Of a stretch of 64,000 nt of DNA, positions 1 to 64,000 are shown piece by piece. Origin of the DNA: a virus; IMG/VR virus record IMGVR_UViG_3300017605_000906, positions 1 through 64,000 of that record. One strand, written 5' to 3'. A model generated the notes under the pieces. That model worked only from the letters and a program-made list of their open reading frames with translations, was not told where the DNA came from and made no database searches. How positions within the stretch are numbered: the stretch's first letter is position 1; each line of letters starts with the position of its first letter. Position numbers and translations under genes: made by a program.

Positions 1-727
1 GCTTCAAGCACGTCGTTTCGTAGTCGAACGCGGTCCACCCTTCGTTGCGCTCCATGTCTTCAATGGCGGCGCCGATGCTCGATTCGTCATAGAGCAATTC
101 TACCTTGCGCTCCCAATCGAGATGCTGCGCGGGAGCCTCTTTGATTTTGAACGCAGCTTCCAGGTGCTTGAGAAAGATGCCATTCAACATGTCGTTCTTG
201 GAACGCAGCAGAAACGATGGATGATAGGTAGGGCATAACCAATGTCGCTCGATGGGGATTTGCCAACCTGTCCAACGCTCCAGTTCACCCACGCTGTCCC
301 AATAATCGAGCAGCACGTTTTGCAACGCAGACCGACCTAGCGTAATGACCACCTTGGGATTTACTTCTTGAATGGTGCGGACCAAATTGGGATGGCAATA
401 ATCAATCTGAGCTGCACTAGGCGTCGCGCCGTTAGGTGGATGGCAAATGAGCGCATTCGTCATGTGCACATCACGAGCATCCACGCCTATCTCAGCGAGA
501 CAGCCCCTAAGAAACTCTCCCGACTTGCCCGCGAACGGTCGTCCTCGCTCGTCTTCAATCTTTCCCGGCGCCTCGCCCACAATCAGAACCCCTAATGGAT
601 TCATGCGCGGGATGTAAGGCGCCATCTTGGGCGAGTCGCACGACTTGTAGAGTTTGCATACTCCACACTTGGGAGACAGACTCTCCCTTTGGTGTGTCAC
701 CTGCTGCTCCGAGAAAAAGCTTGTCAT
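1..727 (-). CDS. Uracil-DNA glycosylase / 3'-5' exonuclease (DNA polymerase I) fusion, partial
   Basis: The frame opens at an ATG that overlaps the clamp gene stop (ATGA, 724-727) and runs off the left edge after 242 residues. Residues about 20-195 form a family 4 iron-sulfur uracil-DNA glycosylase: GEAPG (51-55), GRPFAGKSG (62-70), HPSFLL (169-174) and four cysteines spaced like the 4Fe-4S ligands (C21, C24, C95, C111), so it looks catalytically intact. At residue 234 a second domain begins with FDYETT (D235, E237), the Exo I signature of DnaQ-type proofreading exonucleases. A glycosylase followed by an exonuclease, next to a sliding clamp, is the layout expected of a phage family A DNA polymerase; the polymerase domain itself lies outside the window and is inferred. 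Confidence 0.85.
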   Translation of the reverse strand, partial: MTSFFSEQQVTHQRESLSPKCGVCKLYKSCDSPKMAPYIPRMNPLGVLIVGEAPGKIEDERGRPFAGKSGEFLRGCLAEIGVDARDVHMTNALICHPPNGATPSAAQIDYCHPNLVRTIQEVNPKVVITLGRSALQNVLLDYWDSVGELERWTGWQIPIERHWLCPTYHPSFLLRSKNDMLNGIFLKHLEAAFKIKEAPAQHLDWERKVELLYDESSIGAAIEDMERNEGWTAFDYETTCLK

Positions 728-1776
728 TTCTTTTTCTCGGTTTTCTCAGCATCGTCGTTGGCATCCTCTTCCACTTTCTTACCGAGCGCAGTGACATACT
801 CCCATTGACCGCCCGATACCTTCAGCTTGTCGTCGCCTATCTTGGCGTCTGAATAATTCTCCGAGACGTGCTTCAGCAAGCTGGCAGAAATCACAAACTC
901 CATTTCGGGTCCCGAGTAGTCCACCTTGCGCACTTCGCGATACCACCCCATCAGATTCTCGCCTTTCAGCTTCAGCTTGCCTTGACGCAGGTGGACAGAA
1001 ATCATCGGCGTGGTGGTCTTTTCGGACCCGAACACGGCAGCACGCTCGCTCGCGTCGGCGAGTCCACGAGGGATGACGATGCTATGTCCTTTCAACGCCA
1101 GCAGACTTTCCAGCGACGGGTAGTCCTCTGTGTATCTGCGACACGAATACATCAAGCCGTCGCTGTTCTTGAAATGTATCCACGACTTGGTCAGCGATAT
1201 GCTTTCCATCGCAAACGGGACGATGGACGCGAGCGACGCCCCGCGCACGAGCACAGAACGGTCGAGTCCCGTTTTGACGGTGCATCGCATCATCTGATAA
1301 TTGTCGCACGCTTCAATCATGTCCGCGTTGATATGGATGCACGTCAGAAGGAATTGATTCTCGTCCGTTCCCACACAATGCTTGACGAGCTGAACCGCCT
1401 CGGCAAACTCTTTCGGTAATTCGCGCCAAGCTTTGGGCATCTCCACGCGGTCGATGGGGAGATGAATCTCCTTCTCCTTGACGACGCCGAACGCCTTGCG
1501 CTTCCCTGCGAATTCGAGTTCACCATCCGATTCGCGCACCTCCAGAAACTCATCGTCCATGCGTTCGATGATTTCATACAGCGTCTGCGCATGAACGGCA
1601 CCCGATACGCCTTTCAGGCTGGTGCTCTTTCGACAGCAGACCTCGTCGTTGAACGTGACGATGGTGCCCTCCTCTTGAAGGACAATGCTCGTGCTCTGCT
1701 CCAAGAATTCTTTGGAGGACAAGCCGGCCTTGACCGCATTCAAGTCATTTAGAAATTTCTCGCGTTTGATTTTCAT
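724..1776 (-). CDS. dnaN-like: DNA polymerase III beta-subunit-like sliding clamp
   Basis: 350 residues, about the size of bacterial beta clamps. The best match is the third domain: a strand pattern ending in GENLMGWYREV, then VDYSGPEMEF and a LLKHVSE helix, which parallels the DnaN stretch where the acidic edge strand is followed by the YLLDAL helix. A beta clamp is a ring-shaped dimer that tethers DNA polymerase to DNA. It sits directly upstream of the polymerase fusion (ATGA overlap), fitting a replisome operon. No clamp-loader gene was seen, so loading by the host complex is inferred. The C-terminus is a charged EKTEKKK tail. Confidence 0.75.
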   Translation of the reverse strand: MKIKREKFLNDLNAVKAGLSSKEFLEQSTSIVLQEEGTIVTFNDEVCCRKSTSLKGVSGAVHAQTLYEIIERMDDEFLEVRESDGELEFAGKRKAFGVVKEKEIHLPIDRVEMPKAWRELPKEFAEAVQLVKHCVGTDENQFLLTCIHINADMIEACDNYQMMRCTVKTGLDRSVLVRGASLASIVPFAMESISLTKSWIHFKNSDGLMYSCRRYTEDYPSLESLLALKGHSIVIPRGLADASERAAVFGSEKTTTPMISVHLRQGKLKLKGENLMGWYREVRKVDYSGPEMEFVISASLLKHVSENYSDAKIGDDKLKVSGGQWEYVTALGKKVEEDANDDAEKTEKKK

Positions 1777-1780
1777 GATT

Positions 1781-2806
1781 TTATTTTGCTACATCCAACC
1801 CATATTTGACTCCCGTCTTGACCCGGTAATTCTTGGGCTCATAATCCACCCACTCCTTACCGTCCCATTTCTTCGACACTTGCTCATCCGACCAGTGCTT
1901 GTAGTCGCAGCGTGAGAAGGTAATCGAGCAACGCGAACAGAACGGACTCTTCATGCGGTCCTTTTCGCGCAACCAACGACGATGCTCTTGCATGAAATCC
2001 CCGAACCACCATTTCTTGAATCCATCCATGCCTTCGTTCACGCTCCCGTTGCCGACAGTCTCCAGCGCCATGTCCTGGCAGCATAGTATGTAGTCGCCCG
2101 TCCACGACACGGGCACATAAAGGAACGGTTGGTTACATCGCCGAAACGGGGCGAGCGTCACCGGCTTCATGCCGAACTTGATGGCCTTTTTCGGGTCGAT
2201 GTGATTGAACCACGTCCCGAGCAGTCCCGCATTCTGGCGCGACTTGGGCCAATCCGATGGATTGTTCTGCAGAGGTATCCACTTGATATGAGGACCATGG
2301 TAGGTCCACGGGCTCATCTTCTCGTCGGGTTGTGGTGGCTCGTCGCCTTCAGGATAGTAAAACCAGAATTCCTGCGCCGACCCTTCCTCCTTTGCCGCTT
2401 TCGCCAGCTCGTGGAAGCGTTGACGCGGCGAATACATGTCCGTGTAGACGATGTTGCAACCTGCTTCCAGTATCCCTTTGTAGGTCACCTGGCCCTTGTG
2501 AAGCATGGTGCCATTCGTCGTGATTTGAAACTGTCCATTGGGGACCATCTTGCGTCCGACTTTCAGAAACTCATACAGCAAGGGATGAAGCGTCGGCTCA
2601 CCTCCCATCGCCAGCTCGATGCGCACCTCAGGCCCAATCTCAGCAATCAACTTCATCGTATTCTTCCACGTCTCCATCGACATCGCTCGTGGAGTCCTAT
2701 CCAACACGGACATCGCGCAATGATGGCACGCGAGATTACACCCGTGGAGAATCTCAATGCACCACACATAGGGATTCTGGTCTCCGAATAGTTTTGTTTT
2801 CTTCAT
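1781..2806 (-). CDS. Radical SAM protein with SPASM/Twitch-like C-terminus
   Basis: 341 residues. The CxxxCxxC motif that binds the 4Fe-4S cluster and S-adenosylmethionine is present (C23, C27, C30), followed by the glycine-rich MGGEPTLHP segment typical of the family. Toward the C-terminus are CCQD and a CSRC-x6-C cluster, like the auxiliary Fe-S ligands of SPASM/Twitch enzymes. The substrate is unknown. The gene lies between the DnaB helicase and the clamp, so a role linked to DNA or nucleotide modification is possible; that is inference from context. The start at 2806 follows an AGATAATAAGGA element by 8 nt. Confidence 0.85.
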   Translation of the reverse strand: MKKTKLFGDQNPYVWCIEILHGCNLACHHCAMSVLDRTPRAMSMETWKNTMKLIAEIGPEVRIELAMGGEPTLHPLLYEFLKVGRKMVPNGQFQITTNGTMLHKGQVTYKGILEAGCNIVYTDMYSPRQRFHELAKAAKEEGSAQEFWFYYPEGDEPPQPDEKMSPWTYHGPHIKWIPLQNNPSDWPKSRQNAGLLGTWFNHIDPKKAIKFGMKPVTLAPFRRCNQPFLYVPVSWTGDYILCCQDMALETVGNGSVNEGMDGFKKWWFGDFMQEHRRWLREKDRMKSPFCSRCSITFSRCDYKHWSDEQVSKKWDGKEWVDYEPKNYRVKTGVKYGLDVAK

Positions 2807-2814
2807 GTTGTTCC

Positions 2815-2823
2815 TTATTATCT
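2815..2823 (-). promoter_or_regulatory. AGATAATA junction box 1
   Basis: AGATAATAA followed by GGA, 8 nt before the radical SAM start codon. It also ends a seven-codon ORF (ATG at 2842) that overlaps the helicase stop. One of eleven such boxes; see findings. Confidence 0.5.
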
Positions 2824-2837
2824 GCAGTTTTTGTCAT

Positions 2838-4220
2838 TCATCCCCAATCATCACCCCAAGTCGAGATGATGCACGGGCTTGTAATTTCCAAACAGCCCGC
2901 CACTGTCACACATCGCGACTCGGAATATGCGCCTTCCCTCAACGCCGTCCAGTTCAAACGATACATCCCCAAAGCCTTCTCATCGTCGGTCTGATTGATG
3001 CCCACCATCCCCGTCACGTGAGCAAACTTTCTTTTGTCCTCGCTGAAATGCTTGCGACGAATCACTTCAGCTCCGTATGAGGCTGCGTTCGACTGCGTGG
3101 CGGTCACCACCAAGCAATGAAACTCCTGTGACAATCTGCGCAACGCCTTCCACGTCTCGTCTATCTGGTGACGAAAGTCATCACGCGTGGTCTCCGGGGC
3201 CAAAATATCCGCATAGTCAATCACCACCACGTCTGGCATCCAACCTTCGCGGGCGTAGTCTATCATATCCGAACGCACGCCCGCCACATTCATTGTGCTG
3301 TTCGGTTCTGAACGCAATCGGAGCAACGATGTGGAGTGGGAAGTTTTCATCCGCGTCTGCTTGAATGCATTTCGCACATCGGACATACTCATACGCCTAC
3401 CCGACTTTCTGCGCGCAAAGCGAGGCACTCCTTCCTCATTGAACTTTATAGGGATTCTGATTTTGCCCCCGACAATCGGACGCCGTGTAGCTCGTGATAG
3501 AAAGCGCCGCATGACTTGACGCTCTGACATATCGCCCATGGAGTAGAACAACGTGCGCCGTTTGCAACGCACGGCAGAACGCCACGCCAAGTCGAGCAGC
3601 CAGAATGTCTTGCCACGTTTCTCGGGAGCCATAAACGAGATGAGTCCATCCCGAGAAAGATGATTGCTGAAAAACTCGCCCAAGGCATTCGGGTAGTGGA
3701 CCAGAATCTCCTCGCCTTGCTCTTCCAACGCTTCACGCTGAGCATCTGCGTCTGTGAATACATCAATCTTGCGCGACGCTCCGAGGCTAACCGATTGGAA
3801 TTCTGAAATGATTCGCTGCGAATCGACGCCATCCACATCTGCATCAATCTGGTCTCGCAGTCGCTCCATCCGAATCCTGTTGAAATGCTCCGCTGCCAAG
3901 TCGAGCACCCATTTCTCGTTCAAGTCTGAACGATGGTCACGACTCAGGCCTTTCAAGAATACCCCAATCATCTCCACTACATCCTCGTCGCGAGACTTCT
4001 CAGCGAACGCCTTGAACCTTTGCTCTATCGCTCGACGCGGAGCTGCGCCATACTTGCGATAGAATGTGGCACACCAGCCATACACCAAATTCGACCAACG
4101 CGAGCGAAACGGCTCCTTGTCTCGAACCTTCGTCACTATCTCGCCGAGCACCCTGTCTGAAGTAATGGCGCACACCAATACCATTCGCTCGGCATCATTC
4201 TTGAATTCAGTCATCTTCAT
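2838..4220 (-). CDS. dnaB-like: DnaB-like replicative helicase
   Basis: 460 residues from the ATG at 4220, chosen because a GTGAGG ribosome site precedes it; an upstream GTG at 4232 is in frame but poorly placed. Walker A is a variant APEKRGKT (198-205), the Walker B strand is VVVIDYADI, and VVTATQSN matches the DnaB H3 region, so this is a RecA-fold SF4 helicase core. The N-terminal ~150 residues resemble the helical collar domain. It unwinds DNA at the fork and lies directly after the O-like initiator, the usual loader-helicase order. It ends in WGDDWG, similar to the last residues of the acidic protein at 63530. Confidence 0.85.
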   Translation of the reverse strand: MKMTEFKNDAERMVLVCAITSDRVLGEIVTKVRDKEPFRSRWSNLVYGWCATFYRKYGAAPRRAIEQRFKAFAEKSRDEDVVEMIGVFLKGLSRDHRSDLNEKWVLDLAAEHFNRIRMERLRDQIDADVDGVDSQRIISEFQSVSLGASRKIDVFTDADAQREALEEQGEEILVHYPNALGEFFSNHLSRDGLISFMAPEKRGKTFWLLDLAWRSAVRCKRRTLFYSMGDMSERQVMRRFLSRATRRPIVGGKIRIPIKFNEEGVPRFARRKSGRRMSMSDVRNAFKQTRMKTSHSTSLLRLRSEPNSTMNVAGVRSDMIDYAREGWMPDVVVIDYADILAPETTRDDFRHQIDETWKALRRLSQEFHCLVVTATQSNAASYGAEVIRRKHFSEDKRKFAHVTGMVGINQTDDEKALGMYRLNWTALREGAYSESRCVTVAGCLEITSPCIISTWGDDWG

Positions 4221-4221
4221 T

Positions 4222-5172
4222 TTAATCCTCACTCTCTAAAAAGCTGTTTAATTTGTCATCATCCATCTGCTCATCGTAATCGTAATTGACCTTGGGTGGA
4301 GGTGGCGGCGCCTTGTTCTCCTTGGCCCACGCTTTGTATTTTGCCTCAATTCGCTCATAGCTCTTGCAAAAGGTTCGGAACGTCCGGCACGGCCACCAGG
4401 GAAACTCATCGCGGCTTACCTCGAACCATTTGCAGACTTTCTCCGTCCCCTTGTGCTTGACCAGAAACTTTCGCGCCATCTCTTCCCACGAGCGCAACGT
4501 GCCGGGCTTCCATCCCGCTCGTGTTGCACCTTGAACTGGTTTACCTTCGAGCAGGTGCCAACCCATTCGTCGCGACAAGCGCACATACCACGCCACCATC
4601 TTCTCAGCCTTCGTGGTCGGGAGTCGTCCCTCGTCGAGACGAAACGAACCTTTCCTTTTAGTGTATGTCGCCAACTCTTTCTCTCGTCCACTTGGAACAT
4701 TAAAAACAAGCGCGTGACGCGCAGCGCACGCCTTTGTCTTTATTTCTTTAACCTTTCTTTGAAAGTGGGTCCCATTGGGACCCTCGCAAACGTCGTTTTG
4801 GGACCCTCCATCGAGGGACCTAATGGGACCCTCCACACCAGCTCGTTCCCGCAACATCTTCCATCGATGTTCTTCATCGCAAAACAGTCTCCATTCACAC
4901 GCTTCATTGTTAGGCCATTTCTGATATACACGAGTCATCTTGATGATACGCGCATCTTGCAAGAATCGAAGGGCTGCGCGCACGTGGCGACGACTGACTC
5001 CCGAGAGTCGAACGATGGTTGAAATGGAGATGCGACGGCTCAAAGTCGTTCGATATTTATGCCACCCCCGAATCTCGCGAATGAAGACGAACAGCACACG
5101 ACATTCGACGTGAGTGAGCAAGGGCATCAACTCGTCAAAGTAATAATTCGGAACGCTCGTCGTCTCTTTCAT
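4222..5172 (-). CDS. Replication protein O-like initiator / helicase loader
   Basis: 316 residues. The N-terminal ~95 residues have the winged-helix pattern of phage replication protein O: a helix ending in VFIREIRGWHK, then SISTIVRLSGVSRRHVRAAL as the recognition helix-turn-helix. The C-terminal half is basic and tryptophan-rich with a PPPPPP spacer and an acidic end (FLESED). Proteins of this type bind the origin and recruit the replicative helicase; the next gene downstream is that helicase, overlapping only at the ribosome site. It is probably the origin-recognition factor of this phage. Confidence 0.7.
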   Translation of the reverse strand: MKETTSVPNYYFDELMPLLTHVECRVLFVFIREIRGWHKYRTTLSRRISISTIVRLSGVSRRHVRAALRFLQDARIIKMTRVYQKWPNNEACEWRLFCDEEHRWKMLRERAGVEGPIRSLDGGSQNDVCEGPNGTHFQRKVKEIKTKACAARHALVFNVPSGREKELATYTKRKGSFRLDEGRLPTTKAEKMVAWYVRLSRRMGWHLLEGKPVQGATRAGWKPGTLRSWEEMARKFLVKHKGTEKVCKWFEVSRDEFPWWPCRTFRTFCKSYERIEAKYKAWAKENKAPPPPPKVNYDYDEQMDDDKLNSFLESED

Positions 5173-5178
5173 CCTAGT

Positions 5179-5187
5179 CTATTATCT
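5179..5187 (-). promoter_or_regulatory. AGATAATA junction box 2
   Basis: AGATAATAG overlapping the primase stop codon (AGA TAA), 6 nt before the start of the O-like gene. Confidence 0.45.
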
Positions 5188-6060
5188 CAAGCCGCACGCT
5201 TCTCTCAATTTCCGTATCTCGCGGCGCGATGCACTCCCGGGGTCTTCCGCGTCCAACTCAATCAATTCCGTCCGCCCTGGAAAACAAGAAAGCTCACCTG
5301 CAAGCCGAAGGGCCTGCAAGCGAGCATCTGTGTCCAAACAAATAAAGCGACGCGGGTATGCCGAGAGGAGCTTGAGCTGCGCTGTCGTGTATGCCGCGCC
5401 CAACAACGCACACGCTCCGGGACCAACTCTCCACGCATCGGCAGGACCCTCGACGATGATGACCGTATGAGCGCAAAGGTCCGAGCCGTAGAGCATGTGC
5501 TTGTGGTGGACCAACTCTTGCTCGGGACTCGCCGAGATGTAGCGACGCTCGGCATCACGCTTGAGCGTTCGCGTGGTCCAGCTGACGGTCTGCTCGAAGC
5601 GAGTGATGGGAATGTAGATGCTCCAGCGCAGCTTCGCAGCCAGCCCTATCCCTTCCAGCCCCCAGACCCTGACCAGCTCGTCTGGCTCGAAGTCTCGCTC
5701 ACGTAGATACTCCCTGTGGATTCGCTGTAGGGCTCCCCGTCCAGATGGTTCCCGCAAGCTGCCGCCTTCGTTCCTAGCGATGTTTCGCCCTGGGACGCTG
5801 ATTCCAGCTCGGCGAAGCGTCCAAAACGCTCTAAAGTCGATTCCTAGACTCTTCAGCGCCTCTTTCGAGTCGATACGCCCGCACTTCCAGCAATGGAATG
5901 CGAATGACTGGATGTTCAATCCCATACGAAAGGTGGACGTTCCCTTTCCACAGCTTGGACAATCCAGACCGAGCCAACCCTCACGCACGTGATGATGCTC
6001 TCCCGGGCGCTTGTATGCGACTCGCGACGAGTCGAGCAAGTCTGTCAGCTTCTCAATCAT
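5182..6060 (-). CDS. dnaG-like: DnaG-type DNA primase
   Basis: 292 residues. An N-terminal zinc ribbon has C34-x2-C37 and C57-x2-C60, the DNA-binding part of DnaG primases. A TOPRIM catalytic fold follows with EGPAD (204-208) and the metal-binding DTD (243-245). It makes RNA primers for lagging-strand synthesis. It is shorter than bacterial DnaG and lacks a clear helicase-interaction domain, as in many phage primases. It overlaps the SNF2 gene by ATGA at 6057-6060 and sits in a helicase-primase-initiator-helicase run. Confidence 0.88.
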   Translation of the reverse strand: MIEKLTDLLDSSRVAYKRPGEHHHVREGWLGLDCPSCGKGTSTFRMGLNIQSFAFHCWKCGRIDSKEALKSLGIDFRAFWTLRRAGISVPGRNIARNEGGSLREPSGRGALQRIHREYLRERDFEPDELVRVWGLEGIGLAAKLRWSIYIPITRFEQTVSWTTRTLKRDAERRYISASPEQELVHHKHMLYGSDLCAHTVIIVEGPADAWRVGPGACALLGAAYTTAQLKLLSAYPRRFICLDTDARLQALRLAGELSCFPGRTELIELDAEDPGSASRREIRKLREACGLR

Positions 6061-7406
6061 TCCTGAGTGAACTGTTTTAGTAACGCTGCGAACACATCGA
6101 AGTCTCGTGTGCGGCGCCCGTCGAGCACTGCCTCCAGAATCTTATTCTTGCGCTGGAGCATGGTGAGCTGCGATTCTTCAATCGTGCCTAACGCTGCGAG
6201 ATAATACGCAGTGACGTCGTGCTTCTGACCGATGCGATGGATTCTGTCCTCGCCTTGAACCAAGTCCCCGGGCGTCCAAGGGAAGTCCAGCGCTGCGACT
6301 GAACGAGCCGCCGTCAACGTGAGCCCGACGCCCGCCGCTTTCCAGTTGCCCGCCAACAAGTCCACTCGGGGAGATGTTTGGAACTTGCGCTTGGCAGCCT
6401 CACGCATCGCTCCCGTGACTTCTCCGTTGATGACCACGCAGCGTTTGCCGAATCGTTCCTTAACAGCGTCGATGACGAAAGTGTGCATGGTCAACACCAC
6501 CAACTTCTCGCCGGGATGAGCCTCAAAGAAATCAGCAATCCATCGCAAGGTCTGCGCCAACTTGAGTCGCGCTGTCAATCGAATCAGATAACCGACCTTG
6601 GACAACGCCTCGCTTTTCTTGGCACGTTTCGCCCGGGCCAGTCCGTGATTCTTTTTCAGCCAGTTGATGAAGTCCTTTCGGGCTTTGTGATACTCGCGAT
6701 GAGATGCGGGAGGTAACTTGAACGAGACTGCACGCCGTTGCTTCGCGGGCAGCTCGGGCAGAACATCCTTTTTCAATCGTCGAATCATGCAGTGCTTACG
6801 CAAGATTCGATGCAGCTTGGGTAGCTTGGATGACCCATCATACTTCCAACCCCAAGGTGTATGGCGCGGAGCGCAGAATCGCCACGCATACTTTACGCGG
6901 CTGGGGAACAGGTCAGGTTTGATGAGTTGAAGGATGGGCCATAGTTCAATCGGTCGATTGGTCATGGGCGTTCCCGATAGCGCGAGCACGCGACGAATGT
7001 TGGCAGCAAGTTTCATTGCCGCTTTCGTTCGCAGCGCCCCGACGTTCTTGAGAAAGTGAGCCTCATCGAACACGACTACACGTGGACGTTCCTTTAGCAG
7101 CACGGGGAGCCAGTCGGCCAGAATATCGTAATTCAATATCACCAACTTGCCGGGAAGCCGGCGTGCTGTGCGCCGGCCTTCCAATACCTCCGCATGCATA
7201 TTGAAGTGGAGCATCGCTTCAGCTTGCCATGTGTATTTAAGCGACGCGGGCGTGACGATGATTGCAGGCCATTGGTCTTTCCAACGCAGGTAGTATAGGG
7301 CTTGGATGGTTTTACCGAGCCCTTGTTCATCAGCAAGCAGCGCACGTCCATTGAACTTACGAATCTGACGAACGCCATCCCGCTGGAACGGTTTTAATTT
7401 GCTCAC
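6057..7406 (-). CDS. SNF2-family DNA helicase/translocase
   Basis: 449 residues with the full SF2/SNF2 motif set: DEQGLGKT (26-33, motif I), TPASL (Ia), DEAH (114-117, motif II), LSGTPM (III) and a C-terminal QGEDRIHRIGQ (motif VI). It is an ATP-driven double-stranded DNA translocase; phage versions are associated with replication, fork regression or DNA repair, as in the SMARCAL1-like group. It is followed immediately by primase. The start is 4 nt after an AGATAATAAGGA element. Confidence 0.92.
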   Translation of the reverse strand: MSKLKPFQRDGVRQIRKFNGRALLADEQGLGKTIQALYYLRWKDQWPAIIVTPASLKYTWQAEAMLHFNMHAEVLEGRRTARRLPGKLVILNYDILADWLPVLLKERPRVVVFDEAHFLKNVGALRTKAAMKLAANIRRVLALSGTPMTNRPIELWPILQLIKPDLFPSRVKYAWRFCAPRHTPWGWKYDGSSKLPKLHRILRKHCMIRRLKKDVLPELPAKQRRAVSFKLPPASHREYHKARKDFINWLKKNHGLARAKRAKKSEALSKVGYLIRLTARLKLAQTLRWIADFFEAHPGEKLVVLTMHTFVIDAVKERFGKRCVVINGEVTGAMREAAKRKFQTSPRVDLLAGNWKAAGVGLTLTAARSVAALDFPWTPGDLVQGEDRIHRIGQKHDVTAYYLAALGTIEESQLTMLQRKNKILEAVLDGRRTRDFDVFAALLKQFTQE

Positions 7407-7410
7407 GTCC

Positions 7411-7419
7411 TTATTATCT
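7411..7419 (-). promoter_or_regulatory. AGATAATA junction box 3
   Basis: AGATAATAAGGA spanning the end of the sigma-like gene (AGA TAA TAA), 4 nt before the SNF2 start. Its GGA can act as part of a ribosome site. Confidence 0.45.
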
Positions 7420-7983
7420 GAAGGTCCAGAGGACGTGCAAACGGATTTCGTTCATTGCTTTGCAGACTCGCTCTTCATTGCGCCACTTGTGTGTGAAATG
7501 CCACTTGACTTCCCGAATGAGATGGCGTGAAGTGTGGCAGTGGTCCCATAGCTCGCCCGGAGTCTCGACGAGCATATGCACTATCGTGCGTGCGTCGTCG
7601 CTGAGGTCATGCATAAACTCCGAGAGATTGAACTGAGAAGTGACAGCGGGTATCTTGGCATGCTGTCCCTCTTCATCGTCGTCGAGCAGAGATGCGTCCA
7701 GCGGGATGACCGGCAAGCTGAACGCACGCAGGGCGCTTTCCATCTCTGCGCTTTTGAGTTTATACCAGCACTTGGTATAGCAGTGTGTCACGAACGATGC
7801 CCTGCGAGCGTCGAACGTCGTGCAAGCCTCGACGAATGCGAGGTGAGCTAACGATTTCATTTCCTCGAATGACTCCTCCAAGGAAGGATATGGATGGCGT
7901 CGCGCCGCCGTCCACGCAATCTGGTAGAGCATCTTTTGAACTTGAGGAAATAATCTTTCGCGTTGTGTCATGGTTTTGGCCAT
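7414..7983 (-). CDS. Sigma-70-like factor (region 2 and region 4-like)
   Basis: 189 residues. Residues about 17-80 follow the sigma-70 region 2 pattern: a helix, a conserved EMKSLAHLAFVEAC segment, then FDARRASFVTHCYTKCWYKL, matching the F-x-x-Y aromatic helix that binds and melts the -10 element. Residues about 126-185 look like a reduced region 4. Such phage factors redirect RNA polymerase to phage promoters. The match is by pattern only; other helical DNA-binding proteins are possible. It may read the recurring AGATAATA box (inference). Confidence 0.6.
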   Translation of the reverse strand: MAKTMTQRERLFPQVQKMLYQIAWTAARRHPYPSLEESFEEMKSLAHLAFVEACTTFDARRASFVTHCYTKCWYKLKSAEMESALRAFSLPVIPLDASLLDDDEEGQHAKIPAVTSQFNLSEFMHDLSDDARTIVHMLVETPGELWDHCHTSRHLIREVKWHFTHKWRNEERVCKAMNEIRLHVLWTFR

Positions 7984-8018
7984 ATGAGTTCCCAGATACT
8001 ATCCGCGCGGATGGAAAG

Positions 8019-8351
8019 TTAAATCCTTTTTTGCGCGCGGCGTTGAACACTCTTGGACTTATCCATGACGACGCCCTTTTGAAGGTCACGCCATACGTCG
8101 AGCAACAACAGCCCGATGCCAAACATGGGCTCGATACGTTCATTCACATCGAAGTGAAGCCACGACCGTATCTGCGTCATGTTGACTTCGCGATAGCGCA
8201 ACGGGAAGTTTTGTCGCTCCGAATACTTCTTGATGCGCTCGTTGAGCATCTTCAGAATAAGGTCGACGCCCGAACGCTGTGTAAAGTCGATAAGAGGCGC
8301 CAACTCGCAGTTGGCCACCTCCCGACTGATTTCTTTATTGGTTGCTTTCAT
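8019..8351 (-). CDS. Hypothetical protein, 110 aa
   Basis: Not recognised. A mixed helical protein with a basic C-terminus (KSKSVQRRAQKRI). The start at 8351 lies one base from the upstream gene's stop, as expected in this tightly packed operon. It has no cysteine clusters or membrane segment. A longer plus-strand ORF across it is a shadow. Confidence 0.6.
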   Translation of the reverse strand: MKATNKEISREVANCELAPLIDFTQRSGVDLILKMLNERIKKYSERQNFPLRYREVNMTQIRSWLHFDVNERIEPMFGIGLLLLDVWRDLQKGVVMDKSKSVQRRAQKRI

Positions 8352-8352
8352 A

Positions 8353-8853
8353 TTATTTTGTTTTCAAAGGACGATTGATCGAGCCCGCGAACGATTCATC
8401 TTGGACGATGCGACCGTCATTGAACCCGAACGGTAACCGCATGTTGGGATTTTTTATACCCCAAAGATGATACTGGTTTGCCGCGTCCACTTTGCGACTT
8501 TCGGCAGGGTAGAGTTCAACTGCTTCACATTCGCGTCCCAGCAGTTGATTCTTGATTTCTTGTAAGTCGCGCCAGTCATGAATCGGCTGGCGGTCGATGC
8601 GCTTGATGGAGAGGTGATAGAAGTCCTCTCCCTTTTTGTGCATCGACACCTGATAGACGTCATTGCTGTAGACGACTGCATCAGCGTGTATCTCTCGCAC
8701 CTTGGTGCGCATCATTATCTCTGCGATGCGAGCGCACGACGCGGGGAACGCAGCGCGCATAGTCTCGTTCCCCTCCTTCCACTTAGCGATGTAGTCTGCG
8801 ATGGTGCGCTCCTCCGACTCTCGCGTGATGTGTGTCAGTTCCAGTGGTTGCAT
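8353..8853 (-). CDS. Conserved phage protein (DUF7694-like)
   Basis: 166 residues. The central block SIKRIDRQPIHDWRDLQ, IKNQLLG, AVELYPAESR and NQYHLWG is a pattern I recognise from many phage hypothetical proteins (DUF7694 type). Its function is not known. It is encoded within the early operon, just upstream of the sigma-like factor. Confidence 0.65.
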   Translation of the reverse strand: MQPLELTHITRESEERTIADYIAKWKEGNETMRAAFPASCARIAEIMMRTKVREIHADAVVYSNDVYQVSMHKKGEDFYHLSIKRIDRQPIHDWRDLQEIKNQLLGRECEAVELYPAESRKVDAANQYHLWGIKNPNMRLPFGFNDGRIVQDESFAGSINRPLKTK

Positions 8854-8855
8854 AA

Positions 8856-9233
8856 CTATTGAATGTTGTTCAACGCATCCACGGCCTCGTCCAACGCGGT
8901 CACCGCATCTTGCAACTTGGTGATTGCCTCGTCCATCTGGGAGACATTCTCCTCCATGGTGGTTCCACGTTCTGCCTGCTGCAAGCTATCGGGCAGGTTG
9001 TCGTGCGCGTCTTGCTCCTCGTCCTTGGGATTTTCCAACTCGTTCGCCAGGTCCTCGATGCGAGACTTCAGTGCATCGACCTTGTTGCGACGCTCGGCGA
9101 TGACCGTGGCGTCCGTCGGTGCGCTCGTCTTGGCTTCCTTGACGAACAGTGTGTGAATCGCATCCAGCTCCTTTTTAGCCGTGGTGATTTCTTCGTTGAT
9201 ACTCTCGATTGTTTTTCGTCGGTCGTTATTCAT
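8856..9233 (-). CDS. Coiled-coil hypothetical protein, 125 aa
   Basis: Strongly acidic and almost entirely helical: heptad-like repeats cover residues about 8-75, then a KLQDAVTALDEAVDAL coil follows. It has no catalytic motif. Its start is preceded by the TCAACAA heptamer array (9243-9277), an A-rich leader on the coding strand. Confidence 0.6.
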   Translation of the reverse strand: MNNDRRKTIESINEEITTAKKELDAIHTLFVKEAKTSAPTDATVIAERRNKVDALKSRIEDLANELENPKDEEQDAHDNLPDSLQQAERGTTMEENVSQMDEAITKLQDAVTALDEAVDALNNIQ

Positions 9234-9242
9234 ATTTTTGTA

Positions 9243-9277
9243 TTGTTGATTGTTGATTGTTGATTGTTGATTGTTGA
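9243..9277 (-). repeat. Five tandem TTGTTGA heptamers (TCAACAA on the coding strand)
   Basis: Five perfect head-to-tail copies fill the gap between the 92-aa gene and the coiled-coil gene. Shorter versions of the same TTGATTG pattern lie at about 9567-9577, 10455-10485 and 13652-13661, always in front of or between minus-strand genes. On the mRNA this is an unstructured CA/AA-rich stretch. Confidence 0.9.
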
Positions 9278-9278
9278 T

Positions 9279-9557
9279 TTAGTCGCAGCCGCACCAGTAG
9301 GCCCAGCGGTCGGCGACGCGTGTTACCCAGTTCGTAAACCGAGCGCACTTCTCGCACTTGCCCCGCGCCCCTACCCGGTTGCCGAGGTTCGGCTCCGTGT
9401 AGAACGTGAACCCGTCGGGGCTCGACAGGGTGTGCTCGTGTCGGAATCTTTTATACTGACGCTTGGGCCAGCCGTTGAAGCGATACCAAGACAAGTTAGG
9501 GACGGCCTCTGTGAACGGGACTTCAACCAGTCCATCCTCATTAATGTCGCTATTCAT
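9279..9557 (-). CDS. Hypothetical protein with C-terminal zinc-ribbon-like cysteines, 92 aa
   Basis: Aromatic- and arginine-rich, with CEKC about two thirds along and CGC at the end, which may form a metal site. Function unknown. It sits in a run of small early-type genes; its short upstream gap contains the same TTGATTG-type sequence as its neighbours. Confidence 0.55.
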   Translation of the reverse strand: MNSDINEDGLVEVPFTEAVPNLSWYRFNGWPKRQYKRFRHEHTLSSPDGFTFYTEPNLGNRVGARGKCEKCARFTNWVTRVADRWAYWCGCD

Positions 9558-9563
9558 ATTTGG

Positions 9564-10451
9564 TTATTGTTGATTGTTTACCCACCGCTCCTCGAACAAG
9601 CTAGGCATCTTCAGAGTCTCGCAAAAGACTTCTGTCATGGCAGTGGCTTGCTCTGCTGTAGGCTTCTCGCGACGAATCCAGCGGAAGAAATACCACGTCA
9701 GGTCTGTCCGTCGTTGGATGCGCTTGAACATCTCCTCATCTGTATTGATGGGATGCGGGAAGTCTTTGTTCTCCGCGTTCATCATCAGGATGGACGTCTG
9801 GCAAGCCATACGCACCTGGCCAATCATCTCGTCTTCATTCCAGCACTCGATGCGCTGCGCGACGACGCCTTCAGATAACTTGCGCAGAGGCATCGTGTGC
9901 TCGACTAGCACGGTCTCTCCCGTCGGGCACCAGATGTCATAGAATGCGCAATCGCAATGGCAGCTGTTCGCTTTCGCCTGTTCCAGGTAGTAATACAGGT
10001 CATCGCAGACAACGCTCGTCTTGCGCTTGGGAAGAAAAGGCCAGACCAGGTTGATGACATCCTGGGACCTTTCCACGACGATGATTTTTTTGACCTTAGG
10101 CATCTTTTCGAGCAGCGCGACTGCCACACCCAAACCTAAACCTCCCACAAGCACCGTTCCGTGGAAGCCTTTTAGTTGACGAGTGACCTGTTCTATCTCT
10201 TGAGGCATGGACGTCATCCATGTCCCATAGCCACTCTGTTTCAATCGATGGATGTGGAGTGGCTCGGACAGCACGAGCGTTGTCTGCTTCAATCCCATGA
10301 ATATGGCATTGCGCATACCGACGACAGGGAGCCGTGAGCCCGCGGGCTCTGTGTAGATTTCAACTTGCATTCTCCCCGACTTGCCGATGTGCAATGGAAA
10401 GGGCAGGCTGTAGTTTTTACCGTCACGAACGTATGTAGGAAACGCTTTCAT
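9564..10451 (-). CDS. Class I SAM-dependent methyltransferase-like protein (spermidine-synthase fold)
   Basis: 295 residues. A glycine-rich VLVGGLGLGVAVALL loop followed by a strand ending in VVERSQDV is the SAM- or decarboxy-SAM-binding motif of the methyltransferase/spermidine-synthase superfamily, and CAFYDIW is the motif IV strand. The region upstream (GMRNAIFMGLKQTTLVLSE) may be a substrate lid. The target is unknown and polyamine synthesis is not established. Confidence 0.65.
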   Translation of the reverse strand: MKAFPTYVRDGKNYSLPFPLHIGKSGRMQVEIYTEPAGSRLPVVGMRNAIFMGLKQTTLVLSEPLHIHRLKQSGYGTWMTSMPQEIEQVTRQLKGFHGTVLVGGLGLGVAVALLEKMPKVKKIIVVERSQDVINLVWPFLPKRKTSVVCDDLYYYLEQAKANSCHCDCAFYDIWCPTGETVLVEHTMPLRKLSEGVVAQRIECWNEDEMIGQVRMACQTSILMMNAENKDFPHPINTDEEMFKRIQRRTDLTWYFFRWIRREKPTAEQATAMTEVFCETLKMPSLFEERWVNNQQ

Positions 10452-10489
10452 TTTTTACCTTTATTGTTTGATTGTTTGATTGTTGGTTG

Positions 10490-10690
10490 TTAGAGTTTTG
10501 CGAATTGGTCCATGGCGTGAGCCGCCGCTTCAAAACTGTCACAGATGGCATAACAGATGCCATTCGCAGTCATGATGAAGTGAGTGGCCCATGGATACTT
10601 TCTTCCATAGTAGCGTCGAGAGACTGGTGACAGTTGGTGCTTCTCGACGATGTGAGGTAGGTTGGAGTGAACGCAGTATAGAATTTTCAT
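10490..10690 (-). CDS. Hypothetical protein, 66 aa
   Basis: The start at 10690 is chosen over a longer frame because its ATGA overlaps the stop of the preceding gene. The product MKILYCVHSNLPH... is small and mixed alpha/beta with three cysteines. No family recognised. Confidence 0.55.
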   Translation of the reverse strand: MKILYCVHSNLPHIVEKHQLSPVSRRYYGRKYPWATHFIMTANGICYAICDSFEAAAHAMDQFAKL

Positions 10691-11241
10691 AGCACCTCGA
10701 AGCCGAGCCTCTTGAGAATCAGTTCCAGCCAATACCTTTTCTTGGCGCGGCTTTTCAACTCCCTCAAGAAGTGCCCATACTCGGCTTTCCAGCAACGCTC
10801 GGCTTCATTCTCGGAGCTGCCATCGCACAACGCTTCGAGAGCGTGCTGACGAATGTAGCGCAAGTCAATGGCTTCCGGCTGGCGTCCGAAAGTGCCCGAC
10901 GACTTGCTGCCCTTTCGCATACTGCGGGAGCCCCACATCACGTGCTCCAGTCCTAGATTGCTGGCGGCGAGATACGCCGCAGCCTCTTCCACGCGCACGT
11001 GCGTCTTGAGCATGCCCGTTACGTCCTCTGCGAGACTCGGATTCATCGCAGCGAAATTACCTGCGGGTGAAATCGTCGCCGCAAAGTTATCGCGACGCAT
11101 GAGACTACACTCCGCGTGCTCGATGCATTGACGAATCGCCTCGTTGCGAGAGTTTGCGCATCCACTACGCGTGGACCCGAATTCTCCCGCGTCGCGTGCC
11201 GGTGCGCCGACTGACCATGACCATAATTTTTTATCCTTCAT
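10687..11241 (-). CDS. Hypothetical protein, 184 aa
   Basis: The start at 11241 follows a GAAAGG ribosome site; a longer in-frame start lacks one. The N-terminal half resembles small phage proteins with a W-S-W-S-V opening and a conserved E-A-x-x-Q-C-I-E-H helix; the C-terminal ~80 residues are helical and basic (RELKSRAKKRYWLEL). Function unknown. Confidence 0.55.
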   Translation of the reverse strand: MKDKKLWSWSVGAPARDAGEFGSTRSGCANSRNEAIRQCIEHAECSLMRRDNFAATISPAGNFAAMNPSLAEDVTGMLKTHVRVEEAAAYLAASNLGLEHVMWGSRSMRKGSKSSGTFGRQPEAIDLRYIRQHALEALCDGSSENEAERCWKAEYGHFLRELKSRAKKRYWLELILKRLGFEVL

Positions 11242-11283
11242 ATGTATTACCTTTCTTTGTTTGTTTCGATTCACTCAACTTTA

Positions 11284-11814
11284 TTATTCCGACTTGCTGC
11301 AATCGTAGTCGTGGTCAGCTTTTTCCTCCGCGATACGCTGCTTGCGTTCCAGCGCCGTCTCTGCGTCAGCGACGTAATTAGTGAAGCACTTGTCGCAACG
11401 CTCGTCTTCATCGCCACGCACGTGGTTCCCGGGAAGATGACCTAGCATCAGTTTGCTACCGCACGTTTCGCATCGCTCCTGTGAATGGTGATTCCAGAAT
11501 TCCATCGGGGAGGCGAATACGGTTACCTTGTCGACGGGCAACGTGAGCGCTGTAGGGTCCTTGAGCGTCTTGATGACATTCGCTCGATAGATAGCTGCAC
11601 CGGCGCAAGCTTGATTCGTGGTGCAGTGGCAGTTGATATACGTCTCGCTATGCGCAAACTGTAGCCACTCTTCAGTGGTGTGGCTCCCGAGCCATCCGGG
11701 AAGCGATGCGCGCGCCCACGGGCAATCTGCGCAGGGCTTGCGATGTTGTTCACGAGTCGGGACGGCGGTGTCGTCTGCGACGAGACGACGAGCCAGTGGA
11801 TGTTTATTTTTCAT
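11284..11814 (-). CDS. Cysteine-rich phage protein (DUF6283-like)
   Basis: 176 residues from the ATG at 11814, which overlaps the previous stop (ATGA). CADCPW near residue 27, then INCHCTTNQACAGAAIYRAN, is a cysteine arrangement I associate with the DUF6283 phage family. A second CxxC pair (CETC ... CDKC) toward the C-terminus looks like a zinc ribbon. Function unknown; metal binding is likely. Confidence 0.6.
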   Translation of the reverse strand: MKNKHPLARRLVADDTAVPTREQHRKPCADCPWARASLPGWLGSHTTEEWLQFAHSETYINCHCTTNQACAGAAIYRANVIKTLKDPTALTLPVDKVTVFASPMEFWNHHSQERCETCGSKLMLGHLPGNHVRGDEDERCDKCFTNYVADAETALERKQRIAEEKADHDYDCSKSE

Positions 11815-12041
11815 AGGCTTCGGAGTTTGAGTTGCGTATCCATGCCGCAAGATTCGCAGAAGTAAACCCCGCGGCCGGTGTTGGTGTGGTGATTACGAAA
11901 GCCACAAGAGCACGTCCACTTGACGGTGCCTCCCTTGAGCTCGATGTTCTGTGGCGGTGCACTCTGGCCCCGTGGACGAATCTCGCAGTGCCCTAGCTGC
12001 GCCTTGGCTGCGAGGAATTGACTATCAGTGACTGGTTTCAT
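11811..12041 (-). CDS. Small zinc-ribbon protein, 76 aa
   Basis: CSC and CESC pairs about 18 residues apart suggest one zinc ribbon in an otherwise unrecognised 76-residue protein. It overlaps both neighbours by short stretches, typical of this gene string. Confidence 0.55.
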   Translation of the reverse strand: MKPVTDSQFLAAKAQLGHCEIRPRGQSAPPQNIELKGGTVKWTCSCGFRNHHTNTGRGVYFCESCGMDTQLKLRSL

Positions 12042-12351
12042 TTTGGACTTTCACTTTTCCGCAGATGGCTTGAATCATGGTTATCACTTGTCGTGGCCGC
12101 TGCGGGCTGGCCTTGATGGTGACGTGCTTGGACCCTTTAATAAGGACGGTGTCTTGCGACAGCGTTTGTGTTCTCATCCCCGTCGAGCCTAGCGGGTAGC
12201 TAGGCACGTCCACGGAGCGACTCCCGAGGAGTCGATGAGACTCTGCGCAGATAATCTCTTCCCAGAATCCAAAGACATCGTAGGGGAAGTCATTGGGGTT
12301 GAAGTGAGTGCTGCGTTCGGTGATGGGCCGGTCGGTCTTTTTCAGTATCAT
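12025..12351 (-). CDS. Hypothetical protein, 108 aa
   Basis: The start at 12351 is preceded by GGAGAG, better placed than the in-frame TTG upstream. No family recognised: a beta-rich C-terminal half (VLIKGSKHVTIKA) follows a tryptophan-containing N-terminal part. The 3' end overlaps the next gene by 17 nt. Confidence 0.55.
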   Translation of the reverse strand: MILKKTDRPITERSTHFNPNDFPYDVFGFWEEIICAESHRLLGSRSVDVPSYPLGSTGMRTQTLSQDTVLIKGSKHVTIKASPQRPRQVITMIQAICGKVKVQNETSH

Positions 12352-12352
12352 A

Positions 12353-12643
12353 TTAGTCAACTCTCCATGTCTCTTGAAACTCGCCTTGCGTTCCCGTCCA
12401 GACGAATTTATTTTCCAGGTTATCGATGAGCCCGTGGCCTACCACGACGCATTTGAATGGCTCGTTGCTTTGCACAACGCCGCAGGTGCAGTCGAACAAT
12501 TGATTCTCGACTACCTTCACGGTGTTTGATTTGACGCACGTGCCCGGTTGCATAGCGAGTCTTGCAAAAGAGCTGGCGGGGGGATATATCGGCGTGTCCA
12601 TACGAGCGTTGAACCACGCGGTTTCATCTGTAGTGATTTTCAT
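12353..12643 (-). CDS. Hypothetical protein, 96 aa
   Basis: A beta-rich small protein with four cysteines, including CTCG. No recognised family. It is the first gene downstream of the hairpin at 12653-12674. Confidence 0.5.
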   Translation of the reverse strand: MKITTDETAWFNARMDTPIYPPASSFARLAMQPGTCVKSNTVKVVENQLFDCTCGVVQSNEPFKCVVVGHGLIDNLENKFVWTGTQGEFQETWRVD

Positions 12644-12652
12644 AATTAAGTG

Positions 12653-12674
12653 GGCAGACTTTCACCGGTCTGCC
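12653..12674 (-). terminator. Hairpin between genes (possible attenuator)
   Basis: A 7-bp perfect stem GGCAGAC / GTCTGCC with an 8-nt loop lies between the 314-aa gene and the next start. On the minus strand it is followed by CACTTAATT rather than a strong T-run, so it may be a weak terminator or an RNA-stability hairpin. Confidence 0.4.
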
Positions 12675-12697
12675 AGCGGGTTGAGGATTCAAAGGGT

Positions 12698-13642
12698 TCA
12701 ATCGAAATTGAACTTGCGCGACGGCTTATTGATGAGCAACGCATCCAGTTGCTTGTTGACTTGCTCAAACTTCTCGGCCACTTCGTTGCGGACGTCCACG
12801 TTTTCACGAACGGCGTCAGCGTCGAACTGTGCGACGATTTTGCGAGCGTCCTCCATGACCCGGGCCAATTCCACATCGTTGGTCATGTCGCGAGCACTGA
12901 ACGTATCGAAAAACTCATTGAAGTTTTTCACCATCGACTTATCGCGGAGCACCTTGGCTTGCGCTCCCGGTCCGACCTTCAAGCGGTCGGCGGCGTGACT
13001 GACGAGCTGCTTGAGACCATCGCGCAGCGTGTTACGGACTTCCTTCTGTGCTTCAGCGAACGTCTCCTTCAGCTTCTTGACTTCACGGGCGCGCACTTCA
13101 TCGGGGAGTTCATCGGGGACATTCATACCGAACCAGTTCCACTCGATGTAGAACGTGCGCTTGAGGTCTGCCTCGCTCGGGTAGTCGCTCTCACGATAGA
13201 GCACTCCGAGTTTCTTCTTGGCCTCTTCTTGCTTCTTGGGATAGACCTTGAAGAATGCCGGGAGCAACTCGTCGACAACCGCCTTATTGGACTCCTTGAT
13301 TTTCGCCTCGAAGGCGCCCATCATTTCGCGCTTGACGAAATAGACTCCCTTGCGCACGGTGCTCATCATCGAGCGGGAGACGCACCACGCTGCGGTCTCG
13401 TCGAGCAAGATGCGAATCTTTTCCAGCTCCTCGCAGACGACGAGGCGCTTGGTGATGTTTAACTCGTCCTTGTCGGACTCGACGGACACGTTGTCGTTCT
13501 TTTCGCGACGACTGACCGATGCGCGATTGCCCCACTTGTGAGTGCTCATCGAGAATAGGAAGGCGTTGCGTAGAATCTCCAGCTCTGCACCGCCGTCTTT
13601 GATTTCGCGTTTGACTGCTGCCGTTTTTGTTTTCGTTTTCAT
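12698..13642 (-). CDS. Helical phage protein linked to the AAA+ module, 314 aa
   Basis: Almost entirely helical and highly charged, with no recognised catalytic motif. A long amphipathic region (about 85-235) contains a conserved-looking FYIEWNWFGMNVPDE turn. Its last residues, SRKFNFD, match the C-terminus of the SWIM-like protein (SVRKFNFE) and resemble that of the adjacent AAA+ ATPase (GRKFSV). It is directly downstream of the AAA+ gene, separated by a strong hairpin. It could be a substrate, adaptor or structural partner of the ATPase (inference). Confidence 0.65.
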   Translation of the reverse strand: MKTKTKTAAVKREIKDGGAELEILRNAFLFSMSTHKWGNRASVSRREKNDNVSVESDKDELNITKRLVVCEELEKIRILLDETAAWCVSRSMMSTVRKGVYFVKREMMGAFEAKIKESNKAVVDELLPAFFKVYPKKQEEAKKKLGVLYRESDYPSEADLKRTFYIEWNWFGMNVPDELPDEVRAREVKKLKETFAEAQKEVRNTLRDGLKQLVSHAADRLKVGPGAQAKVLRDKSMVKNFNEFFDTFSARDMTNDVELARVMEDARKIVAQFDADAVRENVDVRNEVAEKFEQVNKQLDALLINKPSRKFNFD

Positions 13643-13666
13643 TACTCTTTAATTGTTGATTGGTGA

Positions 13667-13698
13667 AAAGGTCGGGAGCGTTTCAACTCCCGACCTTT
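13667..13698 (-). terminator. Strong 12-bp hairpin between AAA+ and 314-aa genes
   Basis: AAAGGTCGGGAG / CTCCCGACCTTT form a perfect 12-bp stem with an 8-nt loop. The A/T ends make it terminator-like in both directions (T-rich 3' side CCTTTTC on the minus strand). It would reduce read-through from the AAA+ gene. It shares GGTCGGGAG with the hairpin behind the major capsid gene. Confidence 0.75.
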
Positions 13699-13707
13699 CT
13701 CTATTAC

Positions 13708-15228
13708 TTACACGCTGAACTTCCGGCCCGTCGGGGTCGGCGCTGCAGCCTGCTTCTCGTATTCGTAGGTGCCCGGTCGTGAGGCGCTGATGAATCGACC
13801 GCTGGCCTGCATGCGCAAGGCTTCGATTTGGTCCGCTGCACTTTTGCAGACGGGCGTGATATACTTCGCCGCTTCAAAGAGCGGCTTGTTGGTCCGATTC
13901 GCCACATCGCAGCAGGCGCGAATCTCGGCACCCGTCCAACCCTCGTCGTCGGGCAGCTTCTGCTTGGCGAGCTCATACTTGGCGGTCCAGATGTTCCAGA
14001 TGACTGCTCGCTCTTCCGCGTCCGGGAGGTCCACGTAGAACGTCCCGAGTGAGAAGCGACGGCGCAGTTCCGGCGGCAGACTCGCAATCTTGTTACAAGT
14101 CGCGATGAACAATCCCTTACCCTGACTAACTGCCTTGAACGTGGCCATCGCTTTGCGAATCTTCGCTTGCGATTCACCAACGAGACTTCCCGTCATCGCG
14201 CCAGTGTCGATAGAGAGCACTTCAGCGCCACTGACTGCGCCCGCGCCCTTGGCGATGGCTGACTTGCCTGTGCCCGGAGGCCCGATAAGAATCAGGCCCG
14301 GGATGTCGTTGTCCTGCATCTCAGTGAGGAACACGCGCAACTGGTCTTGTGATACTCCGCTCAAGTCACCAGACGCACCGGCGAATAGTTTCTCAATCTC
14401 GTCGATGAATCCGATGCAACGAACGGGGTTGCGTCCCGAGGTCAACAAGTCGGAGAGATATGACTTGATGTTCGCGAGACCACCGATGGTGTCGAACGAG
14501 CCTTCACCGCGCCAGACGCTCAGACCCGGAGTCTGCTCGACCATCTTGGCTTTACGGGAGAACAGCATTTCTTGATTCACTTCGAGACCGCTGCTGCCCT
14601 TGACGATACTCATCGCGAGGCATTGCTCAGCGGCGAATGCGCTCATACCCAGGAGCGTGTCGACGATTTGCTCCTTGTCGTCCGTCTTGACGCCCGCCGG
14701 CGTCAGAACATTCTCCTCGGCAATCTTGGTGAGCTCGGCGCTATCGGGCAGTGGTTCAGTGACCACCACCACGTCGTGCTGTAATTCGGACGGCAACACT
14801 AACGCGGGAGCGAGCAGAATCAAATGACTGCCATTCGCCTTCCACGTGTCGCGAAGATTCCAGATGGCTTGCGACACCGTCTCGTTGGTGATGAACTTGT
14901 GTGCGTTCTTGAAAAAGCACACGCTGTTGCCCGGGGCCTTGTCGTTGAGCAACGAGAGGCATTCGGTCGGGTTGCCCGACTGGATGGGACCATCGGGAGC
15001 GATGTTACGAGCGGCTTGCTGACCTTCCTTATTCAGACCAGACAAACCCTTGACGATGTCCCATTGCATAATGGAATAGGGTTTCTTGTCTGCGGGAAGT
15101 TCCGCAATCGTGTTCTTGATAGTCGCCGCAGGGTCGCACGTTTCGATGCACGCGAGCGGGACGCCAGCGCGACGAATCGCTTTGATGGGATGTTCGGTGG
15201 AGAGTTTCGTGGACGTATTCGTTTTCAT
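13708..15228 (-). CDS. Ycf46-like AAA+ ATPase with transposed Walker B segment
   Basis: 506 residues. Residues ~45-165 match the degenerate N-terminal domain of Ycf46-type ATPases (PYSIMQWDI, CFFKNAHKF, LILLAPALVLPSEL). The AAA core follows IGGL (248-251). Here the Walker B motif IGFIDEIEK (272-280) with its following helix comes before Walker A GPPGTGKS (316-323); then GSLVGES (347-353), sensor 1 LFIATCN (373-379) and the RRRF arginine finger region (389-392) follow directly. In canonical AAA+ proteins Walker B lies between GES and sensor 1, so the beta3-alpha3 segment appears moved. The tail ends GRKFSV, shared with neighbours. Probably a remodelling ATPase; substrate unknown. Confidence 0.9.
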   Translation of the reverse strand: MKTNTSTKLSTEHPIKAIRRAGVPLACIETCDPAATIKNTIAELPADKKPYSIMQWDIVKGLSGLNKEGQQAARNIAPDGPIQSGNPTECLSLLNDKAPGNSVCFFKNAHKFITNETVSQAIWNLRDTWKANGSHLILLAPALVLPSELQHDVVVVTEPLPDSAELTKIAEENVLTPAGVKTDDKEQIVDTLLGMSAFAAEQCLAMSIVKGSSGLEVNQEMLFSRKAKMVEQTPGLSVWRGEGSFDTIGGLANIKSYLSDLLTSGRNPVRCIGFIDEIEKLFAGASGDLSGVSQDQLRVFLTEMQDNDIPGLILIGPPGTGKSAIAKGAGAVSGAEVLSIDTGAMTGSLVGESQAKIRKAMATFKAVSQGKGLFIATCNKIASLPPELRRRFSLGTFYVDLPDAEERAVIWNIWTAKYELAKQKLPDDEGWTGAEIRACCDVANRTNKPLFEAAKYITPVCKSAADQIEALRMQASGRFISASRPGTYEYEKQAAAPTPTGRKFSV

Positions 15229-15271
15229 ATTTTTATTTTTTGATTTGTTAAAAGGTTAAAGGTTGATTGGT

Positions 15272-15481
15272 TTATTGATGTTGATGGTCATCGTGACTGT
15301 GGCCGTGCCCGAACATATGCTGCGACGCGTGCTTCAGTTTGCGTGCGATAGAACCACCGGCGAGTTTGAACATCTCTCGCAAGAAGCCTTCCGCGTTGAC
15401 GTGATTGGGGCCACTAATTTTGTCGGTGTCTACTTTGATGGTGCCATCTTCCAAGATGGTCACTTTAATTTTGTCTGCCAT
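15272..15481 (-). CDS. DUF2997-like small protein with His-rich tail
   Basis: 69 residues. The N-terminal half (KIKVTILEDGTIKVDTD) is the beta-hairpin pattern of DUF2997, a family of tiny proteins found near DUF1257 and Ycf46-like genes. The C-terminus carries six histidines in GHGHSHDDHQHQ, a probable metal-binding tail not typical of the family as I know it. It sits between the AAA+ and SWIM-like genes. Confidence 0.6.
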   Translation of the reverse strand: MADKIKVTILEDGTIKVDTDKISGPNHVNAEGFLREMFKLAGGSIARKLKHASQHMFGHGHSHDDHQHQ

Positions 15482-15507
15482 ACGATTTGTTTTTCTTTGG
15501 ATAATTG

Positions 15508-15783
15508 TTACTCGAAGTTGAACTTGCGAACAGATGTTGCTGCGCCGACAAGCTCAGGTTTAATACTAGCAATCTTGCCACTACCGTCAGTGGCTTTCAC
15601 AAACGATGCGTCTTGCTCGGCGACGCCGGCTTCAACCAAGCGAACGTGCTTGCACGTCCGTGCGCCATTCTTACAACGTAGCGTCCAGCCCTTGCAGTCG
15701 CAGGACATTGACCTGTCGTCTTGGACCAAGACTTGATAAAGCCCCGTGCCTTTCGACGAGCGAAAGATGTAGGTGTGTAGCAT
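15508..15783 (-). CDS. SWIM-type zinc finger protein, 91 aa
   Basis: CDC followed by ...C-x-x... and CKH fits the SWIM zinc motif C-x-C-x(n)-C-x-H, used for DNA or protein binding. It begins with a beta-rich YIFRSSKGTGLYQVLVQ segment. The tail SVRKFNFE is nearly identical to that of the 314-aa protein and similar to the AAA+ ATPase tail, linking the three products. It is part of the AAA+ module. Confidence 0.7.
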   Translation of the reverse strand: MLHTYIFRSSKGTGLYQVLVQDDRSMSCDCKGWTLRCKNGARTCKHVRLVEAGVAEQDASFVKATDGSGKIASIKPELVGAATSVRKFNFE

Positions 15784-15784
15784 A

Positions 15785-16099
15785 TCATCTCCTTACAATC
15801 TCGTATTCGTATTGCGATGTTTGCTTCACCTGCCAACCGAATCGCTTGGCTTGCGAGAGCACGACTTGCGCGGAATAACCGCGCTTGAACTTTGCGACCT
15901 TCTCATCGGCTTGCTTTTGATTGAGCCCTGAGAAGGTGAATTCATGCGACGCGCAATGGTAACTGCCACCATTGAACTTGATGATGTCGCCCGTAAGTTT
16001 CGGATTGAGTCCGTCTGCTTCGAGCGCGGCGTTGAGCAAGTTGCGGTCCGTGTTAGCGGAGAATTGCACCTTGGCTTCTTGAACTGTCCAGCATGGCAT
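15785..16099 (-). CDS. DUF1257 (Ycf35)-like protein, 104 aa
   Basis: The start at 16099 follows an AAAGG ribosome site; a longer frame upstream overlaps another small gene. The C-terminal half (KRGYSAQVVLSQAKRFGW ... YEYEIVRR) follows the DUF1257/Ycf35 pattern of a tyrosine-containing helix, then a strand ending in V-R-R. In plastids and cyanobacteria Ycf35 (DUF1257) and Ycf46 (AAA+) are both conserved and their biochemical role is unclear; here both occur in one phage operon. Confidence 0.6.
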   Translation of the reverse strand: MPCWTVQEAKVQFSANTDRNLLNAALEADGLNPKLTGDIIKFNGGSYHCASHEFTFSGLNQKQADEKVAKFKRGYSAQVVLSQAKRFGWQVKQTSQYEYEIVRR

Positions 16100-16103
16100 A
16101 TTA

Positions 16104-16241
16104 TTATTTACCTTTCTTGTTGAACCAACTTTTGATGTTAAACAGAATGACTGGACCCGTTGCGATAGCGAGCCAGATGAGTGCACGTAACAACGTGATT
16201 TCTTCTGCGTGATGTGGAACACCGGTCATGTGAGCGAACAT
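16104..16241 (-). CDS. Small single-pass membrane protein, 45 aa
   Basis: ATG at 16241, stop TAA at 16104-16106. The product has a polar N-terminus (MFAHMTGVPHHAEE), one hydrophobic helix of about 18 residues (ALIWLAIATGPVILF) and a basic end (WFNKKGK). Its stop lies just before the Ycf35-like start and its 3' end supplies that gene's AAAGG ribosome site. Function unknown. Confidence 0.6.
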   Translation of the reverse strand: MFAHMTGVPHHAEEITLLRALIWLAIATGPVILFNIKSWFNKKGK

Positions 16242-16245
16242 ATAT

Positions 16246-16416
16246 TTAATCTAGGTTGAATTGCCTTACGGCAGGTTGCTGTGGTTTATTGAGACGTTTA
16301 TGGAGACGAGTTATTTGTCGTCCGTAGATACCGACTTTGGTATTTGCGAGTTTGAGTTTGCGCAGCCAACGCGAAAGTTGCGCATTGGCCTTGTCGAGTT
16401 TCTCTTGGTCTTTCAT
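16246..16416 (-). CDS. Small basic coiled-coil protein with RQFNLD tail, 56 aa
   Basis: Starts at an ATG overlapping the previous stop (ATGA, 16413-16416). Basic helix (SRWLRKLKLANTK, RQITRLHKRLNK), then a short PQQPAV linker and RQFNLD. The tail is a diverged copy of the RKFNF(D/E) ending seen on neighbouring proteins. Function unknown; a DNA- or RNA-binding adaptor is possible. Confidence 0.55.
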   Translation of the reverse strand: MKDQEKLDKANAQLSRWLRKLKLANTKVGIYGRQITRLHKRLNKPQQPAVRQFNLD

Positions 16417-16526
16417 GCGATGAAGTAGATGGACGCCCAGACAAGCACGTAGACAATGATTGCGCCGACCTTCATCTTGAAAGATAAGTCCTCGAACCAC
16501 GCTGCCGTTCTGTCTAGGAGTTGCAT
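16413..16526 (-). CDS. Small membrane protein, 37 aa
   Basis: An ATG at 16526 opens 37 codons ending in a TGA that overlaps the next ATG. An amphipathic N-terminus (MQLLDRTAAWFEDL) precedes one hydrophobic helix (GAIIVYVLVWASIYFIA) reaching the C-terminus. Very short, but its spacing and overlap fit the operon. Confidence 0.5.
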   Translation of the reverse strand: MQLLDRTAAWFEDLSFKMKVGAIIVYVLVWASIYFIA

Positions 16527-16530
16527 GGTT

Positions 16531-16803
16531 TTATCCTTTCACGATACCGACGTTGACGAGCAGCGACTTGATGAACTTGATGCGCCAGAGTCTCTTCCCG
16601 CGAAATTCGAGCACTGCCCGTTTCTCGGCGAGAATCGCCTTCTGCTTGGCGAGACACGGCGCGCAGATGCCGTGACTGACGCCGTAGTAACTGAGCGACG
16701 CGAGCTCAGGGAATGCCGCGAATACTTTGTTGCCCGGGAAGCAGTAGCAGCAGGCGTTGATTTGTTTCGCGTCGTGGTCGATGGTGTATGTGGTCGATGT
16801 CAT
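16531..16803 (-). CDS. Zinc-binding small protein, 90 aa
   Basis: CCYC near residue 18 and SHGICAPC near residue 44 form a two-knuckle zinc pattern common in small phage proteins; the rest is a basic helix. It is the first minus-strand gene after the divergent region, so it may be the first product of the leftward operon. Confidence 0.6.
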   Translation of the reverse strand: MTSTTYTIDHDAKQINACCYCFPGNKVFAAFPELASLSYYGVSHGICAPCLAKQKAILAEKRAVLEFRGKRLWRIKFIKSLLVNVGIVKG

Positions 16804-17271
16804 ATTTTTTATCTTTCAGGGGGAGTTTATGGTTTCGTCTCGTGACTACCGAGACTCATCAGGTGAGATAAGTTTCTCACTACCTCTTCAAGGCTGGACT
16901 TCGACTCTCGCCGAATCTCACTCGCGGGATTTCCTTCCGCTCGGTCACCATGAAGTTTTGAAGTTTTCCGGGTCCGTCTTGTCCTCGCTTTCTCGCTACT
17001 CGCGAACCTTCAGCTCAGACTTCGACCTACGCCTTTCGTTTCTTCGCCTACGAGCTGGCCGCTTTCGCGTTGCTCTCGCAGGTTGCCCGGAGGTTATTCC
17101 GGGAGTTTGTTTCCGCTGTCGTGTGGTCTCGCTAATCTCGTTGACTTTGCTAGGACGAGCCACTCAGCGCTGGGGGTTTCGGACTTCCAGCTTGTCCCAT
17201 CGTTTTGTTTCGCGGATACGACTCGAACCGCCTCGCACGTAAATATAGTAATCCACGTTGAGCAAGTGTCT

Positions 17272-17307
17272 AGCGAATATGAAAAAGATTTATTCTCCAT
17301 ATTCGCT
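17272..17307. repeat. 10-bp inverted repeat in divergent region
   Basis: AGCGAATATG and CATATTCGCT are perfect arms separated by a 16-nt A/T-rich loop. It lies about 110 bp upstream of the plus operon and could be an operator, terminator-like stem or origin element. Confidence 0.7.
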
Positions 17308-17406
17308 TCTACATCAATGGGTTAGGACTGTAAACTAATGAGACACGAAAAGCATTTTCGAGAAAATCAGTGGAATACAACGAAATCCGCGTGATTCGCA
17401 AACGGT

Positions 17407-17415
17407 AGATAATAG
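17407..17415 (+). promoter_or_regulatory. AGATAATA junction box 4 (plus strand)
   Basis: AGATAATAG on the plus strand, 3 nt before the GTG start of the SbcC-like gene. This copy has no upstream gene end, which argues for a regulatory role rather than a chance stop-codon context. Confidence 0.55.
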
Positions 17416-17418
17416 AGC

Positions 17419-18306
17419 GTGCGCATAAAGAGTATTCGAGTCATCAACTTTCAACGCCATCGACGACTCGTCATTCATCTCGACGATGTGACGGTGATTC
17501 GTGGCGAGACAGATGCAGGAAAATCTGCAGTGCTGCGTGCGTTGCGTTGGCTGTGCTTGAATGATTTTGCGGGCGCCAACTTCATTCGTCGTGGAGCGAA
17601 ACGTGCTGCGGTATCCGTTCGCATAATTCACAACAAGCAGCTCCACGAAATCACACGCGAGCGCAGTGCCAGTAACACGTATCGACTCGATGGCGAAATC
17701 TACAAAGCATTTGGCGCGAACGTCCCCGACAACATCGCCAACCTGCTGCGATTATCCGACGTCAACTTTGCCAGTCAACACGATGGTCCTTTTTGGTTCT
17801 GCGAAACTGCGCCCGAGGTATCGCGCAAGTTAAATGCCATTGTGGATTTGTCCGTCATTGATTCATCGCTATCGCATGTGGCCAAAGTGGTCACGACGAC
17901 AAACACTGAACTTGTCGTTCACGAATCCAGGCTGGAGTCCATCCGAGAGGACTTGAAGACCACGCAGCCCGAGCGCATAAAGGCGTTCGACTTGCTCCAC
18001 GAGATTCATCGAGATGAACGGGCAGTCTCACGCCGTATCGTTCGCTTGAAAGAATTGATTGAGGCGTCAGCTCGTCTCGAATCGCAAACGAACACCATCC
18101 CTTCATTCTCCGAAATCGAGATGCACTACAAGAAGTTAGTTTCCATCCAACAAAAGGTGGATAGCTTACAGCTCATCGTGAAACGGATTCGAGAAGCACA
18201 ACAGAATGTCGACACTGCTCAAAAGCGAGCAGTCCAAGCCGAACGAGAATTCAAACAACAAACCCAAGGTAAGCCATGTCCAATATGCGGAAGTCCGATG
18301 AAGTAA
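17419..18306 (+). CDS. SbcC/Rad50-type ATPase, N-terminal half ending at the zinc hook
   Basis: 295 residues from a GTG start. Residues 1-60 are the RecF/SMC-type ATP-binding lobe with Walker A GETDAGKS; a Q-loop region and one coiled-coil arm follow (about 150-285). The protein stops four residues after the zinc hook CPICG (287-291), so it contains only half of an SbcC/Rad50/gp46 ATPase. The other half, with signature and Walker B, is encoded at 19626-20198. The complex would tether and process DNA ends during recombination. It overlaps the nuclease gene by 31 nt. Confidence 0.85.
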   Translation: MRIKSIRVINFQRHRRLVIHLDDVTVIRGETDAGKSAVLRALRWLCLNDFAGANFIRRGAKRAAVSVRIIHNKQLHEITRERSASNTYRLDGEIYKAFGANVPDNIANLLRLSDVNFASQHDGPFWFCETAPEVSRKLNAIVDLSVIDSSLSHVAKVVTTTNTELVVHESRLESIREDLKTTQPERIKAFDLLHEIHRDERAVSRRIVRLKELIEASARLESQTNTIPSFSEIEMHYKKLVSIQQKVDSLQLIVKRIREAQQNVDTAQKRAVQAEREFKQQTQGKPCPICGSPMK

Positions 18307-19166
18307 TCGCTGTGCTGGTCGCAGACTTGCATCTAAGTCTTACAGCTCCCGCTTGTCGCGCTGATAAGAACTGGATGGACGTTCAGGCTGACTATCTACA
18401 TCAGCTGCGCCGCGTCGCTCGTAAAGTCCCCGTGCTCTGCGCGGGCGACATCTTCGACCGTTGGAACGCCGCCCCCGAGTTGATTCACCTCGCCTTGAAG
18501 CATCTCCCCGATGGAATGATTTGCGTTCCCGGACAGCACGACCTACCCAACCATCGCATGGATGATATGCATCGCAGTGGTTATGGAGTGCTCCGCGAAG
18601 CGGGGAAGATTCGACACATCTCAGGCTCGTCCATTCCAATCGAGCATGGTTGGACGGTGGATGGATATGGATGGAATGAGCCACTCAAGCCTGCCCGAAC
18701 GGTAAAACGAATTGCGCTGGTGCATCATTATTGTTGGATTCCCGGTAAAGGATATCCCGGTGCGTCCGAATCGAGTCGTCTTGCTGCGCTGCTCATCAAG
18801 CTGCGCAATTATGACCTGCGAGTATTCGGGGACAACCACATTCCCTTCTCGCGTCCGTCTGTTCATAACTGCGGCACGTTCATTCGTCGCAAGTCAGATG
18901 AGCTGCACCATCACCCTTCGCTGGGACTGCTCTTGAGCGATGGTCAGGTGAAGCGATACCCGTTGGACGTATCGAAAGACCTGTTTCATCAGAACGCAAA
19001 GCAGCGGGAGGAGTCGCAGCTCGACCTTAGTTCATTCATGGAGGAGCTGGAGGAACTAGGCGAGCAAGCCACCGACTTCAAGGCGACTGTCAAAAATTAC
19101 CTTCGTGACGCTCGACTCGATGACCCAATCAAGCAGATAATAAGAACAGCGGTCTATGAAAACTGA
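18276..19166 (+). CDS. SbcD/Mre11-type (gp47-like) metallophosphoesterase nuclease
   Basis: 296 residues with the phosphodiesterase motifs DLHL, GDIFDR, GQHD (a Q replaces the usual N), VHHY and GDNH, which bind two metal ions. Such nucleases pair with Rad50-like ATPases to trim DNA ends and open hairpins. It is encoded between the two halves of the split ATPase. An alternative start is the ATG four codons in. The C-terminal ~70 residues are helical and probably bind the coiled coil near the ATPase head. Confidence 0.88.
   Translation: MSNMRKSDEVIAVLVADLHLSLTAPACRADKNWMDVQADYLHQLRRVARKVPVLCAGDIFDRWNAAPELIHLALKHLPDGMICVPGQHDLPNHRMDDMHRSGYGVLREAGKIRHISGSSIPIEHGWTVDGYGWNEPLKPARTVKRIALVHHYCWIPGKGYPGASESSRLAALLIKLRNYDLRVFGDNHIPFSRPSVHNCGTFIRRKSDELHHHPSLGLLLSDGQVKRYPLDVSKDLFHQNAKQREESQLDLSSFMEELEELGEQATDFKATVKNYLRDARLDDPIKQIIRTAVYEN
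19135..19143 (+). promoter_or_regulatory. AGATAATA junction box 5 (plus strand)
   Basis: AGATAATAA inside the 3' end of the nuclease gene, read there in a different codon phase (CAG ATA ATA), 26 nt before the next start. This shows the box is not a by-product of one stop-codon context. Confidence 0.4.
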
Positions 19167-19169
19167 ATT

Positions 19170-19421
19170 ATGAATCTCAAACCTACACACCATGCATTGT
19201 TCGCCAGCCAGTTTGAAGTTACTGCGTGGCAATTCACCTTCAGTGCGCCGCTGCCCAAATGGATGGCTACAATCTTTTCAGAGAATGGGACACATTGGGT
19301 AGCACGCTCCAAGAGTGATGAAGTGGTCTATGCCAATGTCACAGATTGGGCCGTCGTCGTTGAAAAGAGCGTCGTGGTCCTTACGCACCCTGAATTCAAT
19401 TTGCTTTTCAAACCATTATGA
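19170..19421 (+). CDS. Hypothetical protein in recombination operon, 83 aa
   Basis: Mixed alpha/beta, aromatic-rich (AWQFTFSAPLPKWM). No family recognised. Its stop overlaps the next start by ATGA (19418-19421), so it is probably co-expressed with the split ATPase genes. Confidence 0.6.
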   Translation: MNLKPTHHALFASQFEVTAWQFTFSAPLPKWMATIFSENGTHWVARSKSDEVVYANVTDWAVVVEKSVVVLTHPEFNLLFKPL

Positions 19422-19651
19422 CAGAGGAAGCATTCACAGAACTGAAAGAGGAGCACGAGCAATGCGCCAGGGTAGTCGAGCGTGCGCGTGGAGCCCTTCA
19501 ACAACTGGAGCGTCAGTTGCGCAAAGAGTTTGGCTGCGATGTTCGTGGCGCCCGCAAGCTGCTCGCCAAACTGGAGACTCAGCAAACCGAAATCCAAGAA
19601 GCCCTGCAACGGGCCACCAAAGCATATGTTCGATTACGAGAGCGAGAGTGA
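19418..19651 (+). CDS. Small coiled-coil protein, 77 aa
   Basis: Two helices of heptad character flank a short FGCDVRG turn; heavily charged. It lies immediately before and overlaps the C-terminal SbcC half. It could supply part of the returning coiled-coil arm missing from the split ATPase (inference), or be an independent accessory factor. Confidence 0.6.
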   Translation: MTEEAFTELKEEHEQCARVVERARGALQQLERQLRKEFGCDVRGARKLLAKLETQQTEIQEALQRATKAYVRLRERE

Positions 19652-20198
19652 ACTCATCCAGGGTCTGCGTGAGCGCAGAAAGGCATTGAAGCTATCGTTG
19701 AAACGAGAGCGAGACTCATTGGAGCAAACCAAAATCAAATTGGAGCACGCTCGAAAAGCGCAAGAGGTGCTCCAGTCGCTCGCCCAATCGGTCCAACAAA
19801 AAGCACACGAACGAATCGCCCGCGTGGTTACGACTTGCTTGCAGACTGTATTCCCCGATGACCCATATGAGTTTCAAATTCGATTCGAGCGCAAGCGCGG
19901 GCGCACAGAGGCACGCCTAATCTTCGTGCGCGATGGATTGGAAGTCAGTCCTTTGTCGGCTAGTGGAGGAGGCGTCGTCGATGTGGCTGCGTTCGCATTG
20001 CGCGTGGCGTGTCTTTCTCTTCATCGTCCTCGACTCAGCCGACTGCTCGTGCTTGATGAACCATTTCGATTCGTCTCCGCGCAACACCACGATGCCATTC
20101 GCATCATGCTCAAGACATTGGCAAAAGAAATGGGCATTCAGATTGTGATGGTGACTCACAACGCGAACCTCGTCACGGGAAAAGTGATTGAGGTTTGA
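19626..20198 (+). CDS. SbcC/Rad50-type ATPase, C-terminal half
   Basis: 190 residues from the ATG at 19626 (a longer frame upstream is the shadow of the coiled-coil gene). A coiled-coil arm of about 65 residues is followed by the ABC signature SPLSASGGG, Walker B LLVLDEPF and the switch histidine VMVTHN. These complement the Walker A half at 17419-18306: together they make one Rad50-type head. Splitting this ATPase into two ORFs around the nuclease is unusual. Confidence 0.88.
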   Translation: MFDYESESELIQGLRERRKALKLSLKRERDSLEQTKIKLEHARKAQEVLQSLAQSVQQKAHERIARVVTTCLQTVFPDDPYEFQIRFERKRGRTEARLIFVRDGLEVSPLSASGGGVVDVAAFALRVACLSLHRPRLSRLLVLDEPFRFVSAQHHDAIRIMLKTLAKEMGIQIVMVTHNANLVTGKVIEV

Positions 20199-20280
20199 AC
20201 AAATAATTTGTTCCGTGATTGAACCTTCGCCGTTCGACGGAAACACCGTAGTGGAGTGAACAGATTATTTGTTTTCCGTG
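20197..20280. repeat. Palindromic pair at the end of the plus operon
   Basis: GAACAAATAATTTGTTC (20197-20213) is a perfect 17-bp palindrome starting inside the stop codon of the plus operon and followed by CGTG. A diverged copy with GATTATTTGTTTTCCGTG lies at 20258-20280. They may act as a bidirectional terminator between converging operons. Confidence 0.6.
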
Positions 20281-20408
20281 CGCTTGTGCGTCGCTTTGAG
20301 CGTCGTTTGCGCTATCGAGACTCGGTTTTGGTCCAAACATCGCGCCTAGCGAAGGCTGGACGCTGCGCCTAGCGTTCTTTTCGACTCGTCTGGACTACGC
20401 TTCGAGCG
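20281..20408. other. Convergent intergenic stretch with structured repeats
   Basis: No gene seen. It contains GCGCCTAGCG twice (20342-20351, 20365-20374) and a 39-bp block repeated at 48371-48409. The minus-strand tail operon ends at its right edge. Confidence 0.55.
20330..20368 (+). repeat. Dispersed repeat copy A
   Basis: Shares 32 of 39 positions with 48371-48409 (GG-CCAAACATCG ... CGAAGGC-GGACG-TGCGC). A second shared block, CGCTTTGAGCGTCG at about 20293, precedes it as CGCTTTCGAGCGTTCG precedes the other copy. Confidence 0.65.
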
Positions 20409-20807
20409 TTATGGGTAGACGAGTATCTCAACCATCGCAGCAGTCATCACGCCGTCGGCGAGGACTCCGCTCGAATAGGTCGAGACTCCCAGTTCATTTG
20501 CATCGTTGCGAACGATATCAATGGGCTGTCCGCCACCACCGCCCTCAAGCCCGGCGCGAATGAAGGTCTTGTTCACAACGAACGCGGCAGTGAGCGTCGC
20601 CGTATATTCACCATCAGTAACTCGGGCCCATACCACTGTGCCACCGAGTGTATTCTCCAACACGGTAGCAGACGGATTCCCTACACCTGCCTGCGTCACG
20701 ATGGCACGATAGACTTTGATGGCTGCCCATCCATCTACCAGGGCGATGGCGGCATTGATTTTCGACCTCGCGCTGGAGCCGACTTCATTGTTTGCGATGC
20801 TTGACAT
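20409..20807 (-). CDS. Phage tail-associated protein, 132 aa
   Basis: Last gene of the tail operon. N-terminus SSIANNEVGSSARSKINAA resembles the short anchor helices of tail fibre/appendage proteins, followed by a beta-rich domain (SATVLENTLGGTVVWARV) I recognise as frequent in phage tail-end hypothetical proteins. A role at the tail tip or in host binding is inferred from position. Confidence 0.5.
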   Translation of the reverse strand: MSSIANNEVGSSARSKINAAIALVDGWAAIKVYRAIVTQAGVGNPSATVLENTLGGTVVWARVTDGEYTATLTAAFVVNKTFIRAGLEGGGGGQPIDIVRNDANELGVSTYSSGVLADGVMTAAMVEILVYP

Positions 20808-20828
20808 ATGTTTGTGTTTTTTGGTTTG

Positions 20829-23800
20829 TTAGTCTCTCCAGAAATTATCATCTTCCCAACGCCCGAAATCATCCCACTCATTGAATTCCAGAATCCAAGC
20901 GGGGGCCAGCAAGTGCGGCCCTGATGCTGCTCCCATACTCGACCACGCATCACGCAGAGCTACCCACCAGAAGTAATCGGGATGCGTCAAGTCCGAATCC
21001 AGTTCCGTCGTGACGTATGTCTCTGTAGGCATATCGGGCGACGAACCGGGATTGGACACGCACTCTTCCGTGTAGGGCGTTTCAAACACCGGGTCAAATG
21101 ATTCAGTCAGCGATAGCCAAATGGCGAAGCAGTGCAAGTCGCACTCGTCAGGGTTATCCCAGAACAAGCGCCACGTGTATGTCAGTCCATCGCTGCTGAC
21201 GTCAAACAACTCAACGCCCGGAGATGCTCCCGAGCTATCTTCAGTCGGTAGCGCGGGCGCGGCGTTGGACAGTTCTATCGGGCGCGGTAGTTCATTCGCC
21301 ACAATATCGCCCGTGTCCTCGTCGAGGTTCATTGTATCCACCGTCACGAGCATCTCACTCACCAGGTTGCCATCTTCCAACGCCATCTCGTAGGTGTAAA
21401 TGAATTCCAGTTCAGTCTGCTGAGTGGTGCGCTTCAGAATCGGGCCCGACTCATTAGAATTGTCATAGACTCGAATCAAGTAGGCGTCGATGTTGATGTC
21501 CTCCCACCAACGTATTCCCCATTGCAGACACTCCCAGGGAATATGATTTTCCAGGCCGAGAGTGAGCGTCAGGGTGATACTCGATTCAATCCAAGGACCC
21601 TGCCCTTCGTTCAACGCTGCCACGCGCACGTAGACAGGTCCCGGCCACCCCTGGAATTGAACTGACGTTCGCGGAGTCTGAGATAAGAATTCCCAGTTGT
21701 CTGCATCGCGAGAGATTTGCACGATGTAACTGGTCGCACCAAACGACGCCGACCATACCGCTTGAACGAGCATCAACGTGCTGTCGACTTGCGTCAGGGT
21801 CAGATGTGAGATTTCGGGATTGTCGGGCACCTCGGGCGGGCCCGTGGGCTTGTCCAGTTCGGGAGCCACCAACTCGTCGAACGAAAAGATGGCAGGGACT
21901 TCAGGCACTGCGGTGATTTTGATACGCTCGCCTCCTTGAGGTTCGACTTTCACCACCTTGAGATACTGCGTGATGTCTCCCGTCTGGCCGAACATAAAGA
22001 GCATCGGCTCATTCCCTCCTCCCAACAAGAATGAGAAGTCCGTCGCCTCGCCCGCGAGATGGATGATGACTTGTTTCGGGTCACTGGTCTCCTCGACGTT
22101 CAATGGACCGATGAGCTCAGCTCGATTGTTACGCAGCATGATTTGATTGGCGCCATCGCTCGCGTCCGAGAATATCAAAGGCTCAGAGACGCAGAGCAAC
22201 CATGTGCCATCAGTCAACTCTTGCGCATCCAGGATGTAGCCGCTCTGTCCCCATTGAGGCACGTCGTGAACTACCGCAATCAAATCACCATAGCTGGGGA
22301 TGATGCCTTCCATCCCCGTCTCGAAGGTAACATTCTCGCGCAAGTATCGCTCCACTGCCAAGATATACATCCCTTCACGGTAGGCGTGCTGGCGGTCTTG
22401 GATACCGGGCAAGCGCATGTCCTTCGAGTTGCTTCCCGCATCTGAGTCGTCGGGGAGAATGCAATGCACCGTTTCTTGTTTGTAGCCCGTGGTCGGGTCT
22501 GTATATTCAATCTGAATCGAATCGTGCTCGTTCAAGTCCCATAGTTTGATATCCCATGTAAACGTGCCCTGAATAATGTTGTCGGGGATAAACATCCCAA
22601 TAGGCACGATGGCGGGAGCGTCTCGCTTCAATGAAATCAACGAGCCCACCAAAAGCGGAACGCCTCTTCCTACGCGAGCGATGGTGCGCGCAGCTTCCCA
22701 TACCGTAACGGGGTCCCGGAACGTCCAGTCAAAGTGCTCGTTGCGCGATTCATACAACGCTTCCAGCGCCCAGAGTGTGTCCCAATCATAGTAGGAGTCA
22801 TCCGTAATCTGTCCGCCGTAGTGGGAGCGCATCACGTCCACGAACGCCCAGACAATGGACCGTGTAGCTATCGGCTCTGACCAACCTTCAGAGTCCGATG
22901 AGCCACTCGAACCTTCAAAACGAATCGGGAGTTTGCGCGTCGCGATGACATTGAATTTCTCACGCGTGCGTGCATTGAGATTATTCGTCGCCCGTATCTT
23001 GACCGCAAGCATGGTCACATCTCCGTAGTCGGGCTGCTCGCCAGTTACAAATCCACGTAGTCCGTCCCATACTGCGTCATGCCCATCCCTGCCTCCAAAA
23101 TTCTTGCCATCGACACGGCGAATCCGAATCTCATATCGTCCTACAGTAACGGCATATCTGTGCGTGATGCGTCGGGGCGTCATCGTCGCTGCGGTAAAAC
23201 TTTCCTGTTCCAGAAGGGTGAAAGCACCGAGCGGCGCACCCGCATCATCAATCAAGCGAGTCTGCACCTGATACACAATCGTGTTAGATTGAGTCTGTCC
23301 TTTTTTAGAGGTATGATACAGACCTTTGGGAAACAGGATGTCTATTTCAATCTGCTGCACCTCTGTGGTAGGCGGAGAAACATCAAACGGTCCTATCCAG
23401 CCATCCACGGGATACTCAGGCTCATTAGGCGCATACAGCGTTTGCCCACCCACTTCAATCGACGTTACTACATTCGTGTCAAACAACGTCGTGACGTCGC
23501 CGGGTTCCAGAATCTCATACTCCGCTTCATCGAATTGGTCAATGGACGTATCTCCAATTTGCACCTCCTCGATTTCATAAACCCCCTGGCCAATGCAAAA
23601 TAGTGAATGCTGGTATTGGTCATTGTGTTGGTAGCGATAGAATGGGCGCGACGCCAGTGAAGGATAGATTCTGTTCCGACCATAGTTGCATTCAATCGGC
23701 TCGCCCATTCGGACCTGGTTGACTTGTCCCTTGATGGTGAATACAGGGTCCGATTCAGGTTGCTCTCCCGGCGTGGATGGTTGCGTGACCAATGCCAAAA

Positions 23801-24077
23801 TCACCGAGACGACGATGAGCACAATTGCAACGATGACGTATTCAATGCCTGTGCAAGCAATGAAGTTGACCACGTCATCCTCTTGAATCGGTTCGTCCCA
23901 TTGTTTGCGCATGCGCGGCTTACCGTTCACCACGCACAGAGTCGGTGTATTGAACTCTGTGAACCCGGGATATGTTTCGCGCAACCATTCCCAGATGGTG
24001 ATACCACCCGCGTGGCGATGCTTTTTTAATCCATCCAACGGACGAAAAGGATTGGGCGTTTCAATAATCCAGGCCAT
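20829..24077 (-). CDS. Tail tip / host specificity protein J-like
   Basis: 1082 residues from the ATG at 24077. The order follows lambda J-type central tail proteins: an N-terminal ubiquitin-like part (NPFRPLDG), a hydrophobic segment (YVIVAIVLIVVSVILALV), the conserved GEPIECNYGRNRIYPSLAS patch, a beta-rich tail hub, then fibronectin-like modules (for example FGATSYIVQISRDADNW). This protein forms the tail end and contacts the host surface. It follows the NlpC/P60 gene, as in lambda K-I-J order. Confidence 0.85.
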   Translation of the reverse strand: MAWIIETPNPFRPLDGLKKHRHAGGITIWEWLRETYPGFTEFNTPTLCVVNGKPRMRKQWDEPIQEDDVVNFIACTGIEYVIVAIVLIVVSVILALVTQPSTPGEQPESDPVFTIKGQVNQVRMGEPIECNYGRNRIYPSLASRPFYRYQHNDQYQHSLFCIGQGVYEIEEVQIGDTSIDQFDEAEYEILEPGDVTTLFDTNVVTSIEVGGQTLYAPNEPEYPVDGWIGPFDVSPPTTEVQQIEIDILFPKGLYHTSKKGQTQSNTIVYQVQTRLIDDAGAPLGAFTLLEQESFTAATMTPRRITHRYAVTVGRYEIRIRRVDGKNFGGRDGHDAVWDGLRGFVTGEQPDYGDVTMLAVKIRATNNLNARTREKFNVIATRKLPIRFEGSSGSSDSEGWSEPIATRSIVWAFVDVMRSHYGGQITDDSYYDWDTLWALEALYESRNEHFDWTFRDPVTVWEAARTIARVGRGVPLLVGSLISLKRDAPAIVPIGMFIPDNIIQGTFTWDIKLWDLNEHDSIQIEYTDPTTGYKQETVHCILPDDSDAGSNSKDMRLPGIQDRQHAYREGMYILAVERYLRENVTFETGMEGIIPSYGDLIAVVHDVPQWGQSGYILDAQELTDGTWLLCVSEPLIFSDASDGANQIMLRNNRAELIGPLNVEETSDPKQVIIHLAGEATDFSFLLGGGNEPMLFMFGQTGDITQYLKVVKVEPQGGERIKITAVPEVPAIFSFDELVAPELDKPTGPPEVPDNPEISHLTLTQVDSTLMLVQAVWSASFGATSYIVQISRDADNWEFLSQTPRTSVQFQGWPGPVYVRVAALNEGQGPWIESSITLTLTLGLENHIPWECLQWGIRWWEDINIDAYLIRVYDNSNESGPILKRTTQQTELEFIYTYEMALEDGNLVSEMLVTVDTMNLDEDTGDIVANELPRPIELSNAAPALPTEDSSGASPGVELFDVSSDGLTYTWRLFWDNPDECDLHCFAIWLSLTESFDPVFETPYTEECVSNPGSSPDMPTETYVTTELDSDLTHPDYFWWVALRDAWSSMGAASGPHLLAPAWILEFNEWDDFGRWEDDNFWRD

Positions 24078-24474
24078 AGCAATAGTATTTAATATGCGCG
24101 AATCCACGCATGCGCAATTTACGCATGGTGTCTGCCACCACTTGAGATTGACTTACGTGAATGATGCGACCACCGTCCGCGTCAGTCCAGATGCCGACGT
24201 GGTGCAATCGTCCCCGAGTGTGCTGGCTCATGCCCACCAGACACTTATCCACGGGAGCTGCTAATTCTTTCCACACAGTTTGCTGTTGTTGCTCGACCTC
24301 GCGACAGATGGACAACATTACATCGGCTGTGATTCCCGGTAGCTCGGGCAATTTGATTCCGTATTGCTCGCGAAAGAACAGATGCACCAATCCCCAGCAA
24401 TCCAAACCTGCACGAGACCTCCCGCCTATCTCGTGCGGGAGGCCTACATATTGAGTGGACCAGTGCATGCTCAT
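24061..24474 (-). CDS. NlpC/P60-type tail peptidase (gpK-like)
   Basis: 137 residues with the catalytic cysteine in LDCWGLV, the histidine in HHVGIW and a polar third residue downstream, the NlpC/P60 cysteine-peptidase triad. Such proteins sit at the tail tip and cut peptidoglycan during DNA entry. Its position between the DUF1833-like gene and the J-like gene supports this. It overlaps the J-like start by 17 nt. Confidence 0.85.
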   Translation of the reverse strand: MSMHWSTQYVGLPHEIGGRSRAGLDCWGLVHLFFREQYGIKLPELPGITADVMLSICREVEQQQQTVWKELAAPVDKCLVGMSQHTRGRLHHVGIWTDADGGRIIHVSQSQVVADTMRKLRMRGFAHIKYYCYGLDY

Positions 24475-24974
24475 TCAAGATAGGGAAAGCGCCCACGTGT
24501 GTAAAGTTCGGAAGGGAATTTCTTATTCACAATGTCCATGAACGTCGCACGTGCCGTCACCTGAATCATGTTTATCTGCACGTCCTTCAAAAAGAGCGTG
24601 AGCGGAGGTATCATCTGAGGAGCGGACAAGTCGTCGCTCAAATAAGGACGGTAAAGAATCTCCACGGGCACATTGTCAGATTTCGCAGCGTCAATAAAGG
24701 CGCTCACGCGTCTGCCCACATTATCAATCGCGATGTTCAGACTGCGAAAGCCCTCCTCGTTTTGGGGAGGGAGCGTGAATTGAAATCCGCACGGCTCGAA
24801 TTCCAAGGCATTTCCATTCTCGTCTAATGCCGTCATACCCTGCTTGGCTCGCACCAAATAAATCGGGTCTTGCACACCCGTCTGACGAATCTCTAACGTG
24901 TCGAGAATGACCTTTCCTGCCGGCGCTATCGCATACGCCTCTTTGATGGCGTCTTGGAGTGAATCGTTTGGCAT
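24471..24974 (-). CDS. DUF1833-type minor tail protein
   Basis: 167 residues. The pattern VILDTLEIRQTGVQDPIYLVR, FTLPPQNEEGF, LNIAIDNVGRRVS, EILYRPYL and FPSELYTRGRFPYL matches the DUF1833 tail family, located before the NlpC/P60 gene in many siphophages. It probably forms part of the tail tip ring. It overlaps the peptidase by ATGA. Confidence 0.8.
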   Translation of the reverse strand: MPNDSLQDAIKEAYAIAPAGKVILDTLEIRQTGVQDPIYLVRAKQGMTALDENGNALEFEPCGFQFTLPPQNEEGFRSLNIAIDNVGRRVSAFIDAAKSDNVPVEILYRPYLSDDLSAPQMIPPLTLFLKDVQINMIQVTARATFMDIVNKKFPSELYTRGRFPYLE

Positions 24975-24977
24975 AAG

Positions 24978-25712
24978 TTAAGCAATTTTCCGCCACATAA
25001 TTTCTGAAATTCTTACTAGGGGGCTGGTCCTGTCCCAAGCTACGCATACAGAATCTAGTGTGCCGTTGGTGGCTTCATTCACAGATATGGTTCCTGTTAC
25101 GGGATTATTGGTGTAAGGCGTCCCTGAAATCAAAGAATCCATGTAGGCTGTGAGCGTCGTGGAATTGGAAGTCTCCATTGCGGTAAGCATCTCCGCTTTT
25201 GTAATGTGCCTATTTACAATCGTTTGGTTCCAATGAATTAAAGACATCGACCAGTTAACAGGAGACCCGGGACCCGCTTTCGTCAGTTCTATAAATATCG
25301 GCCAGATGTTAGTGGCGGGTGTGGCCGACATGTTATTGCTGAAGGAGTTAAACAGACTGGTGACTGTATTCCCCACTTTGGAACAGAATTCAACTCCATT
25401 TGTTGTAATGGCATAGTAGACAATACCAGCTGTCGTGGTTCTGAGAAAGTTAGCCGCCGTTCGGAAACCCACAAAGTGACTGGTGGTCTCCCCGAGAGGC
25501 CCGTTGGTTCCACTAGGGCTAGAAAGGAGTCCAATGCACAAACGAGGTGGACCATAAACAATTCCACCAAAATCATCAAAGCAAAATCGAACACCGATGC
25601 GCAGAGTCGTCCAAGTGCCGACGTTTAGCACGCGAGCGACTTGAGCATTGCCCAGAACCAGTCGCTTGTCAACAATACCACCGATGGTGACTGTATCAAT
25701 CACTCTGCTCAT
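24978..25712 (-). CDS. Tail-associated paralogue 3 of 3, 244 aa
   Basis: Begins MSRVIDTVTIGGIVDKR and ends NEATNGTLDSVCVAWDR ... RISEIMWRKIA, patterns shared by the two upstream genes. A beta-rich protein, probably a tail appendage or tip decoration. Spacing and overlaps suggest triplication within the operon. The molecular role is not known. Confidence 0.65.
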   Translation of the reverse strand: MSRVIDTVTIGGIVDKRLVLGNAQVARVLNVGTWTTLRIGVRFCFDDFGGIVYGPPRLCIGLLSSPSGTNGPLGETTSHFVGFRTAANFLRTTTAGIVYYAITTNGVEFCSKVGNTVTSLFNSFSNNMSATPATNIWPIFIELTKAGPGSPVNWSMSLIHWNQTIVNRHITKAEMLTAMETSNSTTLTAYMDSLISGTPYTNNPVTGTISVNEATNGTLDSVCVAWDRTSPLVRISEIMWRKIA

Positions 25713-26461
25713 AAAAGTTTACAGTGCATAATATCTGAGATGTAGATGGCAGGATATGTTCGCTCCCAAGAAACTACAACATGATTCAACGTGCCGTTAG
25801 TGGCTTCATCTACTGTAATGTTTACTGCCACATTGGCCTGGAAGCTAGACACACCCCCTAGTGCTTGCGTCATTACGTTTCGACAATCGGCCATCGCCAA
25901 TGGCACCATCGCAGCTTTCATCGTCGTCTGCGATATATCTGCAGCCGATATGACCGGCTGGTTCCAAAAACAATTCTCCAGAACAAACGGGGTAGTAGCT
26001 GGTGCAGTAGGTCGTGTGATGTCCAAGAACATCGGCCAGCGTTTCGCCGTTGGTTCTGCAGAGAAGTTATGTGTTGAGCTGCTACTGGAAGAGGACGGAA
26101 AACCAGCGCCAACTTTCGTGGCAAAGAGATGCCCACTCGCAGCGGTGGCGTAGTGGGTAGTGGAACTGACGACTCCTCTTGTCCATTGGCTTCCATTGGA
26201 TAACCAACCTAAGAAATGTCCGGTGGTCTCTCCATTCGGCCCGTTCGCTAATCCAGCGGTAGGCGTGGACATCAACCCGACGTAAAGAACAGGAGTGCCT
26301 ACTATGTTACCTCCGACGTCATCAAAAGCCCAACGCACACCAATGCGAAGTTTCTTCCAGTTAGTGCCAAACCCAAGTGGACGAGCGATAGCGCAAGCAC
26401 TCAGCTTGCATCTTCGGTCCTCTAAGGAACTTATTGTGACAGTGTCAATGATTCTACTCAT
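25709..26461 (-). CDS. Tail-associated paralogue 2 of 3, 250 aa
   Basis: Same fold pattern as its neighbours: MSRIIDTVTISSLEDRR at the start, LRIGVRWAFDDVGGNI, NGPNGETTGHF, and DEATNGTLNHVVVSWER at the end. It overlaps both neighbours by ATGA. Diverged clearly in the middle, so the copies are old or under selection to vary. Confidence 0.65.
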   Translation of the reverse strand: MSRIIDTVTISSLEDRRCKLSACAIARPLGFGTNWKKLRIGVRWAFDDVGGNIVGTPVLYVGLMSTPTAGLANGPNGETTGHFLGWLSNGSQWTRGVVSSTTHYATAASGHLFATKVGAGFPSSSSSSSTHNFSAEPTAKRWPMFLDITRPTAPATTPFVLENCFWNQPVISAADISQTTMKAAMVPLAMADCRNVMTQALGGVSSFQANVAVNITVDEATNGTLNHVVVSWERTYPAIYISDIMHCKLL

Positions 26462-27186
26462 GCTCGTTTCCTAAATCGGACATCTGAAATTCTCATCACC
26501 GCAGTTTTATCCCAAGCCAAACAGATGGCATTCAATCCTCCGTTTGTGCCTTCGTCCACCGCTACGGTCACTGCCGATGACGTTATCATTCGATTGGCGT
26601 TGAATCCTTGAATGCCTTCAATGTAGGCCTCCATCTGTGTAGTTCCAGTTCCGTCCAGATAACCATCGAACCCAATCTTGGTGATATCCAACGCCGTCAC
26701 CGTCCCGTTTGGATAACTGACTTGGATGGTGTAGTTCGGATTGCCTTTGGTTATTTGCACGAGTATCGGCCAACGGCAGTTGGAACCGACGGATGGAATG
26801 TTAAACGTGCCGGTGATGGCCGCCGTAGTGTTCGTGGTGTTGACACGTTTGATGGCCTGGAACGGAGAGGAGACCTGATAATAAACTATTGGTGTGGCCA
26901 CCCTGGTCCATGTAGCGGCAGAACTTCGCAGTCCCACAAAGTGACTGGTGGTTGCAGACAAGGGCCCATTCGCCACGTTCGCGCTTGGACTGGATAGGAC
27001 TCCAATATAGAACAGCGGCGTGCCGGTGATGTTCGCTCCGGTGTCGTCCAGTGCTACCCGCACCGCAATGCGAAGTTGCTGCCAGTTGGTTCCAATATCC
27101 ATCACACGAGCGATGGATGAATTGTTCAAACAGATTCTTCGGTCCACGATGGAACCAATTGTTACGGTATCAATTGCAACACTCAT
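26458..27186 (-). CDS. Tail-associated paralogue 1 of 3, 242 aa
   Basis: The start at 27186 is chosen because it overlaps the preceding stop (ATGA). It shares SVAIDTVTIGSIVDRR, LRIAVRVALDDTGANI, GPLSATTSHFVG and DEGTNGGLNAICLAWDK with its two neighbours. Unknown function; part of the tail module. Confidence 0.65.
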   Translation of the reverse strand: MSVAIDTVTIGSIVDRRICLNNSSIARVMDIGTNWQQLRIAVRVALDDTGANITGTPLFYIGVLSSPSANVANGPLSATTSHFVGLRSSAATWTRVATPIVYYQVSSPFQAIKRVNTTNTTAAITGTFNIPSVGSNCRWPILVQITKGNPNYTIQVSYPNGTVTALDITKIGFDGYLDGTGTTQMEAYIEGIQGFNANRMITSSAVTVAVDEGTNGGLNAICLAWDKTAVMRISDVRFRKRA

Positions 27187-27869
27187 GTTCCAATAATCCA
27201 ATCTCCCGAGAAACCAGTTCCGCCATTCAAAGCGGAGGACACGGGACTTTCTACGGCATAACTGTCAAAACTGTCAGCCCATTGGTCTGTATCTGAATCT
27301 ACCCAGGGCCCCAAGTAGGCGACGTCATCACCACCCTCGAAATTATCCTCTAAGGTCATCTCACCTGTAAATCCAACTGCATACAAGTCGAACGAATCGC
27401 CATAAGGAAAAAGAAACGGGTTGTTGGACTGGACCCACGCGCCTGTAAAACCTGTTCCACCTGCGGGAGGACTCCACGTGCCTAGGTCATAGCAATCGAA
27501 GGTATCGCCGCCGCCATTGGTGAGTGAAGTAACCCCGCAAAGAGTAGTGTCGAACACGCGAACCTCGACGCTGTCATTCATAATCGCAGCGATGGATGGC
27601 ACATTGTCCGTAGTCAACGTGGACTCAGTGGTGAAATATCCTCCCTGCGTAGGTGTGACAGTAACGACAAATGATTCACTGTAGCCCGAGGGAATACTCC
27701 CCAGCGTCCAGGTTACAAGTTGTCCCACTTGCGTCGTCGCTTGCGGTGAGCTCATCACGTAGGTAAAACTTGCCGGCAGCAACACTGTGAGCGTCACATT
27801 GCGCGCCAATGAATTTCCCAGATTGTTTACATCTGTATTTAACTGACCGCTGATATTGAGAATCATCAT
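27183..27869 (-). CDS. Tail fibre-like protein with DUF11-type domain, 228 aa
   Basis: The N-terminal ~100 residues follow the DUF11/CARDB beta-sandwich pattern (NSLARNVTLTVLLPASF, TWTLGSIPSG). The C-terminal half repeats a DTFD/DSFD-x-Y and GGTGF(T/S)G-W motif three times, like short beta repeats of surface adhesins. A host-contact or decoration role is inferred. Confidence 0.6.
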   Translation of the reverse strand: MMILNISGQLNTDVNNLGNSLARNVTLTVLLPASFTYVMSSPQATTQVGQLVTWTLGSIPSGYSESFVVTVTPTQGGYFTTESTLTTDNVPSIAAIMNDSVEVRVFDTTLCGVTSLTNGGGDTFDCYDLGTWSPPAGGTGFTGAWVQSNNPFLFPYGDSFDLYAVGFTGEMTLEDNFEGGDDVAYLGPWVDSDTDQWADSFDSYAVESPVSSALNGGTGFSGDWIIGT

Positions 27870-28270
27870 GCGACCACCTCCGAGATATCCACAGTGAGCG
27901 TCGCCTCGGGCAAGGTATCTTCCACGACCTCCAGAACGCCTTTCACTGAATACAAATTGTCACTACGAGAAAATTGATAGACGCCTTTCATAAATGCTGC
28001 CTCAATTTCCGTATCGTCCTGCATCGGTAGCATAAACGAGAGGGAGCCATTTTCCAAAGTCTCATTGAAAAAGTCCCTGAAGGCAACAAACTGGTCCTGG
28101 GTAAACATCCACGTGGCCTCGTATGTGTCGAGCGTCGTTGCAAAGCCTCGTCGATTCCTCACCCTGCCCGTTTCCATCACCGTCCGCATATTGCGCGGGT
28201 TGGACGCCACTATCATAGCCACGTGCGGAGCGGGTAACGTCTCGGGCCAAAATGGTGTAAAGCTATCCAT
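27866..28270 (-). CDS. Minor tail protein, 134 aa
   Basis: Pattern of M-x-x-G-R-x-R-x-R, then W-M-F-T-x-D-Q-F-x-x-F-R-D-F-F and NGSLSFMLPM, shared with the gene at 30064. It is a member of a small phage tail family positioned between tape measure and tip proteins. Its ATG is preceded not by a ribosome site but by a terminator-like hairpin and T-run. Confidence 0.6.
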   Translation of the reverse strand: MDSFTPFWPETLPAPHVAMIVASNPRNMRTVMETGRVRNRRGFATTLDTYEATWMFTQDQFVAFRDFFNETLENGSLSFMLPMQDDTEIEAAFMKGVYQFSRSDNLYSVKGVLEVVEDTLPEATLTVDISEVVA

Positions 28271-28321
28271 AATTAAAAAGAGCGGGTGGCCGAACTGGAA
28301 AGGCGCTTCAGCTGGCCACCC
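28271..28321 (-). terminator. Terminator-like hairpin just before a start codon
   Basis: GGGTGGCC / GGCCACCC 8-bp stem with a 22-nt loop, then CTCTTTTTAATT directly before the ATG at 28270. It may separate lysis-type genes from late tail genes. A second stem, CCTAG / CTAGG, lies upstream at 28326-28349. Confidence 0.65.
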
Positions 28322-28357
28322 ATCCCCTAGCCGACTTGCGCCGACTAGGAGAATTGT

Positions 28358-28558
28358 TTAGCGGCCGCTGAGCTCACTCGCTGGTGAGTCGAATATCTTC
28401 GCCGCTTCCTCATCCAGCTGCGCACTCTGTTCGGGAGTGAGCTCAGCCGATTGCTGGGCGATTTCCTTTGCTGCTACTGCAGCTGCGCGTGCTTTGACGA
28501 GCAGGTCTGTCAGCGTTATTACTAGCCCGATGGCTTTCATCGCTAATACAAATTGCAT
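28358..28558 (-). CDS. Small helical protein, 66 aa
   Basis: A weakly hydrophobic N-terminal helix (VLAMKAIGLVITLTDLLV) followed by an alanine/glutamate-rich helix. It may be membrane-associated. It sits at the end of a cluster of membrane/lipoprotein genes and could belong to the lysis set. No family recognised. Confidence 0.5.
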   Translation of the reverse strand: MQFVLAMKAIGLVITLTDLLVKARAAAVAAKEIAQQSAELTPEQSAQLDEEAAKIFDSPASELSGR

Positions 28559-28588
28559 AATCTTGATTCCTTTCTTTGGGTTGATTCG

Positions 28589-29059
28589 TTATGGATTGAC
28601 CGGCACTGGTGTCGGGGTTCTCAACGCCTTGATAGCATTGAGCAATTGAGTCAACGACGTTGTGACTTGCACCACCTTACTGGTGTCCTTTTTCATCGCC
28701 ATCAAACTGTCCTGCGCTGCCAATAGCGCTGCTGTAATTCGCTCGATGTCGGTAGCTGTAGGACCTACACGAGCCTTGTAATTGGCCAACGCTTTGCGAC
28801 TCTCCAACCAAGCGGGCTTGAATGACTCGCGATACTTGTCGATGGCGCGTGAGACTTCCGGTGGCAATGAGGCTCGATTATCGAATTCCCATTGAGTGAC
28901 AGTTTCGTATACCTTCAGCGAGCTGCGTTGCGCACGTTCGGCGTGCACGACGATGGGGTCAGCTCCCTCTGCGATGGGAGCGGGCTTGAATGGACCTACG
29001 CAACCTGTCAGAGACAGTGCGAGCGCGAACAGCGCAATAAGGTATCGTTTCAGTTTCAT
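28589..29059 (-). CDS. Lipoprotein, possible outer spanin, 156 aa
   Basis: Signal peptide (LIALFALALSL) ending in the lipobox LTGC; cysteine 20 would be lipidated. The rest is helical. A phage lipoprotein next to two or three small membrane proteins, one with a transmembrane-plus-coil layout (29792), resembles a two-component spanin system that fuses inner and outer membranes at lysis. The assignment is by architecture only. Confidence 0.6.
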   Translation of the reverse strand: MKLKRYLIALFALALSLTGCVGPFKPAPIAEGADPIVVHAERAQRSSLKVYETVTQWEFDNRASLPPEVSRAIDKYRESFKPAWLESRKALANYKARVGPTATDIERITAALLAAQDSLMAMKKDTSKVVQVTTSLTQLLNAIKALRTPTPVPVNP

Positions 29060-29080
29060 ATTTTTGCCTTTGGTTGTTTG

Positions 29081-29335
29081 TTATTTCTGTCCTTCCTTTG
29101 ACTGGAAGTAGTGTGTAATTGCAGCGGTGAAGCCCGTCGCAAATAAAGTGATGACGGTCGATGACAAATCTTTAGGTATCTCAATCTTAAAAAACGGCGC
29201 CACTACAATGAGCAGCACCACGATGAATAGACCCACCGACAGTATCAAAGCAATCCAGCCACGCACACTCGTAGGCTGTGCTTGTGGCTGCGGCTGCGAC
29301 TGCTCTTTCTTAAAGATTTGCGTGTTGTCATCCAT
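29081..29335 (-). CDS. Two-helix membrane protein, holin candidate, 84 aa
   Basis: A glutamine/proline-rich cytosolic start, then two hydrophobic segments (WIALILSVGLFIVVLLIVV; STVITLFATGFTAAI) and a short charged tail. Size and topology fit class II holins, which make membrane holes for lysis. The neighbouring lipoprotein supports a lysis role; no endolysin gene was identified in the window. Confidence 0.5.
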   Translation of the reverse strand: MDDNTQIFKKEQSQPQPQAQPTSVRGWIALILSVGLFIVVLLIVVAPFFKIEIPKDLSSTVITLFATGFTAAITHYFQSKEGQK

Positions 29336-29338
29336 AGG

Positions 29339-29779
29339 TTACGTGGTTGTGTTTACTTTCGCTTGCTGTGATTGGTTTCGTGCCTTCAGCGCCTGGTCCC
29401 ACGACTCGCGAATGAATACGGCGACCATGCCGGCTTGTGCCATATCTACCCACGCCAGATTCGCAGAGGTCAACCAGTTGGTGAGTGCGCCCAAAGCCAA
29501 CCCTATCACGGGAGTGCTAAGAGGTAACAACACCGTGGGGATTTTGGGGGCCAAATACTTAATCCCCATCACAATGATTGGCGCGACTATCGCAATGCCC
29601 AGCTCCCACAGTTTGGTTACACCGGTAGGTCCTGTCGCCGTGTATCCTTCCACACCGGAGACGGGAACTGCATTGGTTGTTACTGCAACTGCATTGGTGG
29701 GGTCTTGGGCGAATACGCAAACGGCCACAAACACCAAACAACTAATTGCGAACATGATGTATACGGTTTTGTTTTTCAT
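29339..29779 (-). CDS. Membrane protein with signal peptide, holin-like, 146 aa
   Basis: A cleavable-looking signal (VYIMFAISCLVFVAVCVFA) is followed by a Thr/Asn/Val-rich stretch and one or two hydrophobic helices (GIAIVAPIIVMGIKYL; VIGLALGALTNWL). Placed between two other membrane genes. Possibly a holin or antiholin; not recognised as a known family. Confidence 0.5.
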   Translation of the reverse strand: MKNKTVYIMFAISCLVFVAVCVFAQDPTNAVAVTTNAVPVSGVEGYTATGPTGVTKLWELGIAIVAPIIVMGIKYLAPKIPTVLLPLSTPVIGLALGALTNWLTSANLAWVDMAQAGMVAVFIRESWDQALKARNQSQQAKVNTTT

Positions 29780-29791
29780 TTTTATTTCCTT

Positions 29792-30067
29792 TCAGCGGGT
29801 TCTGTTTTTTAGCCTTTCAAGTTCAGTGGTCAAAGCATTGATGCTTCTCTGCATCGTATCCATCTGGTCACTGCCTAATCGCAACGACTCCGTTGTGTAT
29901 TCCTGACGCAGTTCCAGCGCAGTGACCACCCGGGACATCTCGTCGAGACGGTCCACGGCACGTTTTCCAAAAAAGCCTACCACTGACAGCAGCACCATCA
30001 AGATTACCGTGTTGAAGTTGACTTGCTGTTTGAATGGAGTTTCGGGCATGTTATTTCCTTTGCTCAT
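29792..30067 (-). CDS. Inner-membrane coiled-coil protein, i-spanin candidate, 91 aa
   Basis: The start at 30067 overlaps the previous stop (ATGA). One transmembrane helix (TVILMVLLSVVGFFG) is followed by a 50-residue periplasmic coiled coil (RLDEMSRVVTALEL ... ELERLKNR). This is the expected shape of an inner spanin, and the lipoprotein downstream would be its outer partner. Architecture-based inference. Confidence 0.5.
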   Translation of the reverse strand: MSKGNNMPETPFKQQVNFNTVILMVLLSVVGFFGKRAVDRLDEMSRVVTALELRQEYTTESLRLGSDQMDTMQRSINALTTELERLKNRTR

Positions 30068-30471
30068 GATTGTTCTTGGAGATTCACCAGGTCCAAATCG
30101 GCTTGAACTGTGAAAAATCCATCCGAGTGCTCGGCGGAATAACCCGCGACGAATCGCGCCACCCAGTTTGTAATTTGCGAGTTGTAAGGGTAGCGCAACC
30201 CAATCTGAAACCAGGCGATTCCATTTCCCAAATCGTCTGTGTAAAAATCCTTGAAGACCAGAAACTCCTCGCGAGTTAATATCCACCTGACGCTCAGCAT
30301 GGAGTATGACCGCGTCCAACGTCGGCGTCGAGTAATCGGGGCCACTGCTTCATTTGCCGTTATCGTGGAGTTGATGGGCTGTCCTCCAAACTCATCAAAG
30401 GGCAAAGGGAGCGCAGGAGTCCCTACTCCAATTTCAGGAAAGACAATATCCACTGGGACTGTGCAACTCAT
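30064..30471 (-). CDS. Minor tail protein, paralogue of the 134-aa protein at 27866
   Basis: 135 residues with the same layout: an R-R-R-R-W-T-R-S-Y stretch, RWILTREEFLVFKDFYTDDLGNGIAWF and a C-terminal V-x-x-D-L-D-L strand. It directly follows the tape measure gene. The two related proteins flank the membrane/lysis gene cluster. Confidence 0.6.
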   Translation of the reverse strand: MSCTVPVDIVFPEIGVGTPALPLPFDEFGGQPINSTITANEAVAPITRRRRWTRSYSMLSVRWILTREEFLVFKDFYTDDLGNGIAWFQIGLRYPYNSQITNWVARFVAGYSAEHSDGFFTVQADLDLVNLQEQS

Positions 30472-32615
30472 TTGGTCCCCCTTCTGAGTTGGAACGAGTT
30501 TTCCATGGCACGATTAACCTCTCCGCGCCCGTCGCGAATTTCAGTCCCGAGCTCACTCTTGACCCGCTTAATCATCACCTCAACAATGCGCTCGTCGCCT
30601 TCGCTGCGCTCCGACACTTGCGCCCGGGCGTCCGTGTAGTTGTTGATGATGACCTTGGTGCCGCCGCCATTACCCAACTGGTTATTCGGGATGATGTCCC
30701 CGTTTGATGCCGGTGTAAAGATTTCGGGACCCGCTTCGCCTACAAGGAAGGACTTGTTCGCTTGAACGGGACCGCCCTTCTCGCGTGAACCAGCGATGGT
30801 CAGGCCCACGGACTGGATGGTCGAAACGATATTTGCAGCCTGCGTGACGACTGACGCAGCTGCGACTAGACCCAAGGGCCAGCCTAGCGATAGTGCCGCC
30901 GCGACGCCCTGTTGAATCTTCACGATGGACTCAGCGATGGCGAACGCCTTGGACGCTGCGAACATCGCCTTGTAGGCCGCTGATTGTTCTCCCGCGAATC
31001 CTTTCACCATCTCCCCAAGCGCACCAAACATATCCTCTTGCGAATGGAGAATCAATGCGTCCTGCGCTTGCATCAAATCTGCGAGATTGGCATTGTAGGC
31101 CTCGATAGCCTTCAACTTGGACTCGTGAACCTGGCCCGTCAGTTCCAGCTCACGTGCGGCCAGCTCCTCCAGAACTGCCAATCTTTCCTGGTTCGCTGTT
31201 ATCTCCTCTGCCGTCCCGAACGCCTGAGCCGTTGGAGCGTCCAAGAACTGGCGTTGAGGCACACCCAACTTTTTCACGATGTCCTCAATCTGGTCTCCCC
31301 ATCCCGAGATGGCTGCGAAATCTTTTTCCACTTGTTGCTTGGCTGCCGTGGAGGCGCCTTCGACGGGCGTCATCAATTCGCCTACATCCACCCATCCTTC
31401 AAAGATGTCCTTCAAGTCGTTGCCCGTTTCAAACGCCATCGCAATAGTGGCGTCCATCTGTCGCTCATACCCACGCTTTGCAATTTCTGCCGATTCCACA
31501 ATTCCTGCGGCCACGGATTCAGTTATCTTGTTGAACGCATCACCGACTCCTTTCCCGAGTTGCTTCACAGATGCCAACACCGCATCCCAATCACTTTTCT
31601 GGAGTGCACGAAAGATGTTGCCCACTTCACTCACTTGCTTACCGAGCAGAACAAATGCATCGATGATGTTGCCGATGGTCTTTACCCAGACTCCACCAAT
31701 TTGAATAAGCGAGTCAATGGCAGTCTTGAAATTCTCCATCCAGAGCATTACCGAATTGGCCAGAATGGTGGCAATCGACTTTAGGGCATGCCAGATGGTG
31801 CTGAGTCCCAGGACGAATACTTTGATGGTGCCGACCACGGCTTCATACATCGTCTTGAGTCCCTCCACTGCGCGATTGTGCGCATCTACATCCTTATTCA
31901 AGGAGATGAAACGCTCTTGCATCGCAATCCACTGAGGAAGCAATTCGGAGGCGAGCGTGCTGAAGATTCCCTTCAACCCCGATTGCATACGCACGAGATT
32001 GTCATTGAAGGTATCCGCGTTCCTTCCGAAATCGGGACCGACGACGATGCCGAACTGACGTGCTTCCTCCATCTGCTCGCGCAACGCAGCCGAGCCTTGA
32101 TTCAGCAGAGGTATCAATTGCGTTCCCGAACGCCCGAACCGTTCGTATGCTTGCTTGAGTTTCTCGGGACCATCCGGCATGGAAGCAAACACGTCAGCTT
32201 GTTTTACCATCTCATCGGTCAGGTCTGTCGCCGCCATGCCCTGCTTTTCCATCCATAAGGTCAAGAAGCGAGACGCCTGCGCCAGGTCTTGTTGACTCAA
32301 GTCGGCAAGTTGTGCCGCGTAGGAGAGCGCAGAGAATTTATCCACCGCCTGGCCCGCTATCTGCGCCATTTTATTCGTGGCGTCAGCAGCGTCGATGACA
32401 TGCTTGGTATATCCTGCCGCTGCCGCCGCCACTGCCGCGAACGCAGCGACAGCTATCTTGGAGGCGTTCGCCAATTGGCGAGTCATCGCTGCGGACGTTT
32501 TGCCTACCGATACCTCGGCGGCATTCATCCCCTTGACCAAGTCGACAGAGTCCGCAGTGAGTCGAACGAACAGTGTCCCCAGGTTTCCCGCTGCGCCTAT
32601 GGAAGCTAGTGCCAT
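30468..32615 (-). CDS. Tail tape measure protein
   Basis: 715 residues. The N-terminal ~60 residues (LFVRLTADSVDLVKGMNAAE) and the alanine-rich helical body match lambda-type tape measures; the C-terminal KGGPV-x-ANKSFLVGEAGPEIFTP block is the conserved processing/assembly region. The protein sets tail length; 715 residues imply a tail near 100 nm by the usual ~0.15 nm per residue (estimate). It follows the G/T chaperone pair, as expected. Confidence 0.9.
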   Translation of the reverse strand: MALASIGAAGNLGTLFVRLTADSVDLVKGMNAAEVSVGKTSAAMTRQLANASKIAVAAFAAVAAAAAGYTKHVIDAADATNKMAQIAGQAVDKFSALSYAAQLADLSQQDLAQASRFLTLWMEKQGMAATDLTDEMVKQADVFASMPDGPEKLKQAYERFGRSGTQLIPLLNQGSAALREQMEEARQFGIVVGPDFGRNADTFNDNLVRMQSGLKGIFSTLASELLPQWIAMQERFISLNKDVDAHNRAVEGLKTMYEAVVGTIKVFVLGLSTIWHALKSIATILANSVMLWMENFKTAIDSLIQIGGVWVKTIGNIIDAFVLLGKQVSEVGNIFRALQKSDWDAVLASVKQLGKGVGDAFNKITESVAAGIVESAEIAKRGYERQMDATIAMAFETGNDLKDIFEGWVDVGELMTPVEGASTAAKQQVEKDFAAISGWGDQIEDIVKKLGVPQRQFLDAPTAQAFGTAEEITANQERLAVLEELAARELELTGQVHESKLKAIEAYNANLADLMQAQDALILHSQEDMFGALGEMVKGFAGEQSAAYKAMFAASKAFAIAESIVKIQQGVAAALSLGWPLGLVAAASVVTQAANIVSTIQSVGLTIAGSREKGGPVQANKSFLVGEAGPEIFTPASNGDIIPNNQLGNGGGTKVIINNYTDARAQVSERSEGDERIVEVMIKRVKSELGTEIRDGRGEVNRAMENSFQLRRGTK

Positions 32616-32616
32616 T

Positions 32617-32943
32617 TTAATTTACCTCAGGTTTTATTTTCAGTGCACTCAACCAAATCTGCTTCGACCGATTCGCCTGTTTCCTTTTCGCTGGTTCATA
32701 CGAGACAAAAAAGTCCCGCATTTTCACAGCTCGCGGATGCTTTACATAGCTGCGTCTGGTCTCAGCTGCGATTTGAGCCAGGTAAACATCCATCTTGGTT
32801 TGCCGAGCCTCCTCCCACTCCAGAAACTGAAGCCACTCCAAAAATTCCCCGTAGGTTATTTTGTGCTTCAACTCGCATACCGTAATCCGGAGATGAGAGG
32901 CGACTCGCAACCAACTTAACCGCTCACCTCCTAGGCTTTTTTT
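32617..32943 (-). CDS. Tail assembly chaperone T-part (made by -1 frameshift)
   Basis: The helical, E/W-rich sequence (GEFLEWLQFLEWEEAR) matches the T domain of lambda GT proteins. Its frame joins that of the upstream G-like gene by a -1 shift at seven A residues just before the G stop, giving a G-T fusion. A TTG at 32910 could start it independently but has no well-placed ribosome site. GT binds the tape measure during tail assembly. Confidence 0.75.
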   Translation of the reverse strand, partial: KKSLGGERLSWLRVASHLRITVCELKHKITYGEFLEWLQFLEWEEARQTKMDVYLAQIAAETRRSYVKHPRAVKMRDFFVSYEPAKRKQANRSKQIWLSALKIKPEVN

Positions 32944-33284
32944 GAGTCGGCCTCCGCTTCACCCAAGTTGAGTCGATTCGCCTTTTGTGCCAAGCCGTAC
33001 AGCTCCGTGACGACAGACGCCGGCCACTCTTGGATTACCTTCGCAGGCACCAAGGTGCCGTCCTTCTGTTTAAGGCATAGGGCCAGTAATTCGGTTTGCA
33101 AACCATCAAACCGTTTTACCCCAATCGCCTTACCGTCGGGACCCACTTGCATGCGGGCGTTCATCGAGTCGAGATACTTGTCCCGCGTCGCGGCAGTCAT
33201 CTCGTGCAACTCATACGGAGTTGACTCATTGTTTGTCGACTCCAACGTCAGTGATATGACATTGGGAGTTAGTTTCAGGTTCAT
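32931..33284 (-). CDS. Tail assembly chaperone G-like protein
   Basis: 117 residues, directly downstream of the major tail protein and upstream of the tape measure. The first half is beta-rich (LKLTPNVISLTLE), the second helical with an EWPASVVTELYGLAQKAN segment seen in such chaperones. It ends ADSKKA at a TAG right after the slippery site. Confidence 0.75.
   Translation of the reverse strand: MNLKLTPNVISLTLESTNNESTPYELHEMTAATRDKYLDSMNARMQVGPDGKAIGVKRFDGLQTELLALCLKQKDGTLVPAKVIQEWPASVVTELYGLAQKANRLNLGEAEADSKKA
32937..32943 (-). promoter_or_regulatory. Programmed -1 frameshift site (A AAA AAA)
   Basis: Coding strand TCA AAA AAA GCC TAG: a heptamer of seven A in the exact X-XXY-YYZ phase, two codons before the G stop. 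A -1 slip continues as AGC CTA GGA GGT into the T frame. Confidence 0.8.
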
Positions 33285-33323
33285 TGTTGCGCCTTTCTCT
33301 TTCGTGTTCTCTTTCGTGGTTTC

Positions 33324-33779
33324 TTACAGAGCACCCGAGCTCAGAACGGGAGCCGTGTAAACGGGAGCTACCTCCTCGCCATCGGCATCGACGTTACCCG
33401 GATTGATGGTGAGCGTCGCCGTGGGCTGTTCGCCTTCCACCATGGCCCCGATGGAGAATTCCTCCAACCAACCCCAGAACACCAGCGTGGAGTTGTCGGG
33501 GAATGTCACGGTGACCAACTGGTTGAGTCCGATTTGGCCTTGGACAATCGGGATGGCTTCCGTCGCGAACGCTACAGTGGCGCTGACCGGAGTCAGCGAC
33601 TTGAGTGCGCGCGGCGACATCGTGCGCCACGTAATGTTGCGCATCGTGGTCGTGTCGATAGGGCCACCTGCGGAGATACCGGGAGGCGTAATCTCCTTTT
33701 CATACAGCTTCACTGTAGGAATGTTGGCCAGTGTGATGATGGTTGAAAATCCATCGTCGAGTCTTACATTGCTTGGCAT
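33324..33779 (-). CDS. Major tail (tube) protein
   Basis: 151 residues: beta-rich, opening with MPSNVRLDDGFSTIITLANIPT and including TFPDNSTLVFWGWLEEFS and PTATLTINPGN, the pattern of siphophage tail tube proteins. It is located between the tail terminator and the tail chaperones, the standard position. It polymerises to form the tail tube. Confidence 0.8.
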   Translation of the reverse strand: MPSNVRLDDGFSTIITLANIPTVKLYEKEITPPGISAGGPIDTTTMRNITWRTMSPRALKSLTPVSATVAFATEAIPIVQGQIGLNQLVTVTFPDNSTLVFWGWLEEFSIGAMVEGEQPTATLTINPGNVDADGEEVAPVYTAPVLSSGAL

Positions 33780-33792
33780 AGGTCAGTTCCTT

Positions 33793-34479
33793 TCATGTTG
33801 TTTGTGCATACGTTGTGATTGCGTTGATGGTAAAATTATGGCGACGGCGCGGCCCGTTAGTTTCCAATCCCAATGGAACAATGGCCCCCGTGCGCGAAAT
33901 GTTCTGCACGAGAAAGACCAGTCCCGATTCGGTTTCTACCTCAACGTTGTTCTGCGCGTCGAGCGCAAGCGCAATCTCATTCGCTTTCGCCCACACGACA
34001 GGATAGTCAATTCCACGCACGCGTATCTGAATTCCCGGATGCTCAATCTTCTCACCCGTGGACATAATGCGTCCGTCTGACGTCCCTGCCGTATCATACA
34101 CGCAAATTGCCTGGTCGGGCAGCTCTTCAGGCATAAACGAAATGAACGCAGGCCATTCATAGGTATCGTATGCAGCTGAAAACGAGCCTAGACCTACGCC
34201 TTGAGGGCCATGCGACCACGTGCCACTTGGAAACTGTGCTTCTGAAATGAAGTAATAATTTGAGGCCGGTGCAAGCAACTCGAACACTCTCCAGACTCCA
34301 GCCTCTAAAATGATTCCGTAATCAGGTGAGACGGGTTGCTCCCAATAGGTGGGACTCAACTTGATGTAAGGTCCATGCGCCCCCGTGCTCGGGTTGGTGG
34401 CAAACAGTGACGTGGACGATACGCCACACAACCCAAGGTCTGCAAGCAACTGGTGTATGATTTGCGCGGGGCTGCTCAT
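33793..34479 (-). CDS. Tail terminator / minor capsid-type protein with insertion
   Basis: 228 residues from the ATG at 34479 (ATGA overlap). The last ~110 residues match tail terminators: VYDTAG-x-SDGRIM-x-TGEKIEHPGIQIRVRG and SRTGAIVPLG. About 70 extra residues (KLSPTYWEQPVSPD ... GLGSFSAAYDTY) separate the N-terminal helix from the WPAF strand, which normally follow closely. The insertion's role is unknown. Confidence 0.7.
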   Translation of the reverse strand: MSSPAQIIHQLLADLGLCGVSSTSLFATNPSTGAHGPYIKLSPTYWEQPVSPDYGIILEAGVWRVFELLAPASNYYFISEAQFPSGTWSHGPQGVGLGSFSAAYDTYEWPAFISFMPEELPDQAICVYDTAGTSDGRIMSTGEKIEHPGIQIRVRGIDYPVVWAKANEIALALDAQNNVEVETESGLVFLVQNISRTGAIVPLGLETNGPRRRHNFTINAITTYAQTT

Positions 34480-34883
34480 AGCTTTGCCATTTCTCGAATC
34501 TCCCTCAACAGTTGCGGAGCCATTCGTCGAATCGGCTCCTCCAGAAATTTGGCTTGTGCTTTCCCTTGCGGGTCCCAATGGGAGCCGCGCCCGCTCGCTC
34601 GCGGGACTCCTTTTAGCTTCATACCTACCGCCTCATGCACGAACAGCGCATAGAATGCTGTGTAGCCTACCTGGACTTCCGTTTTGTATCCCGAACCTGT
34701 CGCACGAGTGAATGCAGAATTCTTCAAGTTGCCCAAATCCACGGGGACCAGCCCCTGACTCTCACGTTGGATACGGAGCCCCGCTATCTTGAGCGCACGC
34801 TCGACGTTCGCCCCGATACGCGCATCAGCTTTCTTCAGGTTGTTAAGCACCTGTTGCGTTCCTTTGATGCTGCTGCGAATCAT
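34476..34883 (-). CDS. HK97 gp10-like neck/tail-completion protein
   Basis: 135 residues with the family's pattern: an N-terminal helix, RIQRESQGLVPVDLGNLKNSAFT, VQVGYTAFYALFVHEA and a C-terminal helix. It joins head and tail. Its place between the stopper-like and terminator genes agrees with this. Confidence 0.85.
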   Translation of the reverse strand: MIRSSIKGTQQVLNNLKKADARIGANVERALKIAGLRIQRESQGLVPVDLGNLKNSAFTRATGSGYKTEVQVGYTAFYALFVHEAVGMKLKGVPRASGRGSHWDPQGKAQAKFLEEPIRRMAPQLLREIREMAKL

Positions 34884-35224
34884 AAAAATGCGGTCAGCAA
34901 TGTCTCCGTCGCCTTGAGATTAGGGTTCTGGTCAAACCTCCGAATCTCAAAAGCATCATCCAACGTCAATGGGTCACTGGGCTCGTCAGACTCTATGTCT
35001 CCCTGGCGCAATCTATCGCCGACGCGCATGACACGGTCCACATAGACTGCTGCACGTGACTGCTGCGTCTCTCCCTGCGCGTCGAGGAACGCCTGGATGG
35101 TATCGTCCCATCTGCAATCCACTTCCACCGGCTCTGCAAATCCATATTGGCCGAATGTATTGGGCGATTCGTTGCGTGCCCACCAAACGGCTTTCTGCTT
35201 GCGCATTTTGCGAATGATACTCAT
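34880..35224 (-). CDS. Head-tail joining (stopper-like) protein, 114 aa
   Basis: The pattern KQKAVWWARNESPNTFGQYGF, VDCRWDD and RVGDRLRQGDI is that of small neck proteins of siphophages that close the connector. It overlaps both neighbours by ATGA. Confidence 0.7.
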   Translation of the reverse strand: MSIIRKMRKQKAVWWARNESPNTFGQYGFAEPVEVDCRWDDTIQAFLDAQGETQQSRAAVYVDRVMRVGDRLRQGDIESDEPSDPLTLDDAFEIRRFDQNPNLKATETLLTAFL

Positions 35225-35949
35225 ATCATCACAGCGGGTAACATTGCGGCTACTTCATGGGTCATCGGTATGCCTTGAACGCGAACGGTAGGTTGATTCT
35301 CCAGTAGCATTGAGAACAACTGCGCATATTCCATCTTTTCAAAGCAGTCCAAGCGAGACGTTCCATCCGTTACATTAATGACCTTGACGCCTTCAGGGAG
35401 CGACGACTTGACGCATTGGAAGCCGCGTAAGAATCGCTTGAACGTGAACTCCTGTGTGGTCTTGGGATTGTGGTCGTGCCAATGCGATTTGCTATGCTGA
35501 TTGCACAGGTCATATCCTAGCAAGTAAATCGAGACGGCGCCCAGGGAGATGGCCAAGTTGATTGCCAGGGCGCCGGTGGAATAGTTCCACCCTAAAGTAG
35601 TCCCCGAGTGAATCCCATCCCGCTGGCGTGCGGTCTTTAATAGATACGGAACATTCATGGGTATCAATGACGGCGCATTCGAGACCACACGACCGGTGAA
35701 TGTTTCCAATTTGAATTTGTTATGTTGCCACCAATTGGCATCTCCGAACACGCAATACTTTACAATGTCTCCGCCCAGACTGAATGCATCATTCGCGCCG
35801 ATGACGTGCTCGGGTTTGAGCAGCGAGAAATCAAAGCCCCGTAATGAGGGACCACCGCCAATCAAGAATGCACGACCGCCGCCCCACTCTTTGGCAGGGA
35901 ACCAGAGCTGGGCGTAGGAGCGCTGTTGTTGTTGGCGAATGGTCCTCAT
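35221..35949 (-). CDS. DUF115-like glycosyltransferase-related protein
   Basis: 242 residues from the ATG at 35949 (GAGG site 6 nt upstream). The opening FLIGGGPSLRGFDFSLL, then VIGANDAF and a C-VFGDANWW segment, follows DUF115/MptE-like proteins related to motility-accessory and sialyltransferase-like enzymes. An enzyme inserted among neck genes is unusual; it may act with the sugar-modifying island at 40.5-47.4 kb. Confidence 0.6.
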   Translation of the reverse strand: MRTIRQQQQRSYAQLWFPAKEWGGGRAFLIGGGPSLRGFDFSLLKPEHVIGANDAFSLGGDIVKYCVFGDANWWQHNKFKLETFTGRVVSNAPSLIPMNVPYLLKTARQRDGIHSGTTLGWNYSTGALAINLAISLGAVSIYLLGYDLCNQHSKSHWHDHNPKTTQEFTFKRFLRGFQCVKSSLPEGVKVINVTDGTSRLDCFEKMEYAQLFSMLLENQPTVRVQGIPMTHEVAAMLPAVMI

Positions 35950-35971
35950 TTGGTTCCTCACGGGGGCACTA

Positions 35972-36370
35972 TTAATCAGGTTGAGTTTCCACTTGGCTAT
36001 TCTCCAGCGGCGTGCCTAGCCATGTGATTTGGGCATTGATTCTCCCAAGTGAAAGCTTGGTCAGCAGGCCACTCGTATCGAGCACCTGTGCCATTTGTCC
36101 ATAGTGTGATGTATTGAGTTTCAATGCCACTGCAGATTGATAACTCGCACCGACGGGACCCGCACGTTCCGATGTGACACGCGGGTCCCGCATGCAATAG
36201 AAATGCGCTGACAGCCATCGCTCGATTAGTTCCAGTGTCTCATCGCTATGACCCGAGTCAGTGGCGATGGCGGTGACAAGTGAACTTGCAGCCTCGATGA
36301 ATGGCGCCAACGGTATCGTGGCGTCCACCTCGATGATAGCTTCAACAGCCGCAGAGGTGGTGCGTGCCAT
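35972..36370 (-). CDS. Head-tail connector (gp6-like adaptor), 132 aa
   Basis: The helical pattern VEAIIEVDATIPLAPFIEAA, LELIERWLSAHF and YGQMAQVLDTSG is that of HK97 gp6-type adaptor proteins that sit under the portal. Position between capsid and stopper genes fits. Confidence 0.8.
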   Translation of the reverse strand: MARTTSAAVEAIIEVDATIPLAPFIEAASSLVTAIATDSGHSDETLELIERWLSAHFYCMRDPRVTSERAGPVGASYQSAVALKLNTSHYGQMAQVLDTSGLLTKLSLGRINAQITWLGTPLENSQVETQPD

Positions 36371-36373
36371 AAT

Positions 36374-36754
36374 TTATTCCTTCCAATCGTCGCCCTTGAC
36401 TTTGGACGATGACTTTTTTGGGGTTGATTTGGCGTGAGCAGTTTTCTTCGCGGGCGCGGGGACGCTCGCGGGCGCTGGAGGACTCGCTACGGAAACGCTC
36501 GGCGCCGTCTCCAGGTTCGCTCCAGACGAGGTTTCGTCCTCGGATGGACTGGAAGTAACGGAACCAGGCGCCCGATTAGGCGCAACGGGAGGTTCATCGA
36601 CGTATGCGACTCTGCGCACCTCGCCCAAGTCTTCAAATTTCTCGGGGAACATTTTATCCAAAGGCTGTTCAGAGTTGACAGTCTGTCCCTTGGTGTATTT
36701 CTTTTTGGTCCGGCCGTCAACGTGTTGACCGGCCTTTATTTTGTATGCGTTCAT
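36374..36754 (-). CDS. Small head-module protein with disordered tail, 126 aa
   Basis: The first ~50 residues (AGQHVDGRTKKKYTKGQTV ... FPEKFEDLG) form a short beta domain seen in many phages after the capsid gene; the rest is Pro/Ala/Ser/Lys-rich and disordered, ending KVKGDDWKE. Role unknown, possibly head completion. Confidence 0.6.
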   Translation of the reverse strand: MNAYKIKAGQHVDGRTKKKYTKGQTVNSEQPLDKMFPEKFEDLGEVRRVAYVDEPPVAPNRAPGSVTSSPSEDETSSGANLETAPSVSVASPPAPASVPAPAKKTAHAKSTPKKSSSKVKGDDWKE

Positions 36755-36775
36755 TTTGCCTTTCTTTTGTTAACG

Positions 36776-36810
36776 GGTCGGGAGGAGATTCGCTTTTCCT
36801 CCTCCCGACC
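36776..36810 (-). terminator. Strong hairpin behind the major capsid gene
   Basis: GGTCGGGAGGAG / CTCCTCCCGACC, a perfect 12-bp stem with an 11-nt loop. On the minus strand CGTTAAC follows, without a long T-run, so it could be a terminator or a 3' mRNA-protecting stem for the abundant capsid mRNA. Confidence 0.65.
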
Positions 36811-36843
36811 ACGAATCTGGATGTTGCTCTTTTTGCTTGCAGC

Positions 36844-37899
36844 TTACAGAGCAGAGCCGTGCACGATACCGGTGTTGCCGTAATGGTCTGCGCGCAGTTG
36901 CGGGACCAAGATGGCCATCACTTTGAAGTGCAACCGCATCCCGCCCATGGTTTCCCACTGAACGGTGGTGATGTCCATGCCGATGACTTCACGGATAACA
37001 TCGCTGGTCATCTGGACGAGCACCAGCTGGTAGCCCGTGAGATGGTCAGCCGTGCGCACGCCCTGGATGCCACTGATAGCTTCCAAACGCTGACGCAAGG
37101 TGTTGTCACCCTTCTGGCTGCTGTAGTCGTCATCGAGGAACTGGTCCCACGACGGACTGTTGTAGACCACCCACGGACCGTAGTGGTGTGCGTCCTCGCT
37201 CTGCTGGCGCATGGCGAGCACGTCTTGCACGGTCTGCGCAGGCGTCCAATCACTCTCCAGCGGGGAGATGAGCGTGCGCGTCAAGCGTGACGGGAAGTTG
37301 GTCAGGCCGTAAATCGTCCCACCACCGTAGGCGTAGGTCGAAGAAACACCCAACAACAACCGTTCTGCTTCCTCCGACACGCGCCGCGCAGCCAACTGGC
37401 CCATGGTCGTGTCGATGGAGGCACCGATGTTGCGCGACGCCGCCAACTGACGCGCATTGAAATAAAAGTCCTTGTGAATGACCGGGAGCGGTAAATTGGT
37501 CAAGTCATACTCGGGACGGTCACCTTCGCTCTGTCGCGCCGGGTCCATGCTGATGGTCGCCGACGTGATGTCGCTCACAGTTTCCGTTTCGAGCACAGTC
37601 TTGCCCATTCCGTTCGGGATGTTAAACGTCAATCCCGCCGCCCGAATGTCCGCCACCACGCGCAGACGTTCCTTCGCCGCCATGACGATGGCTTCATCGA
37701 GAATCTTCCACTCCTCGTGCCGCAACGTAGCGTTGGCGACGGGAAGGGGAACCGACTTCAGTTTGCCACCTTCGTTCTTGGCGATGTAATGCCGCCCATC
37801 CTTGCCCACCCAGGGACGCAGTGCCGCAACGTCGAATCCATTTGCCAGAAGGGTCGTTGCGACTGCCCCCTGAGCTTGGCCATTAAGAATTAAGTCCAT
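36844..37899 (-). CDS. Major capsid protein (HK97 fold)
   Basis: 351 residues. Recognisable blocks include RRVSEEAERLLLGV, YGGGTIYGLTN and KGDNTLRQRLE, with LPVIHKDFYFNARQLAASRN and DTTMGQLAARR before them, as in a widespread HK97-type capsid family without a large N-terminal delta domain. It follows protease/scaffold and decoration genes in order. A strong hairpin lies just behind it. Confidence 0.85.
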   Translation of the reverse strand: MDLILNGQAQGAVATTLLANGFDVAALRPWVGKDGRHYIAKNEGGKLKSVPLPVANATLRHEEWKILDEAIVMAAKERLRVVADIRAAGLTFNIPNGMGKTVLETETVSDITSATISMDPARQSEGDRPEYDLTNLPLPVIHKDFYFNARQLAASRNIGASIDTTMGQLAARRVSEEAERLLLGVSSTYAYGGGTIYGLTNFPSRLTRTLISPLESDWTPAQTVQDVLAMRQQSEDAHHYGPWVVYNSPSWDQFLDDDYSSQKGDNTLRQRLEAISGIQGVRTADHLTGYQLVLVQMTSDVIREVIGMDITTVQWETMGGMRLHFKVMAILVPQLRADHYGNTGIVHGSAL

Positions 37900-37946
37900 A
37901 TTGTTTTTTGTTTGTCTGTGTTTTTGATTTCGCGGTTTTGGACTTA

Positions 37947-38390
37947 TTACAGAATGCGCACTTTGATGCGCTCGTCCACATCGTTAGAATCGGAAGCATC
38001 CACCGCCTCCAAAGGCTTCGCGATGCGAATGTCAGTGGAACTGGCCACCTTCAAAGCACCGTCGCCGTTGCTGGTGAGAAAGTCATCCAGCGTGACGGTT
38101 TCACCGCCGCTCAACCAGGCATACACGATGTCGCCGGGTTTGCAGATGGTGAAGGACACCAGGTCATCGGTGGCGTAATTGTCATCGATACCATTTCCCT
38201 GGAGGGCGTCCTCCAAGGCGAAGGCTTTTTCAGCCCAGCCACCAGCGGTCGGATGCTTGAGCATCTTGCCCGTGCTCGCCTGGTCAATCAAGTCGCCCGG
38301 GCGAATCGCACCACCAGCTCGTGCTTCCTCGTGCACGCCGTAATCACCACGCAGGTGAATACGCTTCGGAGTTTCAGAATTGTGTGCCAT
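37947..38390 (-). CDS. Head decoration/stabilisation protein candidate, 147 aa
   Basis: The pattern IHLRGDYGVHEEARAGGAI-x-PGDLI, AEKAFALEDALQGNGI, AWLSGGETVTLDDFL and SNGDGAL recurs in phage proteins next to capsid genes. Beta-rich; a capsid-associated role is inferred from position and family. Confidence 0.65.
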   Translation of the reverse strand: MAHNSETPKRIHLRGDYGVHEEARAGGAIRPGDLIDQASTGKMLKHPTAGGWAEKAFALEDALQGNGIDDNYATDDLVSFTICKPGDIVYAWLSGGETVTLDDFLTSNGDGALKVASSTDIRIAKPLEAVDASDSNDVDERIKVRIL

Positions 38391-38434
38391 AATCTTTTGT
38401 CTGTTTCAGTCAGTTATCGGTTGCGTGCCTTGAC

Positions 38435-39979
38435 TTAGTTAGTCTTGGCGCGGGTGAAATTCATCACCGGGACTTCGAGCGGCGTTTCCTCAGTGGCGGT
38501 GTTCTCCGCCGGAGCCATACCCGCGTAGTTCGGGGCCAGTCGATTCCGCTCGGGAGTCTCGGGCGATGCCAAACGTGCGATGTTCTTCAACTCACCCAAC
38601 GGACGATTGTTCAAATCCTCCTTGGTGAATGGGTTGTTCTTGTTCGCCATGATGGCGTCGACAAGCCGCGCCTTCTCGTCGTTGTAGACCGAGAGACTGT
38701 TGTTCAGGACCTCTTGCATCTCCCGGGGAGCTGCGGCGATGTAGTCTTGAATCAAGACCACCTTGGGAGTGGCCTTGCCTTCACCCTCGCCGTTCTGGTT
38801 TTCCACCTTGGACGCCTCCGCATTCTTGGCAGCCTTTTTCTTGGCGGCGGCTTCCTTGTCGGCTTCCTCATCCTCTTTCTTTTTCGGAGGGAAGGTTGCA
38901 TTGTGAATCAGCTGAAGCTGACTCTCGCTCATCGCCATCAACACCGTGCGGTCCGTTTCAGCCCAACCCGCATTGGCCGTGATGATGGCACTCACCGTTT
39001 TTTCTTTGTTCATGTTTTCTTTTTGGTTGGTAGACAGCCTTTGATTGCCCACATAGGCACCATCAGCTGTCTGATATTCGGTCACTCTCTGCACCTCAAC
39101 GGGCGTCTCGTCGCTGAGTTTTACAACCTCCCCGTCCATCATGTAACTCAAACGCCAAAGTTTCCCATCGTAATCGTAAATGAAAAAGCCGTCATACACG
39201 TCACAGACGTAGGCATATTTGTAAGGCACTGAATTGCTGGGATACTTATCGAGCAACGCCGAGTGCAACGCCGAGGTGATGTTGGAGAAGGACATCTTGT
39301 TCTCCACGAGATGATTTCCCATCAACTCGTTGCCACGTTTCACCATCACAGGGTCCTTCGCCTTCTCGCCCTTCTTGACCATCGCGAGACCCTGGGCGAC
39401 TATCGCTTCACGATTCTGCTGGTTGCGCAGAAATCCAGCGCCGTCAGAAATCGAGCACGCTCCAATCTGGTCAGGGAGCAACGCCAAGTGGTCGGGACGA
39501 TAGTTGCGCGCAATGCCCGTATATTCCTCCTCCTTCCAAACACCCGACTCGTCATCCACGTCGATGAAGACGCCCGTGGATAGCTCCATGACCTCCTTGT
39601 TCTCCACCGCTTCCATGATGCGCTCGTCCACTTTGTTGGCGAGTGTCTTTTCAATCCACGCTTCCGACTTCAGCTTGCCCGACTCATAGCGAGTGTTCAA
39701 CATCACACCCACCTTGCGCGAATTCAAAATGTGCGGGTCGCAGGCGGAGACCGATTCGCCGTTCATCGATGGATGATAGACCACAATGGGTTTGTGATTC
39801 CAGACAGCGGGAGTCTTGCTCAACTCATTCTTGGGGTAGTAGATGGGCCCCATCGAGCCGCTGTGAACGCCTTCAGTCAAGATGACCATCGGCACCACGA
39901 TGTGTTCGCGTCCTTCCAAGGTATCGAAGCGACAACCTTTGGGAAGGAGATTGCAAATCAATCTTGCGTATTTTGACAT
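38435..39979 (-). CDS. Capsid maturation protease with fused scaffold-like domain
   Basis: 514 residues from the ATG at 39979. Residues ~1-180 match the DUF2213-type prohead protease pattern (VPMVILTEGVHSGSMGPIYY, NHKPIVVYHP, GVMLNTRYESGKLKSEAW). A lysine/glutamate-rich coil (PPKKKEDEEADKEAAAKKK) and a C-terminal helical part follow, as expected for a covalently fused scaffold. A nested start MNKEKTVSAI at about 39013 could yield scaffold alone, though its ribosome site is weak. Confidence 0.7.
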   Translation of the reverse strand: MSKYARLICNLLPKGCRFDTLEGREHIVVPMVILTEGVHSGSMGPIYYPKNELSKTPAVWNHKPIVVYHPSMNGESVSACDPHILNSRKVGVMLNTRYESGKLKSEAWIEKTLANKVDERIMEAVENKEVMELSTGVFIDVDDESGVWKEEEYTGIARNYRPDHLALLPDQIGACSISDGAGFLRNQQNREAIVAQGLAMVKKGEKAKDPVMVKRGNELMGNHLVENKMSFSNITSALHSALLDKYPSNSVPYKYAYVCDVYDGFFIYDYDGKLWRLSYMMDGEVVKLSDETPVEVQRVTEYQTADGAYVGNQRLSTNQKENMNKEKTVSAIITANAGWAETDRTVLMAMSESQLQLIHNATFPPKKKEDEEADKEAAAKKKAAKNAEASKVENQNGEGEGKATPKVVLIQDYIAAAPREMQEVLNNSLSVYNDEKARLVDAIMANKNNPFTKEDLNNRPLGELKNIARLASPETPERNRLAPNYAGMAPAENTATEETPLEVPVMNFTRAKTN

Positions 39980-40087
39980 AGGCTTTTGGTTTCTGGTTTC
40001 ATTTCTCGCACCTTTTGGAACACACGGCTGTAACAATCGTGTTCATTAATACGGAACAGACTGAGGTGTAAAGCAGAAATTTGCTGT

Positions 40088-40525
40088 TCAGCTTCCGCGC
40101 AGCAGCTGCTGCATGTGCTTCTCCAACTCCTGAGCAGGGTCTTTGGGCACAAACGGATGCAGAATGATAAGACGGGTCATCAAATTGATAGTCGTCTGCT
40201 CGACATCATTGGGCACTATCAGTGCTTTCAATTCGCTCGACGTGACAGGGTTTCCAATTTCTCCACACATGATTTTGAGCGACTCTCCCAGCAGCTGGTA
40301 TTGATGGCACATTACGTTCATCTGCACAATCAAGTCCCCATATCCAGATTCGGTCAAGCGTTGCTGCGCTGCGTTAGTCTCCAGAACTTTCCAACGCCGA
40401 CTCACCTCAGCGACAGTGAGCCCTAGCTTCTGCGCAATCCACTCGTCGGGCATGTTGAGCAGTTTGTAGCGAGCCAATACGGAGTCGTCAGTGAGCGGTG
40501 GTGAGTTTTTTTGGTTTGGATTCAT
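40088..40525 (-). CDS. HTH protein, 145 aa
   Basis: MPDEWIAQKLGLTVAEVSRRW is a clear helix-turn-helix; the rest is helical. The start at 40525 overlaps the glycosyltransferase gene's end. It might be a regulator or a terminase-like DNA-binding protein, but it is far from the terminase gene. Confidence 0.5.
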   Translation of the reverse strand: MNPNQKNSPPLTDDSVLARYKLLNMPDEWIAQKLGLTVAEVSRRWKVLETNAAQQRLTESGYGDLIVQMNVMCHQYQLLGESLKIMCGEIGNPVTSSELKALIVPNDVEQTTINLMTRLIILHPFVPKDPAQELEKHMQQLLRGS

Positions 40526-41348
40526 AGTTCGTGATTCGTTCCAGCAACACCTTGCGATTCTGCCCCATCTTAATCGCGCTGCGATAGCGATGGTCAGTGC
40601 TCGGTGCATGCCAACGATGGAGCAAGCACAGTTTATGAGCGTTCCAAAGTTCCCGCGCCTTGCGCCGACTTATTTCATCCCGACAGCGATGCGTCACATT
40701 TTGGATGGTGATAGGTCCCGGTAGTGGCTCGCGATTCTGGAAGTGCCGTTCCAACATGTAGATTTGGTGATAGTCTTCCCAGCCATAGCCACGGAAGCGT
40801 TCATCACATCCTCCCAAATCCAAATAGTCTGATTGGCGGCAGACAAAATTAGTCGCAGCCGGCATCACCGTGCGTGAAACAGAACACGTGCCCCAGTTGT
40901 TGGTCAAAAATGCATACTCGCCTTCAAGCACCGGCATGTGGTTAGCTCCCAACCGATTCAGGGTCACAGCTTGCGTGGTATACATCATGCCTACATTGAA
41001 CCACTCACGAGGCGTTGCTGAAACCAGCAAGAGCTCAGCAAGCTTGGGGAAAAAGTCCACGCTGGGGATTGTGTCCACGTCGAGTTTCATAATCCACTCG
41101 GTGTCTGCCTCCAACGCCCCGAGATTATGATAATGGCCTATGCTCTTATCTCCCGGGGCGTGGTCCACCATCTCGATGAACTTGAAATTCTCGAAGTGGT
41201 TCAAGTAGTCTCTCGCTCCCGCGGGCGCGGGCTCGCCTACGAAATAAACGATATGGCGCAACCAAGGGCGCGTGGCTCCGGCCATCGCCGCCAGCCACAC
41301 GCGCAACGTCTCGGGACGTTTCCAATAGGGAGTGATGGTGGTTATCAT
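40488..41348 (-). CDS. GT-A fold glycosyltransferase (family 2/galactosyltransferase-like)
   Basis: 286 residues. Opens MITTITPYWKRPE, has a metal-binding KLDVDT, and the acceptor-site pattern LGGCDERFRGYGWEDYH typical of GT-A galactosyltransferase domains. It would add a sugar from a nucleotide-sugar donor. Start overlaps the previous stop by ATGA. It is the last enzyme of the sugar-modification island. Confidence 0.8.
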   Translation of the reverse strand: MITTITPYWKRPETLRVWLAAMAGATRPWLRHIVYFVGEPAPAGARDYLNHFENFKFIEMVDHAPGDKSIGHYHNLGALEADTEWIMKLDVDTIPSVDFFPKLAELLLVSATPREWFNVGMMYTTQAVTLNRLGANHMPVLEGEYAFLTNNWGTCSVSRTVMPAATNFVCRQSDYLDLGGCDERFRGYGWEDYHQIYMLERHFQNREPLPGPITIQNVTHRCRDEISRRKARELWNAHKLCLLHRWHAPSTDHRYRSAIKMGQNRKVLLERITNYESKPKKLTTAH

Positions 41349-41515
41349 TCTGTTATGGTCTGTTGCTCTTTATTTCGCCGGGCTTGCGCTCGCAACGTCT
41401 CTACTGTTTCAGGAGTGAAGATGAGATAAGGAGAAGCGAATAGTGCCTCCAGTCGCTCCTCCAAATCGGGGCAGGTGCACTGCAGCAAGGTGTTGTCGCA
41501 TCTGCAGCAGTGCAT
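41345..41515 (-). CDS. Small cysteine-rich protein, 56 aa
   Basis: MHCCRCDNTLLQCTCPDLEERLE has a zinc-ribbon-type CCRC ... CTC motif common in tiny phage proteins, then a helical tail. The start at 41515 follows the previous stop closely. Function unknown. Confidence 0.6.
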   Translation of the reverse strand: MHCCRCDNTLLQCTCPDLEERLEALFASPYLIFTPETVETLRAQARRNKEQQTITE

Positions 41516-41517
41516 AC

Positions 41518-42027
41518 TCAAGGTCCGTATTGGAGACGCAGCATCGTGCCGATTTGATTGGTAGGAAAATAAGCATAGTCCTCCATATCGACGTGCTGAA
41601 CATCGACAGTGGTCCAATTCGCCCCATCTTGGGAAGTCTGCGTTGAGATTGTGATAGGCGCAGATACGGCCTTGTTCACACGATTCGTAAGGTTCGGACA
41701 TGTAGGCGGAGCGTCGCCGGGTTTATCATAGGGGCCACTGATTTTCTTCCACCCTTCGATTTGACATTGCTTATCGGTGGCAGTGCCTACCCAAGTTCCA
41801 GTGGGAGTCTCGCCATCCCATAGCCAGTAGTATTTTGGTGCACACTTCTTGGATATGACATAGATGGCGCCCACTGCGACTGCGACCACTGCAACTGCGC
41901 AGGCGATTAGTGCCCAGTCCTGCGGCGGTGGTTCCTCATCTGCTTTGATTTGAATGGGGAGGGCGACGAGTAACGCAATCAACAGCAACGTGATTGCCCA
42001 ATATGATTTACTTGTTCGTGTTTGCAT
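41518..42027 (-). CDS. Membrane-anchored beta-domain protein, 169 aa
   Basis: Two hydrophobic helices (AITLLLIALLVALPI; IACAVAVVAVAVGAIYVI) precede a beta-rich domain with ISTQTSQDGANWTTV and FPTNQIGTMLRLQ, a pattern like short W-containing sandwich modules. The start is uncertain among nearby ATGs. Perhaps a surface-exclusion or envelope protein; unknown. Confidence 0.5.
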   Translation of the reverse strand: MQTRTSKSYWAITLLLIALLVALPIQIKADEEPPPQDWALIACAVAVVAVAVGAIYVISKKCAPKYYWLWDGETPTGTWVGTATDKQCQIEGWKKISGPYDKPGDAPPTCPNLTNRVNKAVSAPITISTQTSQDGANWTTVDVQHVDMEDYAYFPTNQIGTMLRLQYGP

Positions 42028-42229
42028 AGTTTGTATTTGCATAGTTCGAGTTATAGCCCTGGCGCACAGCTCGATACACTTCACGGGAGGACGCCCGCTC
42101 GTTTTCTCGACTTACCTTGAGCTGCCCGAGTAGCGACGAGATGAGCATACAGAGCAGCACACAGATTGTGCACCAGATAATGTGCACATGGAGATTCTCA
42201 AAAGGAACGTGTTGATTATGGTTTAGCAT
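42008..42229 (-). CDS. Small membrane protein, 73 aa
   Basis: One hydrophobic stretch (IIWCTICVLLCMLISSLLG), then a charged tail with NYANTNYANTNK from a short DNA repeat. It overlaps both neighbours. Possibly real because of the membrane pattern, but weakly supported. Confidence 0.4.
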   Translation of the reverse strand: MLNHNQHVPFENLHVHIIWCTICVLLCMLISSLLGQLKVSRENERASSREVYRAVRQGYNSNYANTNYANTNK

Positions 42230-42842
42230 AGAACTTGTCTCCCCATTTACTTCCGGTCATCTTGGTTTCTAATCCGACAAAGCCATATTCGGCGAGATAG
42301 GCGTCAATTTCCACCGTGCGTGGACAGCCCTTGTAGAGTTCAGCCTCATTCACTTCGATATAGGCATACTTGAACTGGTGCAGTAAATCGCCTATACCCC
42401 ACAGCGCTTTCAACTCCGCGCCCTGTAAGTCGACATTCAAAAACCAATCGCCCGGCGCAAAATCGCTCGCTGTCCAGATATGGTCGATGCGCGATGTGCG
42501 CAATGTGATGTAGCGCGTGAACTTTACCGTCGGGTGCTCGACAGAGTGCGTGCCGAATTCCAGAAACGACGAGGACTGCCCACCGTTCGACGAGATATTG
42601 AACTTCACTACCTCATCTTGCACATCACTAATGCAGGCGTTGACGGCGATTTGTCCCGGGAAGCGAGCGATGTGACGACATAGGGCGCGGAATAGATTCG
42701 GCTCCGCCTCGACCCAAATCACTTTAGGTATCTTCAAGTCTTGGTATTGCTCTGCCTCCTGTCCCGTATTCGCTCCAAGATGAAGCACACCAGAGGTCTT
42801 TATTTTGTGCCTCTGAAACAATTCATGGAATGGTATCAACAT
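42216..42842 (-). CDS. FkbM-family methyltransferase
   Basis: 208 residues from the ATG at 42842, set by an AAGGA site; a longer frame overlaps the previous gene. VLHLGANTGQEAEQY is the SAM-binding loop; VEAEPNLF, DLQGAELKAL and the C-terminal IEVNEAELYKG are FkbM marks. FkbM enzymes O-methylate sugars or polyketides, so it may methylate glycans made by the island. Confidence 0.85.
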   Translation of the reverse strand: MLIPFHELFQRHKIKTSGVLHLGANTGQEAEQYQDLKIPKVIWVEAEPNLFRALCRHIARFPGQIAVNACISDVQDEVVKFNISSNGGQSSSFLEFGTHSVEHPTVKFTRYITLRTSRIDHIWTASDFAPGDWFLNVDLQGAELKALWGIGDLLHQFKYAYIEVNEAELYKGCPRTVEIDAYLAEYGFVGLETKMTGSKWGDKFYAKP

Positions 42843-42849
42843 ATCGTCC

Positions 42850-42858
42850 TTATTATCT
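42850..42858 (-). promoter_or_regulatory. AGATAATA junction box 6
   Basis: AGATAATAAGGA at the end of the MT24-type gene, 7 nt before the FkbM start. Confidence 0.45.
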
Positions 42859-43398
42859 GCGACAAATGAAGTAGGCTCCCGCATCGGCAAAATGGTCCTC
42901 GGGCAACAATACTGCCTGGAAGCCATGTTCATTACAGAAATCATTCACAGCAGCCTTCACTCCATAATTGGGATTCAGGTAGTCGTGGAATGCCATCACG
43001 CCTCCATCCACCAACTTGGGACACCACGTGCGCGCATCTGTAATGGCGCCCTCATAAGAGTGGTCTGCGTCGACATTGACGAACGCCAGTGACCTATCGG
43101 GGACGCGCAGCGCCATCGCGGTAGATTCGCCTCTCAGTATCACAGCACGCTCGCCGAAACGAGCCACACGTTTTACAGCCGCTTCATAATTCTCGTCATG
43201 CCATTTTTGTGGGCTGCTCGAATCGCCTTTTACATCAGCGTAACTCCAGCGGTCCACCATATAGACTTTAGGGAATTGAATGGGCCACGCGAGAATGTCT
43301 GCACTGAAAAAGCCTTCCGCCACTCCGATTTCAGCCGCGTTCCCTTTTGGGGCGTCCAGTAACAGTTTCCAAATATCCCTGCGATGTCTGATGCTCAT
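42853..43398 (-). CDS. Class I methyltransferase (Methyltransf_24 type)
   Basis: 181 residues. AAEIGVAEGFFSADIL is the SAM loop; FVNVDADHSYEGAITDARTW and GGVMAFHDYLNPNYGV are typical of the Methyltransf_24/TylF-like group acting on sugars and secondary metabolites. It overlaps the upstream gene by ATGA. Confidence 0.85.
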   Translation of the reverse strand: MSIRHRRDIWKLLLDAPKGNAAEIGVAEGFFSADILAWPIQFPKVYMVDRWSYADVKGDSSSPQKWHDENYEAAVKRVARFGERAVILRGESTAMALRVPDRSLAFVNVDADHSYEGAITDARTWCPKLVDGGVMAFHDYLNPNYGVKAAVNDFCNEHGFQAVLLPEDHFADAGAYFICRR

Positions 43399-44855
43399 GT
43401 AGTTATCCTTTCAAGAACCAATAGGCCGTTGTTGTTGTCTGCTTTGTAAATCTGTCTCCACGTTTCTTTATGTGCCTTCATGAATGGCTCAATGGCATAG
43501 CGCAGTCCACCGCCACGTTCGTGCCCTTGTCCCTTTTCCCAGAACGTAGTGGTGTCATGGAATGCAATGTAGCGTCGCGCTTGTGGTGCATGCAAGCGCA
43601 ACTCTTCCGCGCAAGTTTCCACATTGTGGTTGGTGTCGATGAACAGAAGGTCGGTAGGTTCGATGCTCTGTGGATTCACGAGCCGAATTTCAAAGTCCAG
43701 TCCCGCACTCACGGCAATCATCTTGAGGTAGTCGAGCTTGGCGTTGTGTTGCACATCATATGTGATAAGTTTGCCCGGTCGGGCCATCATGAATGCAATC
43801 GTCGAGTTTCCATAGCGAGTGCCCAGCTCAGTCACGTGATGGCACTTGGAAGCGAGGTCCCTCAAGTAGGGAAGGTGCTCGTGGATGTCACTGGGCCCGC
43901 GTTCCACCAATGAGTATTCGTAATCCAAACCAATCGGGTCCCGTCGAAAGAGGTAGTTCAGATAATCCCATTTATCCCCACCATCATTGAAGCAATTGGA
44001 CCGATAGATGCGCACGTTGTAGCACGCTTGCTTCAAACGATGCAAGAGTAAGGAGAATTGGCACTCAGTGCTGAAACGATAGTCATTGCCATTGTAGATG
44101 GTCACGGCGGGGTCCTCGATGATGCCCATTTGCTCCAATGCAGGGAAGACTTTATCAGCGACGCTGCGCAAACCCCAGAAGCAAAACTCATCTGACCATT
44201 CCATCGGGTCTCGTCGAAAGGAACCGCAAACGTAGAAATAGGGTTGGTCCTGTCCCAGGTAGTAATGAGAAATGTCCAGAGGGAACGGCGCCATGAAGTC
44301 CAACCGCGCTCGCACCACGTAGTCATAGCGCACGCCCGTCGCTGCCTCGTGCGCCTGCATCAGCTCAAAGCATTTCGCCACGTGGTGGTATTGGTCCACC
44401 ACGCATCTGATATTGCCATTCGCTGCGTCCGTGATTTCCTCCTTACCCGGTCGAAAGGAAGGTGGATTGCCGATGCGTATTGCACGCTGGCGATGATGGT
44501 TCACCACGTCCAGCATACGTTGACGTGCCCGCTCCAGTTTCTTCTGGTAGCGTTCATCATCCTCCACGAACGCCAGCACCTTGAGTCGCTCGCCGAACAC
44601 CTCACGCATGTATGCGATGTCTGCATCATTGAGCGGCGTGTAGTCTCGTTCCATCGTTTCGGACTTGAGCGCCCATGCCTCCGGGTCCGACGAAAGCACC
44701 ACCTCGTCTGTATGAGGAGCCCGGCGTCTCCGGTTGTAGCGTTGGGTGAATATGAACACGTCTGCATCATTAGGCAGCACAAGATTCTGCATCAGAGATG
44801 GGATGCTGAATCGAAAGTTGTAGGAGGTCCCTGAGAACAAGATTGCCGTTTTCAT
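43395..44855 (-). CDS. Two-domain glycan enzyme: glycosyltransferase-like plus methyltransferase
   Basis: 486 residues. The N-terminal ~300 (MKTAILFSGTSYNFRF, YDYVVRARLDFMAPFP, DEFCFWG) resemble sugar transferases of unknown specificity; the C-terminal ~170 form a CmcI/Methyltransf_24-like domain (VTELGTRYGNSTIAFM, LLFIDTNHNVETC, AFHDTTTFWEKG). A natural fusion of a sugar transferase with a methylase fits a modified-glycan pathway. Confidence 0.7.
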   Translation of the reverse strand: MKTAILFSGTSYNFRFSIPSLMQNLVLPNDADVFIFTQRYNRRRRAPHTDEVVLSSDPEAWALKSETMERDYTPLNDADIAYMREVFGERLKVLAFVEDDERYQKKLERARQRMLDVVNHHRQRAIRIGNPPSFRPGKEEITDAANGNIRCVVDQYHHVAKCFELMQAHEAATGVRYDYVVRARLDFMAPFPLDISHYYLGQDQPYFYVCGSFRRDPMEWSDEFCFWGLRSVADKVFPALEQMGIIEDPAVTIYNGNDYRFSTECQFSLLLHRLKQACYNVRIYRSNCFNDGGDKWDYLNYLFRRDPIGLDYEYSLVERGPSDIHEHLPYLRDLASKCHHVTELGTRYGNSTIAFMMARPGKLITYDVQHNAKLDYLKMIAVSAGLDFEIRLVNPQSIEPTDLLFIDTNHNVETCAEELRLHAPQARRYIAFHDTTTFWEKGQGHERGGGLRYAIEPFMKAHKETWRQIYKADNNNGLLVLERITT

Positions 44856-45625
44856 CTTTTCGCCGCTTCGTGCCAGTTGAATGTTTTAGGGTCGAAATCT
44901 TCCATGCGTTCCTGGAACCAATATGGTCCCAGCTTCTTGAAGTTGCTGAACGTCGTCTGGCCTTTGCCAATGTCGCTCTCGTTGTCATACTGGATGACAC
45001 AACCGGGAACAAACGCGAACGTCTGGAGCTGCGGTTGCATCTGGATGAACGCCCAGTCAATGCCCATGCTCACGGGAAGTAAATTCTCCAGCCCTTTCAG
45101 AATCATCGGGAGACTCTCAGCGTTGACGATGTATGCGTGCGTCGAGAAAGCGCCGTAGGTGCGCATCATGCGCGGATGGTCCGTGCACTCGCAATCGCGA
45201 CGCAACGGCGGGCCTTTATGCCACCAAGGGGGATTGACGTGGAACGTCCCACCCAACCAGATGACATCCCAAGGGCGTCGCGAGCAGAAGTCACTGACGA
45301 TGCGCATCCGCTCGTGGAAGTCCGCGCAGAACACCAGGTCATCTTCCATCACGAAGGCGTGGCTCCTTAATTGCATGGCCGTCTCCATGATTTTTATCTG
45401 AGAAAACCAACACCCGATGGCGCCCTTCTGAGGACGCGAGAGCATGCATGCGATGCGACTCGGGGGCCCTTTATATTCCGACGGGAGCATTCCGCGCACG
45501 CGCTCGGCGACAATCTCCAATCGGGACAATGTGTTCTCCATGTGCACACGACGGTCGGTGCGATGGTCCAGATTTACATATGCTGTATGGCAGCCTTCTA
45601 GTATCATGGGTTGTTCGTTTCTCAT
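44852..45625 (-). CDS. Glycosyltransferase family 25-like
   Basis: 257 residues. AYVNLDHRTDRRVHME, the SQIKIMETA helix and AFVMEDDLVF (acidic metal-binding residues) are the marks of GT25, which adds galactose or glucose to lipopolysaccharide or proteins. It overlaps the two-domain enzyme gene by ATGA. Confidence 0.85.
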   Translation of the reverse strand: MRNEQPMILEGCHTAYVNLDHRTDRRVHMENTLSRLEIVAERVRGMLPSEYKGPPSRIACMLSRPQKGAIGCWFSQIKIMETAMQLRSHAFVMEDDLVFCADFHERMRIVSDFCSRRPWDVIWLGGTFHVNPPWWHKGPPLRRDCECTDHPRMMRTYGAFSTHAYIVNAESLPMILKGLENLLPVSMGIDWAFIQMQPQLQTFAFVPGCVIQYDNESDIGKGQTTFSNFKKLGPYWFQERMEDFDPKTFNWHEAAKR

Positions 45626-45858
45626 TATTCGATTTGTTGTCCTAAAAATTCAGCCTCAGGGGGCATGGGTATCTTCACATCACTGGCGCTGTTGTGCGTG
45701 CAGTGAGGACTGCGCCGACGATGCTCATCCTGAATACAGTAGGGGACCACTTCCTTCATCCAGTGAATCACATCATCATCGGGAGTCTCCCGCGCTGGAA
45801 CTTGGACGGAAGCGTCCTTGAGTCCACACGCACGGCAAGAAAAGAGGACTGTTATCAT
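45625..45858 (-). CDS. Small zinc-binding phage protein, 77 aa
   Basis: The pattern FSCRACGLKD, VQVPARETP, VIHWMKEVV, RRRSPHC and VKIPMPP is a small family I recognise from many phages; its CxxC and later cysteines probably bind zinc. Function unknown; start at 45858 overlaps the fucosyltransferase stop (ATGA). Confidence 0.65.
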   Translation of the reverse strand: MITVLFSCRACGLKDASVQVPARETPDDDVIHWMKEVVPYCIQDEHRRRSPHCTHNSASDVKIPMPPEAEFLGQQIE

Positions 45859-46607
45859 AGCTTTGTGCACCACGCGGGAACAATATCAGAGCAGTCGAGC
45901 CCTCCATTCCATTCGGGCGTCAACCAGTGCTGAGGAAATATCGCACGCTTGTGAAGATTGCGATTCAACCACATACCCCACCATGAGAATGTGCTCGCGC
46001 TACAAATCTGATGTTCGCACCAGCTTATTTCCTGCAAGTCTCGGAGCTCAGTCTTACCTACCGAGAACAGACAGTCCTTACGGTGCTCAAAGTTGTTGAT
46101 ACACCACATGATGTCGTCAGAAAAGAATTCAAACTCATAGCCGGGGAATAATGCCATGGCTTGCTCCATCCACTCCTTGGTTACCGGCGGATGCTTGAAC
46201 ATCCCTCCTTTCTGGATGGTGAGATAGTCGCCGCGACGCACATGCACCGCGACTCGTCCCGAGATATGCTTCCACTCCAGACCAAACGCATCCAGAATCC
46301 TGGGGCGATACTCCACAAAGAACTTCTCACTTTGCCAATAGCCATCGAGAATGATATTGGTGTTGCGCCACACTTCACGCCACGGCAATTCGTAGTGTCC
46401 GAATCGAGTCGCCTTTATCAGGGTCTGCTGCAGCTTTCGGTCCCATTTCGGATTGACCAGGTGTTGCAGATAAATGGGATTCCATTTATGGTCATTGGTG
46501 GTATCGGGCACCGTGAATTCCAAATCGTGCTTCCATGCATATGAGGCCGCGCACGCTACTTGGAACAAATAATTCCCCAAACGGCCGTAGGTTTTTGGTT
46601 TTACCAT
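45855..46607 (-). CDS. Alpha-1,2-fucosyltransferase-like (GT11)
   Basis: 250 residues with GRLGNYLFQVA at the start, VAVHVRRGDYL (nucleotide-sugar-binding peptide I), FFSDDI and CEHQICSASTFSWWGMWL, all GT11 marks. It would transfer fucose or a related sugar. Part of the sugar-modification island. Confidence 0.9.
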   Translation of the reverse strand: MVKPKTYGRLGNYLFQVACAASYAWKHDLEFTVPDTTNDHKWNPIYLQHLVNPKWDRKLQQTLIKATRFGHYELPWREVWRNTNIILDGYWQSEKFFVEYRPRILDAFGLEWKHISGRVAVHVRRGDYLTIQKGGMFKHPPVTKEWMEQAMALFPGYEFEFFSDDIMWCINNFEHRKDCLFSVGKTELRDLQEISWCEHQICSASTFSWWGMWLNRNLHKRAIFPQHWLTPEWNGGLDCSDIVPAWCTKL

Positions 46608-46613
46608 AGTGAT

Positions 46614-46622
46614 GTATTATCT
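46614..46622 (-). promoter_or_regulatory. AGATAATA junction box 7
   Basis: AGATAATAC at the end of the GT2 gene, 6 nt before the fucosyltransferase start, which lacks a clear ribosome site. Confidence 0.45.
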
Positions 46623-47411
46623 CAAAGCAATCAACATCGCCTCCACCTGCTGATGAAACGTGCCCGTCAGCTGGCGATTCAACTTGTAATGCGAATCGGC
46701 ATGGACACGATGGAAATAGCGCAAGCCCTTGACAATCGTGAGACGCTTTCCCGATTTGAGCCAATTGAAATTCTGATAGATGCTGTCCGCTGTATGAGGA
46801 TTTACCGAGCCATCCCAAACAGAAAGATACTGGTCCCGATGAACGAAAAAGTTGCACGTGTTCAGCGCGGTTCTGAATGACCCGTATTCATCGGGTAGGT
46901 GAGTCTGGCGCATTCCCCGATGGCGGAAGTTATTTGGATTTCGCGCACTACGCACCATGCGCGTGGTCTCCTTACCCATGAAGAGTGACACGTTGGTGCG
47001 GTCTATCATGATGCCTCCAAATTTCGTGTAGTTGAAATGAGGCTCCGCAAAGTCGGGACAATAAACTGTATCGAGATTCCATTCAGGCAGCGCATAAAGC
47101 GCATCGAGATAATCCACCCCGAGCACATTGTCCGAGTCGAACAGAATGGTCCATCCATTCGTCGTGTGTTCCATCGCCTTGGCCTTATTGCGATAGCAGT
47201 CCAGGTTCTGCTCGTTACGGAACATCTTCACCTTGGGATGAAGCCCGTAGTATTCCTGAATCTCATCCCACGAACCATCAGTGGATGCATCATCTGAAAT
47301 AACAATCTCCGCCACTCGCGGGTCGTTGAGCACGGGAGCAATGCACTCGCGAAGATAGGGGAACCGATTCCAGTGGGTTATCGCGATGCTGATTTGGTGA
47401 GCTGCGTCCAT
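46617..47411 (-). CDS. Glycosyltransferase family 2
   Basis: 264 residues: SIAITHWNRFPYLRECI, VISDDASTDGSW, then ILFDSDNVLG with the DSD metal motif. A typical GT2 with inverting mechanism. It follows the minor head gene with no gap and opens the sugar island. Confidence 0.85.
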   Translation of the reverse strand: MDAAHQISIAITHWNRFPYLRECIAPVLNDPRVAEIVISDDASTDGSWDEIQEYYGLHPKVKMFRNEQNLDCYRNKAKAMEHTTNGWTILFDSDNVLGVDYLDALYALPEWNLDTVYCPDFAEPHFNYTKFGGIMIDRTNVSLFMGKETTRMVRSARNPNNFRHRGMRQTHLPDEYGSFRTALNTCNFFVHRDQYLSVWDGSVNPHTADSIYQNFNWLKSGKRLTIVKGLRYFHRVHADSHYKLNRQLTGTFHQQVEAMLIALR

Positions 47412-47414
47412 AGT

Positions 47415-48467
47415 TCAACGTTTCTTTTTCCGGGATGATTTCTTTTCCTCTTTCGCGGGCGGGATGTAAGGCACCCAGGCGCAGCGGCAGTTGGGATGCA
47501 GCGGAATGAGTCCGCGCGCATCGTCGACACTGAATACCTTTCCCTCATTAGCCTCGCACTCGGGACATACACGGTCATCTTGCGCCGTGGACCACTCTGC
47601 CTGCACACCCAACTCATCGACGCCTAGTTCCTCAAACGAGTCGAGCTGTCCTTCAGAATGTGCGTTGATGATTTCTGTGCGAGCGATGGTGAGGGCGCGA
47701 CTCTCGGAGAGTTTCTTGATTTCCTTGGTCATCTGCCGCGCAATCTTTTCGGGGCCACTTCCATCGATGAGCCCTTGCGAGAGAATGCGATTCATGCGCT
47801 GTGCCATCTGCGCGTTGACGCCTTTCAGGTCCTCCAGCGTGCGCGTCGAGAGCAACTTAACCTTGCTCACTGTTTCAGGGGCGTTGAATGCTTGTCGGAG
47901 AAATTGTTCTTGCGACAAGTCGCCCACCCCCGCTTGCTCGAACAACTGACCCTCTTTCGACGCGAGGTATGCGTTGAGCTGACCTTTCTTGTAGGAAGAT
48001 TCCACAAAATCGGCAGTCCACGGCTTGTCTGAACGTCCCCCGGGGCCGACACTGATGATGTTCGCGTCGAGTTGTTGCTTGAACCAATCGTTGAACGCCT
48101 CCAACTTGCCCGCATCGGTGCGAAATTGGAATTCACGTTCCGCTGCGAGCGTCAACAACGTGGTGTGTTCACTTAGAGCGAGCGCATCCTTGCCGACTAT
48201 GAAGTCCCTGAGACTGGCCGCAAGCTTTCGATACCTCAGACGCAGCTCGGAAGTGAACCGCCTACGAATCATCGCAGTGCGTGTGGGGTCGAATCGCAGC
48301 GGATTCGTCCGCTTTCGAGCGTTCGCTAGGACGTTATGGACGGGCGTTCCGTCGTCTTTCCCGTCGGTATGGACCAAACATCGTCCATATCGAAGGCGGG
48401 ACGTTGCGCACACGCTGTTATGAGCTGCGTTATGAGCGCGAATCGACGCTTTGACTTTGTAGCGCAT
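47415..48467 (-). CDS. Minor head protein (Mu gpF / SPP1 gp7-like)
   Basis: 350 residues. NPLRFDPTRTAMIRRRFTSE marks the conserved start of the head domain, and the C-terminal block ALTIARTEIINAHSEGQ ... CPECEANEG ... IPLHPNCRCAW is the Mu F-like minor head domain. An AGGAGG site precedes the ATG at 48467. The first ~60 residues before DPTRT are atypical and are encoded across a repeat shared with the 20.3 kb intergenic region. It lies beside the portal gene. Confidence 0.85.
   Translation of the reverse strand: MRYKVKASIRAHNAAHNSVCATSRLRYGRCLVHTDGKDDGTPVHNVLANARKRTNPLRFDPTRTAMIRRRFTSELRLRYRKLAASLRDFIVGKDALALSEHTTLLTLAAEREFQFRTDAGKLEAFNDWFKQQLDANIISVGPGGRSDKPWTADFVESSYKKGQLNAYLASKEGQLFEQAGVGDLSQEQFLRQAFNAPETVSKVKLLSTRTLEDLKGVNAQMAQRMNRILSQGLIDGSGPEKIARQMTKEIKKLSESRALTIARTEIINAHSEGQLDSFEELGVDELGVQAEWSTAQDDRVCPECEANEGKVFSVDDARGLIPLHPNCRCAWVPYIPPAKEEKKSSRKKKR
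48371..48409 (+). repeat. Dispersed repeat copy B
   Basis: 32 of 39 positions match 20330-20368. It lies inside the 5' part of the minor head gene, where the protein is atypical, suggesting insertion of a mobile or recombinogenic element. Confidence 0.65.
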
Positions 48468-48481
48468 AGGTGAACATCCTC

Positions 48482-49996
48482 CTATCGCTTCGCAGTTGGC
48501 TTCGCAGTTGGCTTGGGCTTCGCAGTTGGTGGCTCGTCGAGCTCATCCACATCAGCGTTCGGGTCCACTATCGGGTTGCCATTCGCGTCCACTACCTCCG
48601 GGTCACTTCCATCGGGGTTCAACCCTTCGTCTTCATTCTCCTTGGCTTGCTTCTCAGCCTCCTCGATGATGGCTTCCGCCTCGTCGTCTCCCATCCCCAG
48701 TATGCGTGTGAAATAATGGAACGGAGGCATGACCTGGTCCGCTCCCGATTGCACATACTTGGCCAACGCGTTGGTCCGTTTCTCTGCGATGGACGCCTTG
48801 TCCGTATCCGATGTGGTGTTCAGGTCAGGCCAATTGACAATGAGCTCCTTGGGCTCGGGGAGAATCCCGAATTCAATCAGACGGTCGAGCAAGGGACGTA
48901 TGATGTAGGGTGTAATGTATTCCTTGCGTCTGCGATTGAGCCTCTTATGCCACGCGAGCGTGTCTTGTTCGCTCGCCAACTGCGCAGCTTCACTACCGAC
49001 CAAGACGCGCCAGGGAATTCCCATCGCAGTGGCGATGAGTTGCAATTGCAACTTCACATGCGGCGCAGGGTCTGCGATTTGAGGCGACAAAGTCTTGGCT
49101 TGCATACCGACCATGGCGATGTAGCGTTGAAGCCCGTTCATATACGCCTCCAGTTGTTCCTTGGTCGCCTCTGCGTCGAACGTGACGCGGTCTTCAAGTC
49201 CCGGCGCCGCCTCGATGGATAATCCCGGGAAGCCTCCTTTCCAAAACATCTCGCCGCTACCTCCCGCTATCTTGCGCACGTCGAGAATTCGATTCAATAC
49301 CTTTTCGAGTCGCGGCGTGCCGAACACCTCCGAGTTGGTGCGATTATCCGCCAGGTGGACGATACGAGACCAGTGCACACTCTGCGCTGTGGTCGTGGAT
49401 TTGGTTTGCGAGTCACTTATGGAGAGGATGTCCGTATCGGAGAATTGAATCTGGTATTCTTTCGGTTTGCCATAGCGAGGATTTTTCACATCCGATTCGA
49501 GAGACTTCACTGTGGCCAAACCCTCATCGAACGGTCGGATGTAAATCAACTTGTGTTCCCCGGGAGCCACTGCCTCGTTCAAGGGAAGCCCGTCATCCAA
49601 CCCTAATAGAATCACTCCGAATCTTCCGATGCCGCTCAATACGTCTGCACGCAGCATCAACCCCGCCAATCCAAATTGCTCGTCCAGTTCCTGCCACGCT
49701 GTCTCGAATGCGGTTTCTGTCTCGTCTTCCGTTTCCAGAATCTCGGGACGCTCGGACCACGACTCGTCGGGCAGCAACGAGACGATGCGATGAGCGATGT
49801 CTCCCCGTGTGAACAAATTCTTGTAATCGGTGATGAGCACAATCTGTGGATGTCCGCACTCAGCATCGATGTCGCGCCGTGGGTCCATCAAACGTTGGAG
49901 CCACGCCAGACGGGAGGTGATGGTGTTGCGAACGAAGGAGTTGAAGGCGTTGAATGCCTGCATCGAACGGGTGTTTGCGGCCTGGTTATCATTCAT
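48482..49996 (-). CDS. Portal protein (DUF1073 type)
   Basis: 504 residues. SRLAWLQRLMDPRRDID, DIAHRIVSLLPDESW, FGVILLGLDDG, HWSRIVHLADNRT and PWRVLVGSEAAQLASEQDTLAWHKRLNRRR are DUF1073 portal hallmarks. It forms the head vertex channel for packaging. The tail is acidic, then a Lys/Pro repeat (TAKPKPTAKPTAKR). Confidence 0.9.
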   Translation of the reverse strand: MNDNQAANTRSMQAFNAFNSFVRNTITSRLAWLQRLMDPRRDIDAECGHPQIVLITDYKNLFTRGDIAHRIVSLLPDESWSERPEILETEDETETAFETAWQELDEQFGLAGLMLRADVLSGIGRFGVILLGLDDGLPLNEAVAPGEHKLIYIRPFDEGLATVKSLESDVKNPRYGKPKEYQIQFSDTDILSISDSQTKSTTTAQSVHWSRIVHLADNRTNSEVFGTPRLEKVLNRILDVRKIAGGSGEMFWKGGFPGLSIEAAPGLEDRVTFDAEATKEQLEAYMNGLQRYIAMVGMQAKTLSPQIADPAPHVKLQLQLIATAMGIPWRVLVGSEAAQLASEQDTLAWHKRLNRRRKEYITPYIIRPLLDRLIEFGILPEPKELIVNWPDLNTTSDTDKASIAEKRTNALAKYVQSGADQVMPPFHYFTRILGMGDDEAEAIIEEAEKQAKENEDEGLNPDGSDPEVVDANGNPIVDPNADVDELDEPPTAKPKPTAKPTAKR

Positions 49997-50051
49997 GCTC
50001 GCATCTTATCCATCGACGTGAACAAATGACGAGCAAAAAAGCAGAGCCAAT

Positions 50052-50099
50052 AAAAAGGACCCGTGACGTGGGTCGGACGGCACCCGATGAGCCCTTTTT
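50052..50099 (-). terminator. Terminator-like structure before portal gene
   Basis: On the minus strand GACCC / GGGTC stem with ACGTCAC loop, followed by CTTTTTATT (50052-50074). AAAAAGG and CCTTTTT at the outer ends also pair. It may end early/middle transcription before the structural operon. Confidence 0.6.
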
Positions 50100-50134
50100 G
50101 TATCACCTGAGCCATGACACTCAGATGATAAGTA

Positions 50135-50160
50135 GCACAGCTGTTGTGCGTCAGCTGTGC
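50135..50160. repeat. 9-bp inverted repeat upstream of portal
   Basis: GCACAGCTG / CAGCTGTGC with an 8-nt loop. Together with the terminator-like structure it fills the 179-bp gap before the portal gene; no gene is seen there. Confidence 0.65.
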
Positions 50161-50175
50161 TTGCGGGCGAAATGT

Positions 50176-50514
50176 TTACCCATTGTAACCTTTGAGATGC
50201 GAGCGATACTTTTTGCCCAGCGTCCAATACAACGCCTCCAGCTTCGACACCACTGCGAGTTGAGCCATGGCGCGGGGAGCATTCACTTGTATCGTCGAGT
50301 AGGTGCCTTCAATCAAGTCGCGGTTCTCTTTCTCGATGCGCCCAATCTCCTGCTCGACTGCTTCTTGCGAGACCAGCTTGCGCCGCATGCGCGTGAACGC
50401 AATGAGTCGCGGATTCTTTTCGAGATGCTTCTTGTCCTCGCAGCATCCGTTCACATCGTAGGGCAGTTCACCGCCCTTGAGTAGGTTCGTTGTTTTCTTA
50501 TGCGTCTTGCTCAT
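50176..50514 (-). CDS. Hypothetical protein, 112 aa
   Basis: Basic N-terminus and C-terminus around a helical core (KLVSQEAVEQEIGRIEKENRD). No recognised family. It overlaps the Nudix gene by ATGA. Confidence 0.55.
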   Translation of the reverse strand: MSKTHKKTTNLLKGGELPYDVNGCCEDKKHLEKNPRLIAFTRMRRKLVSQEAVEQEIGRIEKENRDLIEGTYSTIQVNAPRAMAQLAVVSKLEALYWTLGKKYRSHLKGYNG

Positions 50515-50975
50515 ACCATTTTATTGCCTTCATACTGCGCGTAGTATTGCATGCACGCGGCCTCTGTCGCCGGTGTGAGTTTTCCTTGAAAGAACATTTC
50601 GCAAAGCTGCTCGAAACTGAAATAGTCCAGCTGAACGAATTCTCGCTCAGCCATCACCATCTCGCTCGTGCAGCGATTCGTGCAGAGGTAGAACAGCACG
50701 ATGGAGTGTTTGTCCTCACCATCGGGAATGCGCTCCTCGACCGTGACCAGTTCGTGGACCCAGATATCCAGATTGGTCTCCTCTTTGAATTCGCGCACGA
50801 GTCCCACCTTAATCGGCTCACGATAGGCGAGTTTGCCCCCGGGTGTGCACCATAAATTCGGCAAGCTGCAGCTCGGGTGGCGCAGGCCGAGCAATACTTT
50901 GCTGTCCTTGAGGATAAAACCACTCACGCCGATGTTGGTCTTACCGTATATGTGTTTCACGTCGTCGCTGGTCAT
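50511..50975 (-). CDS. Nudix hydrolase
   Basis: 154 residues with a complete Nudix box GGKLAYRE ... REFKEETNL (G47 to L69), which binds Mg and cuts nucleoside diphosphate-linked substrates such as nucleotide sugars, oxidised dNTPs or RNA caps. Its substrate cannot be told from the sequence; nucleotide-pool or sugar-nucleotide control would suit this phage. Confidence 0.9.
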   Translation of the reverse strand: MTSDDVKHIYGKTNIGVSGFILKDSKVLLGLRHPSCSLPNLWCTPGGKLAYREPIKVGLVREFKEETNLDIWVHELVTVEERIPDGEDKHSIVLFYLCTNRCTSEMVMAEREFVQLDYFSFEQLCEMFFQGKLTPATEAACMQYYAQYEGNKMV

Positions 50976-50978
50976 ACG

Positions 50979-51200
50979 TCATTTCTTTTTTACTGCGATA
51001 GCAATTCCACTCATGTCAATCACCGTGCGTCCATCGACTTGTTGAAAGGCGTGCTCGTATTGCGCCTCCAACAGACATCGCTGGATGTAATCGAAGGCAC
51101 CTTTCGGCACTTCGAGAATCACAAACGTGTGCGTCTGGCGCAGCGTCGCGGGCGAACGTCCATGTGGTGTTAGCAAAGCTGGATTCTCGGGTCCTATCAT
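50979..51200 (-). CDS. Hypothetical protein, 73 aa
   Basis: A small mixed protein (THTFVILEVPKGAFDYIQRCL) ending KKK. It overlaps the previous gene by ATGA. No family recognised. Confidence 0.5.
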   Translation of the reverse strand: MIGPENPALLTPHGRSPATLRQTHTFVILEVPKGAFDYIQRCLLEAQYEHAFQQVDGRTVIDMSGIAIAVKKK

Positions 51201-51544
51201 ACGTCAGTTGCTTTTCTGCGCACGATGAACTCGTGCGAGTGATTCCTATCAATCGTGTAGGAGACTATCTCGGCCTTCAGTTTCTTGCATTCGTCGATGC
51301 ACCTCTGGACCGTGTGTGTGCCCGGGAAGTAAAGATGCTCAGTCATCGTGGGTGTATATTGATGCTCGATACCACCGATGCGTAAGGGAAACTGCAGTTC
51401 ATGAGCCGTGAACATACCGCCTTCAATCAGTTTGGGCAGCGCCTGCTCCAAGCTACATCGCAACGCCGCGTGGTCGGGATACTCCAGGATGAAATTTCCA
51501 TTGGCGCCTTCGCTGACTACCTTTATCAAGATTTTGGGTTTCAT
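51197..51544 (-). CDS. Hypothetical protein, 115 aa
   Basis: Alpha/beta protein with several His (HAALRCSL, IEHQYT, RNHSHEF). Not recognised. Its start overlaps the lipoprotein stop. Confidence 0.55.
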   Translation of the reverse strand: MKPKILIKVVSEGANGNFILEYPDHAALRCSLEQALPKLIEGGMFTAHELQFPLRIGGIEHQYTPTMTEHLYFPGTHTVQRCIDECKKLKAEIVSYTIDRNHSHEFIVRRKATDV

Positions 51545-52203
51545 TGTGCGATTCTTACACGGTAGAAACTGTTCGGCGTGGAGTTGGGGATTAATGCAGT
51601 GATGAGCTCGGCGTTCGTGCGATAGTAATCACGCCCGGGAATATCATACCAGACACCCAGATTGGTCGAGGTCTGAATGTAGTTGGTCTTGAACGGCACG
51701 CACTGCCAACTCAGTTGCCACATGAATATGGAGATGGCGAGCGTCACGGGAGTATTCGTTGCCGTGGTGTAGCTCGTCTCATTGGAGAATACACTTTCAT
51801 CCCCATTCACACCATACGCTGTAGCGGCAAAATAATACTTCACTCCACCGTTCAATCCCGTGAGCGTCGCCACGTCAGTGTAGCCCACTGTTGCCGAGTT
51901 GGTGTAAGTTCCTGACGCAACTCCATAATACAAACGGTAACCTACCGCATTCGTATCGGGGCTATGGTTCCACGCTAGGGTTACCGACGCGAGCGACGAG
52001 AGCGACGCCGTGCGAGCGAGCGACGCTGCCGGCATAGGAGCCATAACCTGCACCAGACGTTCTGATACAGCTGCAGCTGCGACGGGACGCACGGTCGCCG
52101 GCTGGAAAAATGCAGAGGACGCCTCATGCTCAGCTATGGATTTCTGTTCAGGGGCTTGGCACCCCACTAATGCAATAATGCTCAACCACCAGATTCGTTT
52201 CAT
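51541..52203 (-). CDS. Lipoprotein with fibronectin-type domain, 220 aa
   Basis: Signal peptide ending in a lipobox-like LVGC. Residues ~70-150 form a fibronectin type III domain (VTLAWNHSPDTNAVGYRLYYG, YFAATAYGVNGDES). The C-terminus has NYIQTSTNLGVWYDIPG and FYRVRIAQ, a module common in Verrucomicrobia and related bacteria. Probably a host-surface or exclusion factor; the module hints at the host lineage. Confidence 0.65.
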   Translation of the reverse strand: MKRIWWLSIIALVGCQAPEQKSIAEHEASSAFFQPATVRPVAAAAVSERLVQVMAPMPAASLARTASLSSLASVTLAWNHSPDTNAVGYRLYYGVASGTYTNSATVGYTDVATLTGLNGGVKYYFAATAYGVNGDESVFSNETSYTTATNTPVTLAISIFMWQLSWQCVPFKTNYIQTSTNLGVWYDIPGRDYYRTNAELITALIPNSTPNSFYRVRIAQ

Positions 52204-52212
52204 AGTTTTATT

Positions 52213-52221
52213 TTATTATCT
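52213..52221 (-). promoter_or_regulatory. AGATAATA junction box 8
   Basis: AGATAATAA at the stop of the 54-aa ORF, 9 nt before the lipoprotein start, which lacks a clear ribosome site. Confidence 0.45.
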
Positions 52222-52380
52222 GCTTGCCTCGGCGCCGTCGCAGAGGCTTTGGGGGTAATAGCCCGTGCATACAACTATGCGACTAAGGCGATTGCCAGAC
52301 CGATGAGTGGCTCCACCGAACACGACGTCCTTCCACTCCGGCCACGTCACTAGCACCAAGACAAGACAGAAAATTCTCAC
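52216..52380 (-). CDS. Small signal-peptide-like protein, 54 aa
   Basis: GTG start at 52380 with GAGG 8 nt upstream, following the 97-aa gene's stop directly. Hydrophobic N-terminus (MRIFCLVLVLVTW), then a polar part with two cysteines. It ends AGA TAA TAA like several genes here. It explains most of the gap before the lipoprotein. Confidence 0.45.
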   Translation of the reverse strand: MRIFCLVLVLVTWPEWKDVVFGGATHRSGNRLSRIVVCTGYYPQSLCDGAEASR

Positions 52381-52385
52381 GCTGC

Positions 52386-52679
52386 TTACCTCTTTGGAAT
52401 GACACGACGACGCTTGGTGGTGGCGGGTGCTGCTAATAACTTCTCGCCTCGATACTGGCCGAGTTGCGGTATATTAGGCTCGACTCCCACCAAGGCGCAC
52501 GCAGCAAGCCTGACCTTGATATTGTTCATCATCTTGCCCGCTGCATTAGTGACACACTCCGTCAATTTAAGCTGGTGGAGGGTTTTAATTTCCTCCAACG
52601 TGGAGAGAGACCTTGCCTGGATATTCCAGAGGTCGTCCATGTTCCTTGCGTCTTGTGGAGATTTGGATTTCGTTTGCAT
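52386..52679 (-). CDS. Hypothetical protein, 97 aa
   Basis: Helical (RSLSTLEEIKTLHQLKLTECV), with a basic end (KRRRVIPKR). It overlaps the repeat-rich protein's 3' end in another frame. Not recognised; a DNA-binding role would fit the charge only weakly. Confidence 0.5.
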   Translation of the reverse strand: MQTKSKSPQDARNMDDLWNIQARSLSTLEEIKTLHQLKLTECVTNAAGKMMNNIKVRLAACALVGVEPNIPQLGQYRGEKLLAAPATTKRRRVIPKR

Positions 52680-53134
52680 ATTAACCTTTTTGTTTCTAGT
52701 ATTTTACCGTGCATTTTCACCAAGCCTTTTAATTGCTCGCTTGGTAAATTCTTTGTCATAAATGCCTGTCGCACTAACTTGCGCACATAATGGGGTTTAA
52801 GATTATCAACGGCACGACGCGTGCTTTTTCTTTCGCTGACACGCACCCTTTCTCTATTGGCTTGTTTCCATAGCTTCACCCGAGCAACAACCCATCGCTT
52901 GTTTTCTTGATACCACTTTCGACTATCGGCACATGCTTTGTCTCTGTGCCCATAATACCATTTCTTTTTATGAGCACGCACCCTTTCTCTATTGGCTTGT
53001 TTCCATCGCCTGCGACAAATGAGCATCTTTTCTCTATTTTTTTGAGACCATTTCCTTTTTTGAGCACGCAGTTTTTCTTTATTCGCTGCACGCCATGCAC
53101 GTTTCTTTTCAAGTCTCTCGCTTCTCTCGCTCAT
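52562..53134 (-). CDS. Basic repeat protein (NRE/W-type repeats), 190 aa
   Basis: At least five ~17-residue repeats of the form R-x-W-K-Q-A-N-R-E-R-V-R, rich in Arg/Lys/Trp, occupy residues ~5-105. They are followed by a HYVRKLVRQAF ... LPSEQLKGLVK segment. Such repeats occur in phage proteins near HNH endonucleases and bind nucleic acid; no nuclease motif is visible here. The DNA carries a perfect 32-bp direct repeat within it. Confidence 0.55.
   Translation of the reverse strand: MSERSERLEKKRAWRAANKEKLRAQKRKWSQKNREKMLICRRRWKQANRERVRAHKKKWYYGHRDKACADSRKWYQENKRWVVARVKLWKQANRERVRVSERKSTRRAVDNLKPHYVRKLVRQAFMTKNLPSEQLKGLVKMHGKILETKRLICKRNPNLHKTQGTWTTSGISRQGLSPRWRKLKPSTSLN
52840..53006. repeat. 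Two 32-bp perfect direct repeats
   Basis: The sequence starting CACGCACCCTTTCTCTATTG occurs at 52840-52871 and 52975-53006, encoding identical WKQANRERVR units of the basic repeat protein. Confidence 0.9.
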
Positions 53135-53143
53135 ACTGTTAAT

Positions 53144-53290
53144 TGTTGGGCACTGCGAGGAATTGAACCCCGTTTGGTGAGTCGATTTCCGCAGCTTCTA
53201 GGACCAGCGGCGCTAGGCAACCACGTCGACAAGTGGCCACTTCGCATCGACCTAGATAGACTCACACCATCAGACCTTACTCTCAGGCCC
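53144..53290 (-). ncRNA. Structured RNA with tRNA-like 3' end
   Basis: The 3' part has a T-arm pattern (CGGGG-TTCAATT-CCTCG) followed by CAG-T-GCCC, which pairs with GGGCCTG at the 5' end apart from one bulged base. Between them are GTGAGTC / GACTCAC (7 bp), CTAGG / CCTAG, GTCGA / TCGAC and a palindromic AAGTGGCCACTT. No cloverleaf or CCA fits well. It could be a degenerate tRNA or another structured RNA. Confidence 0.45.
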
Positions 53291-53297
53291 ATAAAAT

Positions 53298-53429
53298 TGG
53301 TGGCAGGGGGAGGGCTCGAACCTCCAATCCTCCAGATTATTAGTCCGGTGCTCTGCACGCGAGTGAACGCATGCTCACCTTTCACGGCCCTAGATGCCGT
53401 TACTCGCTGACCAATTGAGCTACCCTGCC
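53298..53429 (-). tRNA. tRNA-like gene with ~54-nt internal insertion, CCA encoded
   Basis: Acceptor GGCAGGG / CCCTGCC pairs perfectly, followed by A-CCA; the T-arm GGAGG-TTCGAGC-CCTCC is perfect. The body reads GCTC ... GAGC (D-stem) then CCGGA-CTAATAA-TCTGG as anticodon arm (anticodon AAT at 53339-53341, Ile). The D-loop, however, holds about 54 extra nt that fold by themselves (GCGAGT/ACTCGC, ACGGC/GCCGT). An alternative fold gives anticodon CTA from the hairpin loop ATCTAGG with a huge variable region. Which anticodon is used is unclear. Confidence 0.6.
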
Positions 53430-53435
53430 AGTTCA

Positions 53436-53630
53436 TTACGTCCCTAGGTTTGGATTCGTTACGAATCGGGATTGCGTCGCGGTCGGATTGAAATGGAAGC
53501 GCACGCGGCTTTTATTTGCCTCAATCTCGGCCTTGAGGATGCCTTCCATTACGAGCTGGTCAAACTCCTCTTGCGACATATTAGGGTCTGACGTTTGCGC
53601 GACTACCTTCAGGTTGAATTCTTTTCTCAT
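53436..53630 (-). CDS. Hypothetical protein, 64 aa
   Basis: The start at 53630 lies after an AGATAATAG box; a longer frame runs into the terminase gene. MRKEFNLKVVAQTSDPNMS ... a small beta-alpha protein. Unknown function. Confidence 0.5.
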   Translation of the reverse strand: MRKEFNLKVVAQTSDPNMSQEEFDQLVMEGILKAEIEANKSRVRFHFNPTATQSRFVTNPNLGT

Positions 53631-53631
53631 A

Positions 53632-55197
53632 TCAACTATTATCTCGTCCGGGCCTTGCACGCACATGGAATAATCCGCCGATGCGCATGCGGGGACGCGC
53701 CAGCTTGTTGTATGCGCCCGATGCTCCGTCCACTTGGTCCTTAAGTGAACCCATGGGGAACATCTCCAGCTCGTCGAGAAACTCCTTGTTCCACAGCCCT
53801 TGAAGCAGACGCACGCGCCCTACGCTCGCAGCGCTCGCCAGTGGCTCAGCGCGCACCTCTTTGCTCCCCGAGGGACGTTCAGCGCTCGCGTCATACCCAT
53901 CGAGATTCGTGATGGTGGAGTCTGCAGATTCTTTCCCTCCGCTTCCGGGTTCTTGCTCGACGCTTGTTTCCATACTCTCAGTGCGCCACGTCTCTTCATC
54001 CTCCTTCGCGGTCTCCTTGATGATGCGTTCGCGGTCTGCTACCGACCAACGCCCCGCTTTCACGTCGAGGATAATGTATCGGGGAGGCTCACCACGCAAG
54101 AGACCCATGGCGACACCGGCTGTGCGTGCACTCTTCAATAGTTTCCCGCCTTTACGCTGCCCTGTCGCGGCCTTGTCCCAGAAGCGCACGACGCGCACCA
54201 TGCGGGGCTGTTCTTCTTGCACCTCAAACCAATCGCGCTTGAACATACCTCCGCCACGTGGAGACGGGCGTTGTTGCAACTGTCCCGCTGCGACATACAC
54301 GCCCATGTTGTTCTCCAGCTTCGCTACCTTCGTTGCAGAATACGCCTCAGGCCAAAGCAACTCTCCATCCTTGGTGCGCGGGTCTATGAATCCAATAGGC
54401 GTGGGACGCTCCTTCGACGTGGCTGTAGGATGGTCTGGCTCCCATTGCATCGGTAGGCAGAGATGTGCCCAGCCCCCTTTCTGTATCGCAGTGCCTGTGC
54501 AGTCCTCGGAGTGAAGTCTTTGCATTACGAGCACGCGTGATGCGTCGCGCACTTCACCACGCACACAGAATACACCTTCAAACCAGCGCGTGACCGATTG
54601 CCGGTCTGCGTCCGATTCTGCTTGGAGCACATTATGAGGGTCATCGGCCACGTTATGGTCGGGGTGCTCTCCAATTCCTTTTCCTCCAATCGAACCGACG
54701 ATGCGCCATCCATTCTTGGCATTCTCCAAGCGACTATCTTGCTCCTTGGTCATCTCCAGGGGCCATCGTTCCTGATACCAGCGGCTCCTTATGAGCATGC
54801 GCGTCTTGATAGAATCGCGCAGTGACAGGGCTTCCGCGTATGACGAGAACATGAACCGCTTGCCGGGATTTTCTATCCAACGCCACGCAGGCCAGAACAC
54901 GCACACGAGCAGAGACTTCATCGTGCCCGGGGGCACATTAATGATTAGCTGCTGGAGCTCACCACGTGAGACCGCTTCCAGATGGTCGCATACGGCGTGA
55001 ATGTGCCAGTTGTCGATGAACTCCACGTCCGATTCGACCAAGTGCCATGCTTGGCGCACGAATTCATGGAGACTGCGCGTGGCCAATTCCTTTTGTGCTT
55101 CCCATAGCGCCAGTTTGCGCTTGTCGTCGAGCGAATTGGTTTTGAGGCCTCGTTGCAACGCCTCATCCCATTCTTGGTCAGCATCGGTAGTATTCAT
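53632..55197 (-). CDS. terL: Terminase large subunit
   Basis: 521 residues. Walker A NVPPGTMKS (87-95), a Walker B-like ADDPHN region, SRVLVMQRLH, and the nuclease strand RFWDKAAT are typical of large terminases, which cut concatemeric DNA and pump it into the head. Its 3' end reads GATAATAGTTGA, in a different phase from the other AGATAATA boxes. A short disordered segment (EQEPGSGGKE ... SAERPSGSKE) lies near the nuclease active site. Confidence 0.9.
   Translation of the reverse strand: MNTTDADQEWDEALQRGLKTNSLDDKRKLALWEAQKELATRSLHEFVRQAWHLVESDVEFIDNWHIHAVCDHLEAVSRGELQQLIINVPPGTMKSLLVCVFWPAWRWIENPGKRFMFSSYAEALSLRDSIKTRMLIRSRWYQERWPLEMTKEQDSRLENAKNGWRIVGSIGGKGIGEHPDHNVADDPHNVLQAESDADRQSVTRWFEGVFCVRGEVRDASRVLVMQRLHSEDCTGTAIQKGGWAHLCLPMQWEPDHPTATSKERPTPIGFIDPRTKDGELLWPEAYSATKVAKLENNMGVYVAAGQLQQRPSPRGGGMFKRDWFEVQEEQPRMVRVVRFWDKAATGQRKGGKLLKSARTAGVAMGLLRGEPPRYIILDVKAGRWSVADRERIIKETAKEDEETWRTESMETSVEQEPGSGGKESADSTITNLDGYDASAERPSGSKEVRAEPLASAASVGRVRLLQGLWNKEFLDELEMFPMGSLKDQVDGASGAYNKLARPRMRIGGLFHVRARPGRDNS
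53636..53644 (-). promoter_or_regulatory. AGATAATA junction box 9
   Basis: AGATAATAG inside the terminase 3' end, read there as CGA GAT AAT AGT, and 5 nt before the 64-aa gene. Confidence 0.5.
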
Positions 55198-55430
55198 GTG
55201 GGAATATCTTTCGTCCGCGCGATGGTCTCCGCCAGCCGAATCTCCGTTGCTGAATAACTCGACTCACTATCACTACCTCCGTTGCCTTCAATACCATACT
55301 GCTCACAATACAAATCATAGGCGCGGTCAGTGATGGGACTTCCCCCCAAGCGGTTGTTACCGTCGCCCGTGTAGTAGAGATATTGCATCGCCTTCACGAC
55401 GCACGCGGGAGTAGGTCGAGGTCCTTTCAT
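55194..55430 (-). CDS. Small protein resembling the NAD-ligase N-terminal hairpin, 78 aa
   Basis: AMQYLYYTGDGNNRLG followed by ITDRAYDLYCEQYG resembles the first domain of NAD-dependent DNA ligase (YY ... ISD-x-x-YD). Only this piece is present, so it is probably not an active ligase. It overlaps ThyX by ATGA and touches the terminase start. Similar small proteins occur near phage terminases. Confidence 0.5.
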   Translation of the reverse strand: MKGPRPTPACVVKAMQYLYYTGDGNNRLGGSPITDRAYDLYCEQYGIEGNGGSDSESSYSATEIRLAETIARTKDIPT

Positions 55431-56305
55431 GACTTGGCAGGTTCGGGGTCTCTGTGCAAGTCCCATTTGCAACTCTCGTATATTTCCATGCTCCACGGAA
55501 AGAGCGTGCGGCAAATCTCCTTCATCGCCCGGGCATAGTCTTGGTGCTCTCCCTGCGCATGTGGGTCGTCGCGCAGTGCGAAGTATTTGAGCAAGTTGTT
55601 GAGGTCCCAGCAGGTGTAGAATTCCGTGTAGAGTCCCACGGGCAAGACTATGCGTGCCTGCTCGCGAGCCACGCCATGTTCGAGCAGCGTTTCATACACC
55701 GCATACGCACGTTCGTAGAACAGCTGGACCATCTCAGTGCAATAATCCTGGGGCAAACTCCCTGCGACGCTGCCCTGCTTGTTCTTGGTATCTTGCACAC
55801 GCCACAAATCGGGGATGAAGAATTCATCCTTCATTTCCTTGTAGCGCGCAGACACTTCATTCATGTTCTGCATGCGATGGCGCACGAACTGGCGAGCGAC
55901 AAAGATGGGCATCTTGATATGGAACACCACTTTGCACATCTCGAAAGGCGACGTATGGCGATGCTCGAATAGGTAGCGCAACAGTTTCTTGTCCTGCTCG
56001 GCGCCTTTGCTCTCCGAGGCATACGAGACGCGAGCTGCGTTGACGATGTCCGTATCACTACCCATATGGTCCACGTAGCGCACGAATCCATGGTTGTGCA
56101 CCTTGTGTTCTAGGGTCGCACGCAAAAGGGCCTTAGCGTCGAGAGGCTCACCTTCATCGATGTCATCTGGTTGGTCATTCATAAGTTGTATCCATTTCTG
56201 TATCTGCGCAACTGTGAAGTGCCTGGGTTTCTGCCCTACGCACACGCGCAGGGCATCAAAGCCCATCACAATTGAATGTTGTTCTGCCTCCCTTTCCTCA
56301 TTCAT
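55427..56305 (-). CDS. thyX: Flavin-dependent thymidylate synthase ThyX
   Basis: 292 residues from the ATG at 56305 (ATGA overlap). The ThyX motif RHR-x7-S is present as RHRMQNMNEVS (142-152), with ARVSYASESKG and LPVGLYTEFYTCWDLNNLLKYF supporting it. It makes dTMP from dUMP using FADH2. An N-terminal extension of ~70 residues precedes the usual fold. Phage dTMP or modified-pyrimidine supply is the likely role. Confidence 0.93.
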   Translation of the reverse strand: MNEEREAEQHSIVMGFDALRVCVGQKPRHFTVAQIQKWIQLMNDQPDDIDEGEPLDAKALLRATLEHKVHNHGFVRYVDHMGSDTDIVNAARVSYASESKGAEQDKKLLRYLFEHRHTSPFEMCKVVFHIKMPIFVARQFVRHRMQNMNEVSARYKEMKDEFFIPDLWRVQDTKNKQGSVAGSLPQDYCTEMVQLFYERAYAVYETLLEHGVAREQARIVLPVGLYTEFYTCWDLNNLLKYFALRDDPHAQGEHQDYARAMKEICRTLFPWSMEIYESCKWDLHRDPEPAKS

Positions 56306-56499
56306 AGGCCATTCTTTTCTGCAAACCATTCCTCTACATCCACCACGCACTCGCGATGTCCCTTTTTATCGGGTGGGCCTTTGACGCACGATTTGATGAG
56401 CGAGCGCGGCACCCACACCTTGCGGTCCACGACGCGAAAGTGGAATGCCTTTTCCGTCTCAGCGATGAGCAGTGCTTTGAATCGAGATAGTGGCTTCAT
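56302..56499 (-). CDS. Hypothetical protein, 65 aa
   Basis: Small basic protein with a VDRKVWVPRSLI strand. ATGA overlap with ThyX suggests co-translation. Not recognised. Confidence 0.5.
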   Translation of the reverse strand: MKPLSRFKALLIAETEKAFHFRVVDRKVWVPRSLIKSCVKGPPDKKGHRECVVDVEEWFAEKNGL

Positions 56500-56705
56500 G
56501 GAATTCTGTATTTGTAGCCGCGCTTGTAATATCGCCTGACGAAATCAATCGCATCACGACAGTCCGGACAGGTAACCGTCTCGCCATCCTTAGCGAACAC
56601 AATCTGTTCATCGGCATCGCCCGTGTCAAAAGCGTCGAACGCCATGCCACACAGCGAGTGCTCTTGCTCTCCTTCAGCGTGCAGTTTAGGTGGAGCGTCG
56701 CTCAT
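56496..56705 (-). CDS. Zinc-ribbon small protein, 69 aa
   Basis: SLCGMAFDAF and VTCPDCRDAIDFVR fit the small phage family with HSLCG ... CPDC zinc ligands. Start at 56705 follows the previous stop directly. Function unknown. Confidence 0.6.
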   Translation of the reverse strand: MSDAPPKLHAEGEQEHSLCGMAFDAFDTGDADEQIVFAKDGETVTCPDCRDAIDFVRRYYKRGYKYRIP

Positions 56706-56707
56706 AC

Positions 56708-56956
56708 TTACTTCAGGTGGAACCAACGCCACGCCAGCGCCAACGCAGGTAGCAACAACGCCAGCGTCGCAGCAGATATCACGACCACCATCATGGTCAG
56801 GTTCACACGAGTTATGGTTTGGCGTCGTCGAATGTGCGCCTGGGTGATTTGCTCCATCTCTTTGGCCAGTCGCTCGATTACTTGCCGTTGAACCTCAGCC
56901 TCACGCATCGCGTCCTCTTGGTCCTGTTTGTGTATGTCTCGTAGGTCATCACTCAT
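56708..56956 (-). CDS. Tail-anchored coiled-coil membrane protein, 82 aa
   Basis: An N-terminal coil (EDAMREAEVQRQVIERLAKEM) is followed by one C-terminal membrane helix (LTMMVVVISAATLALLLPALALAW). It could be a membrane anchor or an accessory lysis/exclusion protein. AGGAG and an AGATAATA box precede the start. Confidence 0.55.
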   Translation of the reverse strand: MSDDLRDIHKQDQEDAMREAEVQRQVIERLAKEMEQITQAHIRRRQTITRVNLTMMVVVISAATLALLLPALALAWRWFHLK

Positions 56957-56960
56957 GGTT

Positions 56961-56969
56961 TTATTATCT
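56961..56969 (-). promoter_or_regulatory. AGATAATA junction box 10
   Basis: AGGAGATAATAA, the end of the 53-aa ORF and 4 nt before the 82-aa membrane protein start; it includes a good ribosome site. Confidence 0.45.
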
Positions 56970-57125
56970 CCTGTTCATTTGATTCAACGCCCGCCACACC
57001 AGTCGTGCATCTTTCTTCAGCGACGACATACTGATGATGCGGCTCATCGCATTGTCACGTATGACCCAATTGCCATACGCGGGCCATAATGAGTAGCGAT
57101 TCGTGCGCTTAGGTTTACTTGCCAT
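56964..57125 (-). CDS. Small basic protein, 53 aa
   Basis: ATG at 57125 (overlapping the small-terminase candidate's end by 11 nt), stop TAA at 56964. Rich in Arg/Lys/Trp (RTNRYSLWPAYGNWVIRD, SLKKDARLVWRAL), ends NRR. Not recognised. It fills the gap between its neighbours. Confidence 0.5.
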   Translation of the reverse strand: MASKPKRTNRYSLWPAYGNWVIRDNAMSRIISMSSLKKDARLVWRALNQMNRR

Positions 57126-57684
57126 TGGCGCCCACTTTCTCTGTGCTCATCTCGATAACCAACTGGCGCAATTGCTCTGTGGAAATATCCACCAGTGGAC
57201 GCATCGCTTGTGCTTGAATAGGTCCACCGTTGGGCCCGGTCAGCTCTGTGCGTTTGGGCGCCTCAATGCCCGTTATCTCTGCCATCGTCTTCACTGCCAG
57301 CAATGCGATTTTGGGATTGGGGTGGTCCATATGGCGCATGACGACGCCCAAACATTTTTCCCGCGCATCATTTACATTCAATTGCGCCCGCTCCCTGGTG
57401 AGTTTGCGTGCACGAGTTATGTATATGCGGTCCACTACATCCCACTGAACTTTCCACTTAGGACAGAAGCGTTTGTGAACATCAAATCGAGTAGCGAATG
57501 GATGGAGTTGATAATACTTCACCAATTGTTCCACACGTTGTTCGATGACTTCATTGGACGCCTTTCTGTAAGGCACTCTGTCTCCTTTTCGGATGACTCC
57601 ATTGGCTGTGCGTTGGGTGCGCTGTGCGACAGGGGGTTTATTAGGGTTGGAGGGTGTGCCGTTCTTGCTTAATTTCTTTTTCAT
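57115..57684 (-). CDS. Candidate small terminase / DNA-binding protein, 189 aa
   Basis: The N-terminal ~45 residues are basic and disordered. KASNEVIEQRVEQLV ... FATRFDVHKRF suggests a helix-turn-helix, and the C-terminal EITGIEAPKRTELTGPNGGP is a pattern common to small terminases. It lies upstream of the large terminase gene in the same direction, separated by about 1.9 kb. Start at 57684 is set by ATGA overlap. Confidence 0.5.
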   Translation of the reverse strand: MKKKLSKNGTPSNPNKPPVAQRTQRTANGVIRKGDRVPYRKASNEVIEQRVEQLVKYYQLHPFATRFDVHKRFCPKWKVQWDVVDRIYITRARKLTRERAQLNVNDAREKCLGVVMRHMDHPNPKIALLAVKTMAEITGIEAPKRTELTGPNGGPIQAQAMRPLVDISTEQLRQLVIEMSTEKVGANGK

Positions 57685-57953
57685 GTGCGTAGAAAAATAT
57701 GCTTGTTGGTGAGGCGTCGCCAGTAGAGTTTTCCTTTTTGGAATTGGCCTCCCTCGTATGCAATGTGGCATTTGTAGACCAGTGCCACCTTATTTGCTAT
57801 CGCTACCCACCCGACGACTTCCCATCCCGGTAGCGGTGCATACACATCGCTCGTGCCCTTTATGCGGTAGAGCGGGTGCATGAAGATATGATTGCGCGTG
57901 TCAATGGTCCTCGCGTTCAGTTGCTGCAACAATGTTACGAGGACGTTGTTCAT
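57681..57953 (-). CDS. Hypothetical protein, 90 aa
   Basis: Start at 57953 by ATGA overlap. A beta-rich region with YAPLPGWEVVGWVAIANKVALVYKC, then a basic end. Not recognised. Confidence 0.5.
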   Translation of the reverse strand: MNNVLVTLLQQLNARTIDTRNHIFMHPLYRIKGTSDVYAPLPGWEVVGWVAIANKVALVYKCHIAYEGGQFQKGKLYWRRLTNKHIFLRT

Positions 57954-58147
57954 GCTCGTTCCAGAGTCCAATCGGGATACAGACGGGCGAATTCTTGGCG
58001 CGCCTTTGCTTCTGTTTCAAACACCACGGCTCGCTCCTCGTCGTCGAATGAGGATGCGCTCAGCCATCCATAGGGAGACTCGATGACGAATCGGTCCGGC
58101 AATCCACTGTGCCCTTTGGTGTTGACGAGTCGGGCGATTCTTTCCAT
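57950..58147 (-). CDS. Hypothetical protein, 65 aa
   Basis: Start at 58147, directly after the upstream stop. A small alpha/beta protein (FVIESPYGWLSASSFDDEE). Not recognised. Confidence 0.5.
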   Translation of the reverse strand: MERIARLVNTKGHSGLPDRFVIESPYGWLSASSFDDEERAVVFETEAKARQEFARLYPDWTLERA

Positions 58148-58151
58148 ATGA

Positions 58152-58451
58152 TTAACTTTTGACCCGTTGGAGCCACGTCTCCATCTCAGGGCCGGCGTGC
58201 TTGAGAATGCTTCGCGCTGCGACGTATGCTGCCACTGAGGGACGTATCGCATTGATGTGGTTATGTGCGAGGTCCAATTTGTTTCGGAAGTATAGCGCCA
58301 CTGCACGCCACTGGGCCACCGTTCCACTTGTGATTCCCTCGGTCATGTCGTTCGACAAATCCAGAATCTGTTTCTCCGAGATGGAGCTGACAAAGATGGC
58401 GGGTTTGTGCTTGCTCGATTTGCGTTTGCGTTTGTGTTTGGTTGTGCTCAT
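58152..58451 (-). CDS. Hypothetical basic protein, 99 aa
   Basis: A KHKRKRKSSKHK nucleic-acid-binding-like start, then a helical domain (AQWRAVALYFRNKLDLAHNHI). Unknown. Sits directly downstream of the glycosyltransferase gene. Confidence 0.5.
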   Translation of the reverse strand: MSTTKHKRKRKSSKHKPAIFVSSISEKQILDLSNDMTEGITSGTVAQWRAVALYFRNKLDLAHNHINAIRPSVAAYVAARSILKHAGPEMETWLQRVKS

Positions 58452-58452
58452 A

Positions 58453-59325
58453 TTAGAATCCTGTGAAGCTGTCAATCTCGCCGTGCGATAGCTCGCGTTT
58501 GCCTTCGACCATACTCATACCATATTCATTCGGCTCGTTCGGGATTTTCAATCCTGGCTTTCTGCGCAGCTTGTTATTGCATAGCGAATAGTCCACGCTG
58601 TGTTGCCATCGTCCCCATTTCCAGACCACTTCGGTAATTCCCGGGTGCTGCTCTTTCAACGACTCTGCCATCTTGAGGCGTCCATCGCCTTTATACAGCT
58701 CCTCCATGTTGCCGCCCTTCATGGTCATGGTCGGCATCTTGTATTGGATGAACGCATAGGAAAGAATCGTGCACCATCCTGCCTTGAGACAGCGCAGTGA
58801 AAGGTCCGTGTCCTCGTTGTAGCGTCCCCGCCAGCGAAAGGGCAGGTCATTGCGAATCAGAATGCACGAATAGATGCGCGTGTTCAAACTGAACGCAGGG
58901 TGCTGCGCTCGACGTGGCGCAAACATCCAGTATTGTGGTCCCGCCAATGCCACATTCTCATAGCGGTCGACGAAATCTTCAAGCACGCGGAACATCACGC
59001 CCGTCGCGCACTCCACTTTAAGATTTCGATTCAAGCGACAGAACTTGCCGATGTTGTCATCGACCATCCAATGGAAGGGAGCCTTGAGCTCCTTTATGGA
59101 ATGCTCCCAACACCAATTACGAGCGGGGATGGAGCCTTGTCCGAGATTCGAGAAGGGCAAAACCAACAGCGTGGAATACTCGCCAATCCGTTTGGCATAT
59201 TTCTTTCGCTCTTGAGGCTCGACGACGACATAGTGAGGCATCTTCATGCGCTCCATCGCCTTTATGGTGAGTCGAGACTTCCAGCGTCCTTTGGTGATGA
59301 CGTAAACAGGCCAGCGTGGGTTCAT
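58453..59325 (-). CDS. TET-associated glycosyltransferase-like (TAGT) enzyme
   Basis: 290 residues from the ATG at 59325 (ATGA overlap). The blocks VYVITKGRWKSRLTIKAM, VVVEPQER, ARNWCWEHS, the DDN metal site (89-91), EDFVDRYENVALAGPQYW and YNEDTDLSLRCLKAGW match the phage/GREB1-type glycosyltransferases described next to TET/JBP dioxygenases, where they add sugars to 5-hydroxymethylcytosine in phage DNA. No TET dioxygenase is in this window. A role in DNA hypermodification is likely but not proven here. Confidence 0.8.
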   Translation of the reverse strand: MNPRWPVYVITKGRWKSRLTIKAMERMKMPHYVVVEPQERKKYAKRIGEYSTLLVLPFSNLGQGSIPARNWCWEHSIKELKAPFHWMVDDNIGKFCRLNRNLKVECATGVMFRVLEDFVDRYENVALAGPQYWMFAPRRAQHPAFSLNTRIYSCILIRNDLPFRWRGRYNEDTDLSLRCLKAGWCTILSYAFIQYKMPTMTMKGGNMEELYKGDGRLKMAESLKEQHPGITEVVWKWGRWQHSVDYSLCNNKLRRKPGLKIPNEPNEYGMSMVEGKRELSHGEIDSFTGF

Positions 59326-59603
59326 GCGCCGTTCTTTTTCTTTTTCTTTTCCTTCTCGACGTATCGCAACTGTGCATAGGAGAATTTGGGCATCGGAGGA
59401 TACCACACGAACTTGGTCCGTGGGGTTATCTTCTGCCCAACCAACTTTGCAAACAACTGCACGTCCTCCTCGTTACGGAAATGCATGAGCAAGGTTCTAC
59501 GGGGCCTCTTGTCGTTCTGGAGAAATTCAGGCAGACCTTGCCACTCTCGCTCCCAGAACGTGGGGAGACTCTTCAAAAGGCCGCCGTAGATTTTCTTGCT
59601 CAT
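59322..59603 (-). CDS. Small conserved partner of DNA-modification enzymes, 93 aa
   Basis: The pattern WEREWQGLPEFLQNDKRPRR, HFRNEEDVQLFAKLVGQKIT and RTKFVWYP is a small protein I recognise from phages, often next to DNA-modification or methylase genes. It is cotranslated with the TAGT-like enzyme (ATGA). Its biochemical role is unknown. Confidence 0.65.
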   Translation of the reverse strand: MSKKIYGGLLKSLPTFWEREWQGLPEFLQNDKRPRRTLLMHFRNEEDVQLFAKLVGQKITPRTKFVWYPPMPKFSYAQLRYVEKEKKKKKNGA

Positions 59604-59621
59604 AGCATTTGGCGTTCGCGA

Positions 59622-60152
59622 TTAGACCTTGATGGCCTTGACCTTTTTCAGCGCCTTCTTTTTGCGCTCGACGACGCGAGCGAGCCACGACGGCGTGATG
59701 GGATACTTCCCTTTCAGCTTGTCGAAGATTTCCTCCGCGGAAAACTTGATGAGCTTGTCCACCTCCTGCGAGAGACCCTTGAGCCGGCCTTTGCCTTCCT
59801 TGCCCTTGCTCTTCGCCTTGGCAGCCTTCTCGGGCTTCTCGGTCTTGGCTTTGGCTTTCTCGGCCTTCGCGGGCTTGGCCGCAGATTTGGCCGCGGGCTT
59901 GGATTTCACATCCTTCGCTTCCGCTTTTCCATTCGCCTTCGCCTTGTCACTGCCGCCTTCCAGGGTGATGTCGCCTTCTGCTTTGCACAGATTCTTGTAT
60001 AGGTCCTCGAAGCCCTTCGGAACATCCGCCTCGGCCACCTTCTCAGGGACCTGTGAGAGACGTTCCACCAACTTCTCATCGGGCCACTCGGGTGCCCGTT
60101 CAAAGTTCAGTGCTTGGAGAAACTTCACGCCGTTTGCTTTCGATACTTTCAT
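59622..60152 (-). CDS. Lysine/alanine-rich linker protein, 176 aa
   Basis: A folded N-terminus (FERAPEWPDEKLVERLSQV) and C-terminus (SAEEIFDKLKGKYPITPSWLARVVERKKKALKK) flank a long Lys/Ala/Glu-rich histone-like stretch. Probably DNA-binding or nucleoprotein-associated. A ribosome site AAAGG is present; an AGATAATA box lies 45 nt upstream. Confidence 0.6.
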   Translation of the reverse strand: MKVSKANGVKFLQALNFERAPEWPDEKLVERLSQVPEKVAEADVPKGFEDLYKNLCKAEGDITLEGGSDKAKANGKAEAKDVKSKPAAKSAAKPAKAEKAKAKTEKPEKAAKAKSKGKEGKGRLKGLSQEVDKLIKFSAEEIFDKLKGKYPITPSWLARVVERKKKALKKVKAIKV

Positions 60153-60197
60153 AACTGCCTTTCTTTGTGTATTTGTTTACCGTTACCGACTTCATAC

Positions 60198-60206
60198 CTA
60201 TTATCT
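60198..60206 (-). promoter_or_regulatory. AGATAATA junction box 11
   Basis: AGATAATAG in the 66-bp gap before the lysine-rich gene, 45 nt upstream of its start; no annotated gene ends at it. Confidence 0.5.
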
Positions 60207-60218
60207 GCAAAAAAGCAC

Positions 60219-60812
60219 CTACCTACCATACTTTTTTACATCCACACCCGAGTCGGCCAAATACTGAACAACATGCTTGGGCTTCACGTGCTTGAGAAAC
60301 ACGCGCAAAGGCATTGATACATAGCGAAGTATCCCCAAACCGTTCACGTTGACATGAAAGCGGATATTCGGAAGCACCGACAACAATAATAATTTTTTGG
60401 CCGAGACGAAATCAATGCTAATGCACGGAAGCCTACGGTCACGTTGGAGAATCAACAACCACCCTATCGACTGAGCATCCTTGGCACTGCGCACCGTTTG
60501 GTCCAGGCAATGCTCCCACCCTCGAATCTTGTCTGTGCGTGGAGCGTCGAATAGGTCCACGGGATTTCCATGCGAGTTACCGCGTTTCAGTTCAATGGTG
60601 AATGCCTTCAAGAGTGGAGCACCTATCGGGTCTACAGCCGCGATGTCGCCATATGACCCGTAGGTGCTCTTTCCCCCCTTGGCGCGTTGTGTGGCTCGTC
60701 CTCCACTTTGCGAGGTTCGCCAGAAGATGTCGTCCCGTTCTTTATCTGTCCACCATCGCGAGAGCAGCTTGCACATCTCGCGTTCAAAGTTGGAGCCTTT
60801 CTGTCGATTCAT
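60219..60812 (-). CDS. PD-(D/E)xK nuclease, resolvase-like
   Basis: 197 residues from the ATG at 60812. KGSNFEREMCKLLSRWW (E10), the loop with GDIAAVDPIG (D56) and FTIELKRG (E74, K76) give the E ... D ... ExK active site of phage PD-(D/E)xK endonucleases of the Holliday-junction resolvase type. Adjacent to FEN exonuclease and RecA genes, it probably acts in recombination or DNA processing. Confidence 0.75.
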   Translation of the reverse strand: MNRQKGSNFEREMCKLLSRWWTDKERDDIFWRTSQSGGRATQRAKGGKSTYGSYGDIAAVDPIGAPLLKAFTIELKRGNSHGNPVDLFDAPRTDKIRGWEHCLDQTVRSAKDAQSIGWLLILQRDRRLPCISIDFVSAKKLLLLSVLPNIRFHVNVNGLGILRYVSMPLRVFLKHVKPKHVVQYLADSGVDVKKYGR

Positions 60813-61684
60813 AACAATTCTTGTTGGCGCATTTTGCGCGTCGCGATAGGGGGCGTGTGAGCAATGGAACGAAAGCCCAACTGGGCACATACACGACTCC
60901 ATTGACGCTCGTCAATTTCATCATGCACCAACTGCTCGCGCATATTCGGGCAGTCCATAAAGGGGAGTCCTACCAACGCCAGGTTTTTCCGTATCGCCTT
61001 CCGTCCCTCAATCGAGGCATACTTGCGCCACGCTGCCGATTTCAGCGAGAGTTCATTCTTGATGATTTTCTCCGCCGTGGCGATTCCGATTCCTCCGATA
61101 CCGGGCACTCCATCAGTGGAGCATCCCGCCATGGCTTTCACCAACGCCCATTGGTCGGGAGCATATCCATGCGCCGTTTTGAACTTCTCATCGGTAATCA
61201 ACTTGCGCTTGGTCGGGTCATACATCGAGACATTAGGGCGCAAGCATTGGAGCATGTCCGAATCGCTGGTCACTAGAATCACATCCTCATCGGGGCGGGC
61301 GTGCTTAGCTATCGACGCCATCAAGTCATCACTCTCGTATCCCGGGACGCAAAGCAAGTTCTTGAATCCAATCATCGGGAGCCACTTGGTGCGCAGCAAT
61401 TTGATTTGCAGTTTCAAATCGAGTCGCGCCAGTGTCTCGCTTTCCGTTTCGACGCGAGTATGACGACGGCGTTTGTAATCGGCCATCAAGTCACGTCGCT
61501 TCAATCGTGCACTCTCAAAGCAGAACACCACGCGGTCGGACACCAGCTCGTCCTTGAGAAACGAAATCGACTTGAGAAAGCCGAACGTGACGCCCGTGCG
61601 CTCTCCCTCGAATTCGAGACGTCCCATTGTGTGGAACGCCCGATGACAGAGAAAGTGAACATCCAGAATGAGCCAGCGTTTCAT
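60809..61684 (-). CDS. 5'-3' exonuclease (FEN/PIN family)
   Basis: 291 residues. LILDVHFLCHRAFHTMG, VVFCFES-x-RLKRRDLM-x-DYKRRR, VPGYESDDLMASIAK, VTSDSDMLQCL and STDGVPGIGGIGIATA-EKII cover the metal-binding acids and the helix-hairpin-helix of T5/T7-type flap nucleases. It removes RNA primers and flaps. It overlaps the resolvase-like gene by ATGA. Confidence 0.92.
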   Translation of the reverse strand: MKRWLILDVHFLCHRAFHTMGRLEFEGERTGVTFGFLKSISFLKDELVSDRVVFCFESARLKRRDLMADYKRRRHTRVETESETLARLDLKLQIKLLRTKWLPMIGFKNLLCVPGYESDDLMASIAKHARPDEDVILVTSDSDMLQCLRPNVSMYDPTKRKLITDEKFKTAHGYAPDQWALVKAMAGCSTDGVPGIGGIGIATAEKIIKNELSLKSAAWRKYASIEGRKAIRKNLALVGLPFMDCPNMREQLVHDEIDERQWSRVCAQLGFRSIAHTPPIATRKMRQQELL

Positions 61685-61689
61685 AGCGG

Positions 61690-62451
61690 TTAGATGAGTC
61701 GTTTGCGACGTGTGGAGCCATCGCCAGCCTTCGATATGGACGATGTTGTTTGCGTTTGGCTGACTTCACGCTCGGTTCGACGCTCGTCAGCGCCTGGACG
61801 ATTCCTGGAGCGTTTTGCGTTATCGTTATCGCTAGGTTGCTCAGACTTCTCGCAGAGATACAGCGCCAGTGAGCGAATGTAAACTGGCCATCCATTATGT
61901 GCCTTGACTCTTTCAAATGCGGTCGAGCCTCCACCATACTCAATCTCCTCCGCGACGAGCGTGTCATATTGCTCGTCCGTGATGATGTGCTTTTTGTATC
62001 TGAAGTGGATGTAGCGATATGCCCAGATGATGTCCATCGTAGGCAATAATTGCCTTAACAGGTCAGTGGTCGGATTCTTGATTCGTTTCTCGCTGACTGC
62101 AAATTCGCTTTCGTCCCTTTGCAATAAGCGAGCGAGTGCAGCGATAGGAGTTTTGTTCTCGCGAAATATCTGCCAGAACTTTACCTCATTCTTGGAGAAG
62201 TGTTTGCCCTTGCGTGAGACTCGGCAGCGTGGCTGGTATTGTTCTGCCTTACCGTTTTTATTGTAGGCCAACTCCTTGATGTAAGTGCGCACGGACTCCT
62301 TCGTGCGTCTCATCTTGTAAGCCAGCCGACCTAGGCGAATGCCCGAGAAAAACAAATCCAACATCCTATCCACTTCAGAACGCTTCCAAGGCGCATCGCA
62401 ATCGGCCCCCATGAATTGCTGGTCGAGCAAAGAGGGTTGGCACTCAGACAT
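61690..62451 (-). CDS. DNA-binding-like protein with HTH, 253 aa
   Basis: DRMLDLFFSGIRLGRLAYKMRRTKESVRTYI is a helix-turn-helix-like segment and a second basic region follows. Residues ~150-185 (YRYIHFRYKKHIITDEQYD) repeat the ligase-N-like pattern of the 78-aa protein at 55194. The C-terminal ~55 residues are disordered and charged. Function unknown; the setting suggests replication or recombination. Confidence 0.5.
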   Translation of the reverse strand: MSECQPSLLDQQFMGADCDAPWKRSEVDRMLDLFFSGIRLGRLAYKMRRTKESVRTYIKELAYNKNGKAEQYQPRCRVSRKGKHFSKNEVKFWQIFRENKTPIAALARLLQRDESEFAVSEKRIKNPTTDLLRQLLPTMDIIWAYRYIHFRYKKHIITDEQYDTLVAEEIEYGGGSTAFERVKAHNGWPVYIRSLALYLCEKSEQPSDNDNAKRSRNRPGADERRTEREVSQTQTTSSISKAGDGSTRRKRLI

Positions 62452-63526
62452 AGCGCGCCTTTCTACTCTCAGTGCAAGACTCCTCTATGCTCTTCCAGAC
62501 ATTCGCTGCCAGTTTGCAAATTTTCTTTTCCATATTCTCCTGCTCGATGGCTTTGATAATCTCATCACGCGAGCCTTCGACGAATACCTCCTTGGCGTCA
62601 TAGCAACGCTTCCCCGTCCGCTGCCAATATTGTTCGCTGATGAGAAAATCGACGCACGAGCCCACATCGTCAATGCCAAAGTTATACATAATCGGGACCA
62701 CTACAGCGCGGTCCTTGCCTACCTTTCCCGTCACGCGATTCTTACGAATCTCAGCCAGCACTTTGATGCCAATGGTGCGGTCTTTTCCATTGATTCGTTT
62801 CTTCATCTTGCCAATTACGGATGTCCATATTTCCAAATTCGCATAGAAGCGCAGAGCCCTGCCTCCGCTCCGAGTTTTCTTCTCGAATCCAAACCCCAAG
62901 TTGTCGCGAGTCTGCCCGAGCACCAACAGAATGCTATCGCGACGCCGCAACCCCGAGAGCACTTGGCGGAGATGCTCACTATGATACTTCGCCTTGCCAT
63001 CGCCGAATGAACCCGCCGTGGTCTCTCCACTTTCGGAAGCCTCTTTCATCTTCTCGAATTTGCCCAGCGCTGCTACCGAGCCTAGCGCATCTTGAGAGTC
63101 GAGCACATAAATGAATGGTCTGCGTTCCTTGACAGCATCCCAAACATGATAATAAAATGATTCAACGGTCGTGCTATTAACAGACCTGCCTTTGCGTTGA
63201 GCGGGAGGTTCCAAACGTCTCGCGAGCTCCTTTCCGAAATAGCGTTCGATGTCCATCAGGGCACCGCCCTCCACGTCGTCATAAATCAAACGATACTTAT
63301 CAAAAATGGGATTGCGACACGCCTCTGCAAGACAGCTCAATGAGAACCACGTCTTGCCAGATGCCGAATCGCCCACGAGGTAATAATATCCACCGCGCAA
63401 GAAAGCTGCACCGGAAGTTTCGGTGCAGGCCAGGTTAAGGAGAGTGCTCCCCGTTGAGAGAGCACCCTCCAATGACCATCGCTTGCGCTCAGCCATCAAC
63501 ATCTTCTTGGCAGCTTGCGCACTCAT
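62444..63526 (-). CDS. RecA/UvsX-like recombinase
   Basis: 360 resid. Walker A GDSASGKT (52-59), Walker B FIYVLDSQDAL, and VLGQTRDNLGFGFEKKTRSGGRALRF as the L1-like loop match RecA-fold phage recombinases. It forms filaments on ssDNA for strand exchange. It follows the acidic, probably SSB, gene and precedes nucleases. Confidence 0.85.
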   Translation of the reverse strand: MSAQAAKKMLMAERKRWSLEGALSTGSTLLNLACTETSGAAFLRGGYYYLVGDSASGKTWFSLSCLAEACRNPIFDKYRLIYDDVEGGALMDIERYFGKELARRLEPPAQRKGRSVNSTTVESFYYHVWDAVKERRPFIYVLDSQDALGSVAALGKFEKMKEASESGETTAGSFGDGKAKYHSEHLRQVLSGLRRRDSILLVLGQTRDNLGFGFEKKTRSGGRALRFYANLEIWTSVIGKMKKRINGKDRTIGIKVLAEIRKNRVTGKVGKDRAVVVPIMYNFGIDDVGSCVDFLISEQYWQRTGKRCYDAKEVFVEGSRDEIIKAIEQENMEKKICKLAANVWKSIEESCTESRKARYV

Positions 63527-63529
63527 TAA

Positions 63530-64000
<471 letters not shown>

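Follow-up and report, generated by a model that had tools for sequence, protein, structure and literature searches.

A family of phage-encoded AAA+ proteins carries the Walker B motif ahead of Walker A, an order found in all 57 of its non-redundant members. One of these, which has at least 56 distinct relatives of this order, is encoded by a minus-strand open reading frame (15228 to 13708) of the window—the 64,000-nucleotide stretch of DNA analysed here, part of a 69,396-base virus record—whose 506-residue product (P0001) contains, in order, IGGL (248–251), IGFIDEIEK (272–280), GPPGTGKS (316–323), VGES (350–353), LFIATCN (373–379), and RRRF (389–392). The first-pass annotation had placed each motif at these residues and Walker B before Walker A, and the translation bears it out on both points. 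AAA+ is the fold of the p97 and proteasome motors, and the order Walker A–Walker B–sensor 1–arginine finger is its signature in textbooks and profile databases; we know of no described exception. The window protein is an AAA+ protein by homology and motifs but fails the usual order criterion, and on sequence grounds we class it as a rearranged variant rather than an ordinary member. Very probably it is an active Ycf46-like AAA+ motor in which a single exchange of two core segments took place in an ancestral phage gene, although catalysis and ring assembly are inferred here without experiment. Coordinates are given in Table 1.

Table 1. The rearranged AAA+ gene, its parts and its partner genes in the window.
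Feature	Coordinates	Strand	Basis
Ycf46-like AAA+ ATPase, segment-swapped core (predicted), 506 aa	13708..15228	-	ORF, Pfam AAA, AlphaFold2 model
N-terminal domain, residues 1–262, P-loop-free alpha/beta plus helical part	14443..15228	-	Strand and helix order in the model
Moved segment beta3-alpha3, residues 264–309	14302..14439	-	Segment HMM WB; strand 271–275, helices 280–287 and 292–306
Walker B IGFIDEIEK, residues 272–280	14389..14415	-	DEIEK invariant in 56/56 aligned permuted proteins
beta1-alpha1-beta2-alpha2, residues 310–369	14122..14301	-	Segment HMM WA; strands 311–315 and 336–340, helices 322–333 and 350–368
Walker A GPPGTGKS, residues 316–323	14260..14283	-	G316, G319 and K322 invariant
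Sensor 1 LFIATCN, residues 373–379	14092..14112	-	N379 invariant; intein site in L081
RRRF, residues 389–392, candidate arginine finger	14053..14064	-	R391 invariant, R390 nearly so
C-terminal tail RKFSV of the AAA protein	13711..13725	-	R-x-phi-x-phi tail motif
DUF3150-like partner, 314 aa	12698..13642	-	Family in 72/76 permuted loci
DUF2997-like partner, 69 aa, His-rich tail	15272..15481	-	Family in 69/76 permuted loci
DUF1257 (Ycf35)-like partner; likely start ATG at 16099 (MPCWT)	15785..16222	-	Family in 69/76 permuted loci

Phage genomes searched with tblastn yielded gp103 of Tunturi_3, which is 38% identical to the window protein over 96%; Tunturi_3 is an isolated and sequenced acidobacterial phage (Tunturiibacter phage; PMC11924767). 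In IMG/VR, 80 loci were recovered with three aligned permuted proteins as the query, and a second scan using divergent members returned mostly the same loci again. DEIEK precedes the P-loop in all full-length close relatives, and the 57 non-redundant permuted proteins, mostly 30–60% identical to the window protein, come from many metagenomes as well as from the isolated phage. The canonical order is present in a protein of a Candidatus Manganitrophus plasmid (WDT73634.1; 30% identity over 93%) and in every other plasmid match opened (part of the 653 obtained), as well as in relatives from other phages, some IMG/VR contigs, and a Thermanaerothrix genome bin. Genome contigs, scanned with narrow peptide patterns that do not exclude cellular copies, gave one full-length relative, of canonical order (L093), and no permuted copy. 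In contigs L079, L218, and L222 the permuted AAA gene does not lie in a single frame, owing to either sequencing error or a real break.

Four segment HMMs were cut from the alignment of 56 permuted proteins—the N-terminal domain, beta3-alpha3 (WB), beta1-alpha2 (WA), and sensor 1 to the end—and located in 71 non-redundant proteins. The segments occur as N-B-A-C in 57 of 57 permuted phage proteins and as N-A-B-C in 14 of 14 wider Ycf46-like relatives. All 14 canonical proteins are matched by the N and C HMMs, and the WB HMM, built from permuted proteins, finds the true Walker B in every one of them. From these matches, beta1-alpha1-beta2-alpha2 and beta3-alpha3, which adjoin each other inside the chain, appear to have been exchanged, with the flanking parts keeping their canonical places. 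Circular permutation was rejected: the segment HMMs put the N- and C-terminal parts where they canonically belong, so that the old termini are not joined and no new ones have been opened.

The Pfam AAA profile recognises the window protein (2e-16, about 61 bits; cut-off 21.2), the best stretch being residues 312–366 only, at profile positions 1–55 of 131. A whole-family profile compared with the Cdc48 chain aligns in crossed order, with 301–353 on 255–307, 257–305 on 310–358, and 360–440 on 354–439. The two exchanged segments were swapped back in silico and the resulting sequences were searched again. For the window protein the Pfam AAA score rose from 64.2 to 82.2 bits and the profile span from 1–55 to 1–124; a second family member gained similarly, from 61.5 to 76.4 bits. 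The best PDB match grew from 64.2 to 91.3 bits and from 73 to 181 residues. PHROG 8638, which the natural sequence matches in four stretches (156 bits), was then matched in a single one (184.5 bits). Swapping back thus regains a continuous single match to Pfam AAA, PHROG 8638, and p97/Cdc48. Since standard profiles see only half of the rearranged domain, other rearranged ATPases may hide among phage proteins of unknown function.

An order held in common by 57 non-redundant sequences with an open frame, drawn from many metagenomes and an isolated phage, is not the work of chance or misassembly; that a misassembled or a damaged, recently recombined gene lies behind it is barely conceivable, and we found no point in support. 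It could also be supposed that a canonical Walker B lies elsewhere, for instance in beta2 (LSIDTGAM, D341), and that DEIEK is coincidental. D341 is indeed nearly invariant; the same beta2 aspartate is, however, shared by canonical relatives in which DEIEK or DELDK stands at the canonical place as well, and coincidence does not account for an HMM derived from permuted proteins picking out the genuine Walker B in each of the 14 canonical ones. As far as sequence allows, this supposition is refuted, and we regard it as next to untenable.

The fold of the rearranged core was predicted with AlphaFold2 for a single chain, using the alignment of 56 permuted sequences only and no templates, at a pLDDT of 92.9 and a pTM of 0.88. 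The core of the model consists, in chain order, of the Walker B strand, two helices, a strand, the P-loop helix, a further strand, and helix 350–368 (boundaries in Table 1); this last runs directly into the sensor-1 strand (372–378), leaving no other strand that could be Walker B. Helices after residue 404 correspond to the helical lid. The annotation had argued that no strand remained for Walker B between the VGES helix and sensor 1, and had named as refutations a canonical Walker B between residues 353 and 373 or a different acidic strand in that role; the model agrees with its argument, and neither outcome occurred. Its proposal that beta3-alpha3 had moved to the front of the core draws support from the segment HMMs, the crossed Cdc48 matches, the in silico un-permuting, the model, and the top covarying pairs, and the search for homologues of like order that it had suggested gave the family of 57 described above. 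A model of a canonical phage relative, for which only seven sequences were available, was poor (pLDDT 68.3, pTM 0.41) and was left out of the comparison.

The top covarying pair of the region is E303–K365 and the third is R270–Q369, with D295–Q354, F300–I340, I309–M361, and N307–G372 also among the top 40. These top pairs connect alpha3 and the ends of the moved segment with alpha2, beta2, and beta4: E303–K365 and D295–Q354 link alpha3 to alpha2, and R270–Q369 and N307–G372 join ends that are adjacent in the canonical chain (alpha2 to beta3 and alpha3 to beta4). Averaged strand against strand, the covariation gave no clear distinction between neighbouring and non-neighbouring strands, and only the top single pairs are informative. 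A sheet order of 5-1-4-3-2 is expected; this is an inference on which the confident model and the covariation agree, strand pairing not having been inspected in the coordinates.

In AAA+ folds, beta1, beta4, and beta3 begin next to one another on a single edge of the sheet. Because these starts are adjacent, short loops should suffice for the exchange, with right-handed crossovers and helix faces kept, and the joining loops in the window protein are short (307–310 and 369–371). The chain would run beta3-alpha3-beta1-alpha1-beta2-alpha2-beta4 and fold into the same sheet, all of the new joints lying at its N-terminal edge and every helix on its original face. Foldseek alignments of the window protein to p97 and Rix7 extend across both of their tiers (555–610 columns) and, with the order of strands and helices in the model, suggest by inference that the N-terminal domain is a degenerate first AAA tier; the domain stands at the same position in canonical relatives. 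TM-scores were at most 0.51 among the PDB matches listed and 0.61–0.68 for three phage Ycf46 models, values that necessarily miss part of the match of a permuted fold, since Foldseek aligns in chain order only.

The AAA+ features present are Walker A, Walker B with its DE, the sensor-1 asparagine, a candidate arginine finger, and the helical lid. Residues D276, E277, I278, E279, K280, G316, G319, K322, G351, N379, and R391 are identical in the 56 aligned permuted proteins, most of which are 30–60% identical to P0001. The glycine before the P-loop lysine is often alanine or serine in the permuted family (GPPGAAKS, GVPGVSKS), which could lower nucleotide affinity. ATP would be bound by the P-loop with K322, with D276 and E277 on a nearby strand and N379 as sensor 1, and R391 would be contributed by the adjacent subunit of a ring. 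In locus L081 (IMGVR_UViG_3300031772_000003) an intein, CLTGDTLV...VVHN/CN, interrupts the sensor-1 ATCN motif of the permuted AAA protein exactly; inteins are usually located in functional sites. An apparent intein (CLPPDTPIYMANQTFKAIRDIVPGDMVV...YLSHN) was also seen in an 824-residue protein encoded at 6–2480 of L001 (minus strand).

The predicted fold and the conserved residues bear on two further readings. Covariation cannot separate cis from trans and a ring protein offers a nearby neighbour, so the swapped segment might complete the core of the neighbouring subunit, as a three-dimensional domain swap; we see only a small chance of this, given that AlphaFold2 folds the single chain with high confidence and that the adjacent strand starts and short loops make reach within the chain easy. 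The rearranged core might instead be catalytically dead, binding nucleotide only or serving as a scaffold, and the frequency of P-loop variants without the second glycine is in keeping with such a loss. A dead AAA protein usually loses the Walker B glutamate or sensor 1, however, and D276, E277, K322, N379, and R391 are invariant across 56 diverged proteins, which makes a dead core quite improbable. We prefer an active core completed within its own chain.

The permuted proteins form one clade with an SH-aLRT support of 100, requiring one change of order, in trees of all four blocks and of the two unmoved blocks alone. Other AAA+ proteins generally have the canonical order, which makes the swap the derived state, and one event is enough. 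The simplest route would be a core duplication after which the copies lost opposite halves, and it remains an inference: no intermediate of this duplication-loss route was found. We think it probable that this is a natural, active AAA+ family of single origin whose core was rewired by an exchange of the beta1-alpha2 and beta3-alpha3 segments while its function and four-gene module were kept, the first rearrangement of this sort to be reported for AAA+ motors.

That module consists of the AAA gene with genes for DUF3150-, DUF2997-, and DUF1257 (Ycf35)-like proteins. All three partners are present, within approximately 6 kb and on the same strand, in 67 of 76 permuted loci, and the DUF1257-like and DUF2997-like families occur together in 68 of the 76. 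Pfam DUF2997 is well supported (members up to 2e-17), some members match DUF3150 at 1e-5, which is at the cut-off, and matches to DUF1257 are weak only (E-values of 0.0075–0.085). The rearranged order marks out a whole phage family in which this set of four genes is conserved. All four also occur together on the Manganitrophus plasmid, where the AAA protein is of canonical order, and the module is therefore independent of the swap. The cyanobacterial neighbours of the ferredoxin gene fed7 include DUF2997 and ycf35 (PMC4284462). The AAA protein would be the motor of the module, remodelling or loading the complex of its partners; this ATP-driven role is the likeliest one but is inferred, the partners' function and the substrate being unknown, and could as easily prove wrong as right. 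Membership of the IetAS anti-phage defence system was examined and rejected, with NCBIfam NF042959 scoring 31 bits against a cut-off of 510, PADLOC IetA matches covering the AAA motifs only, and no tested neighbour matching PADLOC. Elsewhere in the window (17419–19166, plus strand), an SbcC/Rad50-like AAA_15/AAA_23 gene adjoins a calcineurin-like phosphoesterase gene, apparently a phage SbcCD-like pair.

An R-x-phi-x-phi tail plus acids ends 28 of 57 permuted AAA proteins and 43 of 72 DUF3150-like partners, compared with 2 and 4 percent of shuffled tails. Its recurrence suggests a shared docking peptide, and the tail may let the AAA protein and its DUF3150-like partner dock at one common site. 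Similar tails are seen on four neighbouring minus-strand genes of the window, which are of different kinds: 12698–13642 (RKFNFD), 13708–15228 (RKFSV), 15508–15783 (RKFNFE), and 16246–16500 (RQFNLD). The gene at 15508–15783 encodes a 91-residue protein with a CxC...CxH pattern like that of a SWIM zinc finger, and relatives of it are found in 8 loci. DUF2997-like proteins have at least four histidines in their last 25 residues in 34 of 75 cases, for example that encoded at 15272–15481 (minus strand) and those of L014, L015, L039, and L058; metal binding is possible.

No published description of such an AAA+ rearrangement was found in the open-access literature (subscription journals were not covered), and the first-pass annotation likewise knew of none. 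A widespread phage family that breaks the AAA+ order indicates that the core tolerates internal rewiring, and provides a natural experiment on how freely the AAA+ motor fold can be rewired with its catalytic residues kept. Since the chain no longer connects alpha2 to beta3 or alpha3 to beta4 as in canonical proteins, it is also a natural test of the chain connections that couple ATP hydrolysis to motion.

The window family resembles Ycf46-like AAA+ proteins (PHROG 8638; WDT73634.1; phage Ycf46 in BFVD) in its N-terminal domain, AAA segments, sensor 1, and C-terminal lid, and its DUF3150, DUF1257, and DUF2997 neighbours have counterparts there; it differs in the order N-B-A-C rather than N-A-B-C and in an arginine-finger box two residues shorter (ELRRRF as against ELLRRGRFDE). 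The best solved structures by sequence and fold are the two-tier proteins p97/Cdc48, VAT, Rix7, and NVL, which share with the window protein the P-loop, VGES helix, sensor 1, and arginine finger. These have the canonical order and two P-loop tiers, whereas the window protein has a P-loop in the second tier only and a rearranged core. The circularly permuted GTPases YjeQ/RsgA and YlqF/RbgA are also P-loop NTPases in which motif order has changed and activity has been kept. Theirs is a true circular permutation, G4-G5-G1-G2-G3, unlike the apparent internal exchange of two segments within the AAA+ core of the window family.
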